From the NCBI RefSeq assembly GCF_008973715.1, contig NZ_WBOL01000017.1:1-53105 (forward strand): 53,105 nucleotides of DNA, in the 5' to 3' direction. Of this stretch, positions 1 through 53,105 are shown in pieces (positions within the stretch are counted from its first letter, which is position 1; every line of letters starts with the position of its first letter). The notes beneath the pieces were generated by a model, which had not been told where the DNA came from, did not search any database, and worked only from the letters and a program-made list of their open reading frames with translations. The stretch comes from Nitrincola schmidtii. Lineage in GTDB: Bacteria > Pseudomonadota > Gammaproteobacteria > Pseudomonadales > Balneatricaceae. The position numbers and the translations under genes were made by a program.

Positions 1-126
1 CATCGCAGAAGCCGATACGCTAGAGAAACTCGAACAACTCTTGCCATGGAATGCTCCGCTTGAGAAAGCTTCAAAAAAAGTGACTCAGTACAGCTAGGGG
101 TAGAGTGCTGATTTATTGGCACTTAC
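1..126 (+). mobile_element. 3' end of an IS66-type element (left contig end)
   Basis: Positions 2-97 read as the C-terminus of a transposase, containing the IS66-type motif EQLLPWN and ending at a TAG. The remaining bases run to ...GGCACTTAC at 126, so the element's terminus read inward is GTAAGTGCC; IS66-family termini typically start with GTAA. The same 126 bases occur inverted at 52979-53104 with no difference seen by eye. The rest of the element lies outside the window. The IS66 assignment rests on a short C-terminus and the terminus only. Confidence 0.75.
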
Positions 127-339
127 GCTGAGCACACTGGAGCCAGTGTTTCGCAGTTCATGATTGAAGCGGCAATGGAAAAAGCATGCAACGTTATTCA
201 GGAAACTGAAACATTACATCTTTCAGTGACTAGTGCAGATGCCTTGTTTGCCGCCTTAGATAATCCACCTAAACCAAACAGTAAACTGCTGAAAGCCACA
301 CAGCATTACAAGGAAACGGTGAATGTCGATAATCATTGA
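127..339 (+). pseudogene. DUF1778 (TacA-type) antitoxin, 5' end removed by IS
   Basis: An open frame continues directly from the IS end and gives about 70 residues: SQFMIEAAMEKACNVI, then LDNPPKPNSKLLKA. This matches the C-terminal, toxin-binding half of DUF1778 antitoxins, which normally end with such an NPP/PN segment followed by a short helix. The N-terminal ribbon-helix-helix DNA-binding part and the start codon are missing, replaced by the IS66-type end. It overlaps the next relic by about 17 bases, as is usual in TacAT pairs. It probably makes no functional antitoxin. Confidence 0.75.
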
Positions 340-831
340 AGAAATAAATCGGCAACATAAACGAAAGGGATTTGATAGTGGTGTCACATAACTAAATCTA
401 TTTTTTACAACAACAAGCCAGACAGAAAACCGCAAAGAACATATCAAAAACCTGCTTAGCCTGCCGTGAAGCAGCCCCCATTGCTATCATTGACTATTAC
501 ACCCTGACCGGCTATTCAGTGACAACGCCACTGGCTCACAATCACTATGCAAACTATCCTCATCCACTCAGCGCTGTAAAATTAGCACGATTAAGTAGAT
601 CGCTCACAACAAGCTCAGCGCATAGGTGAACGGTTACTGATTGACGCTATCTATCGAACGGCACTGGTCGCACACCAAATTTCTGTAATAGGTTTATTTG
701 TTGACCCGATGACTCCGGACGTCATTCCCTTTTACCAATAGTATGGTTTCTTGCCTGCCGATTCTGGTGATAAGATTCGGCCTGAAATGTGGCTGCCCAT
801 TAAGACCTGTATAAAAATTGCTAGTCTCTGA
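323..831 (+). pseudogene. GNAT (TacT-type) acetyltransferase toxin, frameshifted
   Basis: The start at 323 gives MSIIIEEINRQHKRKGFDSG, the typical opening of TacT-family GNAT toxins (expected ...FDCG...LNxYL). An in-frame stop follows at once. The rest of the protein can be followed through several frame changes: LNLF, QQQARQKTAKNIS, DYYTLTGYSV, then AQRIGERLLIDAIYRTAL and IGLFVDPMTPDVIPFYQ, a stop, YGFLPADSG and a final TGA. The acetyl-CoA-binding block is recognisable. This is a decayed toxin matching the decayed antitoxin upstream, so the whole module is dead. Confidence 0.75.
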
Positions 832-876
832 TCCTCGTTTGAATTGTTACTTCAACCCTCATCTCCTCATCTCGCT

Positions 877-2832
877 TTACCGCATTTCCGATTGCTTAAC
901 CAAGTCTATTGCTAGCCAGTCAACCATGGCGGTGGATGGTTTGAAGCCAGCAACCGCCTTTTCCAGTTGGAAACGCGCTTCAGTTGAGTCGTGTTGATCC
1001 AGTGCATACTGGATACCTGACAAGACTCTTTGCAAATCATCCGAGGAGAGTTTTTCTTCTAAAGCGCGCATAATTTTGGGATGATCAGTACCAATCACAT
1101 CATCACCAATCAGTAACTCCTCGTAAAGCTTTTCTCCGGGTCGAAGTCCAGTAAAGATGATCTCGATGTCGCCATCGGGATGCTTATCATCGCACACTTC
1201 ATAACCCATCAAACGAATCATACGTCTGGCTAAATCAACAATCGGAACGGACTCACCCATATCGAGCACAAACACATCACCGCCCTTCGCCATAGAACCA
1301 GCTTGAATCACCAGAGATGCCGCTTCTGGTATGGTCATAAAGTAACGGGTAATATCCGGATGGGTGACGGTAACAGGCCCTCCCTCCTCTATTTGCTTAC
1401 GAAATAACGGAACCACCGAGCCCGATGAGCCTAACACATTACCAAATCGAACCATGGAAAAAATGGTATTTGAAGACTGTGTTGCTAAGTCTTGGAGAAT
1501 AAGCTCAGCTAAACGCTTAGTTGCTCCCATTACATTGGTAGGACGCACTGCCTTATCCGTAGACACCAGCACAAAACGCTCTACACCCAGTTTTTGTGCC
1601 GATTTAGCCAACACCAAGGTACCTAATGTGTTATTACGAATCCCCTCAAGGACGTTGTGCTCAACCAATGGTACGTGTTTATAAGCCGCTGCATGGTAAA
1701 TGGTTTGAACTTGAAAGCGTTGAATTGTATCTTCTATGCGCGGCACATCACACACGGAACCCAGCATCGAAATATATGGCACATCATAACTTTTTTTACT
1801 TAATAACGAGGAAACCTCTTGCTCTAGAGAATAAAGCGCATACTCACTTAACTCATAAAGGACCAAGCACTTAGGCTCGTATTTGAGTATTTGTCGACAA
1901 AGCTCTGAGCCAATAGACCCTCCCGCCCCTGTCACCATGACCACTTTGTTACGGACACTAGCATCTATTAACGGTTTAATGGGGGGAACAGGATCACGGC
2001 CTAGCAGGTCTTCAATAGCCACGTCACGAAGGTTAACAACGGACTCACCAGACACAATCTCATGCATCGGTGGGACGGTTCGAACATGCACAGGAAAATT
2101 ACTTAAACGATTCAAAATTCGTTTACGTTGCTTGGGGGTGGCGGACGGCATTGCCAACAACACTGAATCAATTTTGCGCCCTTGTATTAACGACTGAACC
2201 TGTCCAGGTTTGAAGACTTTTAAACCTGCAACAGAACTGCCCCATAGGCTTGGATCATCATCAATAAAACCGATACAGCAAAGTTCGTGAGTACCAGACA
2301 AGGCTTTGGCTAACTGCACACCACTTGAACCAGCGCCGTATATGAGTACCGATTCTTTTTCTAAAAAACGGTTCATTAACCAGTGATAGTAGCTACGCAT
2401 TAATAAGCGCGTACCACCAACATAAACAAAGGCAAGCAGGGCAAAATTGATCGGGATAGATCGAGGGAAGGGTTGAATTCTGAAAACAAAGGCTGCAGCC
2501 CAGAGCGATAGCGATAAGATACTGACGCCAGCAACTACCGTCCAGATCGCTTGTGAACCCATATAGCGAACGACGGCTCGATAGAGGCCTAACTTAATAA
2601 AGACAGCTATACCAAAAACAGGTACCCACAGGAAAAGCCAAATGGCAGGCTCAAGAAAACGAACAGGCCAAAAGTCATGAAACCGTAACACATAAGCGGT
2701 ATAAAGAGCGAAAGGCAAAACAATAAGGTCAGCTAACACCATGATCCAGCGTTTTTTACCACGCTCCATCGACAGCAATCGCAGATGGATGGGTTGCTTT
2801 AATGAGTCTGGTGTTTCTGCTTTACGCATCAT
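877..2832 (-). CDS. wbpM: WbpM/CapD-type nucleotide-sugar 4,6-dehydratase
   Basis: The protein has 651 residues, the size of WbpM/FlaA1-like membrane dehydratases that convert UDP-GlcNAc to its 4-keto-6-deoxy form for O-antigen or capsule sugars. Four to five hydrophobic segments occupy about residues 28-140. A first nucleotide-binding segment follows (YGAGSSGVQLA, about 165). The catalytic extended SDR domain has TGAGGSIGSELCRQI near residue 300 and the active-site block STDKAVRPTNVMGATKR. It is the last gene of the minus-strand operon, 36 bases after the sugar transferase. The family is secure; the exact product sugar is not. The neighbouring aminotransferase could use the 4-keto product. 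Confidence 0.9.
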   Translation of the reverse strand: MMRKAETPDSLKQPIHLRLLSMERGKKRWIMVLADLIVLPFALYTAYVLRFHDFWPVRFLEPAIWLFLWVPVFGIAVFIKLGLYRAVVRYMGSQAIWTVVAGVSILSLSLWAAAFVFRIQPFPRSIPINFALLAFVYVGGTRLLMRSYYHWLMNRFLEKESVLIYGAGSSGVQLAKALSGTHELCCIGFIDDDPSLWGSSVAGLKVFKPGQVQSLIQGRKIDSVLLAMPSATPKQRKRILNRLSNFPVHVRTVPPMHEIVSGESVVNLRDVAIEDLLGRDPVPPIKPLIDASVRNKVVMVTGAGGSIGSELCRQILKYEPKCLVLYELSEYALYSLEQEVSSLLSKKSYDVPYISMLGSVCDVPRIEDTIQRFQVQTIYHAAAYKHVPLVEHNVLEGIRNNTLGTLVLAKSAQKLGVERFVLVSTDKAVRPTNVMGATKRLAELILQDLATQSSNTIFSMVRFGNVLGSSGSVVPLFRKQIEEGGPVTVTHPDITRYFMTIPEAASLVIQAGSMAKGGDVFVLDMGESVPIVDLARRMIRLMGYEVCDDKHPDGDIEIIFTGLRPGEKLYEELLIGDDVIGTDHPKIMRALEEKLSSDDLQRVLSGIQYALDQHDSTEARFQLEKAVAGFKPSTAMVDWLAIDLVKQSEMR

Positions 2833-2868
2833 TTACCCAATGTGTTAAGTATGAATCATAAAAACCTA

Positions 2869-3462
2869 TTAACGAGCCATAATTTTATGAATAGTCTTAT
2901 AAATAATCTTTAAATCCTTTATCCATGAATGGCTTTTCACATAAGCTTCATAATACTGCAACTTCTGAGGAAGTACATAGCGAATGTATGCCTCTTTAGG
3001 ATCATCATACTGTCCGAGAATTTGATTCTCATCGACCATCATGATCGACGCCTCATCCGTAATGCCAGGTCTGACCGATAGCACAACCTCTTTCTGATGA
3101 GGTGTGTAATAATCGACAAACTCCTGCACTTCGGGTCTTGGCCCAACCAAACTCATGGTTCCACGCAACACATCAATAAGCTGGGGTAACTCATCTATCT
3201 TATAGTGGCGAAGAAAATGACCGACTTTGGTAATCCGCTGATCATTGCCTACAGTTAAACGCCCCTTTTGCTCCGAATCCGTCGACATGGTACGAAACTT
3301 AAAGATACGAAACGGGACACCATAACGCCCTACTCTTTCTTGACGAAAAAAAACTGGTCCTTTTGAGTCCAGTTTTATCCAAATCGATATAACGAGAAAT
3401 AACGGTAGAAGGAGGATCAAGCCAATGCTTGAAAGCAGAAGATCCAGTAAGCGTTTCATCAT
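2869..3462 (-). CDS. Initiating sugar phosphotransferase (PglC/WcaJ family)
   Basis: The 197-residue protein is the small, PglC-like form of the bacterial sugar transferase family that moves a sugar 1-phosphate to undecaprenyl phosphate at the inner membrane. An N-terminal hydrophobic reentrant segment (LLLSSIGLILLLPLFLVISI) is followed by KLDSKGPVFFRQERVG, FKFRTMS, DELPQLIDVLRGTMSLVGPR and a Pro-Gly-Ile-Thr block, all family hallmarks. The start codon overlaps the end of the aminotransferase gene by four bases, so the two are translationally coupled. With the aminotransferase and WbpM it probably loads a modified amino sugar as the first residue of the glycan. Confidence 0.9.
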   Translation of the reverse strand: MMKRLLDLLLSSIGLILLLPLFLVISIWIKLDSKGPVFFRQERVGRYGVPFRIFKFRTMSTDSEQKGRLTVGNDQRITKVGHFLRHYKIDELPQLIDVLRGTMSLVGPRPEVQEFVDYYTPHQKEVVLSVRPGITDEASIMMVDENQILGQYDDPKEAYIRYVLPQKLQYYEAYVKSHSWIKDLKIIYKTIHKIMAR

Positions 3463-4637
3463 TCCTGTGCTAATACCCTTTTTAAGGCTTCAACAACACG
3501 TACGACATCCTCGGACTGCATACTTGGAAACAGTGGCAGTGAAACCTCTTGCTCAAAAGCCGCCTGAGCAATGGGAAAGTTAGCAGGCGTCACATGACAA
3601 CATGACTGCCAGTAAGGATGCAGGTGAAGCGGGATAAAATGAACAGAGCAACCGACGCCCGCTTCAGCCATACGCTCAATAAAGCGATCACGGGTAATAG
3701 CCGACTGATCCAGCAAACGAATAGGGTACAGATGCCTCGCCTGAAGATCACCCGATGGCGCATCCGTGGGAAGCCTTAAAGGTAGGTCCTTTAGCAACTG
3801 GTTGTATTCTTGTGCTAAACGTTCACGTGCAAGATGAAATTGATCGATTTTTTTAAGCTGTTGAATACCTATCGCCGCAGCGATATCCGTTAAATTGTAC
3901 TTGAACCCGGGCGCGATCACCTCATAAAACCAATTAGGTTTATTCGACTGGTAACGGTCAAAAATATCTTTGCTAATACCATGCAAGCGCATGACCTTCG
4001 CTCGCTCTGCAATCCTTGAATGACGAGTAACCAGCATACCGCCCTCACCTGTGGTCATCGTTTTATTAGCATAAAAACTAAATACACAGGCATCACTGCC
4101 CAGGGTACCCACTTTTTTTCCTGCCCAGGTGGTCGGCAATGCATGTGCCGCATCTTCCACTACCCGTAATTGATACTTTTCAGCGAGTTGTAAAATCTGC
4201 CCCATATCACAGGCTAAACCAGCAAAATGTACGGGGATGATCATACGTGTGCTGGGTGTGATGGCCGCCTCTATAGCAATAGGGTCGATATTAAATGTAT
4301 CAGGTTGGATATCGACCAATACCGGCGTAGCGCCCATGTAACGCACAACTTCAGCGGTAGCCGTAAAAGTATAGGTCGGGATAATGACCTCATCACCAGG
4401 ACCAATCCCTAAGGCTTCAAGCGCCAAGTGTAGCCCAGCTGTCGCTGAGTTCACGGCTACAGAATAGATTGACGCATCACTTTCATTACCCGTGAGGTAA
4501 TGAGAAAAGTCCTGCTCAAACTGCTTGGCTTTAGGGCCAGTTGTTACCCAACCAGAACGCAGTGTATCAACCACTTCAGCAATTTCTTCTTCGCTGATTT
4601 CTGGTCGAGAAAAGGGTAAAAACGAATCTTGTGTCAA
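3459..4637 (-). CDS. DegT/DnrJ/EryC1-type sugar aminotransferase
   Basis: The 392-residue protein is a PLP-dependent aminotransferase for nucleotide 4-keto sugars (PglE/WecE/ArnB type). Visible motifs are the N-terminal FLPFSRPEISEEEIAEVV, GPGDEVIIPTYTFTATA, the VEDAAHALPT cofactor block, and the PLP lysine in FYANKTMTTGEGGMLVT. The HFIPLHLHPYW segment near the C-terminus is typical. Start appears to be TTG with AGGGA seven bases upstream. Placed between a WbpM-type dehydratase and a PglC-type transferase, it likely makes a 4-amino-4,6-dideoxy sugar. Confidence 0.92.
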   Translation of the reverse strand: MTQDSFLPFSRPEISEEEIAEVVDTLRSGWVTTGPKAKQFEQDFSHYLTGNESDASIYSVAVNSATAGLHLALEALGIGPGDEVIIPTYTFTATAEVVRYMGATPVLVDIQPDTFNIDPIAIEAAITPSTRMIIPVHFAGLACDMGQILQLAEKYQLRVVEDAAHALPTTWAGKKVGTLGSDACVFSFYANKTMTTGEGGMLVTRHSRIAERAKVMRLHGISKDIFDRYQSNKPNWFYEVIAPGFKYNLTDIAAAIGIQQLKKIDQFHLARERLAQEYNQLLKDLPLRLPTDAPSGDLQARHLYPIRLLDQSAITRDRFIERMAEAGVGCSVHFIPLHLHPYWQSCCHVTPANFPIAQAAFEQEVSLPLFPSMQSEDVVRVVEALKRVLAQE

Positions 4638-4649
4638 AGTGAGTCCCTG

Positions 4650-5078
4650 CTATTGCACCAATTCACGGTAAATGGCGGCGTTTACATCGGCTAAAATGTC
4701 GGTTGGCACAACACTTGGTGGTTTAGGCCAATCAGCATCCTTCCATTCTCGACCTGCAAACTCGACCGTTCGATCATATCTCGGAAAAATATGAAAGTGT
4801 AACAGTGGGTCTTGCATCATTAAGCACAAAACATTCAGACGCACCGCTCCCCAACGGGCCTTAACTAACTTTTCAGCAACTCCAAGCAATTCAGCCATGT
4901 GCAAGGATTGATCTTCACTTAAGCTTGAGAAGTCGTACACTTCATGCTTAACACTCAGAACCATGGAGCCTAATGTTAATTGCTGAGGACGTATAGATAG
5001 TACCCAATGATCATTCTCAACTAAGGTTAAATCATCTAACTGAAATTTTTTGCGAAAAAGCGCTAATTCATTTTGCAT
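4650..5078 (-). CDS. HIT-family hydrolase/transferase
   Basis: The 142-residue protein carries the histidine-triad signature as HFHIFPRY (about residues 94-101), with the three conserved histidines partly changed to H-F-H-I-F; the family motif is HxHxHxx, so the third position is non-histidine. HIT proteins hydrolyse or transfer nucleoside monophosphates. The ribosome binding site AGAGG lies ten bases before ATG. It sits 12 bases upstream of the aminotransferase within the surface-glycan operon. Such HIT proteins occur in polysaccharide loci, but the substrate is unknown. Confidence 0.8.
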   Translation of the reverse strand: MQNELALFRKKFQLDDLTLVENDHWVLSIRPQQLTLGSMVLSVKHEVYDFSSLSEDQSLHMAELLGVAEKLVKARWGAVRLNVLCLMMQDPLLHFHIFPRYDRTVEFAGREWKDADWPKPPSVVPTDILADVNAAIYRELVQ

Positions 5079-5100
5079 GATAACCTCTTTTCACTTCCTA

Positions 5101-6336
5101 TTAGGATGAAAACCAATTTAGGTTCATCTTATTATCACATATCACATTTTGCTGTCTCATTTGCGCTAACACATTATCGAAACCAGCAATGTCTTGTTGT
5201 TCTAGATGCCAGGCCAAACGACGTAAAAATAATGCAACACTCAACAAATTAGGTGCGACCACTAAGTTATGACGACCACTAGAGCAGTTAAAGGATTTCA
5301 CAGGTGTTTGCCAGTCACCATAGGCTTCTGTTAAGTAACGGTCCGCTTCTAAAGGCCCAAATACTTCAACATCACGTAATTGATACAGATGCCATTGCCA
5401 AGGCAAATGCTCCCATCGGTGCATCATAGAACCATGCCATAAGTAACCTTTTTCCCGATACAGTATTGAAAAGTCTACTGCGATACCGTTCTTATGTACT
5501 GCTTTAACCAGGACTGGCAATCTGATCAATGACCACTGTTCATCTTTGTACTGCAATTGACGTTGCCAAGTCGTCTCAACTGATTGAAAAAATTGAGAGT
5601 TTTCTAATATTTCGACTAAGGCTGTAATGTTTGTACACTCTGCCTTGAGACCTAAATCAATATCAAAATCATGAGCAAGGAAATCACCTTCCCGGTACAG
5701 TCCTAAAAAGGTGCCGGATAGTGTGCACCATCGCCATTCCTGTAAAGGTAGCAAGTCTGAAACCGCTAACAAAGCAACCTCTGCATCGTCTCTGGCAAAG
5801 TCACCTTCGCGATCGTTTACAGTGGCTTTCTCAAATTGACTGATTGGGGAGGTCTGCGCTTGTGTACGTTTATCTATTAAACCTTTAAGCGTTGTATTCA
5901 AGGCTAAACAAAACTGAGCTAAATACCCCCCCTGTTTAGCGTTTTTTTGTGCTATTGCTTCATGGACCACTTGGGCCATCGCAAACAAAGAGGACACGGC
6001 ATATTCAACCTGAGGAAGCTTACCTGAACGTTGATCTAACCAAGCTTGAAATGCTTGGCATTCGCTCAAAGTCATTCCATCGACCACCACAAAAAAAGGA
6101 TCGTTACCAGGCTTACCAATCGGTAGCCAACTACGACAGGTGTACCAATAGGCTAAACGCATGCCATCTTTAAAATGATCATGCCAGAAAACACGACTTA
6201 TATGTCGCGCAAGTACCCAACGTTGCGTGATGAATAAACAGCCAAAAAATCCTAATACTGTAAAAAAAGATCTTTCAACAATATTGTGCTGACGATTTAA
6301 GTAACGGAGTAACTGATAGTTTTTACTAGGTGACAA
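5101..6336 (-). CDS. LicD-like phosphotransferase (paralogue 1)
   Basis: The 411-residue protein has the LicD/fukutin-type nucleotidyltransferase-fold signature near residues 204-230: LSGTFLGLYREGDFLAHDFD followed by IDLGL, meaning G-x-x-LG-x-x-R-E-G-D and an H-D-x-D-x-D metal site. LicD enzymes move phosphocholine, phosphoethanolamine or similar groups from a CDP carrier to a sugar. The N-terminal 150 residues are not recognised. The apparent start is TTG, seven bases after the stop of the next LicD gene; the start is uncertain because the next Met is near residue 59. Confidence 0.8.
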   Translation of the reverse strand: MSPSKNYQLLRYLNRQHNIVERSFFTVLGFFGCLFITQRWVLARHISRVFWHDHFKDGMRLAYWYTCRSWLPIGKPGNDPFFVVVDGMTLSECQAFQAWLDQRSGKLPQVEYAVSSLFAMAQVVHEAIAQKNAKQGGYLAQFCLALNTTLKGLIDKRTQAQTSPISQFEKATVNDREGDFARDDAEVALLAVSDLLPLQEWRWCTLSGTFLGLYREGDFLAHDFDIDLGLKAECTNITALVEILENSQFFQSVETTWQRQLQYKDEQWSLIRLPVLVKAVHKNGIAVDFSILYREKGYLWHGSMMHRWEHLPWQWHLYQLRDVEVFGPLEADRYLTEAYGDWQTPVKSFNCSSGRHNLVVAPNLLSVALFLRRLAWHLEQQDIAGFDNVLAQMRQQNVICDNKMNLNWFSS

Positions 6337-6342
6337 GAATAT

Positions 6343-7785
6343 TTACCATTCACAATTAGCTTCATATTCCTCGAGAGGATACAGAGGATAAAGACCGGTA
6401 GCGATCAATTGACCCGCGCCTGGATGATCGAATCGTTTACGCTCTATTTGTGCCTGCATTGCATGATAATCAACGGGAGTAATACATACCGAATTAAGCT
6501 TACGCTTGACGAAGAGAGGCGTTTTCTGTGATGCATTTGAGTAGGTAGGGTCTGGAACTTTCCAGCCTTCACCATAATAGGCCGCTAAAAAGGATTCTGA
6601 GTGACGGGGTATGTCCACATCAACCCCTCGAAGTTGTTCTGTACGTACAGGGTTAAAGTCCGAAAGGTTTAAGGGTAATCGTGCCTGTTTGTGCGCCCAA
6701 ATATGCTCATCTTCATACCAAACAGGTCGAACATCCAAATGAACATCGGGTTTATCATCCTTCAACCTTAAACGAAAAAGACGTCCATTACGATTAAAGC
6801 TACAGGTAAACCCAGCCAAAACCAAGTCAACCACTAGCTGCATTGTTTCTTTCTTCACTTCATTAGCCGACTGCTTGTGTGAAATATAGCCACAGTCAAA
6901 GTCATCATCACCTTGTATAAAGTCACCTTCACGAACAAGACCAAGCAAAGTGCCATACATCAAAAACAAAGGGGAACCAAAGGTGTGGGTAAAATATTGT
7001 CTAGCCTCTGTATAAATCATCAAATAGCGCATTTGTCGCTGATGAATCACATCAGGCGTTAATGCAAGAAACCCTTTTTTACCGATACGTCCACCAGCAT
7101 CGAGAAAGCTGAAGATTGAACCATCTGCATGCGGTAAGGTCAGTTTCAAGCTTTCAAAGCCATTTACGCTCAAGTTATGGCCTTCAACTGTTTTGATACA
7201 CAAATAACTTGTATTTGGGAAACGAGATAAAACCTCACGTTTTAACTGAAAATGAAAAAAAGGTGGGATAAAGCGTTTACGATGTAATGGCAAAGTTCTA
7301 ATACATTGATCGTTTAACCATAACTCAACATATTTTTCTTTAGTTACATTAGGCTTAACAAAGCCATCTAAACGCAAACCTAAATGAGTAAAATTCGCTT
7401 CAAAAACACCAGTTTGACGCTGAGATTGTATTTGATCTTTATATTGGATGTGTGAGTGTAGCAGAGGATCTTCTACACGAGACATACCATGAGCCTGTGT
7501 ATATGTATGTTCAAGTGAAAATTGGCACTGTTGGAAAAAGCTAAAAACCTTGTTAGATTTTGTGTTCTTGCTAGCAGATACAGCATTATTTAGCAATACG
7601 AGAGATAGTTTTCGCAAGCCAAACTTGAATGAAATTAAACCAAAAATTACAAAAACACCTGCAAGGCTATTTCGCCATGTCAGTAAAAAACGGGCGTGGC
7701 GCTTAAGCGAATGAAGTAGGTGCATCATAAAATTTTTCTCAGTTTGCGTGAAGTTACAACCGTTAACTGTCAAGATATTTGTCAC
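6343..7785 (-). CDS. LicD-like phosphotransferase (paralogue 2)
   Basis: The 480-residue ORF has a LicD core: MYGTLLGLVREGDFIQGDDD then FDCGY, with a later HLDVRPVWYEDEHIWAHKQA segment and a C-terminal PDPTYSNAS. The same C-terminal blocks recur in the 8457-9731 protein, so these two are close paralogues. An N-terminal domain of about 200 residues with beta-rich character is shared with that paralogue. The ORF opens only ten bases from an IS3-type relic, so its original 5' region may have been altered; Met 20/21 (about 7728) is an alternative start. The transferred group is not predictable. Confidence 0.8.
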   Translation of the reverse strand: MTNILTVNGCNFTQTEKNFMMHLLHSLKRHARFLLTWRNSLAGVFVIFGLISFKFGLRKLSLVLLNNAVSASKNTKSNKVFSFFQQCQFSLEHTYTQAHGMSRVEDPLLHSHIQYKDQIQSQRQTGVFEANFTHLGLRLDGFVKPNVTKEKYVELWLNDQCIRTLPLHRKRFIPPFFHFQLKREVLSRFPNTSYLCIKTVEGHNLSVNGFESLKLTLPHADGSIFSFLDAGGRIGKKGFLALTPDVIHQRQMRYLMIYTEARQYFTHTFGSPLFLMYGTLLGLVREGDFIQGDDDFDCGYISHKQSANEVKKETMQLVVDLVLAGFTCSFNRNGRLFRLRLKDDKPDVHLDVRPVWYEDEHIWAHKQARLPLNLSDFNPVRTEQLRGVDVDIPRHSESFLAAYYGEGWKVPDPTYSNASQKTPLFVKRKLNSVCITPVDYHAMQAQIERKRFDHPGAGQLIATGLYPLYPLEEYEANCEW

Positions 7786-7795
7786 CCTGTCGATT

Positions 7796-8134
7796 TTATG
7801 CAGCCATCTGCACTGTCTCAGTGACCAATATTCGCTCTGAATTCAAAGTCACTAATGCGCCCGATTCCCAGTTACGGGTGCGACCGCTCCAGCACACAGG
7901 ATGTACAGCCCTGGCGACGAGGTTGAGTGCATATCGCTGCGCCAGTATCACTTTTTCCTCTCCGGTATGAAGCTGCATCATTATCACGCACCGGATAGCG
8001 CTGTGACGATGTTCATGGACGTACCACTGCAGAAAGCCTAGAACCATCTGCTGAGTTGTCGTGAGATCATAAAAGCCCTTGGCAGGCGCTGGACGTTCAG
8101 CCAAAGGGCTCTCTATAGTCCGCTTTAATCTCAA
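7796..8134 (-). pseudogene. IS3-family OrfB transposase, C-terminal fragment
   Basis: About 95 of 112 residues match the end of IS3-type OrfB integrases: FLQWYVHEHRHSAIR (the segment around the last catalytic residue, where WYNxxRxHSAI is typical), then ILAQRYALNLVARAVHP and CWSGRTRNWE near the end. The N-terminal catalytic part is missing, so it cannot be active. Confidence 0.8.
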
Positions 8135-8194
8135 CTGCCCTCATCCAGACTTCATGCGTTAGAACCGAGATCCCTATAGCTTAACATGTAGCGG

Positions 8195-8311
8195 TCAGGG
8201 TTGAGCCGTATTATAGGCATAAGTTGTCCGATGTATTTGTGATATTGGATACTGATCAAGCCCCCTGATAACGGCCTCACGTCGCTCTTCTGAGTAACCA
8301 AGTATACACAT
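8195..8311 (-). pseudogene. IS3-family OrfA, N-terminal fragment
   Basis: A 38-residue reading frame opens with MCILGYSEERREAVIRGL. The YSEERREAVI stretch resembles the start of IS3-family OrfA helix-turn-helix proteins. It stops after ...YNTAQP, before the DNA-binding helices are complete. It lies on the same strand and just before the OrfB fragment, as expected for one decayed element. Confidence 0.55.
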
Positions 8312-8456
8312 CACCAAACGCACGTAAATGTTTAAGTGAGTTTAACGAAAGGCGCAACAACCATCCTGAAATTATCAGTAAGCAATTGATTTAAAATGGG
8401 TTACTGAAAAAAAACCATACCAAGTACTTTTTAGTTATTTATGGTCTGAATGGTTA

Positions 8457-9731
8457 CTAATCATCTTGTAAATCTATAAAATCACTCAAAGGAAGTAACT
8501 GCTTGGGTATAAAGTTATGTGAGCAGTCACCTCTTATAGATTTTTTAATTTCCTTTAACTCTTTAATACTGAATGTAGTTAATGACAAGTGTTTGTGTAC
8601 TTTTTCAGGTATGGAAACTGATGCATTACTGTATGATGGATCCGGAATTCTCCACGTACTACCATAGTTTTGCATTAAAAAGGTTTCAGCATTTTTAGGA
8701 ATTAACACGCGTATACCATTCACTTCTCTGTAAATAGCAGGTAAGAAGTCATCTTTAGTCATATCTAAGCACGCTTGTAAGTGAGCCCAAGTTTTTCCAT
8801 CTTGATACCAAACAGCTCTGACATCGAGACGTGATGTATGACTGCTTAAGCTATCCCATACACAGAAAGCCCTTCCTCTCCCATTTACGCTCACGATAAA
8901 ACCATTTTCAACTAAAGCCATCATAATTTTTATCAGATCTTTTTTTACAGACTCCTGAGAGTAAGCATCAAGGTAAAATCCGACATCAAAGTCATCATCA
9001 TGCTCTATTAACTTTCCATCCCTAACAATTCCTAGCAGAGTTCCGTAAAGCGCAAATAACTCAATACCAAACCTTTCTTTAAGAAAACAACTAACTCTTT
9101 CGTACAATAAAACCTGTTGATTTTGAACCTGAATGTTTTTAGAAATTGTATAAACTGGGAAACCCTTTTTATTTAAAACCCTAATATCACAAGGCACTTC
9201 TAAATTTATGCCAATAGGATTTATAAAAGCAAAAATAGGATCGGGTTGAATCAATTTACCACAGTTAAAGTTAGCTCTGAATTTAATATAGAAGGATCTA
9301 GGTAAAAATTTTAATGACGACCTCCTAATAAAGTACTTTACAGTTGAGTATCTACTACCTTTTTTCAGATTTATAGCCCTTAAGAGAAATTCATTACACA
9401 ATAACTCAACACTATCAATATTATAATAACTCGGACATGAGAATTTTACTAGAAGACCTACAGGTGATCTAACTACACTAAACTTAATGCCACTAATTTT
9501 AATATATGTATCATCAAACCTAAAAATCGAAAGATCTACCAGAGGATCATTGAACTCGTTGCCGAAATGATTAGCCAATAAAAAATTTCTTTTAAACTCA
9601 TAATATCTTGCTTTTTTAATTAATCTGTTACTTGATGTCACATTAAAACAATATATTAGCAAATCATATACGTACTTTATATTCATTCCTAATAATGAAA
9701 TAATTTTTCGCTTCAGCAATTTAAAACTCAT
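8457..9731 (-). CDS. LicD-like phosphotransferase (paralogue 3)
   Basis: The LicD core is LYGTLLGIVRDGKLIEHDDD then FDVGFYLD, followed by LDVRAVWYQDGKTWAHLQA and PDPSYSNAS. It shares both blocks with the 6343-7785 protein. The start at 9731 is preferred over an ATG at 9761 because AAGAGG lies eight bases before it; the gene then overlaps the preceding one by 11 bases. Product about 424 residues, with an unrecognised N-terminal 200. The gene is clearly AT-rich compared with paralogue 2, so it may have a different origin. Confidence 0.8.
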   Translation of the reverse strand: MSFKLLKRKIISLLGMNIKYVYDLLIYCFNVTSSNRLIKKARYYEFKRNFLLANHFGNEFNDPLVDLSIFRFDDTYIKISGIKFSVVRSPVGLLVKFSCPSYYNIDSVELLCNEFLLRAINLKKGSRYSTVKYFIRRSSLKFLPRSFYIKFRANFNCGKLIQPDPIFAFINPIGINLEVPCDIRVLNKKGFPVYTISKNIQVQNQQVLLYERVSCFLKERFGIELFALYGTLLGIVRDGKLIEHDDDFDVGFYLDAYSQESVKKDLIKIMMALVENGFIVSVNGRGRAFCVWDSLSSHTSRLDVRAVWYQDGKTWAHLQACLDMTKDDFLPAIYREVNGIRVLIPKNAETFLMQNYGSTWRIPDPSYSNASVSIPEKVHKHLSLTTFSIKELKEIKKSIRGDCSHNFIPKQLLPLSDFIDLQDD

Positions 9732-10734
9732 TACAAACCTCTTGATGATGCCATAAATCAAGTGAATATATTAGAAACACCTGAGGGAAGTTAAGTTTTC
9801 TAAAGTCGATTGATTTAAAAATCTGAGTTTTTGGCAGAAAAAATCTTAGAGCGTCAGGTGGCTTTTGCATTCCAATCTTCTTTGGCGGCAGCATACCATA
9901 ATTATGCTCAAAAAGATTGCTAATCATGTACTTAGGCTCTGAAAGATTTCTTTCCTCATCGAACTCGAATAAGAATTCTGAGTAAGGTGCCACATGCGCA
10001 CAACCTCCAAAGGATATTGCATTATCAAATGCAAATCTCTCAACACCTATTTCCGCCAGAATCTTCCGACTATTAACAACTAACTTACCTTCTACCTGCT
10101 TTAAATAGTTTTCAAACACATAATCTGGATTTACACTCTCTTTTAAAATTTTACTTGCCTTCAAATATTTTTTCTCATATTTTTTGATTATTTCGTCTAC
10201 ACTACAATCACCTCGAAATCTTGCAAACCCTCCTTGCTTGGTATCTGCACCTCCACCTGTGATTATTTCAGTATAACCTTGAGAAGCTATATGTTTCGAA
10301 GCCAAATAGAAAATTGGTTCAGCCGGGCTCAAAGGCATTTTTTTATTCTTCATCAAAGCATTAATAGAACTAAGATAATCAGATGAATTTATCATGATAA
10401 CTTCATGTTCTATTTTGTACTTCAAGCAGTATTCTTTTGCAATTTCAACCTCCGAAAACCTATCCCCCTCATGAAGTATCGTGAATGCTTTTGTTTGCTT
10501 CGAAACATATGGAAGTATTGAAGCACTATCCATACCACTACTAAGGAGTATTGCAGGTGAGGCTAAACAGTCAAGCTTACTCTTGATAATTTCTTCTGCA
10601 ATTTTTATTGAATTAACTTTTGGTAGTACATCAAGCACACTTTCATGTGGTTCAAAACCTGTATAAAAACTTCGAAATAAAAGATATTCAGTATACTGTT
10701 TTTTTTGCGTTTCGCTTAGCATATCTATCATCAT
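9721..10734 (-). CDS. Asparagine-synthase-like PP-loop ATPase
   Basis: The 337-residue protein has an ATP-pyrophosphatase loop, SSGMDSASIL (about residues 66-75; family consensus SGGxDS), then the second block TGGGADTKQGGFARFRG. This corresponds to the synthetase half of asparagine synthase B without its glutaminase domain. Such stand-alone proteins occur in glycan and natural-product loci, where they may amidate carboxyl groups such as uronic acids. UDP-glucuronate could come from the nearby ugd. The role here is an inference. The gene is AT-rich and follows the cytidylyltransferase by 18 bases. Confidence 0.7.
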   Translation of the reverse strand: MMIDMLSETQKKQYTEYLLFRSFYTGFEPHESVLDVLPKVNSIKIAEEIIKSKLDCLASPAILLSSGMDSASILPYVSKQTKAFTILHEGDRFSEVEIAKEYCLKYKIEHEVIMINSSDYLSSINALMKNKKMPLSPAEPIFYLASKHIASQGYTEIITGGGADTKQGGFARFRGDCSVDEIIKKYEKKYLKASKILKESVNPDYVFENYLKQVEGKLVVNSRKILAEIGVERFAFDNAISFGGCAHVAPYSEFLFEFDEERNLSEPKYMISNLFEHNYGMLPPKKIGMQKPPDALRFFLPKTQIFKSIDFRKLNFPQVFLIYSLDLWHHQEVCNEF

Positions 10735-10752
10735 TATTATTTAATTAAAAAT

Positions 10753-11169
10753 TTAGCTTATCTTTTCAAGGACTTCACGCAATTTTGTACTTGATGTATG
10801 TTTAGTATAAGGGAAATATACAATCTCAACACCCACCTCGCCAAACTCTTTCTCTATCTCGTTCCACTTATCAGTGCCTTTCCAATCATCACCTACAAAC
10901 ATTTTATTGAAGCGAAGATTATTCCATGCTTCAAATTTATCCATGTTGGTTTGTGGTACAACTTCATCAACAAACTTTATATGCTCAACAATTTCCATTC
11001 TTTCCAAAAAAGGGATGATTGGTTTTTTTCCTTTACGCGACTCACTCAACTCATCTGTTGTCACACCTACTATTAAATAGTCACATTCCAACTTCGCTTT
11101 CTTAAGAAGATTTAAATGTCCAATATGGAATAAATCATATACACCAGTTGTATAACCAATCTTTTTCAT
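10753..11169 (-). CDS. TagD-like cytidylyltransferase
   Basis: The 138-residue protein has the length and motifs of glycerol-3-phosphate cytidylyltransferase and related enzymes: GVYDLFHIGHLNLLKKAK (HxGH active site), VGDDWKGTDKW, and TKHTSSTKLRE in place of the RTxGISTT block. It should make a CDP-activated alcohol or polyol from its phosphate. Glycerol phosphate is the default guess, but choline phosphate, ethanolamine phosphate or ribitol phosphate cannot be excluded. The gene overlaps its upstream neighbour by four bases (ATGA). LicD proteins downstream are the natural users of its product. Confidence 0.88.
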   Translation of the reverse strand: MKKIGYTTGVYDLFHIGHLNLLKKAKLECDYLIVGVTTDELSESRKGKKPIIPFLERMEIVEHIKFVDEVVPQTNMDKFEAWNNLRFNKMFVGDDWKGTDKWNEIEKEFGEVGVEIVYFPYTKHTSSTKLREVLEKIS

Positions 11170-12881
11170 TTCTTCTCAACACCTTTCACTGCTTTTTCAG
11201 ATTTCATAATAAGTAAAATAGCTTTCTTGTAATTTTGTCCAATAATAGCTTGCTCTATCTTTGCTAAATTATTCACCCATAAAACATCTTCTAAACTGGT
11301 GTGTGATCCTGATATTACTTCATCCAGTGTAGATTTAATAGTTTCAAGCCTAGGCAAATAGTACCCTAAGGGTACTATTTGCCATCTACCCCAAAAAATT
11401 AATCCTTCTCTATCCATTTCACTTTTGTGAGAAATAGTATTACTTGCACGCATTTCTGAATTAGCAATATAAAGAGGCATCTTTGATAGCCTTTTGAGTG
11501 TTATATTTAGCCCATTAATAAAATGATCGAGTGCTAATTGCTCTTCCTCTGTTTCAACTGCAATTCTAGCCCTTTCAAAAAACTCTGCATTGAAACGACG
11601 CCACATCATTTGGTGACTCAACTTGTAATCTTGCACCAGTTGCTTGGGTGGTCTTACCATCCACTGCTTTTTTAAAACTGATAAAGCCGATTTACGCCAC
11701 TGTGGAAGCGTAAACGTCACTCCCGTAACATATTCAACTATCTTGCAGAAAAACTCTTCTACTTTAAAACTCGTCACTAACTCAGGTGCGTTAAGCGATT
11801 CACGACTGATATATTTGAATAAGTGTTCTTCTCGTTCGAATAGGTGTTTATTTCGGTAACTGACTACATTTAATCTTAAAAATTCTTGCTCACCACCGTT
11901 AGCAGGTGTTGCCACAATTTTAAAACTATATAGCCCTCGAATAGATTGATCCTCCCACTTTACATCTACTTGGTAAGTCGCATATTTTTCTGGTAGATGC
12001 GCACGCACTAATGCCTCGCGCTGGGGCTTTTGAAAAAGGTCTTGTAAAGCATTTCGTGTCGGAAGCTCTTTTCTGGTTATCTTTCCACTTCGAAACATGA
12101 GTGGATCTACTTGTGCTCGATCACTTCTTAGCGAAATACTTCCATATATTAAACTGTAGCTAGCCTTTGAACTGCGCTTAAGTAATACAATTGAAACGAG
12201 GGAAAGCAATAGATTGGGACCCCCTCCGACAATGTAAGGGTGTATGATTAACAGAAAGCCTGCCAAGAATAATGTCGATGTCACGACACTGATATAGAGC
12301 TTCGCGTTATTTTCAATCCAACTCGGGTTGAATTCCTTTCCTGTAGACAACCAAATGATTGTGATCATGAGCCATATTAGTGCTAAAGCCAGTAGTTTTA
12401 ATACTAAGCCCGTATTAATGATGCTAATAACTAACAACATTAAAAAAAGCAGCAGACCTTCTGCCGTTAGGCCTGTCACTTGTCCATAATATTTTTGTGC
12501 TATACGTTCTTGATTACCTGCTACTGACAATGCGTTTGCATTTTGTAACACCAGCTTACCACCTTTCAATGACATACGCTTAGTCAGAGCTTCCAGTGAT
12601 AGGTGTAGTATATAACTTACAATAGCGCCAAGTGTGAGACCGATGATCCATCCATCTTTATCAGCTGAATCTATAAAGAATGCAAAATAGCGAGGGACTC
12701 CATCAGAGCCAGCCAGTAAAACGACTTTTAAGGGAAGTAAAAATGCCAATAGTTTTGCAACATTGGATACCACAGTGGCACCAATGACAAAAAGTGTCCA
12801 GAATGGACGCGTTTTGAGGCACACTTTGTTCAGGCGGGCAAACCAGACAACAAATGTTCTGGTTTCATTCATCAAATTCAT
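11166..12881 (-). CDS. Membrane protein with C-terminal kinase-like domain
   Basis: The 571-residue protein is not recognised as a whole. The first 230 residues hold about six hydrophobic segments and resemble the membrane domain of an ABC exporter, but no ATP-binding cassette follows. The last 320 residues are soluble. They contain a possible aminoglycoside/choline-kinase-like pattern: FEREEHLFKYI, KIVEYVTGVTF and later SEMRASNTI...GLIFWGRW...PLGYYLP, where active kinases have HGDxxxxN and IDW. The catalytic Asp residues appear replaced, so it could be an inactive relative. It is the first gene after the ops element. Kinase relationship is tentative. Confidence 0.5.
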   Translation of the reverse strand: MNLMNETRTFVVWFARLNKVCLKTRPFWTLFVIGATVVSNVAKLLAFLLPLKVVLLAGSDGVPRYFAFFIDSADKDGWIIGLTLGAIVSYILHLSLEALTKRMSLKGGKLVLQNANALSVAGNQERIAQKYYGQVTGLTAEGLLLFLMLLVISIINTGLVLKLLALALIWLMITIIWLSTGKEFNPSWIENNAKLYISVVTSTLFLAGFLLIIHPYIVGGGPNLLLSLVSIVLLKRSSKASYSLIYGSISLRSDRAQVDPLMFRSGKITRKELPTRNALQDLFQKPQREALVRAHLPEKYATYQVDVKWEDQSIRGLYSFKIVATPANGGEQEFLRLNVVSYRNKHLFEREEHLFKYISRESLNAPELVTSFKVEEFFCKIVEYVTGVTFTLPQWRKSALSVLKKQWMVRPPKQLVQDYKLSHQMMWRRFNAEFFERARIAVETEEEQLALDHFINGLNITLKRLSKMPLYIANSEMRASNTISHKSEMDREGLIFWGRWQIVPLGYYLPRLETIKSTLDEVISGSHTSLEDVLWVNNLAKIEQAIIGQNYKKAILLIMKSEKAVKGVEKK

Positions 12882-12926
12882 GGAGTGCTATGTAATTCCT
12901 TTACGCTGGCTAGATACCCAACCGTT

Positions 12927-12968
12927 AAGCAGGCTACCGCAGGGCATGTGCGAATGGCGCACTACCTT
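12927..12968 (-). promoter_or_regulatory. ops/JUMPstart-like RfaH recruitment element
   Basis: Read on the minus strand the core is GCGGTAGCCTGCTT at 12940-12927; the known ops core is GCGGTAGCnTGC. Just upstream is a hairpin GTGCG-CCATT-CGCAC. It lies 46 bases before the operon's first start codon. A second copy is at 16288-16326. RfaH loads at such sites on paused polymerase and suppresses termination. Confidence 0.85.
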
Positions 12969-13029
12969 GTAGCGTTTGAAATAAGGGTAAAATTGTAACC
13001 GTACTGAAGGGAGCAATGGTATCTATACT

Positions 13030-14364
13030 TTAGCTAATGTTTGATTTTACTACTTTTTGTAACGCTTGTTTAAGTGAATCTTTAGCCTTTTGGCTGCCAT
13101 GCACGAGTTTTATCTCGTTTGGTTTATGCCTCATCCCTTTCACAAACCTAACCAGCCCATTTTGATCCGCATGGCCTGAATAACCACCAATCGTGTCGAC
13201 TTTGGCTTTAATGGTGTAGCGTTCACCATCGAGTTCCACATAGCCATTTCTAGGGCCATATTGTTGGATGATGCGACCGGGTGTGCCTTCTGCTTGATAG
13301 CCTACAAACAATATGTCGTGTCGTTCATCGCCTAGCATGGCTTTCAAGTAGTTGACGATTCTTCCCGCGGTACACATGCCACTGCCAGAGATGACTATCG
13401 CAGGTCGCCCTGAGGTCGCTAGGTGATGAACCATTTTTAAATGATCATCGTGACTTTCGACGGTGAGTAGATTGTCAAAGGCCAACGGTTTACGCCCTGC
13501 TTTGAGTCTTTCGTGTGCTTCTTCATTCCAAAAGGGCTTGAGTTCACGATAGATCTGAGTAAATCGACTGGCTAAGGGTGAGTCCAGTATGACGGGAAGC
13601 TGTCCGTCGAGTATCTCTTCAAACTCATACAGCAATTCTTGCGTGCGGCCGATGCTAAAGGCCGGTATTAGCACAGTCCCTTGGTTTTCCAGTGCATGAT
13701 CAATGGCGGCTTTGAGTCGCTGCTTACGAGTCGCTCGGTTTTCGTGGTTGCGATCACCGTAGGTACTTTCTAGTACCAATATATCGGCTTTGTAAGGTGG
13801 CTTCGGCGCCGGTAGCAAGGGTGTATGAGGTGCACCAAGATCACCTGAAAAAACGATACGTGTTTTGTTAACGTTAATTTCGACATAGGCCGAGCCTAAA
13901 ATATGCCCTGCTCGTTGTAGTCTAATTTTTGTGCTGTTTTCTGCTGTATCTTTAAGCGTAAACCATTGCTTGTAAGGCAGAGCAACGAGGCGTGATTCAA
14001 TGGTTTTCAGGTATTTTTCAACCAGGTGTTTCTGGCGGCTGATACTGAGTTTAAATGCATCTTCAAGCACCAGCGGGAGCAATTTAGCTGATGGTTGTGA
14101 GCAAATAATCGGCCCTTCAAAACCAGCTGCCAGCAACCAAGGGATACGTCCCACATGATCTATATGTACATGGGTGACAATCAGGGCTTTGACGCTGCTG
14201 ATGTCAAAATTTATGTCGAGTTGTTGTGTATTGTGCTCGTTGGCTTCGTTGCCTTGAAAGATGCCGCAGTCGATGAGTAAGCTGTGGTATTCATCAATGT
14301 GTAGCTGATGGCAAGAGCCAGTGACGCCATCTTTTGCGCCGTGATGTTGTATTGGTATGTTCAT
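13030..14364 (-). CDS. Metallo-beta-lactamase/beta-CASP ribonuclease
   Basis: The 444-residue protein has the metal-binding motif THVHIDHVGRIP, the GDLG block, STYGDRNHENR, and the beta-CASP motifs AFSIGRTQELLYE, SGSGMCTAGRI and YSGHADQNGL. It belongs to the CPSF-like RNA-processing group of MBL-fold nucleases. The spacing from ugd, the intervening small genes and the ops site downstream suggest that it is the last gene of the ugd transcript. A link to glycan synthesis is not evident from the family. Confidence 0.88.
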   Translation of the reverse strand: MNIPIQHHGAKDGVTGSCHQLHIDEYHSLLIDCGIFQGNEANEHNTQQLDINFDISSVKALIVTHVHIDHVGRIPWLLAAGFEGPIICSQPSAKLLPLVLEDAFKLSISRQKHLVEKYLKTIESRLVALPYKQWFTLKDTAENSTKIRLQRAGHILGSAYVEINVNKTRIVFSGDLGAPHTPLLPAPKPPYKADILVLESTYGDRNHENRATRKQRLKAAIDHALENQGTVLIPAFSIGRTQELLYEFEEILDGQLPVILDSPLASRFTQIYRELKPFWNEEAHERLKAGRKPLAFDNLLTVESHDDHLKMVHHLATSGRPAIVISGSGMCTAGRIVNYLKAMLGDERHDILFVGYQAEGTPGRIIQQYGPRNGYVELDGERYTIKAKVDTIGGYSGHADQNGLVRFVKGMRHKPNEIKLVHGSQKAKDSLKQALQKVVKSNIS

Positions 14365-14386
14365 GGTAGTCCGTTACCGGGTTGGG

Positions 14387-14521
14387 TTAGCTAGTTAACT
14401 CATCCACTTGATTGAGTAAACCATAGACAAATTGTTTAAGAACATCTAAATTTTTAAATTCTGTCGTTAGCACATCTAAAAACACGTCAGGATCTTTACT
14501 TGGTTAGGGGATAGACACATT
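14387..14521 (-). pseudogene. Possible C-terminal gene relic
   Basis: The minus strand reads KDPDVFLDVLTTEFKNLDVL then KQFVYGLLNQVDELTS and TAA at 14387-14389, with an in-frame stop a few codons before. The segment looks like real protein but is not recognised, has no start of its own, and may be the tail of a lost gene next to the DUF2442/DUF4160 pair. Confidence 0.3.
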
Positions 14522-14522
14522 G

Positions 14523-14771
14523 TTATGCTGCTAACTCATCGATCGGTTTTGATTTGATATAAAGCGTATCTGGTGAAATATCTAACTCACCAGGCCAACA
14601 TACTGTATCCCATTGAACATAAGCTTGATTAAAAACCGTTCCATTTCTTAACTTAATGAAAACACCTTTATTTAGGTATTCTGTAGCATCAAATATACGC
14701 TTTTGTTGATCACTGAAGGTTAAAAGAAGTTTGAAATTTTCGAGCACTTCTACCTCAATTACTTTGTGCAT
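14523..14771 (-). CDS. DUF2442 protein
   Basis: An 82-residue protein beginning MHKVIEVEVLENFKLLLTF with IFDATEYLNKGVF, NQAYVQWDTVCWPGELDIS and an end in DTLYIKSKP, the DUF2442 pattern. GGAGGTAATT directly precedes the ATG at 14771, which decides this start over an earlier TTG at 14783. It lies 17 bases after the DUF4160 gene. DUF4160 and DUF2442 genes are often paired and have been suggested to form toxin-antitoxin-like modules; activity is not shown by the sequence. Confidence 0.85.
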   Translation of the reverse strand: MHKVIEVEVLENFKLLLTFSDQQKRIFDATEYLNKGVFIKLRNGTVFNQAYVQWDTVCWPGELDISPDTLYIKSKPIDELAA

Positions 14772-14788
14772 AATTACCTCCAAGAAAT

Positions 14789-15064
14789 TTATCTTAACGG
14801 CTCTATCTTATACGGTTCCTGTCCATTAATAGCTAATTCCCAGTTAGCTAACAACTCTTCTCTATGAATTTCTATCCATGCTTGTATCAATTTTATCTTT
14901 GTTGATGGTAGCGAACCTGACAAACACTCTCCATCTAATATTGAGAAGGATGCACTTTGGCTCTGATATCTAGCATGTATATGTGGGATGTGATGTCTCT
15001 CATTATCAAAATAGTATAGTTGAATCAAGACACCATAAAACATGGATATGGTAGGCACTATCAA
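14789..15064 (-). CDS. DUF4160 protein
   Basis: The 91-residue protein contains [31 protein letters not shown] and [17 protein letters not shown], the DUF4160 signature (PHIHxxY in the middle, HxxELxxNW at the end). Its start overlaps the last codons of ugd by four bases, so it is co-translated with ugd. It is the presumed partner of the DUF2442 protein that follows. Confidence 0.88.
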
Positions 15065-16227
15065 TCGCTCCCAAACAGATCCCGTGTGTAGACTTTGTCC
15101 ATTACATCGGTCAGTGCATCCGATGGACGGTTGGCCACAATCACATCACTGATCTGTTTGAATTCTTCAAGATCACGAACCACGCGGGAGTTGAAGAAGT
15201 TGTCTTCTTCGATTACGGGCTCGTAAACCACCACTTCTATACCCTTGGCTTTGATACGCTTCATCACGCCCTGTATCGCTGAGGCGCGGAAGTTGTCGGA
15301 ACCGGATTTCATCACCAGTCGATAGATTCCAACAACTTTGGGGTTACGCTTTAAGATCGATTGGGCGATAAAGTCTTTACGGGTGGTGTTGGCATCAACA
15401 ATGGCACGAATCAGGTTGCTCGGAACTTCGTCGTAGTTCGCCAGCAGCTGCTTGGTGTCTTTGGGTAAGCAGTAACCACCATAACCAAAACTGGGGTTGT
15501 TGTAGTGATCACCGATACGCGGATCTAAGCCCACACCTTCGATAATCTGTTTGGTGTTTAAACCGTGCGACTCTGCATAGGTATCCAATTCATTAAAATA
15601 GGCCACTCGCATGGCTAGGTAGGTGTTGGCAAAGAGTTTAATCGCTTCTGCTTCGGTGGAATCAGTAAATAAAACAGGAGCGTCTTTTTTGATTGCACCT
15701 TGTTGTAAAAGATTGGCGAAAGTTTCTGCACGTGTGGATTGCTCACCCACGATTATACGCGAAGGATATAGGTTATCGTAAAGCGCTTTGCCTTCGCGTA
15801 AGAACTCTGGTGAGAAGATTAAATTTTGTGTACCAAATCGCTCGCAAGCATCGACTGTGTAGCCTACGGGAACGGTTGATTTGATCACCATAGTTGCAAC
15901 AGGGTTGATGGCCATAACCTGCTGGATGACTGCTTCAACACTTTTAGTATTGAAGTAATTAGTCTTAGGATCGTAGTCGGTAGGCGTAGCGATGATAACG
16001 AAGTCAGCGTCTTGATAGGCCTCTTGCGCATTCAGTGTTGCCCGAAAATTTAACTTTTTGTTCTGTAAAAAATCTTCAATTTCAGCATCGACAATAGGCG
16101 ATTGCTTTTGATTTAGCAGGTTAACTTTTTCTTCAATGATATCTACCGCGACCACTTCATTGTGTTGTGCCAGCAGCATGGCGTTGGAAAGACCTACATA
16201 GCCGGTACCGGCAATGGCAATTTTCAT
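15061..16227 (-). CDS. ugd: UDP-glucose 6-dehydrogenase
   Basis: The 388-residue protein oxidises UDP-glucose to UDP-glucuronate, a precursor of acidic polysaccharides. It starts with the NAD-binding loop [20 protein letters not shown]. The catalytic cysteine is in [15 protein letters not shown], with [15 protein letters not shown] and the [17 protein letters not shown] helix also present. Met at 16227 is chosen because the Rossmann strand begins there and GGAG precedes it; an open frame extends to 16320 but crosses the ops element. This places ugd directly behind the ops site as first gene of an RfaH-dependent transcript. Confidence 0.95.
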
Positions 16228-16287
16228 ATCCGTATTGACTCCGAGGTGTCTTAAATCAGCGTTTCGTTGCGTACTTTTGATTAACAG

Positions 16288-16326
16288 GCAGGCTACCGCA
16301 GGGCATGTGCATTGCTGCACTACCTT
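16288..16326 (-). promoter_or_regulatory. ops/JUMPstart-like RfaH element before ugd
   Basis: On the minus strand AAGGTAGTGC leads into a hairpin GTGCA-GCAA-TGCAC, then CATGCCCTGCGGTAGCCTGC. The ops core GCGGTAGCCTGC is at 16299-16288. It sits between rfaH and ugd, 61 bases before the ugd start. It is nearly the same as the element at 12927-12968, and the hairpin changes by a matched pair. Confidence 0.87.
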
Positions 16327-16402
16327 CCCTGCGTTTAATTTGTGGTCTTATTGTACCCCCGAATGGAGTAGTGAGGGAACCTTGGATTGCTGCTCTTTAG
16401 CG

Positions 16403-16897
16403 CTATTGCGCTTTGGATACACTTCCTATAGGGATTGTCAGCTTTTGCTGTTTATTGAGGAAATTCAGTAGGATAATGACACGTTCGTTGCCATCATAGG
16501 ATTCAAAAATGGCTTCCAATCCAGCGAAAGGCCCTTCTTTGATGAGGATTTTTTCACCCTCATTTAGCGCAGCAAGCATTTCTTGCTGGGCGCAACGCTG
16601 CTTCAAGAGTTCGACCAGGCCATTATCAACAGCAACGGGATAACCGCCAAAGGCCACCAGCTTGGTCACGCCTCGCGTAGAACGAATGGGTTGCCAGTTA
16701 TCTTCCCACTGATCCATATGGATAAATAGGTAACCAGGGAATAAGGGTTCTTGCACTAGACGACGCTTACGGTTACGAATTTTTTCCACACCGATCATAG
16801 GTAGAAAGCATTCGTAAGACTGATTTTCAAGATTTTCCAGCGCTCGTTGCGTTTCACCAACCTTACACTGCACTAGATACCATTCACGATCAGCCAC
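16403..16897 (-). CDS. rfaH: RfaH transcription antiterminator
   Basis: The 164-residue protein is a specialised NusG paralogue. The N-terminal NGN domain has EWYLVQCKVGETQRALENL, SYECFLPM, EPLFPGYLFIHMD and RSTRGVTKLVAFGG. The C-terminal KOW-like segment has EGPFAGLEAIFESYDGNERV and ILLNFLN. RfaH binds ops in the non-template strand and makes polymerase processive over long polysaccharide operons. Start is GTG, with GGAG before it. Two ops copies lie just downstream, so it probably acts locally. Confidence 0.93.
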   Translation of the reverse strand: MADREWYLVQCKVGETQRALENLENQSYECFLPMIGVEKIRNRKRRLVQEPLFPGYLFIHMDQWEDNWQPIRSTRGVTKLVAFGGYPVAVDNGLVELLKQRCAQQEMLAALNEGEKILIKEGPFAGLEAIFESYDGNERVIILLNFLNKQQKLTIPIGSVSKAQ

Positions 16898-17293
16898 TTA
16901 CTTACTCCATTTTCTTTGTAAAACATGAGCATAGTATAAGTCAGTTGTTTGGATTAACAAGGGTTTATTAGAGGCGGGAAAGTGAGAGGTTCACGTTGCA
17001 TCCTTGCTCGATCCCCTCTCGCACTAAACACTCCTTGTCTAGCGTCTACCCCATGATTGGAGCAGATGTCAGATCACTTCTATCGTTGAAGTCTTAGGCC
17101 AGTCCTTGGCCGATCTGATGTTGTAACTTTAATGTTACACATATCGTAAGGATATAGGAGTTTTTCCTAAAATTGGTTATTTTAGTTACTAAATTCACTT
17201 AATTTGATCTGTGTCAATTTATACCTTTACATCCATTTGACACGCCGTGAATAGATCCCTGTAAGCTAGATTACGCTGAATATTTAGACTAAT
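16898..17293. other. Intergenic region between rfaH and the TA genes
   Basis: This segment holds the divergent 5' regions of rfaH (minus) and hipB-like (plus). A GGCCAGTCCTTGGCC hairpin occurs near 17097-17111. No open frame was recognised and no clear promoter was assigned. Confidence 0.4.
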
Positions 17294-17335
17294 ATACTTT
17301 ACACATATGAATTAAAATAAATTTATGTAAAGTAT
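17294..17335. promoter_or_regulatory. Inverted-repeat operator of the HipBA-type operon
   Basis: ATACTTTACA at 17294-17303 and TGTAAAGTAT at 17326-17335 are perfect complements, separated by 22 AT-rich bases and ending 12 bases before the antitoxin start. HipB-type repressors bind such repeats at their own promoter, so autoregulation is likely. Confidence 0.7.
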
Positions 17336-17347
17336 TTTATACAAAAA

Positions 17348-17590
17348 ATGGACTATATCGAACTCGGTCAACAGATCTCTCACTTGCGTAGAGCCAAAAA
17401 GCTGACCCAAGAACAATTGGCAAGTTATGCCGGCATATCTAGGGCGACGCTTAATGCCTTGGAAAACGGGCGCATTGGGGATGTGGGAACACGCAAACTG
17501 ATCAAGATACTGGATATTTTAGGTTTCGAGATACGACTTCGAGAGAAGTCACCCTTTCCAACCTATGAGGAGCTGAGGGATGGAGAATAG
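17348..17590 (+). CDS. hipB: HipB-type Xre antitoxin
   Basis: The 80-residue protein is almost entirely a helix-turn-helix domain: LGQQISHLRRAKKLTQEQLA, SYAGISRATLNALENGRIGD and IKILDILGFEIRL. HipB proteins bind HipA and repress the operon. Its end overlaps the next start by 11 bases. A palindromic operator lies just upstream. Confidence 0.88.
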   Translation: MDYIELGQQISHLRRAKKLTQEQLASYAGISRATLNALENGRIGDVGTRKLIKILDILGFEIRLREKSPFPTYEELRDGE

Positions 17591-18752
17591 CTTGGATCTA
17601 TTCGTCAATAACGAAGCTACAGGGCAGCTGGCCAAGGAAAAGAAACAGTTTGTCTTTAACTATGATCAAGATTCTTTTGAAAATCATTTTGTTTCGTTAA
17701 CCATGCCAAAGCGCCTATCAAGCTACGTAAGCCATGGCACACTTCATCCACTCTTCGAAATGCACCTGCCGGAGGGTTATCTTCGCTCTGTTATACAAAA
17801 GCATTTTAGTAAGCTGACTGATACCGATGATTTTGGTCTTTTAAGGCTGTTAGCACCGAGTATTCATGGAAGAGTGTCCTATAATAGATCAGTACCGGAT
17901 GATTCAATTCATGATAGCTCTGTTACGTTGAGTGAATTGCTTCACCCAATGGATAAGCAATTATTTAAAGAACTTGTTGGACGCTTTGCGCTTAAATCAG
18001 CATTGAGTGGTGTCCAGCCAAAGGTACTGGCCCAGATTCTTAACAAAGCATCTTTATCATTTGAAGAGTATATCGTGAAAGCCTGGGGCCCTGAGTATCC
18101 CGAACTGGCACTGAATGAATATTTCTGCATGAAGGCGGTTAAACACGCGAAAATCCCGGTACCCGAGTTTTATTTATCTGATGACGATGCGCTTTTTATC
18201 ATGAAGCGTTTCGATCTCAATGAACAGCCACCCCACCCCGGTTTTGAGGATATGTGTGTTTTACAGGCAAAGCATCGAGATGATAAATACAGCGGCAGTT
18301 ATGAACAGGTTGCCAAGACGATTAAGTTATTTGTTTCACCTCATCATAAGCAATTCTCTTTAGTTCAGTTTTTTAAAATGATTGTGATGAATACTCGATT
18401 ACAAAATGGTGATGCTCATTTAAAAAACTTCGGGTTACTCTATGATTCAATTGAGGATATTCGACTATCTCCAGCATACGATGTGGTGAGTACAACCTGC
18501 TACATTAAACACGATATTGCCGCCCTGACATTGATGGGTAGTAAAAAATGGTGGGGTAAAAAATATCTTATTGATTTTGGTGTGAATGCGTGCCAACTGA
18601 GCATGAAGCAAGCTAATCAGGCTTATGACGAGTGTATTGCTGCGTTAAAAGACACTGCTATTTTGGTCGAAACAAGACTAAACCAAGAAGTGCATGAAGA
18701 CAAAATAGCCGTTCTTAGTCATTTGCTTGGGAGGATGCGGTCAGATGATTGA
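17580..18752 (+). CDS. hipA: HipA-type serine/threonine kinase toxin
   Basis: The 390-residue protein has the HipA layout: an N-terminal subdomain with LHPLFEMHLPEGYLRSVI, the phosphate-loop region SALSGVQPKVLAQI, the core VKAWGPEYPELALNEYFCMK, IMKRFD, the catalytic NGDAHLKNFGLLY (Asp and Asn present) and LSPAYDVVST. HipA toxins of this kind phosphorylate tRNA synthetases such as GltX, or other targets, and slow growth. Catalytic residues look intact, so the toxin should be active. The target cannot be read from the sequence. Confidence 0.92.
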   Translation: MENSLDLFVNNEATGQLAKEKKQFVFNYDQDSFENHFVSLTMPKRLSSYVSHGTLHPLFEMHLPEGYLRSVIQKHFSKLTDTDDFGLLRLLAPSIHGRVSYNRSVPDDSIHDSSVTLSELLHPMDKQLFKELVGRFALKSALSGVQPKVLAQILNKASLSFEEYIVKAWGPEYPELALNEYFCMKAVKHAKIPVPEFYLSDDDALFIMKRFDLNEQPPHPGFEDMCVLQAKHRDDKYSGSYEQVAKTIKLFVSPHHKQFSLVQFFKMIVMNTRLQNGDAHLKNFGLLYDSIEDIRLSPAYDVVSTTCYIKHDIAALTLMGSKKWWGKKYLIDFGVNACQLSMKQANQAYDECIAALKDTAILVETRLNQEVHEDKIAVLSHLLGRMRSDD

Positions 18753-18853
18753 ATTCAACAACTCTACGCAAGGTCAATATCTCAAATGGGTTTAAATATT
18801 GAAATAAATCCCATATGGAGCTACTATATGACTACCGTTATGTAGAGGAGTTC

Positions 18854-19255
18854 ATGATGACAACAGTAGCAGAGACTAAACCTTCCTCTCAAATCAATCA
18901 TGCTGCGGCTTTTAAATTGGGTAACAATATCCTAGATAACTGGGGATGTTCCGCTGCACAGAAGCATGCCATATTGGGAATTCCCAGAAGCTCATTTCAT
19001 CGTTACCTAAAAGACCCTAGCACAGTAACATTAAGCAATGATCAGCTTGAACGCCTAAGCTATCTTGCCAATATTCATCAAGCATTACGAATCGTCTTCT
19101 CTAATCCGGATAACGTTTATGGTTTTATGAGTATGATCAATCATAACCCATTTTTTAACGGCCGCTCACCACTCTCTATCATCAGCTCGGGTAACTTTGG
19201 TGCTTTGTATGAGGTATTCAAGCGAATCGACAGCATGAGAAATGGGCAATGGTAG
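18854..19255 (+). CDS. Xre/ParS-type antitoxin of the RES system
   Basis: The 133-residue protein has a helix-turn-helix-like N-terminus (LDNWGCSAAQKHAILGIPRS then SFHRYLKDP) and a C-terminal toxin-binding domain with ERLSYLANIHQALRIVFSNP and FFNGRSPLSIISSGNFGALY, the MbcA/ParS pattern. AGAGGAG at 18844-18850 fixes the start at 18854. It overlaps the toxin start by seven bases. It should block the NAD-binding site of the RES toxin and repress the operon. Confidence 0.9.
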   Translation: MMTTVAETKPSSQINHAAAFKLGNNILDNWGCSAAQKHAILGIPRSSFHRYLKDPSTVTLSNDQLERLSYLANIHQALRIVFSNPDNVYGFMSMINHNPFFNGRSPLSIISSGNFGALYEVFKRIDSMRNGQW

Positions 19256-19923
19256 AAAACCAAGAATATATCACTTTATCCGGGCAGGAGTCCTGTCGAA
19301 TGGTGAATTCGAAGTTTCCTCCCACTACATTATTTGACGATGTTATGGATTCTGAAGACTTTGATACGGCTTATGCCTTGCAAGCATTGACGAATCCTAG
19401 AATTCTCAATGAGCTGGGTGATCTGAATCTTATTCAGAAAAACGAAATTCCCTACGGCATTTCTGGGGCGAACTATGCTACCGCTCCATTCACCCATGTT
19501 AACCCACAAGGTTCACGATTTAGCGATGGATCATTTGGAATACTCTACCTAGCTGATACCGCCAAAACCGCTATTGCAGAGACACGATATCATCAGGAGA
19601 ATTACTTACGTAACATCGAAGGACTTCATTACGACACGATAGATATGCGATTCATCAAAGTAATTTTTTCAGCGAAGTTGATTGATGCGGTTGTAATGGA
19701 TGCCATACACGCACCCGATGATTACACACTATCCAGAACTTTTGGCGCTAAGGTTAAGCAATCTGGCGATGCGGGTATTCAATATCATTCTGTCAGAAAT
19801 AATGGTGCTATTTGCTGGGCATTGATGTCTCCGATGTATGTAGAGTCGGCCGTGCAGACAAGACACTTTGAGTTTATTTATGATGGAAGGGGTATTTCAA
19901 CGGTTCGAGAACTTCAACTATGA
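19249..19923 (+). CDS. RES-domain toxin (NAD+ degrading)
   Basis: The 224-residue protein shows the conserved R, E and S positions in RFSDGSFGILYLADTAKTAI, AETRYHQ, and QYHSVRNNGAICWAL. RES toxins consume NAD+ (phosphorylase or ADP-ribosyltransferase-like reactions) and stop growth. The N-terminus with RMVNSKFPPTTLFDDV is a normal extension of the group. Its last bases overlap the end of the convergent pxpC gene by six bases. Confidence 0.92.
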   Translation: MVENQEYITLSGQESCRMVNSKFPPTTLFDDVMDSEDFDTAYALQALTNPRILNELGDLNLIQKNEIPYGISGANYATAPFTHVNPQGSRFSDGSFGILYLADTAKTAIAETRYHQENYLRNIEGLHYDTIDMRFIKVIFSAKLIDAVVMDAIHAPDDYTLSRTFGAKVKQSGDAGIQYHSVRNNGAICWALMSPMYVESAVQTRHFEFIYDGRGISTVRELQL

Positions 19924-20853
19924 ACGCTTACTATTGAAACACCGCAATTTCCTCTCAAACAACCTTCTTTCAATTTGCACCGTCGCCACATCCGAAAGCT
20001 CAAACCTAACCTGCTTGCCCGGCGCTTGTTGGCTTAGCAAACTGCAATCTAATGATCCGACACATCCCAATTTAGGATAGCCTCCGATGGTTTGTCGATC
20101 TTTGAGTAGCACTATGGGTTGGCCGTCCGGTGGTACTTGAATGGCACCCATGGCGATGCCTTCAGAGATGAGTTGTTGGTTAGCAGCCATCACTGCAGGG
20201 CCTTCTAAGCGATAGCCCATGCGGTCAATTCGTTGCGACACAATGTATTCGCTGGTAAAAAAGCGTCGCTTGGCGGTTTCAGAAAACTGTTCGTATTGAT
20301 AACTGGGTAATACTTTTAGAATCAGCTCAGCGTTGTAATTAGGAATCCATTGAGGTTTCAGTGTTTGCATGGGCGCTTCTGAATTGGCTTGATACGCAAG
20401 CTGCTGCCCTGCCTTTAACTTATCGCCATCTAATCCACCCAGTTTTTCTCTTAACACGGTAGAACGACTGCCAAATTGAATCGGCGTCTGCCAGCCCTCT
20501 GCAATCGCTAAATAAGCGCGCAATCCTGTTTCTGGCGAGTTAAAACAAATTCGATCGCCTTTTTTCACTGCCAAGCTTTGCCAATTAGCAACAGCTTGAC
20601 CATTCAGGGTACAGCCTAAGTCGGCTCCCGTGATGGCAATACAGGTGGCTTGTTCAAACTCGGCCTCGAAATCACCCATGAGAATTTCAATACAGGCTGC
20701 ATTCGACGGATTATTGAGCAGTGCATTTGCCCAACGAAAGGCGATTTCATCCAGCGCGCCGCCTTCCGACAAACCGCTGCGAAAATAGCCCTGACGGCCA
20801 AGGTCTTGAAGCGTGGATTGCCAACCGGGTTTGATGATGTGTAAGTTAGCCAA
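19918..20853 (-). CDS. pxpC: 5-oxoprolinase subunit C
   Basis: The 311-residue protein is of the biotin-dependent carboxyltransferase-like (allophanate hydrolase 2) family. It has IIKPGWQSTLQDLGRQGYFR, GALDEIAFRWANALLNNPSN, GADLGCTLNG, YIVSQRIDRMGYRLEGPA and LLKDRQTIGGYPKLGCVG. With PxpA and PxpB it cleaves 5-oxoproline (pyroglutamate) to glutamate using ATP. It overlaps pxpB by eight bases. The C-terminus meets the RES toxin gene tail to tail. Confidence 0.93.
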   Translation of the reverse strand: MANLHIIKPGWQSTLQDLGRQGYFRSGLSEGGALDEIAFRWANALLNNPSNAACIEILMGDFEAEFEQATCIAITGADLGCTLNGQAVANWQSLAVKKGDRICFNSPETGLRAYLAIAEGWQTPIQFGSRSTVLREKLGGLDGDKLKAGQQLAYQANSEAPMQTLKPQWIPNYNAELILKVLPSYQYEQFSETAKRRFFTSEYIVSQRIDRMGYRLEGPAVMAANQQLISEGIAMGAIQVPPDGQPIVLLKDRQTIGGYPKLGCVGSLDCSLLSQQAPGKQVRFELSDVATVQIERRLFERKLRCFNSKRS

Positions 20854-21550
20854 GTTGACCTCCTAGTTCTAGGAAGGTGGCTTTGTCTATGGATAGGAAA
20901 CGCACTCTATCACCCACCTGAAGCAGTGCTGCCTTATCACCTCGACTGATATCAAACAAACGCGTCGGACTGCGACCAATGATGTTCCAACCACCCGGCG
21001 ATTGAGCGGGATACACGGATGTCTGTGTATCAGCAATTCCAACACTGCCTGCGGCGACCGCTTTACGAGGGGTCTTTTGTCTTGGCGTTGCCAGGGCAGC
21101 ATTAACACTTCCCATATAAGCAAAACCCGGCATAAAGCCGCTTGCAAAGACTCGATATTCTTTGGCTGTATGAAGTTGAATGAGTTCAGCGTGACTCATC
21201 TGTTTATCACTCGCCATTTCTTCCAAGTCATAACCGACTTCAGGATCATACCAAACCGGCAGTTCGATCAATCGTCCCAAGGATTCAAGAGTGTTAACTT
21301 CATGATTTTGGTTTGTGCCTACTTCTTGGGTAATTTGCCTAAGCGTTTTTAGCATCCACAAGTCGTCAACTTTGTTCAGATCATAGATACAGAGTAAGGT
21401 GGTGTAGGAAGGAATCAAATCAATTAGCGCATCACCTAAGATCTCTTCAATAGCTGATGATAGTTTAGCGATCACCGCCGTGAGTGATTCGCTAATCTGA
21501 TCACCCACTTGAATCAAGCAGGCGTTTTCTGAAACCGAGCTGACCTTCAC
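20846..21550 (-). CDS. pxpB: 5-oxoprolinase subunit B (KipI-like)
   Basis: The 234-residue protein is of the allophanate hydrolase subunit 1/KipI family: LIPSYTTLLCIYD, LIELPVWYDPEVGYDLEEMA, YRVFASGFMPGFAYMG, TPRQKTPRKAVAAGSVGIAD and SPGGWNIIGRSP. It forms the B subunit that works with PxpC. It lies between pxpA and pxpC with four- and eight-base overlaps, so the three are one translational unit. Confidence 0.94.
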   Translation of the reverse strand: MKVSSVSENACLIQVGDQISESLTAVIAKLSSAIEEILGDALIDLIPSYTTLLCIYDLNKVDDLWMLKTLRQITQEVGTNQNHEVNTLESLGRLIELPVWYDPEVGYDLEEMASDKQMSHAELIQLHTAKEYRVFASGFMPGFAYMGSVNAALATPRQKTPRKAVAAGSVGIADTQTSVYPAQSPGGWNIIGRSPTRLFDISRGDKAALLQVGDRVRFLSIDKATFLELGGQLG

Positions 21551-22281
21551 AACTGTTTACCTATCGCATCACGAATGGCTTTAACGACCGCAATGGAGGC
21601 TTCGTTATCCCCGTGAATACAGAGACTATCGACTGGCAGGTCTAACCAATGATCATTGATCGATCTAACACCACTTCGATGCGCGAAGGATTCCGCTTGT
21701 GCGATCACTTTTGCTGGCTCATGGTAAACGCTGCCCTCTATAGCCCGGGAAACCAGTTGCCCTTCATCGGTATAAGCTCGATCTGCAAAGGCTTCAAATA
21801 TGATGGGTAAACCTATGTCATTGGCCATGGCGTTATGATCAGCATGAGCCATGCTAACAGGAAGCATCAAAGCTACACCTTCATGCCTTGCCACTGCTTC
21901 CATAATCGTTTTGAGCATCTCGGTCGACTTCATCATGTCATTATTCATCGCACCATGGGGCTTCACATATTGGATATGTGTTCCGAATGCTTCACAGATA
22001 CTGTTTAAGGCCCCCATTTGATACCAGATCAATGCTTTTAACTCATCAGCGCTACAAGCCATGGAGCGACGTCCAAAGCCAACCAAATCTGGATAAGCGG
22101 GATGTGCGCCTATCTCAACATTATGTTTGCAGGCCAACTCAACCGTTTTTAGCATCGTCAGAGGGTCAGAGGCATGAAATCCACAGGCTATGTTCGCCTG
22201 ATCAATCAAGGGCATGACGGCTTCATCCATGCCCATTTTCCATACCCCAAAGCTTTCGCCTAAATCGCAGTTGAGTTTCAT
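21547..22281 (-). CDS. pxpA: 5-oxoprolinase subunit A (LamB/YcsF)
   Basis: The 244-residue protein matches the LamB/YcsF family: MKLNCDLGESFGVWKMGMD, IDQANIACGFHASDPLTM, GAHPAYPDLVGFGRRSM, YVKPHGAMNNDM, FEAFADRAYTDEGQLVSR and SLCIHGDNEASI. PxpA catalyses 5-oxoproline ring opening with PxpBC. It is first in the A-B-C order, which differs from the common B-C-A order in some other bacteria. Confidence 0.94.
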   Translation of the reverse strand: MKLNCDLGESFGVWKMGMDEAVMPLIDQANIACGFHASDPLTMLKTVELACKHNVEIGAHPAYPDLVGFGRRSMACSADELKALIWYQMGALNSICEAFGTHIQYVKPHGAMNNDMMKSTEMLKTIMEAVARHEGVALMLPVSMAHADHNAMANDIGLPIIFEAFADRAYTDEGQLVSRAIEGSVYHEPAKVIAQAESFAHRSGVRSINDHWLDLPVDSLCIHGDNEASIAVVKAIRDAIGKQL

Positions 22282-22359
22282 GTCCGACCCCTAAGTGATA
22301 GGTTTTCTAATGCACGAAATTTATCAATCTAATCATTTCACAGTAGTGTTAATCCCTGA

Positions 22360-23157
22360 TTATTTATGTTGCCATTGAGGCTGACGCTTATTGATAAAAG
22401 CATCAATACCCTCTTTTGCATCCTGAGCCAACATATTTTCAACCATCACTTGTGAAGCATAGTCATAGGCATCGGAAAGCGTCATTTCTCGTTGAGCGTA
22501 GAAGGCTTTTTTGCCCGTTGCCAACGTCATGCTCGACTTTGACGCAATTTTACTGGCCATCGCACTGGTAGCTTCTAGTAGCGAATCTGCTGGGACCACT
22601 TGATTAATCAACCCCATTTCTAACGCTCTAGGAGCCGAAATCATGTCGCCCGTCAGTAACATTTCCATGGCGTGTTTATTGCCCACATTACGTGACAAAG
22701 CCACCATTGGTGTGGAGCAAAATAATCCAATATGGACACCGGGGGTGCTGAATTGAGATTTGTCAGAAGATACGGCCAAATCGCAACTCGCCACCAACTG
22801 ACAACCCGCTGCGGTAGCGATGCCGTCTACCTCTGCAATAACCGGCTTGGGACAATTCACAATGGCTTGCATCATGCTTGCACACATCTGCATGATTTTA
22901 CTGAAGTACGCCCTTCCGCCATCCTCATTCACTCTGGCAGCGGTTAACTCTTTGAGGTTATGGCCAGAACAAAACGCAGGGCCTTCAGCCGCTAAGATAA
23001 TGACTTTGACTGTAGGATCGGTTGAAGCAGTGGCAAAATGTTCCGATAAACACGCTAACATTGCTTCCGATAAAGAGTTGCGGGTACTTGCATCACAGAG
23101 AGTGAGTCGCTGCACACCTTGGCTGTCAATTTGAGTTTTTACAAGATTGTTAGACAT
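22360..23157 (-). CDS. Crotonase-family enoyl-CoA hydratase (ECHDC3-like)
   Basis: The 265-residue protein has the crotonase pattern: EGPAFCSGHNLKELTA (oxyanion hole), GIATAAGCQLVASCDLAVSS, STPGVHIGLFCSTPMVALSR and MISAPRALEMGLINQVV. The first catalytic Glu of classical hydratases falls in PGV, so it is a Gly here, as in ECHDC3-like proteins; ordinary hydratase activity is therefore doubtful. AAGGA precedes the ATG. It is 78 bases upstream of pxpA; whether it shares a transcript is unclear. Confidence 0.88.
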   Translation of the reverse strand: MSNNLVKTQIDSQGVQRLTLCDASTRNSLSEAMLACLSEHFATASTDPTVKVIILAAEGPAFCSGHNLKELTAARVNEDGGRAYFSKIMQMCASMMQAIVNCPKPVIAEVDGIATAAGCQLVASCDLAVSSDKSQFSTPGVHIGLFCSTPMVALSRNVGNKHAMEMLLTGDMISAPRALEMGLINQVVPADSLLEATSAMASKIASKSSMTLATGKKAFYAQREMTLSDAYDYASQVMVENMLAQDAKEGIDAFINKRQPQWQHK

Positions 23158-23279
23158 ACAGTTCTATTCCTTACGCATTGTTATTTTCATGCGATGGTAT
23201 AGAAATGACTGCCTAAGGTGCAAACTTAAAGGGTAGATTTATTGGATATCTAGGGACAAGATAAATATGCATAGAGAAT

Positions 23280-23316
23280 GAGCCAAGCCAAACGTTTCTG
23301 TATGTTGGCCTAGCTC
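23280..23316 (-). terminator. Stem-loop downstream of yceI
   Basis: GAGCCAAGCCAA and TTGGCCTAGCTC pair (with two G-U type positions) over a 12-base loop. It lies 30 bases after the YceI stop. No T-tract follows, so it could be a terminator or an mRNA stabilising hairpin. Confidence 0.45.
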
Positions 23317-23346
23317 ATAGAGGATGATTTACTGAACGTTACTCTT

Positions 23347-23922
23347 TTATTGACGAATGCCTTCAATAACTAAGTCCAAATGCACCTGTTCGGCTCTTGG
23401 TCCTAAATTAAAGTTCATGCCAAAATCAGGAAGATTTAACACCGTAGTCCCTGTAAATCCTGCACGATAGCCACCCCAAGGATCTTGACCTTCACCTACT
23501 TTCTCTACATCGATGCTAATCGGTAGGGTTTGGCCATAAAGAGTTAAATCACCCTCTAGTACACCTTTTCCATCTCCTTGGTCGGTATAAGCAGTGCTGA
23601 CAAATCGAGCGTCTGCAAAGCGGCTGACATCAAGGTAATCACCGCTGCGTATATGACGGTCACGCTCAGCGTGGTTAGAGTCAACGGACGCGACATTGAT
23701 ATCTACTTCAACAGTGGTTGCATCTAGGTTATCGGCATCGTAGTGAAAACGACCTTCAAATTCATTAAAACGCCCAACGACGTAACTTACACCTAGGTGA
23801 TCAATACGAAAGTTGATAGATGCGTGAGCACCTTGTGTATCAATAACATAGTCTGCTGCGATTACAGAAGTGGATGCCAAGGCACCTGCGAGCATAAGTC
23901 CATAAAGTGGCTTTAACGTCAT
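23347..23922 (-). CDS. YceI-family periplasmic protein
   Basis: The 191-residue protein has a signal peptide (PLYGLMLAGALASTSVIAAD, cleavage likely after AIAA-like VIAA) and the lipocalin-like YceI fold motifs YVIDTQGAHASINFRIDHLG, VGRFNEFEGRFHYD, HIRSGDYLDVSRF and a late LPDFGMNFNLG. YceI proteins bind isoprenoid lipids. It overlaps the cytochrome b561 gene by four bases, the usual pairing in proteobacteria. Confidence 0.92.
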   Translation of the reverse strand: MTLKPLYGLMLAGALASTSVIAADYVIDTQGAHASINFRIDHLGVSYVVGRFNEFEGRFHYDADNLDATTVEVDINVASVDSNHAERDRHIRSGDYLDVSRFADARFVSTAYTDQGDGKGVLEGDLTLYGQTLPISIDVEKVGEGQDPWGGYRAGFTGTTVLNLPDFGMNFNLGPRAEQVHLDLVIEGIRQ

Positions 23923-24488
23923 AGCGTGTTCTCCTCATTGACTCCGAGCATTCGCTTCAGAGTCCAGTCTTTAGTGATAAAGTGATGTTTAAGTGCAGCT
24001 AGAAAATGCATGGCGACTAACACCATCATGGTCGTTGCTGCGTAAAAGTGGATCATGCCTGCAAGCTCTTCTTGGCGACGAAACCAAGGTGATGCTGGCA
24101 CTTGGAACCAATCAAAGACATGAATGCTTCGACCATCAGCAGTAGAGATAAAGTACCCTGATGCTAAAACAATCACGAGCAATACATACAGCAATAGGTG
24201 CGCTGAGTGTGCGGCCCATTTTTCCCAAGGCTGCTGGGCTAAACTTCGTGGTGTTGGGTTGACGGCTCGCCAGCCCAAACGCATCAATAGCAAGATTGCC
24301 AAGATGATTCCCAAGCTGCGATGTAGGTTTGGATAAATTCTATATCCAGGGTCGTAATATCCTAGCGACACAATATAAAGACCTAATGGATACATCCCTA
24401 ACATCATCAGTGCCATGACCCAGTGCACAGCAATATTGATCCAACCGTAGCTATCCTTCGAGTTCATCAAGTGTCTATTCAAAGCCAT
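23919..24488 (-). CDS. Cytochrome b561 (YceJ/CybB type)
   Basis: The 189-residue protein has four hydrophobic helices with heme-ligand histidines: INIAVHWVMALMMLGMYPLG, NLHRSLGIILAILLLMRLGW, AHSAHLLLYVLLVIVLASGY and IHFYAATTMMVLVAMHFLAA. It shuttles electrons from quinol to periplasmic partners. It forms an operon with yceI and is divergent from the LysR gene, 91 bases away. Confidence 0.92.
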   Translation of the reverse strand: MALNRHLMNSKDSYGWINIAVHWVMALMMLGMYPLGLYIVSLGYYDPGYRIYPNLHRSLGIILAILLLMRLGWRAVNPTPRSLAQQPWEKWAAHSAHLLLYVLLVIVLASGYFISTADGRSIHVFDWFQVPASPWFRRQEELAGMIHFYAATTMMVLVAMHFLAALKHHFITKDWTLKRMLGVNEENTL

Positions 24489-24579
24489 ATAACCGCTTCC
24501 TGAGCTGCTTCCTTTTAAACTGGATTGCAGTCTATCGCTTCCAGTATTATTCTTCTAATGAATTATAAGGATAACCACT

Positions 24580-25512
24580 ATGCATCAAGTGAATTTACGT
24601 AACTTTGATTTGAATCTTTTAGTGGTCCTGGATCGACTCTTAGAAGAGCGTCATGTATCTCGGGCTGCGCAAGGGTTACACATGAGTCAGCCTGCCGTTA
24701 GTCGCGCCTTAACTCGCTTAAGAGATGGGTTTAAAGACCCGTTACTGGTCAGGACTGGTGATGGTTACGACCTAAGTGCACGTGCATTGGCATTGAAAGC
24801 ACCGTTAAAGGCGCACTTAAAGCAGCTTGAAGAGCTTATTTCACAACCACAGTTTGATCCTGCTATAGATGATCACCTAATTCGTATCACCGGTTTAGAT
24901 ATGGAATTGTCGCTGTATATACCTAAATTAATTCGTATTCTTCGACAGCAAGCACCTTACATGCGCTTCGAAATTCTTCGTCAGGAAGGTGATAGCTTTA
25001 ACATGCTGGATCGTGACGAGGCGGATTTTTGCTTAAGTGGAATTGCGCCAGGACACTCGGAGTCTAGGTTACACCGCTTTCATGTTGATCAAATGCCGAT
25101 CGTTTGCGTGATGGATGCACAACACCCCTTAGCAAATCGACCTTTAACTATTAAAGACTATATAACAGCGCCTCACGGACTAGTATCAATCACGGGTAAA
25201 GGACCTGGGTTTATGGATAAGGTGTTAGCAGAGCAAGGTTATCAACGCCAAGTGATGGTCAGACTGGCAGGGTTCAATTCTGTTGCGGAATATTGCAGTG
25301 GTAGCAACCTATTATTTACGCTGCCACAACGCGTAGCAGAACGCATTGCTGCTGAACAACCTATCTGGATTACGCCACTTCCTAACGAACTAAATTTACC
25401 TAAGGTCAATTTTTATTGGTATTGGCATGAAAGAAACCATCAAGATCATCGTTGCATGTGGATTCGAGAGGAATTTCAAAAAATACTCAAAGAGATGGGA
25501 GGTTCAGATTAA
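24580..25512 (+). CDS. LysR-family transcriptional regulator
   Basis: The 310-residue protein has the N-terminal winged helix-turn-helix NLRNFDLNLLVVLDRLLEER, HVSRAAQGLHMSQPAVSRAL and TRLRDGFKDPLLVRTGDGYD, followed by a periplasmic-binding-like effector domain with VCVMDAQHPLANRPLTIKDY. The NLR-FDLNLL opening is the NodD/PcpR-like subgroup. AAGGATAACCACT precedes the ATG. Its divergent position suggests control of the b561-yceI operon; the effector is unknown. Confidence 0.92.
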   Translation: MHQVNLRNFDLNLLVVLDRLLEERHVSRAAQGLHMSQPAVSRALTRLRDGFKDPLLVRTGDGYDLSARALALKAPLKAHLKQLEELISQPQFDPAIDDHLIRITGLDMELSLYIPKLIRILRQQAPYMRFEILRQEGDSFNMLDRDEADFCLSGIAPGHSESRLHRFHVDQMPIVCVMDAQHPLANRPLTIKDYITAPHGLVSITGKGPGFMDKVLAEQGYQRQVMVRLAGFNSVAEYCSGSNLLFTLPQRVAERIAAEQPIWITPLPNELNLPKVNFYWYWHERNHQDHRCMWIREEFQKILKEMGGSD

Positions 25513-25548
25513 TATGAAAAACATCCTAACCTGCATTCTTCAATAAAG

Positions 25549-25584
25549 AAAAAACCCCGCGAGATTACTCTGGCGGGGCTTATT
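25549..25584 (-). terminator. Rho-independent terminator of fusA
   Basis: On the minus strand a hairpin GCCCCGCC...GCGGGG (25555-25560 with 25573-25578) is followed by a run of six T. It lies between the convergent LysR gene and fusA and can also serve the plus strand. Confidence 0.85.
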
Positions 25585-25598
25585 TAAGCTGTTAGCGA

Positions 25599-27695
25599 TT
25601 AAGCTTTTAGAGCAGCTTTCTTTTCTTTCGCTTTAGCCACAACAGTTTCAGCGACGTTTGCAGGACATGGTGCGTAGTGTGAGAACTCCATAGAGAACTG
25701 ACCGCGACCCGATGTCATTGTACGTAGTGAACTGATGTAACCAAACATTTCAGATAGTGGTACATCAGCCTTGATACGAACGCCCGTCACACCGGCTTCT
25801 TGACCCGCAATCATGCCACGACGACGGTTTAAGTCACCGATAACATCACCCACGTGATCTTCTGGTGTGAACACGTCAACTTTCATGATTGGCTCAAGTA
25901 ACTGTGGACCTGCTTTTGGCATAGACTGACGGAAAGCGCCTTTAGCAGCGATTTCGTAAGCAATCGCTGATGAGTCTACTGCGTGGTATGCACCATCAAA
26001 CAGTTCGATTTCAACGTCTAATACTGGGAAGCCTGCTAAAGTACCTTCAGACATCATACCGGCAAAGCTTTTCTCAATTGCAGGGATGTACTCTTTAGGA
26101 ACGTTACCGCCCACAACAGAAGACTTGAAGGTAAAGCCAGAGTTTTGCTCACCAGGACGGATGCGGTAATCAATCTTACCGTACTGACCAGAACCACCGG
26201 ATTGCTTCTTGTGCGTGTAGCTGTCTTCGATAGCACGTGTGATCGTTTCGCGGTAAGCAACCTGAGGCTGACCCACAACTAGTTCAACACCGTAAGTACG
26301 CTTTAAGATATCTACTTTGATATCTAAGTGTAGCTCGCCCATACCTCTCAGAATGGTTTCACCTGAATCTTCATCCGTTTCAACACGGAAGGTTGGATCT
26401 TCTGCAACCATTTTACCGATCGCAACACCCATTTTCTCCATAGAACCTTTATCTTTAGGTGCAACAGAGATAGAGATTACTGGCTCTGGGAATACCATTG
26501 GCTCTAGAGTACAAGGCTTTTTAACGTCACAAAGGGTGTGACCAGTCTGAGTGTTGTTTTTCAAACCAACCAACGCAATGATATCGCCTGCCTGAGCACT
26601 GGTCAGGTCGATACGATCGTTTGCGTACATCTCTACCATACGACCGATACGTTCAGTTTTACCGGTGAACGAGTTAAGAATGGTATCACCCTTATTCAAT
26701 ACACCTGAGTAAATACGAATAAAGGTTAGGGCACCAAAGCGGTCATCCATGATTTTGAATGCTAGTGCACGGAATGGCTCATCTGCTGAAACGATAGCGT
26801 ATTCGCCAGTTTCATTACCTTCTTCGTCAGTCAAAGGCTGTGGATCAACTTCTGTCGGCGAAGGAAGATAATCAACAACGGCATCTAGCAACAACTGCAT
26901 GCCTTTGTTCTTGAACGCAGAACCACAGTAAGTTGGGAAGAAAGCAAGGTCACGAGTACCTTTGCGGATGCAGCGCTTGATATCTTCAACTGAAGGCTCT
27001 TCACCTTCCATGTATGCCATTAACAGGTCATCGTCTTGCTCTAGGGCCGTTTCGATCAACTGTGTACGGTACATTTCAACGTCATCAGCCATATCAGCTG
27101 GTACGTCAGTCACTTCGAAATTCTCAGGAATGCCAGAGTCATCCCACACGTAGGCTTTTTGAGTCAGTAGATCAACAACACCTTTTAACGTGTCTTCCAC
27201 ACCAATTGGCAACACCATGATCAGTGGGCTAGCACCTAGAACACGCTTAACTTGTTCGGTAACACGGATGAAATCAGCACCGATACGGTCTAGTTTGTTT
27301 ACGAAGATCAGACGTGATACGCCAGCGTCGTTTGCATAACGCCAGTTGGTTTCTGACTGGGGTTCAACACCACCAGAACCACAGAACACACCAATACCAC
27401 CATCCAATACTTTTAGTGAACGATATACTTCAACGGTGAAGTCAACGTGCCCAGGGGTATCGATTACGTTAAAACGGTGACCTTTCCAGAAGCAGCTTAC
27501 TGCTGCTGATTGGATGGTAATACCACGCTCAGCTTCTTGTTCCATGAAGTCAGTAGTCGATTCACCTTCGTGAACTTCACCTAACTTATGAATTTTACCG
27601 GTGAGTTTGAGGATACGTTCAGTCGTAGTAGTCTTGCCAGCATCGACGTGGGCGAAGATACCAATGTTTCTGTATAGGGATAAATCTGCTGACAT
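25599..27695 (-). CDS. fusA: Elongation factor G, divergent second copy type
   Basis: The product of about 698 residues has the GTPase motifs [41 protein letters not shown] and NKLD plus domains II-V. EF-G catalyses translocation and ribosome recycling. Where canonical EF-G has DGAATMDWM, this protein has [12 protein letters not shown], and it stands alone outside the rpsL-rpsG-fusA-tuf operon. Both features suggest a FusA2-type paralogue. Met 27695 is chosen because GAG lies six bases before it. An own terminator follows. Confidence 0.9.
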
Positions 27696-27937
27696 AGTCA
27701 TCTCAATAAGCTAGGGTTTTAAAATAGTGCGGCAGAATTATTCAAATACATAACGCACCACACGAATTTGAAGGCGAGTATTATATATACAAGCGCCCAC
27801 AAATCCAAATTTTGTCAAAAAATGTTTCAACGCAGATTCACAGACCGCCTCAATGACAGACAAGATAGATGAAGTGTTTGACAGTCATATGACTTAGATC
27901 GATAATTGATCATTAATTATTCAGGTCAAGACACATC

Positions 27938-28336
27938 TTGAAGCCAACACAATCTTACATGCCTGCTTGCACCTCCAGACAATCTGGTTCAATTCAGATG
28001 TTGCTGCTCGCTTTGCTGTGGTTGGTGTTTACGGCCTTCCCGACCCCACATTCGACTCAGACTGAAACAGGATTTATTTCAGAATCGAAAAGCTGGGCCG
28101 TCGTACTTCAATCTTCACAATATCCTTCACAGCATCGAATTTCTGATGCTCAACTGCTTGAAGATGATTTAGAACCCACCTCTTCTGATACACCTAATCA
28201 CTTTTTGGCCCTTTTCGCCGCTTTGGTGGTTGCACTACTGGCAGATCACTGCCTAAAACCTCTCTCATCAGCCCCTTCTCAGGCAACTGCTCGGCTTTTT
28301 TTCCAACCACTATTAAGAGCTCCCCCTAAACACTAA
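27938..28336 (+). CDS. Candidate RAPP-type SecDF arrest/leader peptide
   Basis: The 132-residue protein is not a known family. A positively charged stretch (CTSRQSGSIQ) leads to a hydrophobic segment MLLLALLWLVFTAF (21-34), like a signal or anchor sequence. A second hydrophobic segment, FLALFAALVVALLA, lies at 89-102. The end is QPLLRAPPKH, with RAPP at 127-130 (28316-28327). RAPP is the stalling motif of ApdP/ApdA-type arrest peptides found upstream of secDF in other phyla. Starts are TTG 27938 (AGG 12 bases before), ATG 27959 or ATG 27998; none has a strong binding site. secDF begins 62 bases after its stop. Confidence 0.75.
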   Translation: MKPTQSYMPACTSRQSGSIQMLLLALLWLVFTAFPTPHSTQTETGFISESKSWAVVLQSSQYPSQHRISDAQLLEDDLEPTSSDTPNHFLALFAALVVALLADHCLKPLSSAPSQATARLFFQPLLRAPPKH

Positions 28337-28385
28337 GCCTTCCTACTGCTGCCGTTACATTGGCAGTTTCGCTTAGTTTTTTTTT
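28332..28385 (+). promoter_or_regulatory. Terminator-like attenuator between leader peptide and secDF
   Basis: ACTAAGC (28332-28338) pairs with GCTTAGT (28371-28377). An inner stem CTGCC/GGCAG (28349-28353, 28362-28366) lies in its loop. Nine T bases follow (28377-28385), then GGAG and the secDF ATG at 28399. The stop TAA of the leader peptide (28334-28336) lies inside the left arm. A ribosome stalled at RAPP should reach about 28337-28338 and keep the arm unpaired. Confidence 0.7.
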
Positions 28386-28398
28386 GATGGAGTTACCT

Positions 28399-30690
28399 AT
28401 GAAAGGTTTTTATCAGCGTGCTGCTATTTGTGGCTTGCTAGTGCTCTCTATGCTGTTTAGTGCAGTCCCTAACTTATTACCCAGCCAATTGGCCAAGCAA
28501 TTGCCCGCTTGGTATACCGAAAACACCCTGTCACTAGGGCTGGATTTACAGGGTGGTTCTCACCTGCTTCTGCAAGTCGATAAAGCAGCCATGAAACTGT
28601 CCAATGATGAAGTCATTACCGATGAAATTATGGAGAGCACTCTGGAAGTTGTGCGTCGCCGTTTGGATGAGACCGGACTGGTCGAGCCTAGCATTACACG
28701 ACAAGGACGCGAGTTCATTTTAGTACAGATGCCTGGTGTAGCTGATCCAGCAGAGGTACGTGAACTACTAGGCACCACAGCAAAAATGACCTTCCACTGG
28801 GTGGCGGATAGGTCACAGGTTAGCGGTCTCACTATGGATCGATGGGATAGTCTTGGTGAAGAGCGTTTTCGTCTTGAATCACGCGTTGCCTTGGAAGGAC
28901 AGCATATCAGTGATGCTCATTTGGCCTTTAATCAGCAAACCGGTGCTCCGGTGGTTAATTTCACCTTAGATGCTGAAGGTGCAAAGCGCTTTGCTGAGTT
29001 AACCCGTGCCAATATAGGTAGAGCCTTAGCCATCGTATTAGATGATAAGGTAATCACTGCACCAGTGATTCGTAGTGTCATCGGTGGTGGTTCTGGCGAA
29101 ATCAGTGGTAGCTTTACACCCAGAGAAGCGGGCGATTTAGCCTTATTACTTCGAGCCGGCGCTTTACCCGTTCCCTTACAGGTTATTGAAGAGAGAACTG
29201 TCGGTCCTGATCTTGGCAGTGATGCGATCCATATGGGCGTTACTACTGGATTAATCGGGGCAGTCTTAGTACTCGCCTTTATGCTTGCAGTCTACGGCAG
29301 CTGGGGATTGATCGCTTGTGTGGCCCTGATGGCGAATTTAGGGCTGATTATAGGAGTACTGAGTTTACTTCGCGCCACTCTTACTCTTCCTGGCATTGCC
29401 GGTATCATTTTAACGCTGGGTATGGCGGTCGATGCCAATATCTTGATCAACGAGCGTATAAAAGAAGAAGCTCGCAAAGGCTACTCTGCCGCCATGGCGC
29501 TGAAAGAGGGTTTTTCACGCGCGTGGAGCACCATTCTTGATTCAAACATCACCACCTTAATCGCGGTCAGTTTACTGTTTTTCTTTGGCAGTGGACCGGT
29601 TAAAGGCTTTGCGGTCACTATTGGGATAGGCTTACTGACCTCATTATTTACCTCTATCACTTTAACGCGCTTACTGATGGAATGGCGCATACGGGGTAAA
29701 GCTCGTGGAACATTGCAAATAGCCGGTATTCCTTGGTTAGAGGGCTTAAGTAAAAAAGCGCCTAACTTGATGGCTGCTCGTCGTTTCGGCTTAGCGTTAT
29801 CCCTAGCTCTATCCATTGTATCAGTGGGTTTGTTTTTTCAACCGGGCATGAAATACGGTATCGACTTTACCGGAGGAACCTTAGTCGAGGTACATACCGA
29901 TGGCATGCCATCTGAAACACTACGTCATCAGTTGGTGTTAGGTGGTCTAGCAGATGCAAGCCTTCAAGAGTCAGGAGACACTGGACAATACCTTGTTCGC
30001 TTGCCCTTACAACAAGGTCAACAAGCTGTCGCTAACGCTCAGGTTGAACAACTGAAACAAACGGTGTTGGCGGCCGATGCAGATGCAGAATTTCCTCGTA
30101 CTGAGTTAGTCGGCCCTAAAGTCAGTGGCGATTTTAGTGATATGACGCTATTGGCCATTCTGTTTGCGGGTTTAGGTATGCTGAGCTACCTCTGGTGGCG
30201 TTTTGAATCGCATTTTGCCTTGGCAGCAACGCTCACGATTGCCTTGGACCTTACCAAGACCATCGGATTTTTCGTGCTAACCGGTGTTGAATTCAATTTA
30301 ACGGCGGTGGCCGCACTGCTGGCGTTGATCGGTTATTCGGTGAATGACAAGGTGGTGGTGTTTGATTGTATTCGAGAGAACTTAAGATTAACACCCCATA
30401 AACCCATGCTGCAGTTATTAAATGAGAGCATAAGCTCTACCCTAACTCGGACACTCTTTACCTCAGTGACCACACTACTGGCTTTGTTACCTATGGCTAT
30501 TGCAGGGGGTAGCGCTGTGTCCAGCTTTGCTATACCAATGTTATTTGGTGTCGTGGTTGGCACGGCCTCATCGATCTTTATTGCGTCACCGATTCTCTAC
30601 CTTCTAGCACAACGCAGAGAACGCAGAGGATTGCCGCAACTAAGACCTAGTGCTGAAGAAATTCGGAGGGAATTGGAGTTGATGCCTTAG
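28399..30690 (+). CDS. secDF: SecD-SecF fusion translocase
   Basis: The 763-residue protein joins SecD and SecF. SecD parts: an N-terminal membrane helix, GLDLQGGSHLLLQVD, the periplasmic region, AGALPVPLQVIEERTVGPDL, and GMAVDANILINERIKEE with the proton-path Asp. SecF starts near residue 450 with GIDFTGGTLVEV and has GYSVNDKVVVFDCIREN. It uses the ion gradient to pull proteins out of SecYEG. Gammaproteobacteria normally have separate secD and secF next to yajC, so this is probably a second copy. GGAG six bases before 28399 fixes the start. Confidence 0.93.
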   Translation: MKGFYQRAAICGLLVLSMLFSAVPNLLPSQLAKQLPAWYTENTLSLGLDLQGGSHLLLQVDKAAMKLSNDEVITDEIMESTLEVVRRRLDETGLVEPSITRQGREFILVQMPGVADPAEVRELLGTTAKMTFHWVADRSQVSGLTMDRWDSLGEERFRLESRVALEGQHISDAHLAFNQQTGAPVVNFTLDAEGAKRFAELTRANIGRALAIVLDDKVITAPVIRSVIGGGSGEISGSFTPREAGDLALLLRAGALPVPLQVIEERTVGPDLGSDAIHMGVTTGLIGAVLVLAFMLAVYGSWGLIACVALMANLGLIIGVLSLLRATLTLPGIAGIILTLGMAVDANILINERIKEEARKGYSAAMALKEGFSRAWSTILDSNITTLIAVSLLFFFGSGPVKGFAVTIGIGLLTSLFTSITLTRLLMEWRIRGKARGTLQIAGIPWLEGLSKKAPNLMAARRFGLALSLALSIVSVGLFFQPGMKYGIDFTGGTLVEVHTDGMPSETLRHQLVLGGLADASLQESGDTGQYLVRLPLQQGQQAVANAQVEQLKQTVLAADADAEFPRTELVGPKVSGDFSDMTLLAILFAGLGMLSYLWWRFESHFALAATLTIALDLTKTIGFFVLTGVEFNLTAVAALLALIGYSVNDKVVVFDCIRENLRLTPHKPMLQLLNESISSTLTRTLFTSVTTLLALLPMAIAGGSAVSSFAIPMLFGVVVGTASSIFIASPILYLLAQRRERRGLPQLRPSAEEIRRELELMP

Positions 30691-30714
30691 CAAACGAGTG
30701 TCATGTTGGATATT

Positions 30715-30740
30715 CACCCGCTTTTTAGCGGGTGTTTTTT
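30715..30740 (+). terminator. Terminator of secDF
   Basis: CACCCGC (30715-30721) and GCGGGTG (30728-30734) form a seven-pair stem with a six-base loop, followed by six T. Confidence 0.9.
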
Positions 30741-30816
30741 GTCTAGACTTGCCAATAAGTCTGTCATTTTTACGTTAACGCATGACTAAACTGAATGTGT
30801 CAGGATATATAACCAA

Positions 30817-30960
30817 TCAATTTAGAGTTGGTTTTGGGATTTTGTCACTACGCCAAGGCGTTCCATCACAGTTATCGTAATTAGGGCAATCTGGCATACA
30901 ACCGCGACATGGAAGACGCTGTGGCTTTTCTTTATCTTGCGATGGGCTTGAATTCGACAT
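30817..30960 (-). CDS. Small cysteine-rich protein
   Basis: A 47-residue frame starting ATG with AAAGG eight bases upstream. The sequence includes RLPCRGCMPDCPNYDNCDGT, a CxxC-x3-C-x5-C arrangement that could bind zinc or an iron-sulfur cluster, then PWRSDKIPKP. The reading frame, binding site and cysteine pattern support a real gene. It lies alone between the secDF terminator and tRNA-Pro. Function unknown. Confidence 0.7.
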   Translation of the reverse strand: MSNSSPSQDKEKPQRLPCRGCMPDCPNYDNCDGTPWRSDKIPKPTLN

Positions 30961-31077
30961 ATAAGACCTTTCTTCGGAATGTATTATTCATGGAGTATAC
31001 GGTCTTTTGGAGGGATTAGATGCTTTTAGGTTGGTCAATTAACGGCTGAATTGACATTAACTTATTTATCGTAAAAT

Positions 31078-31155
<78 letters not shown>

Positions 31156-31241
31156 CTGTACTTATACCTTGTATCTGGATCTATTGATAAGATCCGAAGA
31201 GGGTGCAAATACTACACCAAGGAATTGAATCTGTGAAGCAT

Positions 31242-31604
31242 TTATTTAACTGATTTTAACAACTTAAGAACATCGTCTAGCTCGTTAATCGTTTGTCTTA
31301 TCAGTTGTTGATAACGCGTAGTGTCATCACTGGCTTCATCACTACTAAGCCATTGACGAGCACCTGTAATAGTAAAGCCTTGCTCGTACAGCAGGTTTCT
31401 TATCTGCCGTATAAGCAATAGATCTTGGCGCTGGTAGTAGCGGCGGTTGTTTCGCTTTACCGGCTGTATCTGCTTGAACTCTTGTTCCCAATAGCGCAAT
31501 ACGTGAGGTTTGAGGTCGCAAAGCTTAGCGGCCTCACCTATCGTAAAATAACGCTTACCCGGAATGGGTTCCAGCTCAGGACTCTTCTCTCCGGCTTCCG
31601 GCAT
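31242..31604 (-). CDS. MerR-family regulator
   Basis: The 120-residue protein has the MerR helix-turn-helix [20 protein letters not shown] with [20 protein letters not shown] then [20 protein letters not shown]. It ends in a short coiled-coil-like tail without an effector domain. It starts inside the end of ihfA; ATG 31604 is preferred over GTG 31616 because AAGGAG is too close to the latter. This gene regularly follows ihfA in gammaproteobacteria. Confidence 0.92.
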
Positions 31605-31887
31605 AGGTGTCCACACGCTCCTTCAGTTTTTGGCCAGGCCTGAACGTAACCACCCTACGTGCTGAAATTGGCACTTCTTCACCCGTTTTAGGGTTTCGAC
31701 CCGGGCGCTGACGTTTGTCGCGCAGATCAAAGTTCCCAAAACCTGAAAGCTTAACCTGTTCGTTGGATGCCAGACATTCACGTATTTCGTTAAAAAAAGA
31801 TTCTACCATCTCTTTGGCTTCGCGTTTATTCAAGCCTAGTTCGTCGAATAAACGTTCTGCCATTTCGGCTTTGGTCAAAGAGCTCAT
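31576..31887 (-). CDS. ihfA: Integration host factor subunit alpha
   Basis: The 103-residue DNA-bending protein begins [20 protein letters not shown], has [20 protein letters not shown] with the intercalating proline, and [16 protein letters not shown]. It forms a heterodimer with IhfB. AGGGTG eight bases before ATG 31887 decides the start over one three codons upstream. It follows pheT by 16 bases, the classic order. Confidence 0.96.
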
Positions 31888-31903
31888 GACAATCACCCTG
31901 TTT

Positions 31904-34285
31904 TTATTCTCTCAATGATGCACCACAAACATTCGTTAGTGCGGCCACAACTGCTTTTACACTATTGTTTATTTCTTCATCAGTAAGAGTGCGCGAAGGA
32001 TGCTGCCAGGTCAAGCCCAAAGCAAGACTTTTTCTTCCTGCTTCAATACCTTGACCCTGATATAGGTCAAAAAGTGTGACTTTTTTCAGTGCATCCCCTG
32101 CCTGATTAATGACGGTACGACGAATCGTATCAAATTCGATCTGCTCATCAACGATTAACGATAGATCACGACGCATCTCAGGATACTTAGATAGTGCCGA
32201 ATAACGGGGTAAGTGACCTAAGGTAACAGCATCTTGTTGTAGCTCAAATAGATATACAGGACCATTAAGGTCTAACTTCTTTAACAACAACGGATGTAAC
32301 GCACCTAGGTAGCCAACAACCTCACCTGCTCGCAGGATCTGCGCAGATTGACCAGGATGCAAGGCTGGATGTTCGGCTGCGGCAAAGCTAAATTCTTCAG
32401 GGCAACCACCCAGCGCTAATAAACTCTCTACATCACCCTTAATATCAAAGAAATCGATTTTATCTTTAGCGGCAACCCAGCCTTCAGCATCACGATTTCC
32501 AGTAATGACGCCAGCGATCGTATTTTGCTGAAGAAGTCCACCATTTGGCTGCGGTAGGAAGCGCTGTCCGGTTTCAAATAAACGGATACGAGCCTGTTGA
32601 CGATTCTGGTTGTAAGACACTGCCTTCACCAAACCAGGCCATAAAGACGTTCGCATCACCGCCATTTCCGCGGAAATGGGATTGGCCAGTGCCAAAGGTT
32701 GAGTATCCGGATCAAATTGAGCGGATAAACCCGCTTCAATAAAGCTGTAAGTAATCGCTTCTTGATAGTCACGACTCATCAGATGACGACGAATGCGGTT
32801 TAGTGTAACTTGCCTTTCAGCAATTGGAGGCAGCGGTAATTGAGCAATGGGTGTACGAACAGGTAAATTGTCATATCCGTAAACACGCGCAATTTCTTCT
32901 ATCAGATCAACTTCTAGCGTGATATCAAAACGCCATGAAGGAACGGTGACATCCCACGCTTGGTCATTACGACGATTCAAGGTCATTCCGAGGCGAGACA
33001 AGATATCTTCAACCGTTGCCTGGGGCATTTCCATTGCTAACATCGAATTGACACGTGATTCTCTTAGGATCACAACAGGAACCTTGGGAAGATCTACTTC
33101 ACTGAAGGCTTCTGTCACAGGACCCGGCTCACCACCGACGATATCGAGTAATAATGCCGTTGCGCGCTCGATGGCTTTACGCTGCAATTGCCAATCGACA
33201 CCACGCTCGAAGCGATGTGACGAGTCGGTGTGCAGACCATAATTACGAGCACGACCCACGATAGATAATGGACTGAAAAAGGCACTTTCCAGGAAGATGT
33301 CGCGCGTTTCATCGGTCACACCGCTGGCATCGCCTCCCATGATCCCTGCCATAGCCAAAGGCCCTTTGGCATCGGTAATCAGCAGCGTGTCATCATTGAG
33401 AGTGACTTCTGTTTCATCCAACAGCACGAGTGTTTCGCCCGCATTCGCCATGCGTACAACGATGCCTTCACTGAGTTTATTCAGATCAAACGCGTGCATT
33501 GGCTGTCCCAACTCCAGCAGGACATAGTTAGTGACATCGACCACTGGGTCAATGCTACGAATGCCGGAACGACGAAGTTTTTCTTGCATCCATAGCGGTG
33601 TGGTTGCGCCTGGATTGATATTACGAATGACACGTCCTACGTAACGTGGACAGGCGTGTGGGGCTTCCAATTTCACCGAGAAAGTATCTGCACAAACAGG
33701 CGCAACGTCTGCAACTTGAACCGACGTTACCGCCACTTGGTTTAGTACACCCACTTCACGCGCTAGCCCAGAAATGCTTAAACAGTCGCCTCGGTTAGGG
33801 GTTAGGTCGACATCAATCAAGCTATCGTTGAGATTTAAGAACTCTCGCAAATCCAGACCCACCGGCGCATCTGCAGCCAACTCCATAATACCGCCGTGGT
33901 CATCGGAGATGCCCAGCTCATCTTCAGCACAGAGCATACCCATGGACTCAACACCACGTAGTTTTGCTTTTTTGATGTTAAAATCACCAGGAAGCACCGC
34001 ACCGACACGAGCAAAAGCGGTTTTCAGACCTGCCCTTGCGTTGGCTGCACCGCAGACGACTTGAAAGGTTTCGCTGCCATCACTGACTTGGCACACTTGC
34101 AATTTATCAGCGTCTGGATGCTGTGTTGCACTGATTATTTCGGCAACCACAACGCCTTCAAAATGACCTGCAACATCGCTCACTTCATCAACTTCTAGAC
34201 CAGCAAGGCTAAGCTGATCAGCAAGTGCTTGTGTTGATAGAGCGGGTTTAACCCATTCACGTAACCACTGTTCACTGAATTTCAT
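31904..34285 (-). CDS. pheT: Phenylalanyl-tRNA synthetase beta subunit
   Basis: The 793-residue protein is full length for the alpha2beta2 enzyme. It starts [17 protein letters not shown]. The tRNA-binding domain has [20 protein letters not shown]. The B3/B4 editing domain has [20 protein letters not shown], and the end has an anticodon-binding-like [20 protein letters not shown]. It follows pheS by 33 bases. Confidence 0.97.
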
Positions 34286-34318
34286 TCTGCTTTCCTATAA
34301 AACCTGCTTGTTGATGAA

Positions 34319-35305
<987 letters not shown>

Positions 35306-35316
35306 TCAAACTCCGC

Positions 35317-35350
35317 AAAAAAAAGGGGAAGGTATACACCCCTCCCCTTA
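35317..35350 (-). terminator. Terminator/attenuator between rplT and pheS
   Basis: On the minus strand AAGGGGAGG...CCTTCCCC is followed by eight T, 15 bases before the pheS start. No Phe-rich leader peptide was found, so it may simply be partial termination or an attenuator with an unseen control. Confidence 0.75.
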
Positions 35351-35388
35351 TCTATCAGTCTTTAACCTACCAATAGGTGGGTGTTGGC

Positions 35389-35745
35389 TTACGCCAGTGC
35401 AGCCTTAGCTTTTTCAACCACAGCAGTAAACGCATGCTGTTGGTTAACCGCTAGATCAGCCAGTACTTTACGGTCGATTTCGACGTTGGCTTTTTTCAGG
35501 CCAGCGATGAAACGGCTGTAAGACAGACCATTGATACGTGCAGCTGCGTTGATACGAGCGATCCACAAAGCGCGGAATTGACGCTTACGTTGACGACGGT
35601 CACGGTAAGCATATTGACCAGCTTTGATAACCGCTTGTTTAGCAACACGGAATACACGGCTACGAGCACCGTAGTAACCCTTGGCCAGTTTCAGAATTTT
35701 CTTATGACGACGACGCGCCACAACACCACGTTTTACGCGAGGCAT
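35389..35745 (-). CDS. rplT: Ribosomal protein L20
   Basis: The 118-residue basic protein begins [20 protein letters not shown], with [40 protein letters not shown] and [20 protein letters not shown]. It assembles the 50S subunit early and represses its own operon in many bacteria. Confidence 0.98.
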
Positions 35746-35789
35746 AACATTTCCTTCCTATAAAATTTCAGTCTTAACACAAGAGACAC

Positions 35790-35984
35790 TTACAGTGTCG
35801 GGAGCATACGCTTAACCAGTTTGATATCACTCTCGTGAACCTGGGCCATCGGGCGAAGCTGACGCTTACGCTTGGTGCTCTTCTTGGTCAAAATGTGGCT
35901 TTTAAAGGACTGCTTGTGCTTGATGCCATTGGCAGTTTTTTTGAAACGCTTTGCCGCACCGCGGACAGTTTTAATCTTTGGCAT
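35790..35984 (-). CDS. rpmI: Ribosomal protein L35
   Basis: The 64-residue protein reads [20 protein letters not shown] then [20 protein letters not shown], the normal L35 sequence and length. It lies between infC and rplT in the standard order. Confidence 0.98.
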
Positions 35985-36032
35985 TACTCTTCTCCACGCA
36001 TTCGTTTATTAATTGGTCACAAACCAAACAAC

Positions 36033-36075
36033 AAAAACCCACATACCGTTCAGAAGACTGTTCGGTTTGCGGGTT
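36033..36075 (-). promoter_or_regulatory. Hairpin between infC and rpmI
   Basis: On the minus strand AACCC/GGGTT closes a stem that continues with ACCG/CGGT and CAG/CTG, followed by TTTG. It may be a partial terminator or the structure through which L20 controls rpmI-rplT; the sequence alone cannot tell. Confidence 0.5.
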
Positions 36076-36089
36076 AGCTGCACGAGTGA

Positions 36090-36629
36090 CTATTTCTTCT
36101 TCGGAGCAATCACCATGACCATTTGACGACCTTCCATTTTAGCACGCTGTTCAACGCTACCGTATTCAGTCAGATCAGCTTCGATCCGCTCTAACAGTTG
36201 CATGCCCAGCTCTTGGTGAGCCATCTCACGACCACGGAATCTAAGTGTGACCTTAGCCTTGTCTCCGCTTTCAAGGAAACGTATCAGGTTGCGCAGTTTT
36301 ACCTGATAATCCCCTTCTTCCGTACCGGGACGGAATTTCACTTCCTTGACCTGCATCTGAGTCTGTTTCTTCTTAGCCTCATTTGCTTTCTTCTTCAGTT
36401 CATACTGATGCTTTCCATAGTCCATAATTTTACAGACGATAGGATCAGAATCAGAGATCTGAACTAGGTCAAGTTCAGCCGCTTGAGCCATCTCAAGCGC
36501 CTGATCTATTGTTACGACACCAACCTGTGAACCATCTGCACCGATTAAGCGCAGTTCAGTTGCACGGATATTCTCATTAATGGGTGGCAACGCTGCTCGG
36601 CCACCTCTTTTGTTATCACGCCTGATAAT
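36090..36629 (-). CDS. infC: Translation initiation factor IF-3
   Basis: The 179-residue protein matches IF-3: [77 protein letters not shown] and the end [10 protein letters not shown]. It keeps the 30S subunit free and checks the start codon. The reading frame opens with ATT at 36629, five bases after AGGAG (36639-36635), followed by IRRDNKRGG. An AUU start is the known autoregulated start of infC; no ATG or GTG serves. Confidence 0.95.
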
Positions 36630-36649
36630 TCTATCTCCTGACGAGTTCT

Positions 36650-38566
36650 TTATTCTTGAGCCGCCTTGCGGCTGATCTCAGCATTAAGCTGTGCAATCAG
36701 ATCATCAACGGCAACACTACCTAGATCTTCACCTGTACGTGTACGCACAGCCACACTGCCGGATTCCACTTCTTTGTCACCTACCACTAACAAGTAGGGC
36801 ACTTTCTGTAAAGTGTGCTCGCGGATTTTAAAGCCGATCTTCTCGTTTCTCAAGTCTATATCGGAACGAATCCCCGCTTCTTGCAGTTTTTCGTTCACTT
36901 TTTGACAAAAATCAGCTTGTTTATCGGTAATATTCAAAACCACGGCTTGTTTTGGACTTAACCAAAGTGGCAATGCGCCTGCGTAATGTTCTATCAGTAT
37001 ACCGATAAAGCGCTCAAAAGACCCGAGAATTGCACGATGCAACATCACAGGCACTTCACGATCACCCGCTTCGTTCACAAACTGAGCACCTAAGCGACCC
37101 GGCATCGAGAAATCGACTTGGATAGTACCACACTGCCAGACACGTCCTAGACAATCTTTTAACGAGAATTCGATTTTAGGACCATAAAAAGCACCTTCAC
37201 CTGGCAACTCTTCCCAATCCAATCCTGCTGCATCAAGTGCATCCGCAAGCGCTTTCTCAGCCTTATCCCAGCTTTCATCAGAACCCACACGCTTTTCAGG
37301 GCGAGTAGACAGTTTATAAATAACGTTGCTGAAGCCGAAATCGTTGTACACTTCATGCAAGAAGTCGATAAAACTGGCAACTTCTGTTTGAATACTGCTT
37401 TCAGCACAAAAAATATGCGCATCATCCTGAACAAAGCCACGCACGCGCATAATACCGTGCAATGCACCCGATGGCTCATTACGATGGCATGAACCAAACT
37501 CAGCCAATCGCAACGGCAGATCACGGTAAGAACGTAAACCCTGATTAAACACCTGAACGTGACAAGGACAGTTCATCGGCTTGATAGCAAAGTCACGGCT
37601 TTCTGAGTGAGTGGTAAACATCTCCTCATGGAACTTATCCCAATGACCTGACTTCTCCCAAAGAGATCGCTCGACCACCATCGGCGTTTTGATCTCTTGG
37701 TAGCCATGCTTAATCTGTTTGGCTCGCATGTACTGTTCAATCTGTTGATAGATTTTCCAGCCATTCGGGTGCCAGAACACCATTCCGGGCGCTTCTTCTT
37801 GCATATGGAATAGATGCAGGGATTTACCCAGCTTACGGTGATCACGTTTTTCCGCTTCTTCTAGACGGAATAGATATTCTTTAAGATCTTTTTTATCACC
37901 CCAAGCGGTACCGTAGATACGCTGAAGCATTTCGTTTTCTGAGTTACCGCGCCAATAAGCACCGGCCACTTTCATCAATTTAAAGACTTTGATGTGACCC
38001 GTAGATGGCACGTGAGGACCACGACAAAGATCGATGAATTCACCTTGCTTATAGAAAGACAAAGGTTGGTCTGAAGGGATATCACTGATGATCTCAACCT
38101 TGTATGACTCACCCATCTCTTCAAACAGGGCTACCGCCTCGTCACGACTCATCAGTGAGCGATGCACGGGTAGGTTCTGCTTAGATAGCTCATTCATGCG
38201 CGCTTCGATCTTTTCAAGATCTTCTGGCGTGAAGGGACGCTCATAGGCGAAATCGTAGTAAAAGCCGTTATCGATCACGGGACCTATCGTGACCTGCGCA
38301 CCCGGGAACAGATCTTGTACTGCCATCGCCATCAAGTGTGCACAAGAGTGACGAATGATATCGACGCCCTCTTCATCCCTGGCTGTAACGATAGCCAGTT
38401 GTACGTCTTCGTCGATGGTGAAACTGGTGTCGACTAATTGGCCATTCACTTTGCCAGCGAGAGCGGCTTTAGCAAGACCAGCGCCGATATCAGCGGCAAC
38501 GTCAAATACGGAAACAGGTGCATCGAACTGGCGTGAACTGCCGTCCGGGAGTGTAATTACAGGCAT
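36650..38566 (-). CDS. thrS: Threonyl-tRNA synthetase
   Basis: The 638-residue protein has the N-terminal TGS domain ([15 protein letters not shown]), the editing domain with [20 protein letters not shown], the class II core [35 protein letters not shown] and [20 protein letters not shown], and the anticodon-binding domain at the end. It is followed by infC with a 20-base gap, the usual arrangement. Confidence 0.97.
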
Positions 38567-38633
38567 GAGTAAGTCCTTATCTTAGTGGTGACCCCTACGA
38601 CAGGCCACATAAGCATATTGAATGCTGGAAAAT

Positions 38634-38660
38634 AAAAAAGCCGTACAAACCAAGTACAGC
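38634..38660 (-). terminator. Terminator of the adenine deaminase gene
   Basis: On the minus strand GCTGTAC-TTGGTTT-GTACGGC forms a seven-position stem (one G-U type pair) and is followed by six T. It lies between the deaminase stop and thrS. Confidence 0.8.
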
Positions 38661-38700
38661 TTATGAATATTATACAGACATGAAGTTGAAATTCTAGCAT

Positions 38701-40235
<1,535 letters not shown>

Positions 40236-40402
40236 CTTTCAACTACTCCACTTATTTCGCAATTTTTAATAACTATATATAACTTTTGATTCAATTTCAT
40301 TGCGGAATAAATCTTTTTTAGACACATTTCGCAAAGCTATTGCGCAACAATCAGCGTAAACTATGTTCTATACATCAACGTTTCGATTGACAGGATTTTA
40401 TT

Positions 40403-42085
40403 ATGTTTGACCATCGCAAATATCGTCCCTTTACCCCAGTGCGCTTGACCGATCGCACTTGGCCGGACAAGCAGATCACACAAGCACCATTATGGTGTAG
40501 TGTTGACCTTCGCGATGGTAATCAAGCGCTAATCAATCCGATGAACATTGAACAAAAAACACGCATGTTCACACTATTGGTGAAACTGGGGTTTAAAGAG
40601 ATAGAAGTGGGCTTTCCTTCTGCCTCTCAGCCTGACTTTGACTTTGTGCGCAAGTTAATCGAAGACGATCTGATTCCTGATGATGTCACCATTCAAGTGC
40701 TCACTCAGGCGCGTGAAGATCTAATTTCTCGCACCTATGAATCCTTGGAAAATGTAAAACGAGCCGTTGTGCATGTTTACAATTCCACCTCCACCGTACA
40801 GCGTGAACAGGTGTTTGGTTTAGACCGCGATGGTATTAAGCAGATCGCCGTTCAAGGTGCTCGCTGGGTCAAAGAATATTCAGAGCGCTATCCGCAAACT
40901 GAATGGCAGTTTCAGTACTCACCAGAAAGCTTTACCGGTACAGAATTAGACTATGCCGTTGAAGTCTGTGATGCGGTGATTGCCGAGTGGCAGCCAGAAA
41001 CAGGTCGTCGCGTCATTATCAACTTGCCAGCAACGGTGGAAATGTCGACGCCTAATGTATTTGCGGATCAGATCGAATACTTCTGTCGCCACTTAGCGCA
41101 ACGCCAGCAAGTCATCATCAGCTTACACACTCACAATGACCGTGGCTGCGGTGTTGCTGCGGCAGAATTGGGTGTCATGGCCGGTGCTGATCGTATTGAG
41201 GGCACCCTGTTGGGTAATGGTGAGCGTACCGGTAATATGGACATCGTTACCATGGGCATGAACCTGTATTCTCAAGGCATCGACCCCGAACTGGACTTCT
41301 CTAATATCAAAGAGATTATCCAAGTGGTTGAATACTGCACCGAGTTGCCGGTTGCCGCACGTCATCCATGGGCTGGCGAGTTAGTCTATACCGCTTTTTC
41401 AGGTAGCCATCAGGACGCCATTCGCAAATCGATTAACTATCACGAAAAACATCAATTAACGCACTGGGAAGTGGCTTACTTACCGATTGATCCGCGTGAT
41501 ATTGGCCGCGAATATGAAGCCGTGATTCGCATCAACAGCCAAAGTGGTAAAGGTGGAGTCGCTTTAATATTAGAGCGTGATTATGGGGTGGAATTGCCCA
41601 AGTGGATGCACAGTCAAATTAGCCGCGTGGTACAAAACGCCTCTGAGAAAACCGGCAAAGAGATCACTTCTTTACAGATCAAGTCACTGTTTGATGAACA
41701 TTTCCATGATGCCGTTGCAGGTTGGACATTAAAAGGCTACGACATTCACACCACCGAAGGTGTGGTCAAAGGTCATTTTAATGTCGATGGTCAACAACCA
41801 CCGTTTGAAGGACAAGGCAGTGGTGCTGTTGAAGCCTTAGTCCATGCGTTAGAAAAACGCTTTGGAGTGCACATTGAGGTGACTCAGTTTGATGAACGGG
41901 CGTTGACCCAAGGAACTCATGCCTTAGCCCAAGCCTGTGTTGCGTTGAGCGTTGCAGGCATGACTTACTCGGCTGTCACAATTGCGGAAGACACTTCTGC
42001 GGCAACCTTGCAGGCAGTCCTAAATGCATTTGCTCGCAGCCCTGAAGCCAGCTCAACTGGCTTCAAGCAAGCGGCGGGTATATAA
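40403..42085 (+). CDS. leuA: 2-isopropylmalate synthase
   Basis: The 560-residue protein condenses acetyl-CoA and 2-oxoisovalerate in leucine synthesis. It has LWCSVDLRDGNQALINPMN, GFKEIEVGFPSASQPDFDFV, SLHTHNDRGCGVAAAELGVM and GNGERTGNMDIVTMGMN, with the C-terminal leucine-binding regulatory domain at about 430-560. The size and start match the long, Pseudomonas/actinobacterial-type LeuA. No leucine-rich leader peptide was found upstream. Its end overlaps the convergent GntR gene by 33 bases. Confidence 0.96.
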   Translation: MFDHRKYRPFTPVRLTDRTWPDKQITQAPLWCSVDLRDGNQALINPMNIEQKTRMFTLLVKLGFKEIEVGFPSASQPDFDFVRKLIEDDLIPDDVTIQVLTQAREDLISRTYESLENVKRAVVHVYNSTSTVQREQVFGLDRDGIKQIAVQGARWVKEYSERYPQTEWQFQYSPESFTGTELDYAVEVCDAVIAEWQPETGRRVIINLPATVEMSTPNVFADQIEYFCRHLAQRQQVIISLHTHNDRGCGVAAAELGVMAGADRIEGTLLGNGERTGNMDIVTMGMNLYSQGIDPELDFSNIKEIIQVVEYCTELPVAARHPWAGELVYTAFSGSHQDAIRKSINYHEKHQLTHWEVAYLPIDPRDIGREYEAVIRINSQSGKGGVALILERDYGVELPKWMHSQISRVVQNASEKTGKEITSLQIKSLFDEHFHDAVAGWTLKGYDIHTTEGVVKGHFNVDGQQPPFEGQGSGAVEALVHALEKRFGVHIEVTQFDERALTQGTHALAQACVALSVAGMTYSAVTIAEDTSAATLQAVLNAFARSPEASSTGFKQAAGI

Positions 42086-42751
42086 AATATGTTCACTGGC
42101 TTCCAAGCGCGCTTGCTCTGCATTGCGCGCTTGAATGGCTTTATGAATCTTCTCGTGCTGCCGTCCAATCCCGTCAGGATAACGGCCATAGCGTTTCAGC
42201 GTGGTCGATAACACTTCATGAATGGCATTAAAGTAACGCGCATAAAATAACTGGCTAAAGCTGATCAACAGTAGATGATGACTCGACTCTGCGATCATCA
42301 TATGAAAGGTTAAATCCGCTTTCGCCTTATGCAAGGTAGATTGCCCTCTTCGGCGCTGCTGCATCGCTTGATATTCAATTTTTAACAGGCGTAACTGCTC
42401 ATCCGTCGCACGCAAGGCACAATAGTAGGCCGCTTCACCCTCTAAGAATGCTCGCATTTCCATCACGTCTAATTGTAGCGCAAGGCTCATCTCCACCGAT
42501 TTAGGCATCTCCAAATGAGGCTGCAGCAAATTTTGACATCGACTTCTGCCACCCTGGGTGGTTTCAACCAAATTATTTTGCTGCAGAGACTGCATGACTT
42601 CTCGAACAGAATTACGTGATAGTTGGAAATCGGATGCCAACTTTCGCTCAGATGGAAGCGAGTTACCGGGTATCAACTCACCCGCTGCAATCTGTTTCAT
42701 CAGAAACTGCTGCAAACGCTCTTTTGCTGTCAATTGAGGAGGAATCGTCAT
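42053..42751 (-). CDS. FadR-type GntR regulator (LldR-like)
   Basis: The 232-residue protein has the GntR winged helix LMKQIAAGELIPGNSLPSER, KLASDFQLSRNSVREVMQSL and an all-helical FCD ligand domain (MRAFLEGEAAYYCALRATDE, FHMMIAESSHHLLLISFSQL). It is divergent from lutABC. A TGGTAAGACCA palindrome overlaps its own ribosome binding site and the lut promoter region. This suggests a lactate-responsive repressor. It overlaps leuA at the 3' end by 33 bases. Confidence 0.88.
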   Translation of the reverse strand: MTIPPQLTAKERLQQFLMKQIAAGELIPGNSLPSERKLASDFQLSRNSVREVMQSLQQNNLVETTQGGRSRCQNLLQPHLEMPKSVEMSLALQLDVMEMRAFLEGEAAYYCALRATDEQLRLLKIEYQAMQQRRRGQSTLHKAKADLTFHMMIAESSHHLLLISFSQLFYARYFNAIHEVLSTTLKRYGRYPDGIGRQHEKIHKAIQARNAEQARLEASEHILYTRRLLEAS

Positions 42752-42752
42752 T

Positions 42753-42763
42753 TGGTAAGACCA
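42753..42763. promoter_or_regulatory. Probable FadR/LldR-type operator
   Basis: TGGTAAGACCA has perfect TGGT/ACCA half-sites around three bases, the pattern bound by PdhR/LldR-type regulators. It starts two bases upstream of the regulator start codon and 76 bases before lutA. Confidence 0.65.
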
Positions 42764-42838
42764 GTTTAAGACTTTGCATTTATTTTAGACGATTTATCAC
42801 CTATCGTGTATGGATGTGTGACCCTTTGAGGATAGAGC

Positions 42839-43639
42839 GTGAATACAAATAAGAATCAACCTGTCGTGGGCTTGTTTATCACTTGCCTTGCTGATCTGTA
42901 TCGTCCAGAAGTGGGCTTTGCCACCATTAAACTGCTTGAACAGTCTGGCTGTAGAGTCGAGGTACCCTCTCAACAAACCTGTTGTGGCCAACCCGCTTTT
43001 AATACCGGTGACTATAGCACCAGTGCCGATATTGCCCGTCAAACCATTGCTGCGTTTGATGGCTTTGAATATGTCGTTGCTCCATCTGGTTCCTGCATTG
43101 GTATGCTGCATCATTATCCTGAATTGTTTGAAGACAATGACCCATGGAAAGCTCGCGCTGAAGATTTAAAAAAGCGCGCTTTTGAGATTACTAGCTTTCT
43201 GGTCGATGTTCTGAAGATCGATGACTTCAAGGTTGATGCAACCGCACCCACGTTTAATGGCAGTGTGACTTATCATGACTCTTGTTCTGGACTTCGTGAA
43301 CTGGGCATCAAAGCCCAACCTCGCCAATTGCTTGCACAAGTCGACGGTGTCGAGTTAAAAGAGATGGAAGAAAGTGAAACCTGCTGCGGCTTTGGTGGCA
43401 CATTCTGCGTTAAATACCCAGACATATCCAATCGTATGGTGGGCAATAAAACACAAAACATCGTCGATGCCGGTGCGAAAACCTTACTAGGCGGCGACCT
43501 TGGCTGTTTACTGAATATGGCAGGCAAACTGCAACGTGAAGGCCATGCGGTTGAAGTACGTCATGTGGTCGAAATTTTAGCAGGCATGACCGACCAGCCT
43601 GCCCTCGGCGAAGCTCAATCATCGGTTAAAGCCGGATAA
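42839..43639 (+). CDS. lutA: Lactate utilisation protein LutA (LldE)
   Basis: The 266-residue protein has the two cysteine-rich CCG domains of LutA/LldE: VPSQQTCCGQPAFNTGDYS with APSGSCIGMLHHYPELF, and ESETCCGFGGTFCVKYPDIS. LutABC together oxidise L-lactate to pyruvate at the membrane. Start is GTG with GAGG upstream. No LutP permease gene lies in the cluster. Confidence 0.94.
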   Translation: MNTNKNQPVVGLFITCLADLYRPEVGFATIKLLEQSGCRVEVPSQQTCCGQPAFNTGDYSTSADIARQTIAAFDGFEYVVAPSGSCIGMLHHYPELFEDNDPWKARAEDLKKRAFEITSFLVDVLKIDDFKVDATAPTFNGSVTYHDSCSGLRELGIKAQPRQLLAQVDGVELKEMEESETCCGFGGTFCVKYPDISNRMVGNKTQNIVDAGAKTLLGGDLGCLLNMAGKLQREGHAVEVRHVVEILAGMTDQPALGEAQSSVKAG

Positions 43640-43651
43640 CTGGAGAAAACC

Positions 43652-45070
43652 ATGCAAATTACCAGCCCCGACTTTAAGCAAAACGCGCGTATTGCCCTGC
43701 AGGATGTCGGCCTGCAAAAAGCACTGGGTAACGTTAAAACAGGCTTTCCACACAAACGCGCCACTGCCATGGCACGCTTACCCGAATTTGATCAACTGCG
43801 TGATGAAGCACGTGACTTAAAAAATCACATCATCGAAAACCTAGACATCTACCTTGAAGCTTTTGAGTCCAAGGTATTAGAGAACGGTGGCCATGTTCAC
43901 TGGTGTCGCACCTCGGAAGATGCACGTAAAACGATTCTAAAAATTTGCCAAGAAAAGAATGCGCGTACCGTGACCAAAGGCAAGTCGATGGTCACCGAAG
44001 AAATCAATCTGAACGAATATTTGGAAGCTAACGGCGTCACCCCGGTTGAAACCGATTTAGGTGAGTATATTTTGCAACTGCGTGGTGAGCACCCCAGCCA
44101 TATTATCGCACCAGCCATTCACTTAAACCTTGAAGATGTCTCTGAAACCTTCCACGCCAATCACCATAAGCCCAAGTCGATGGACCCAGCGGTACTGATG
44201 CAAGAAGCGCGTGAAGAGTTACGCAACAAATTTGTGGCGGCGGACGTCGGTATTACCGGCGCGAACTTTCTGGTTGCCGAGACAGGCTCCAGTATTATTG
44301 TGACGAACGAGGGTAATGGCGACCTGACACAGATTCTGCCCAAAACCCACATAGTGGTGACCTCGATTGAAAAAGTCGTTCCTACTTTGGAAGATATGAC
44401 GTTGTTTTTACGCCTGCTGGCACGCTCTGCTACTGGGCAAGAATTTACCGTGTATAACACGTTATCTACTGGGCCTCGTCGTGAAGGCGATCAAGATGGT
44501 CCAGAAGAGTACCATGTTGTTCTAGTGGATAACGGTCGCAGTGAGATGATTGCATCAGAACTGCGAGAGATGCTGCGATGCATTCGCTGTGCTGCCTGTA
44601 TGAATCACTGCCCTGTTTACGGTGCTGTCGGTGGGCATAGTTATGGATGGGTCTATCCAGGTCCTATGGGCTCGGTACTGACCCCTCAAATGATTGGTAT
44701 TGAAAAAGGCGCTCTACTTCCCAACGCATCCACCTTTTGTGGCAAGTGTGAATCCGTCTGTCCTGTTCGAATCCCGCTGCCTAAGCTGATGCGCTACTGG
44801 CGTCGCAATGAATTTGAAAAACACCTGACACCTAAAGCAGCACGATGGGGTATTGGCGTATGGGGGTTCTTTGCCAAGCGCCCCGCTTTGTATCGACAAT
44901 TGAGTAGCTTTAGTAATCTTGCACTTAGAACTCTAGCTGGAAAAAAAGCTCGCATAAACAAACTGCCGCTCGCTAGTGGCTGGACGGATGGACGAGATAT
45001 GCCTGCGCCTAGTGACAAAACCTTTATGCAGCTGTGGTCTGAAAAGCAAAAAAATGGAGCTTCATCATGA
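43652..45070 (+). CDS. lutB: Lactate utilisation iron-sulfur protein LutB (LldF)
   Basis: The 472-residue protein has the LUD domain (RTVTKGKSMVTEEINLNEYL, ANFLVAETGSSIIVTNEGNG) and two ferredoxin-type clusters, CIRCAACMNHCPVYGAVG and CGKCESVCPVRIPLPKLM. It follows lutA by 12 bases with GGAG before ATG, and overlaps lutC by four bases. Confidence 0.95.
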   Translation: MQITSPDFKQNARIALQDVGLQKALGNVKTGFPHKRATAMARLPEFDQLRDEARDLKNHIIENLDIYLEAFESKVLENGGHVHWCRTSEDARKTILKICQEKNARTVTKGKSMVTEEINLNEYLEANGVTPVETDLGEYILQLRGEHPSHIIAPAIHLNLEDVSETFHANHHKPKSMDPAVLMQEAREELRNKFVAADVGITGANFLVAETGSSIIVTNEGNGDLTQILPKTHIVVTSIEKVVPTLEDMTLFLRLLARSATGQEFTVYNTLSTGPRREGDQDGPEEYHVVLVDNGRSEMIASELREMLRCIRCAACMNHCPVYGAVGGHSYGWVYPGPMGSVLTPQMIGIEKGALLPNASTFCGKCESVCPVRIPLPKLMRYWRRNEFEKHLTPKAARWGIGVWGFFAKRPALYRQLSSFSNLALRTLAGKKARINKLPLASGWTDGRDMPAPSDKTFMQLWSEKQKNGASS

Positions 45071-45729
45071 GCAAAGCAGAGATTTTAGGTCAAATCAGAC
45101 GTGGATTAGGTCGCACTGAGCCCAGCGCTGCTGACCGTGATGCTGTTGCATCCAGAATAGCAGCCCATAAAGCGAACTTAATACCGGCTCGCGCACAGAT
45201 TCCTGAGAAAGAGTGCCAGCAATTATTCATAGATATGGCTCGTGAAGCAGCCGCAGATGTGATCGAATTAAACAGTTTAAAAGCACTGCCCAGCGCCATT
45301 GCTGAGTGGCTCGATCAATACTCTATAACAGATCTGGTTGCAGCTGTTGACGCGCCACTACCTGAACTCTGTAAAAAACTGCCTGAAACTATTCATATCC
45401 GAACTGGGGTTGCGCAGGCGGGAGATCTCGCCAGTTTAACCACTGCTTTTTTGGGTATTGCTGAAACCGGCACGCTAATGCTGTATTCGCGCCCTGACAG
45501 CCCAACCACGTTGAACTTTCTACCTGACAACCACTTAGTGGTATTAAACCGCAGCGACATTGTCGGCGTGTATGAAGAAGCCTGGGCTAAAGTGCGCGAG
45601 CTGAACCAAGGCAAGATGCCCAGAACGGTCAATATGATCACTGGCCCATCGCGCAGTGCCGATATTGAACAAAAACTACAAATGGGTGCGCATGGACCTA
45701 GGCGCTTGGCGATATTTTTAATCGATTAA
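45067..45729 (+). CDS. lutC: Lactate utilisation protein LutC (LldG)
   Basis: The 220-residue protein has a LUD domain with AFLGIAETGTLMLYSRPDSP, LNFLPDNHLVVLNRSDIVG and ITGPSRSADIEQKLQMGAHG ending in a PRRL stretch. It completes the LutABC unit. A nine-pair stem follows the stop. Confidence 0.95.
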   Translation: MSKAEILGQIRRGLGRTEPSAADRDAVASRIAAHKANLIPARAQIPEKECQQLFIDMAREAAADVIELNSLKALPSAIAEWLDQYSITDLVAAVDAPLPELCKKLPETIHIRTGVAQAGDLASLTTAFLGIAETGTLMLYSRPDSPTTLNFLPDNHLVVLNRSDIVGVYEEAWAKVRELNQGKMPRTVNMITGPSRSADIEQKLQMGAHGPRRLAIFLID

Positions 45730-45736
45730 ATAGACA

Positions 45737-45772
45737 GTGGCTCACAGGGAAAGAAATACCTTAGTGAGCCAC
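45737..45772. terminator. Long stem-loop between lutC and the GGDEF gene
   Basis: GTGGCTCAC (45737-45745) pairs perfectly with GTGAGCCAC (45764-45772) over an 18-base loop. It lies between convergent genes and covers the last codons of the minus-strand gene. No clear T-tract is present. Confidence 0.6.
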
Positions 45773-48472
45773 ATCATCCGCTAATACTACTCGATTATTA
45801 CCCTCAGCTTTCGCTTGTTTAAGAGCATCTTCAATCGATTCAATAAACGTTTCAGGGGTAATATCACTTCCCCCTTGATATACACCCACGCCAACACAAG
45901 CCGTAAACACCCCAGATTCTGATTTAGGATGAACTATTCCTTGATACTCGATGCCTCGGAGTATATTTTCAGCGAGAATCATTGCATTTTCTGACTCAGT
46001 ACTGGGTGTGATGATCGCAAACTGACCCACTCCTAAATGAGCCACTAAATCAATAGACGACATAAGCGAGTCATTCAGTACTTTTGCGATCTGCTGCAGT
46101 GCTTCCACTCCATCTAGGTCACCAAATAGATCTAGGTAAAGATCAAAATCATCTAACTCCAGTAACATTATTGCCATAGATTGACGACTTCTCTCCGCTC
46201 TTGACCATTCTTGAGAAAAAAATCGCTCAAAATAATGCTTATTAGCCATACTCGTGACTGGATCAGAGGTCGACATCTCTTTTAACTGCTGCTCAGTATC
46301 GTCAAGCAACTTAGTTTTTTCTTTGAGACTAATTTCTAACGTATCAATAGTTTGCTTAAAAGACTGAGCCATTAAACCCGTCGATCGACGAATATCTTCA
46401 AGTTCTTTGAATCGACTTGCGATGGGAGGCTTAACATTCCAATCGCCCGACATGATGCCAGCCAACCAATCATTCAAAGAGTGCATTGGATTGGCAAACC
46501 AACGTGTAAGCAGAAGCGTAGTGATCAACATAACACCCCAAAGAAACAGTGTTAATATGACATTTGTTAACAACACACTTCGTGCTGGTGAAACAAGATG
46601 ACTTTCAGGTAATGCAACGCCAATCGTAAACTGCGGGCCATTAGGTATGTGAATTATCTGCCAATCAATTAAATATCGTTCATTATTAATGTTGATAAAC
46701 TCAGTACCGAAATTCGACTCAGCTGTTTCAATCCTATTCCCTATATGGCGAATCACAGGATTACTACTTTCAGAGATCGTCACTCTGAGTGTTTGGTTAC
46801 CACTAAAAAAGAAAGTTGGCTCTGCTGCAGAACTTGCTATTAATTCTAGACTTGGTTTCTCCGCTATAAAAGCAATGCCGTTTAAGCGTGCCATGTAACT
46901 TGCTAGAAACTCATCAACCTGAGATAAAGCCACGTCCGCTGTAATCACACCTATCGGTTCCTGCTCGAGTCCCCTTATCACAGCGGACATACCGAATCCA
47001 AGGGTGTCGTAAATCCCCTCTAAGTCTTTAATCAAGTATCTATAAATCGGATACCATTGCACCGTGTCTGACGCAATCGCTGACCTAAACCAAGGCCGTG
47101 TACGCGCATCAAAATATTCATTTCCGACAGATGATAATTCGCTTCGCTGCCCCAAATCATCAGCTTGATAAATTCTGATGATACGGTCATTAGCAATCGT
47201 GGCATAAATGATACGTACAGACCTATCTTCTCCTCTGGGGGGTTGGCTAGCTGCAAAATATTCGCCCTTAACCGTACCAACCGATAAAAAAGTGAGAAGC
47301 GGATGTTGACGAAGCTGTAAATGAAAGCTTTGTAACATTTGATCCGGCCTATCAAGATCGATAAGACCTAAACGAAATTGTTCGGCGTTAAAGATCAAAA
47401 TACGGCTAGGGATGGTAAAGAACTCCTTCACTTTCTCATGCAACTGAGCAGAAATCTCGAATATCTGAGCCTGCTTAAGTTGCTCAGCACTTTTCATAGA
47501 AGCTTTATAAGAAAAGATATTGGACATTACGATAATCAAGGTGAACGGAATAATTAAACACAAGCGGATAATACTCTTAAACGTAAAGGTATTATCTGAA
47601 ACATAATTCGAATCACCATTTTTAAGCAAAGAAGGACGACTTAAATACCTCAACAAAACAAAAATAGTTGTTAAAGTCATAATAATGCCGATAGAGCGTA
47701 TTAGACCTATGCGAAAAACACTATAGGAAGAAATAACCTTTTCAGAAGCAAGCAACTCCCATTGACCATTTGGTAGATCAATGGTTTGGCTGACATACAA
47801 ACGCCCTAAATTTCTTGAATTCCCAACAATGTCGACAAATTGCTGACTATCATGAAGTTTTCTTACTGTGATGTTAAAATCTAAAGCAGGATTTAAAAAA
47901 CCCGTTTCATTCAAGAGACTGTTCAAATCAACAGTCATGGATGTCATACCCCAAGAAATACCTCTTAGGGATTGAACAGAACTGAGCTTATAGGGAGAGC
48001 TGATAATAACGCCCACACGACCATTTTGTAACAAACGTATAGGCGCTTCAACGACAGTATTATTGGTGATCAAGGCTAATTGAATAGCTTCAATATGCTC
48101 AGGCCTTAGCCTGTAATCTAAATTAATAAGTCTTTCGTTTCCCCGCAAAGGGTACACAAAATCAACAAGATACTCTTTAGATGATGATACACTGGTAACC
48201 AAAGGGTTTTTATTAATCCACTCCTCAGCAAAACTAGCCAACATTCTAGTATTTATATTCGGATTATCATTTAATAACCTGGCAAAAAACTCATTGACCT
48301 CAATGATAGATTTTAGGCTGGTCTCTAGTTGATAAGCAGGAGTCGCTAGCTGTTCAGATAATTTGTTAAGTGTCACTTTGTCATGTCGTCCACGATCGTA
48401 TAACTCAACCCCAGCAGTTAATAACAAACCGCTTAGAAGTAAAACAACGACAACAATTAGACTCTTACTCAA
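45761..48472 (-). CDS. Two-sensor membrane protein with degenerate GGDEF domain
   Basis: The 903-residue protein has a signal-anchor helix (4-24) and a periplasmic region to about 255. Two membrane helices follow around 265-325, then a second periplasmic region of about 300 residues with a dCache-like DARTRPWFRSAI segment. A further helix (about 635-660), a HAMP-like linker, a short coiled coil and a GGDEF domain complete it. The domain begins TSDPVTSMANKHYFERFF, but the signature loop reads HLGVGQFAII instead of RxGGDEFxI, so cyclase activity is unlikely. It may bind c-di-GMP or GTP as a regulator. No EAL domain is present. Confidence 0.88.
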   Translation of the reverse strand: MSKSLIVVVVLLLSGLLLTAGVELYDRGRHDKVTLNKLSEQLATPAYQLETSLKSIIEVNEFFARLLNDNPNINTRMLASFAEEWINKNPLVTSVSSSKEYLVDFVYPLRGNERLINLDYRLRPEHIEAIQLALITNNTVVEAPIRLLQNGRVGVIISSPYKLSSVQSLRGISWGMTSMTVDLNSLLNETGFLNPALDFNITVRKLHDSQQFVDIVGNSRNLGRLYVSQTIDLPNGQWELLASEKVISSYSVFRIGLIRSIGIIMTLTTIFVLLRYLSRPSLLKNGDSNYVSDNTFTFKSIIRLCLIIPFTLIIVMSNIFSYKASMKSAEQLKQAQIFEISAQLHEKVKEFFTIPSRILIFNAEQFRLGLIDLDRPDQMLQSFHLQLRQHPLLTFLSVGTVKGEYFAASQPPRGEDRSVRIIYATIANDRIIRIYQADDLGQRSELSSVGNEYFDARTRPWFRSAIASDTVQWYPIYRYLIKDLEGIYDTLGFGMSAVIRGLEQEPIGVITADVALSQVDEFLASYMARLNGIAFIAEKPSLELIASSAAEPTFFFSGNQTLRVTISESSNPVIRHIGNRIETAESNFGTEFININNERYLIDWQIIHIPNGPQFTIGVALPESHLVSPARSVLLTNVILTLFLWGVMLITTLLLTRWFANPMHSLNDWLAGIMSGDWNVKPPIASRFKELEDIRRSTGLMAQSFKQTIDTLEISLKEKTKLLDDTEQQLKEMSTSDPVTSMANKHYFERFFSQEWSRAERSRQSMAIMLLELDDFDLYLDLFGDLDGVEALQQIAKVLNDSLMSSIDLVAHLGVGQFAIITPSTESENAMILAENILRGIEYQGIVHPKSESGVFTACVGVGVYQGGSDITPETFIESIEDALKQAKAEGNNRVVLADDVAH

Positions 48473-48553
48473 ACTGACAGTCTCATTTAAAAATAAAAAC
48501 CATGTATCGAAAAGATGAGTGTAGCAGAATATTTCTCTATCATAGATCTATGA

Positions 48554-48970
48554 TCAATCCCATCGCTGCCTATCGATTTCTACAACCGTTTGGCCGACAG
48601 GTGCTAATGCGATCAATGCGAGTTTTATATGCTGAACCCCAAAAGGGATGCCGATAATCGTGATAAAGCACAGCAATGCTGCAGTGAGATGGCCGATGGC
48701 TAACCAAATACCTGCAAAAATAAACCAAATAATATTACCTATCAGCCCCAAGCAGCCTGTACCTATGTCATCGGTACCTTTAATCTCTCGACGATTTACC
48801 GCTTGTCGACCAAAAGGCCAAAATGCAAACAGACCTAACACAAAACAAGAATGTGCCCAGGGAATTCCAATAATGGTGATCAGTGCAAGCAGTCCTGCTA
48901 GCCACCATGCAACCCCCATAACAAAACCACCGAACACAATCCAAATCACATTGCCTAGAAAACGTAGCAT
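48554..48970 (-). CDS. YccF-domain membrane protein
   Basis: The 138-residue protein contains two copies of the YccF pattern: LRFLGNVIWIVFGGFVMGVA with LLALITIIGIPWAHSCFVLG, and CLGLIGNIIWFIFAGIWLAI with LLCFITIIGIPFGVQHIKLA. Hydrophobic helices dominate. AAGG eight bases upstream favours ATG 48970 over ATG 48994. The family has no known function. Confidence 0.88.
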   Translation of the reverse strand: MLRFLGNVIWIVFGGFVMGVAWWLAGLLALITIIGIPWAHSCFVLGLFAFWPFGRQAVNRREIKGTDDIGTGCLGLIGNIIWFIFAGIWLAIGHLTAALLCFITIIGIPFGVQHIKLALIALAPVGQTVVEIDRQRWD

Positions 48971-49051
48971 TCCAATAACCTTCAGTTCATCCATTTATGA
49001 TGAAAGTATTTTAAAGGGCTTTCGTATAAATAGGTATGAAGATAGAACAGC

Positions 49052-49303
49052 TTATCGGTGTTTATACTGTCTTGAACAATAACCACGCTTCACTTCAGGA
49101 CTGCGTAACTGGAGATGCTTCGTTTTTCGTCCATTGACACGAGACCGCCACAGTCTGAAGCTAGAGGGTTTAAGACTTGATCGCATCATGGATATCACTT
49201 CGGGTTCAGACAAACCAAACTGTAACTTTATGGCTTCAAAGGGTGTGCGATCTTCCCATGCCATTTCAATAATACGTGAGTGTTCGTCAGGGTGCTGTTG
49301 CAT
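49052..49303 (-). CDS. DUF2805 (TIGR03643-type) small protein
   Basis: The 83-residue protein has the family block MAWEDRTPFEAIKLQFGLSE, PEVISMMRSSLKPSSFRLWR and VNGRKTKH, which is typical of TIGR03643 proteins. It looks like a small helix-turn-helix-type DNA or RNA binder. No operon partner is obvious. Confidence 0.85.
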   Translation of the reverse strand: MQQHPDEHSRIIEMAWEDRTPFEAIKLQFGLSEPEVISMMRSSLKPSSFRLWRSRVNGRKTKHLQLRSPEVKRGYCSRQYKHR

Positions 49304-49385
49304 AGCGTATCTCTCGTTAATTTTGTCATTTATTACGACTCAAATCGAAAGTTGGATTTTTTGAAGGTTCTGCAAGCACTTGGGT

Positions 49386-50765
49386 TTACCGAGGAAAATT
49401 TACTGTAAAAGTGGTCATTAACTGGCTAGATTCTACAGAAATTTGACCACCATGCGCTTCAACAATGGAACGAGTGATCGATAAACCCAGCCCTGATCCA
49501 TCTCCTTGCCTTGATCGGGATGGATCAACACGATAGAAACGCTCGAATATACGTGAAACTTGATCCGAGGGAATGGGCTCACCCGGATTACTGATGGTCA
49601 GTCTGACACCGCTGTCTTGTGGGTGAATCTTAATAAAAATCTCACCCCCTGCTGGGGTATGACGGATAGCATTTGATAGCAGATTAGATAACGCTCTTCG
49701 CAACATCAGCGGCTCACCGATCACACTCCCCTGCCCCTCAAGAATGAGCGGTAGCTGCTTCTCTTCAGCAAGAGCTTCATAGAATTCGAATAAAGCGCTG
49801 ACTTCATGTTCCAATCGAACCGTTTGCAAGGGCGTTGGCAGTAGCCCATTTTCCGTTTTCGCTAAAAACAACATATCCGCAATCATTCGTGCTAAGCGAT
49901 CAAACTCTTCCAAATTGGAATGTAGAACTTCACGATACTCTTCAGCAGATCGCGCACGGGAAAGTGCAACCTGCGTTTCAGTCATTAAGTTAGAAACGGG
50001 TGATCTTAACTCATGGGCAATATCATCAGAAAACTCATTCAATCGACGAAATGATGCTTCTAAGCGCTCTAACATACCATTAAATGCTTCCACCAGTTCT
50101 TGCATTTCGGTAGGCGCGTCATCGCTCGAAAGACGCTCTTCTAGTCGTTTAGCAGAGAGTCGACGAGCAGTTGAAGCAACTCTGCGGATAGGTGCCAGTC
50201 CTTTATGTGCGACAAGCCAACCCAGTAATCCGGCCAGTCCTGTCGCTCCCAATATACCAATACCTAGATAGAGTCTTAGCTGATTTAAAAAATGGACATG
50301 ATGAGAAATATCTAATCCAATCAACAGATTCATGTCAGATGAGCTGAATGCTTCAATCTTTAACCTAGTGGCTTGGCCAATAAAACGAACGCCCTCTGCT
50401 GTCTCCCATTTTAGAAACGAATCCTGAGAATTTTGAAGGTTGTCTTGAATATGACTGAATCTATCGGCGTTTAAAGCATATTGCCATGATGGTTGAGTGA
50501 CATTAATCAACAAAGCAACGGTATCACGACCTACAAAGGCATCATGAATACGACTTGGCAGTCGTTCAAGCTCATCATCAGAGGTGATTTGACTCATTAA
50601 GGTTTCAAGCTGAACCCGTTTTGTTGATAAATCATAGAGATCCAGTTCATCAAAATGAGCTGAGACACTTCGATCGATGAAAATCGCCATCAGTACTAAC
50701 AAACCACAGGCCATGGAAGCAAACAGAAAGGCTAATCGTGCCGTGAGGGACAAGGATCGCTTCAC
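49386..50765 (-). CDS. CusS-like sensor histidine kinase
   Basis: The 459-residue protein has a first membrane helix at about 10-28 and a periplasmic loop to about 165. A second helix ([20 protein letters not shown]), a HAMP domain, the H-box [17 protein letters not shown] and the N-box [14 protein letters not shown] follow. The ATP-lid blocks [13 protein letters not shown] and [18 protein letters not shown] end the protein. The layout fits the heavy-metal sensor kinase group. It overlaps the regulator gene by four bases. Confidence 0.92.
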
Positions 50766-51439
50766 ACCTCATCAACCTCGATAACGTAGCCCATTCCCCT
50801 GACGGTCCGAATGAGTTTCGGATCGAAAGGCTCATCCACTTTAGCGCGCAAACGACGAACGGCAACATCAATTACATTGGTATCACTATCAAAGTTCATA
50901 TCCCAGACTTGTGAAGCAATGAGGGAACGAGAAAGCACTTCGCCTCGACGCCTTAACAGTAATTCTAGTAGGCTGAACTCTTTTGCAGTTAAGTCGATTC
51001 TTTGACCGCTGCGAGTGACACGACGTTTGGCAATATCGAGTTCTAAATCCGCAATGTAAAAATTGTCGATAGTTTTACTTTTGCCGCGACGCGATAAACT
51101 TCTAATCCTGGCGAGCAGCTCGGAGAAGGCAAAGGGTTTAATCAGATAATCATCTGCACCCATTTCTAATCCTTGCACGCGATCTTCAACCCTATCTCTT
51201 GCCGTTAGAAAAAGAATGGGCATTTCCAATTCTGCTCGACGTACCGCTTGAAGAATCCCCCAACCATCGATACCCGGTAACATGATATCCAGCACTAACA
51301 GGTCATACTCGCCTGTCAGTGCTAAGTGCATACCATCGATACCGTCTCGGGCCAGATCAACCACAAAACCCGCTTCGCTCAATCCTTGACGAAGATAGTC
51401 TCCGGTTTTATGTTCATCTTCGACAATCAGTATTTTCAT
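50762..51439 (-). CDS. CusR-like OmpR-family response regulator
   Basis: The 225-residue protein has a receiver domain ([20 protein letters not shown], phosphoacceptor in [17 protein letters not shown], and TARDR) and a winged-helix OmpR output domain ([33 protein letters not shown]). [14 protein letters not shown] is typical of the CusR/IrlR/CopR copper group. It lies five bases after the DUF305 gene and overlaps the kinase gene. Confidence 0.94.
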
Positions 51440-51444
51440 TTAGA

Positions 51445-51840
51445 TTAATCAAGCCCTCTTTCGGCAAGCCAGCGACGCATCATTTCGATCTCTTCCTCTT
51501 GTGCTTCAACAACAGCTTCAGCTAAAGCACGTATCTCTGGATCACTACCATGCTCTAACACCACTTTGGCCATCTCTACTGCACCTTCATGGTGGGGAAT
51601 CATACCACGAACAAAATCGATATCTGCATCACCTGTAAACTCGATACTCATGGCAGAATGCATTTGATCGTTAATCGCTTGGTACGCGGCTACAGAAGCA
51701 GAGACTGACTCTTGAGTTGGGCTACTGCCATGATGCCCATGGTGACCATGATGCCCTGCTTGCTGATGGCTGCCTGCAAAGACATAAAATGCCGCTGTTG
51801 ATGCGACCAATAATCCACCTAATATAAGTACTTTACGCAT
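51445..51840 (-). CDS. His-rich DUF305 periplasmic protein
   Basis: The 131-residue protein has a signal-like N-terminus (MRKVLILGGLLVASTAAFYV then FAGS), a histidine-rich HQQAGHHGHHGHHG stretch and a DUF305 domain with DFVRGMIPHHEGAVEMAKVV and a C-terminal EEEIEMMRRWLAERGLD. The double-His and Met residues suggest a copper-binding periplasmic protein. AAGGAG before ATG 51840 decides the start. It leads the CusRS-like operon. Confidence 0.9.
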   Translation of the reverse strand: MRKVLILGGLLVASTAAFYVFAGSHQQAGHHGHHGHHGSSPTQESVSASVAAYQAINDQMHSAMSIEFTGDADIDFVRGMIPHHEGAVEMAKVVLEHGSDPEIRALAEAVVEAQEEEIEMMRRWLAERGLD

Positions 51841-52421
51841 GACGAACTCCTTATTGAATAGTTTCACATTCATATTAGTCGTTCACGTCTTTCTGAAACA
51901 TGACGGGTAGATTACATTTTTGTCATTTCGTGCTTTGTGAAGTTTGATTAGTCCATCGCACTGCTGGGTTTTCGGTAGGTATGTGGAATCGAAGTTGGCA
52001 TAAATTTTTACCCCAAGTGTCACCGTTAAGTGGCACACCAGAGAGCAATCATGTAGTCTTCGATAAAGTTTGACGTAACTTATTGATTAATAAGTAAGTG
52101 GCGGTCAGGGAGGGACACTGTTTATCCATCCATACTTCAGGCCATTTTTGCCAAACTTATCGATACCATACGCCTCTGATGTCATTTATAAGAGTCACCA
52201 TAAAGAAAGAAATTCATATCGTCAATGGCCTATAATTTCTGGCAAGAGATATTGAAAAATTGATTTAAATAACCGAAAAAACATATTATTTTCAATATAT
52301 TAACTAAAAAATACGACTATTAAATTGTTTTAATTATCAAATTTTGGACTTGATCAAGGGCCGACAAAAGTGTAATGTCTTTGTTTTTGTTAGGATTTTT
52401 CAGACATTAACGGAGTTTATT
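51841..52421. other. Intergenic region without a recognised gene
   Basis: This stretch precedes the DUF305 gene on one side and the lipoprotein gene on the other. It holds a short perfect repeat GTGTCACC...GGTGACAC-like pairing near 52018-52040 and an AT-rich zone 52240-52340 that probably holds the lipoprotein promoter. No gene, RNA or IS was recognised. Confidence 0.4.
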
Positions 52422-52664
52422 GTGAAAAAAGCCATAGGATTGATTGCAGGTGCTTTAATTATAACCGGATGCAATGGCAACCCTCCATCAAGGACATTTT
52501 GGTATCAAGATGGCATAAGTTTTCATCAGGCACAGAATGCACATGCTGAATGTGAGTTCAAAGTTGGCATGAACAAAATTGAAAGTGTTTCTGAAAGGAA
52601 TAATCTTGTTAATAGTTGTATGACTATGCAAGGGTACAGATGGGGTCGATATCCTAGTCAGTAA
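52422..52664 (+). CDS. Small putative lipoprotein
   Basis: The 80-residue protein begins VKKAIGLIAGALIITGCNGN, a lipoprotein signal with ITGC as lipobox, so the mature protein would start at the Cys. The rest has FHQAQNAHAECEFK, NNLVNSCMTMQGYRWGRYP, with two more cysteines that could pair. Start is GTG at 52422, with GGAG ten bases upstream. Proteins of this shape are common hypothetical lipoproteins in gammaproteobacteria. No operon partner. Confidence 0.75.
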   Translation: MKKAIGLIAGALIITGCNGNPPSRTFWYQDGISFHQAQNAHAECEFKVGMNKIESVSERNNLVNSCMTMQGYRWGRYPSQ

Positions 52665-52739
52665 TTCACAATTATTCAGATGTAGCATGATTTTTTACAG
52701 TCACCAATCATGCTACTTACTATTTAGATTTAAATTTCT

Positions 52740-52978
52740 TTAATTTATCTGCCTTTCCAGTACATACGACGAGAAGTCGGAAACAGACAGAAGCCAAGCT
52801 TTCTGTTCCTCTAGATACGAATCATGTAGCGCTTTAGGAATAACCAATTGCAGCTGCTTTGATTGCATCTCGTCTGTTTGACTTTTACTTATTGCTGCTT
52901 CTAGGGTTAAAAGATGTTTTTTCTTAACTCTATCTGCTTCGGCAAGCACTTGCCTCCATCGATCCTTACAGGACGACT
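52740..52978 (-). CDS. Truncated hypothetical gene cut by the IS66-type end
   Basis: About 79 residues read from the IS junction: SSCKDRWRQVLAEADRVKKK, then LLTLEAAISKSQTDEMQSKQ and a tail KAWLLSVSDFSSYVLERQIN. The frame runs into the element and uses an ATG inside it, so the native N-terminus is lost. The sequence is charged and helical with no recognised domain. It may be translated from an IS-borne start but function is unknown. Confidence 0.5.
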
Positions 52979-53105
52979 GTAAGTGCCAATAAATCAGCAC
53001 TCTACCCCTAGCTGTACTGAGTCACTTTTTTTGAAGCTTTCTCAAGCGGAGCATTCCATGGCAAGAGTTGTTCGAGTTTCTCTAGCGTATCGGCTTCTGC
53101 GATGT
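52979..53105 (-). mobile_element. 3' end of an IS66-type element (right contig end)
   Basis: The minus strand reads the same transposase C-terminus as the left end (stop at 53008-53010) and the terminus GTAAGTGCC begins at 52979 on the plus strand. The bases match 1-126 inverted. The IS is inserted in a gene whose 3' part is at 52740-52978. Confidence 0.75.

What the first reader, a model, noticed from the sequence alone, without database searches (positions are those of the whole stretch)
27938..28399. Candidate RAPP arrest peptide with attenuator controlling a SecDF fusion
Seen: an unrecognised 132-codon ORF with two hydrophobic segments ends in LLRAPPKH, 62 bases before secDF. Its stop codon is inside the left arm (28332-28338) of a hairpin with ACTAAGC/GCTTAGT, nine T and then the secDF Shine-Dalgarno. 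Known: arrest peptides upstream of secDF/yidC (VemP in Vibrio, ApdA/ApdP/ApcA with RAPP or RAGP-like motifs in other phyla) stall the ribosome until SecDF-dependent export pulls on them. Inference: a ribosome stalled at the third or fourth RAPP residue would cover the left arm, prevent the hairpin and switch secDF on when export is poor. I know of no RAPP peptide paired with a fused secDF in this group.
Basis: partly seen in the sequence, partly recalled or inferred. Interest (0 to 1): 0.93.

Follow-up and report, generated by a model that had tools for sequence, protein, structure and literature searches.

The report
Stalling leader peptide controlling second SecDF
A short exported protein made just before a spare protein-export pump gene is very probably built to jam the ribosome when export is poor and thereby switch the pump gene on; this kind of switch is known, but its relatives share an unusually fixed layout that hints at how it senses export.

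Summary
In detail: a 132-codon ORF (27938-28336) ends LLRAPPKH, 62 nt before a fused secDF (28399-30690), its stop codon inside a -16.7 kcal/mol hairpin followed by T9. The secDF is a second copy. A [RQH][AG]PP upstream ORF is kept in 57 of 60 loci with SecDF at least 54% identical (51 of 54 distinct ones), against 0 of 115 and 0 of 1150 control places. It is a new member of the published RAPP/ApdP-RQH arrest peptides; one upstream of secDF2 in a related gammaproteobacterium was shown by experiment.

Across 47 non-redundant loci the arrest-site codons co-vary with the secDF2 Shine-Dalgarno region (z about -10 to -13, nothing further upstream), so SD masking is the conserved switch. In this genome the predicted SD effect is weak and the T9 hairpin is the strongest feature, so attenuation stays open here. 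New: the peptides share a near-constant 92-residue signal-to-arrest spacing with an acidic and a hydrophobic patch at set distances, which suggests a gauge of translocation or proton-motive force.

The parts
27878..27906 (+). sigma-70-type promoter TTGACA-17-GATAAT for the uORF-secDF2 transcript
   Evidence: 11 of 12 consensus matches (2 sites found in the 720-base stretch against 1.2 expected); TTGACT-17-GATAAT in L010 and L011. Consensus match only.
27938..28336 (+). uORF: RAPP arrest peptide, 132 aa, TTG start, TAA stop 28334-28336
   Evidence: 40 and 43% identity to L010 and L011; pN/pS 0.46 and 0.54 to them, with pS near saturation
27998..28048 (+). N-terminal signal/anchor hydrophobic segment, residues 21-37 (-108 to -92 from the P-site)
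28160..28201 (+). acidic patch EDDLEPTSSDTPNH, residues 75-88 (-54 to -41)
   Evidence: position-conserved acidic region in the family
28199..28243 (+). second hydrophobic segment HFLALFAALVVALLA, residues 88-102 (-41 to -27)
   Evidence: mean Kyte-Doolittle 2.59; same place in L010, L011, L093, L095, absent in L012
28316..28327 (+). RAPP arrest motif codons; inferred P-site codon 28322-28324, A-site codon 28325-28327
   Evidence: motif kept in 57 of 60 loci; stall position taken from published ApdP/ApdA work
28318..28323 (+). anti-SD arm AGCUCC, within the R-A-P codons
   Evidence: predicted fold; register partly kept in L010 and shifted in L011
28332..28338 (+). left arm ACTAAGC of the stop-codon hairpin
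   Evidence: 7 of 7 pairs kept in 3 of 3 same-genus loci compared, 3 pairs changed on both sides
28348..28367 (+). apical 7-bp stem-loop of the hairpin
28371..28377 (+). right arm GCTTAGT of the stop-codon hairpin
28377..28385 (+). T9 tract; possible intrinsic-terminator tail (first T belongs to the right arm)
   Evidence: longest T run in the window; weak or absent in relatives
28389..28394 (+). secDF2 Shine-Dalgarno region GGAGTT
28399..30690 (+). secDF2: fused SecD-SecF translocation motor, second copy

Best explanation
The uORF is a Sec-monitoring arrest peptide of the ApdP/RQH kind that makes expression of a spare fused SecDF depend on export. When the nascent peptide is exported well, pulling force frees the ribosome, which runs off the stop codon; the mRNA then folds so that the arrest-site/stop-codon region pairs with downstream sequence and secDF2 is off or low. 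When export is poor, the ribosome stays at RAP-P (P-site 28322-28324) with its leading edge near 28337, the left arms cannot pair, and secDF2 is made. Shown here by comparison: conservation of peptide, motif and spacing, and covariation of the RNA arms. Inferred from published relatives: the stall itself, force release, induction. In the family the downstream switch is masking of the secDF2 SD; in this genome the same stalled ribosome would also break a hairpin with a T9 tail, so transcription termination may add to, or largely replace, SD masking here.
For: Strict [RQH][AG]PP within 14 residues of the stop of a frame of at least 60 codons ending within 200 nt upstream of secDF2: 57 of 60 loci at 54% SecDF identity or more, 51 of 54 after removing duplicates; controls 0 of 115 (reverse strand) and 0 of 1150 (inside secDF). 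Motif codons vary while residues do not. pN/pS 0.21-0.89, median about 0.46, in 18 chosen pairs, not all independent. All 47 non-redundant uORFs have an N-terminal hydrophobic segment. Own versus swapped pairing of the arrest-site segment with the SD region: -11.75 versus -8.43 kcal/mol, 0 of 20000 permutations as good; same test with the left segment starting 12 to 120 nt upstream: no clear excess (z -1.4 to +1.6); starting at the P-site: z -12.8. Mean cost of opening the SD falls from 6.7 to 3.5 kcal/mol as the ribosome's leading edge moves from P+3 to P+15 (47 loci). Same-genus stop-codon helix: 7 of 7 pairs in 3 of 3, three with changes on both sides. Experimental precedent: A. naphthalenivorans RGPP peptide, 5.6-fold loss of secDF2'-lacZ with P127A, countered partly or strongly by stem mutations.
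Against: No stall was measured. For the window itself own SD pairing is only -8.2 kcal/mol, and 12 of 46 foreign SD regions pair as well; predicted SD opening cost is 5.6 free versus 5.3 with the stalled footprint and stays flat along the edge scan, so SD masking is not well predicted in this genome. 18 of 47 loci gain less than 2 kcal/mol: all 7 alphaproteobacterial loci and 11 of 40 gamma loci, the window, L010 and L093 among them. Three of 60 loci lack the strict motif: L023 (RAAP), L099 (RDPP), L110 (none found). RAPP alone does not always stall: most RAPP-like E. coli and B. subtilis sequences tested did not stall efficiently.
Confidence: 0.88

Rival explanations
1. One reading: in this genome the stalled ribosome acts mainly by preventing an intrinsic terminator (hairpin 28332-28377 plus T9), so secDF2 is controlled by transcription attenuation.
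For: -16.7 kcal/mol hairpin directly followed by the longest T run of the window; hairpin starts 10 nt after the P-site nucleotide, at nearly the same place (+8 to +11) in L010, L011 and L093; SD masking is weak in this genome.
Against: T-tract not kept: 5, 6 and 5 T of 8 in the three relatives; no such hairpin-plus-T at that place in the other 43 of 47 loci. The stem base next to the T-tract is A/T-rich (A-U, C-G, U-A, A-U, A-U) with a 9/3 internal loop. The consensus terminator scan did not call it. The published close relative works through SD masking.
Confidence: 0.42
2. CruR-like output: the stalled ribosome blocks Rho loading on the C-rich uORF, and release allows Rho-dependent termination before secDF2.
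For: CruR is an exported uORF product with a C-terminal RAPP and Rho-dependent termination. The uORF's 3' part is C>G (GC skew -0.24 to -0.55 in the 80-base windows from 28100 to 28379).
Against: Strong own-SD covariation says a structured switch is under selection in the family, whereas Rho sites are described as unstructured. No CXXC in the peptide and no DUF2946 match.
Confidence: 0.08
3. The uORF is just a small secreted or membrane protein, co-transcribed with secDF2, that does not stall.
For: Hydrophobic N-terminal segment and amino-acid-level selection.
Against: Spacer identity is close to shuffled (median 8.6% against 7.4%) while RAPP, its place 1-6 residues from the stop in 46 of 47 loci and the RNA pairing are kept; hard to explain by a mature protein function.
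Confidence: 0.04

Closest known systems
uDF_RQH_Enterobacterales (Alteromonas naphthalenivorans RGPP uORF - secDF2), Fujiwara et al. 2024, PMC10987492 (abstract, sections 6, 7, 11, 12, 25 and passages seen)
   Same: Gammaproteobacterial exported uORF, RxPP near the C-terminus, upstream of secDF2, downstream stem masking the SD; Alteromonadaceae loci fetched here (L028, L029, L032, fused secDF2) fall inside the same SecDF2 clade as the window
   Different: Window has RAPP, a second TM-like hydrophobic segment, a separate stop-codon hairpin and a T9 tract. The A. naphthalenivorans locus itself was not fetched. That paper counts 11 secDF groups in a supplement not readable here, so a Pseudomonadales secDF group may already be listed there
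ApdP (alphaproteobacteria, upstream of secDF2), PMC7897499 and PMC10951233 (passages seen)
   Same: RAPP, N-terminal signal-anchor, upstream of a presumed secondary SecDF; Rhizobiales ApdP-type loci are sister to the gamma SecDF2 clade and share the spacing (92 residues in 4 of 5, 103 in L042)
   Different: Patch at -54 to -41 is mixed-charge in Rhizobiales; predicted SD unmasking is weak in all 7 alpha loci
VemP - secD2/secF2 of Vibrio (recalled; introduction passage of PMC7897499, abstract of PMC11470409)
   Same: Sec-monitoring arrest peptide controlling a second SecDF in a marine bacterium
   Different: No RAPP (recalled); longer spacing (median 133); separate secD2 and secF2 genes
CruR (DUF2946), PMC9426467 (passages seen)
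   Same: Exported uORF with C-terminal RAPP controlling the next gene
   Different: CXXC copper sensor, Rho-dependent termination, TonB-dependent transporter target

Membership tests
RAPP-type (ApdP/RQH) Sec-related arrest peptide | small uORF of unknown function upstream of sec/yidC, same strand | tested here: met
   132 aa, 62 nt before secDF, no Pfam/NCBIfam match
RAPP-type (ApdP/RQH) Sec-related arrest peptide | N-terminal secretion signal or TM segment | tested here: met
   hydrophobic segment residues 21-37, Kyte-Doolittle 2.33; hydropathy only, no signal-peptide predictor used
RAPP-type (ApdP/RQH) Sec-related arrest peptide | C-terminal RAPP-like sequence conserved among homologues | tested here: met
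   57 of 60 loci, 51 of 54 distinct
RAPP-type (ApdP/RQH) Sec-related arrest peptide | spacer over 30 residues between signal and arrest site | tested here: met
   94 residues in the window; median 92 in 47 loci
RAPP-type (ApdP/RQH) Sec-related arrest peptide | ribosome stalls with RAP in the P-site and Pro in the A-site | not testable with these tools
   needs toeprinting; published for ApdA/ApdP
RAPP-type (ApdP/RQH) Sec-related arrest peptide | arrest induces the downstream gene | not testable with these tools
   published for A. naphthalenivorans
SD-masking output switch (as in A. naphthalenivorans) | arrest-site region pairs with the downstream SD and co-varies with it | tested here: inconclusive
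   met for the family (z -10 to -13); weak for the window itself
intrinsic terminator/attenuator | stable hairpin directly followed by a T-tract, overlapped by the stalled ribosome | tested here: met
   anatomy met in the window, though the simple scan did not call it; not kept in relatives; termination itself not tested
CruR / DUF2946 | CXXC plus RAPP and DUF2946 profile | tested here: not met
   no CXXC in the sequence, no Pfam match
VemP | VemP-type arrest sequence upstream of secD2/secF2 | not tested
   VemP sequence not compared; window has RAPP and a shorter spacer than the published VemP median of 133

The most novel reading that the evidence does not exclude
The secDF2 arrest peptides are positional gauges. 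With spacer sequence drifted almost to chance, they keep the signal about 92 residues, an acidic patch 41-54 residues and a hydrophobic patch 27-40 residues before the arrest point. At arrest the acidic patch should lie in or entering SecYEG and the hydrophobic patch at the tunnel exit. In the gamma members the acidic patch would be a handle on which the membrane potential (part of the energy source of SecDF itself) pulls, so the peptide reports proton-motive force and late translocation, not merely SecYEG or SecA activity; in most of the window's family the hydrophobic patch has become TM-like and would add membrane-insertion force. secDF2 would thus be switched on when the motor's own energy source fails.
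Probability: 0.25. Interest if true: 0.82.

Novelty: new member of a known kind. Interest (0 to 1): 0.55.

Why it matters
It extends ribosome-arrest control of a second SecDF across a broad but patchy set of gammaproteobacteria and ties them to alphaproteobacterial ApdP through one SecDF2 clade, where the 2024 survey grouped such peptides by order and favoured repeated origins. Covariation over many genomes indicates that the arrest-site and stop-codon region serves at once as coding sequence of the stall and as anti-SD arm. The fixed spacing, with acidic and hydrophobic patches at set distances from the arrest point, contrasts with the published view that spacer length can vary in secretion-type arrest peptides, and it makes a long-standing question testable: what force, and at which step, releases a Sec-monitoring peptide.

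Tried and rejected
Tried without result: Rfam over 27850-28500 gave two matches, both far below gathering scores. Pfam and NCBIfam gave nothing for the uORF. A pattern search of the own genome for the hairpin arms with gaps of 1-25 found one other place, not examined; the window's own arms are 32 nt apart and lie outside that pattern. A terminator search across 47 loci found hairpin plus T-tract at the arrest site only in four members of the window's family; L104, L027, L122 and L119 have one farther on. This is why attenuation was not taken as the family mechanism. A fixed-register SD helix from the window does not fit L011 (register shifted). A held-out position matrix peaked within one residue of the expected register in three held-out groups (z at register 0: 3.7-5.2), but absolute scores were negative or near zero, the best offset was often -1 or +1, and for the window's group offset -8 scored almost as well; it supports shared layout, not residue-level homology. 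Promoter matches across 46 loci were only slightly above shuffled (7.6 versus 6.8 of 12; 3 of 46 reach 10), so promoter conservation is claimed for the window, L010 and L011 only.

Rows dropped or uncertain: three names (L046, L058, L073) were listed for removal before counting the 66 loci; only L073 (Acetobacteraceae, RAPP in a frame overlapping the secDF start) was in fact in the set. The 66 were reduced to 47 by shared 8-mers. L026, L077, L080 and L082 had no usable start or upstream DNA; L077 and L080 nevertheless stand in the tree labelled 'no uORF', a label that carries no information for them. L120 (just under the 54% cut) has the motif and is not in the 57 of 60. The 60 include the window and six duplicate pairs from two collections. 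L123-L127 matched as SecD plus SecF read through one stop, taken as not fused.

Tree limits: quick method, LG+G4, SH-aLRT only, two long branches flagged.
Full report
What is there. The secDF is fused and is a second copy: the own genome has separate secD-like and secF-like frames on contig C31. A sigma-70-like promoter (11 of 12) at 27878-27906 sits just before the TTG start, and two same-genus relatives have a near-identical one. Their uORFs are 40 and 43% identical to the window's and their ATG codons line up with the TTG.

Is it an arrest peptide? In a uniform scan, 57 of 60 loci with SecDF at least 54% identical have an upstream frame ending in [RQH][AG]PP, 51 of 54 once duplicates are removed; the misses are L023 (RAAP), L099 (a 161-codon frame ending RDPPTT) and L110 (nothing found). 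Among 55 less similar loci nine hits occur: five Rhizobiales, two Azospirillaceae, L120 (just under the cut) and L073 (judged spurious). Controls: 0 of 115 and 0 of 1150. Residues are kept while their codons vary, and 18 chosen pairs all show pN below pS. Published work reports that Asp at the second motif position partly supports arrest in ApdP, which makes L099 a plausible weak version.

How the downstream gene is switched. The segment from the arrest P-site codon onward pairs with the SD region of its own secDF2 far better than with those of other loci: -13.13 versus -8.57 kcal/mol, z -12.8; -11.75 versus -8.43, 0 of 20000 permutations, when the segment starts at the Arg codon. Segments starting 12-120 nt upstream show no clear excess. 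If the ribosome's leading edge is moved along the mRNA, the mean cost of opening the SD falls from 6.7 (edge P+3) to 3.5 kcal/mol (P+15), just where a RAP-stalled ribosome would sit. Free mRNA costs 6.9 on average, 4.4 with the left arm shuffled and 3.3 with the stalled footprint removed. SD masking relieved by the stalled ribosome is therefore the family's switch, as shown by experiment for A. naphthalenivorans. It is not uniform: 18 of 47 loci gain under 2 kcal/mol, namely all 7 alpha loci and 11 of 40 gamma loci.

The window is one of the weak ones. Its own pairing score is -8.2 (12 of 46 foreign SD regions as good with the same left arm), and the predicted opening cost barely changes (5.6 to 5.3). 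Instead it and two same-genus relatives carry a stop-codon helix with 7 of 7 pairs kept in 3 of 3 sequences and three pairs changed on both sides (n is small), and only the window adds a strong T-tract (8 of 8; relatives 5, 6 and 5 of 8). A Rho-dependent variant, as in CruR, is a weaker rival; the uORF's 3' part is C-rich.

A shared layout. Aligned without gaps on the arrest P-site, the 47 uORFs put the end of the signal's hydrophobic core at a median of 92 residues (36 of 47 between 88 and 95), an acidic patch at -54 to -41 (D+E 0.24 versus 0.10 shuffled, z 14) and a hydrophobic patch at -40 to -27 (z 10.6), although spacer identity is little above shuffled (median 8.6% against 7.4%). The most acidic 12-residue window is centred between -56 and -40 in 36 of 47, against 13.5 +/- 3.0 shuffled. 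The charge is clearly net negative in the gamma groups but mixed in Rhizobiales and Azospirillaceae. In 10 of 47 the near segment is strongly hydrophobic, among them five of the six family members in the set (not L012). These regions were chosen after looking at the profile, so the z values are descriptive; the scan over all 14-residue windows also exceeded its 1000 shuffles. The 2024 survey described a wide range of spacer lengths for most secDF-linked peptides and treated length as free for secretion-type signals. A model TM helix starts to be pulled when its N-end is about 45 residues from the PTC, close to the -41 seen here; and an acidic stretch is pulled by the membrane potential strongly enough to free SecM, although the review that reports this notes that basic and uncharged stretches also raised release. 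From these I infer, not show, a force gauge that could read membrane potential.

Origins. In a quick SecDF tree the gamma SecDF2 rows form one clade (42 rows, 40 with the uORF counting RAAP of L023), sister to the Rhizobiales ApdP-type rows (97 support for the joint set), while Acetobacteraceae and other SecDFs without the peptide fall outside; Azospirillaceae carry a RAPP uORF but group with Acetobacteraceae. One inherited cassette in gamma and Rhizobiales with a few losses fits; Azospirillaceae need a separate gain or an older origin with more losses. L012, from the window's own genus, groups with Zhongshania antarctica, which suggests horizontal exchange.

What is known. RAPP arrest, its structure and its use upstream of secDF in alpha- and gammaproteobacteria are published (passages and sections seen). 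In the held library, a search for secDF2, arrest peptide and Marinobacter listed six papers, none of which holds 'Marinobacter', and a search with RAPP, secDF2 and Pseudomonadales listed no further paper on secDF uORFs of these genera by title; the survey's supplements could not be read. I therefore file the window as a new member of a known kind, with an unusual terminator-like hairpin, and rate the positional layout as the part most worth following.

Noticed in passing
window 28399-30690, near 28570-28640: SecDF2 here lacks about 75 residues of the P1 region found in same-genus relatives L010 and L011. Listed short forms occur in L013, L014, L015, L033, L093, L094 and L113 (7 of 60 rows; 22 rows, the window's own among them, were not measured by the pattern), on several branches, so the shortening seems recurrent.
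   Followed up: partly
L012 (same genus as the window): Carries a different SecDF2 (57-58% identical) with its own RAPP uORF that groups with Zhongshania antarctica: likely horizontal replacement of the cassette within one genus.
   Followed up: partly
L099, L023, L110 upstream of secDF2: Arrest motif reads RDPP in L099 and RAAP in L023; no uORF with the motif was found in L110. Natural tests of what weakens or ends the switch.
   Followed up: partly
L048, L049 (Azospirillum, Niveispirillum): RAPP uORF with the same spacing (94 and 92) upstream of a SecDF that groups with Acetobacteraceae SecDFs lacking it: independent gain or older common origin.
   Followed up: no
window 28386-28413: The secDF2 start codon lies in the loop of a small predicted hairpin (ACCU AUGAA AGGU), and the SD can also pair with secDF2 codons 3-6, which may keep basal translation low whatever the ribosome does.
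   Followed up: no
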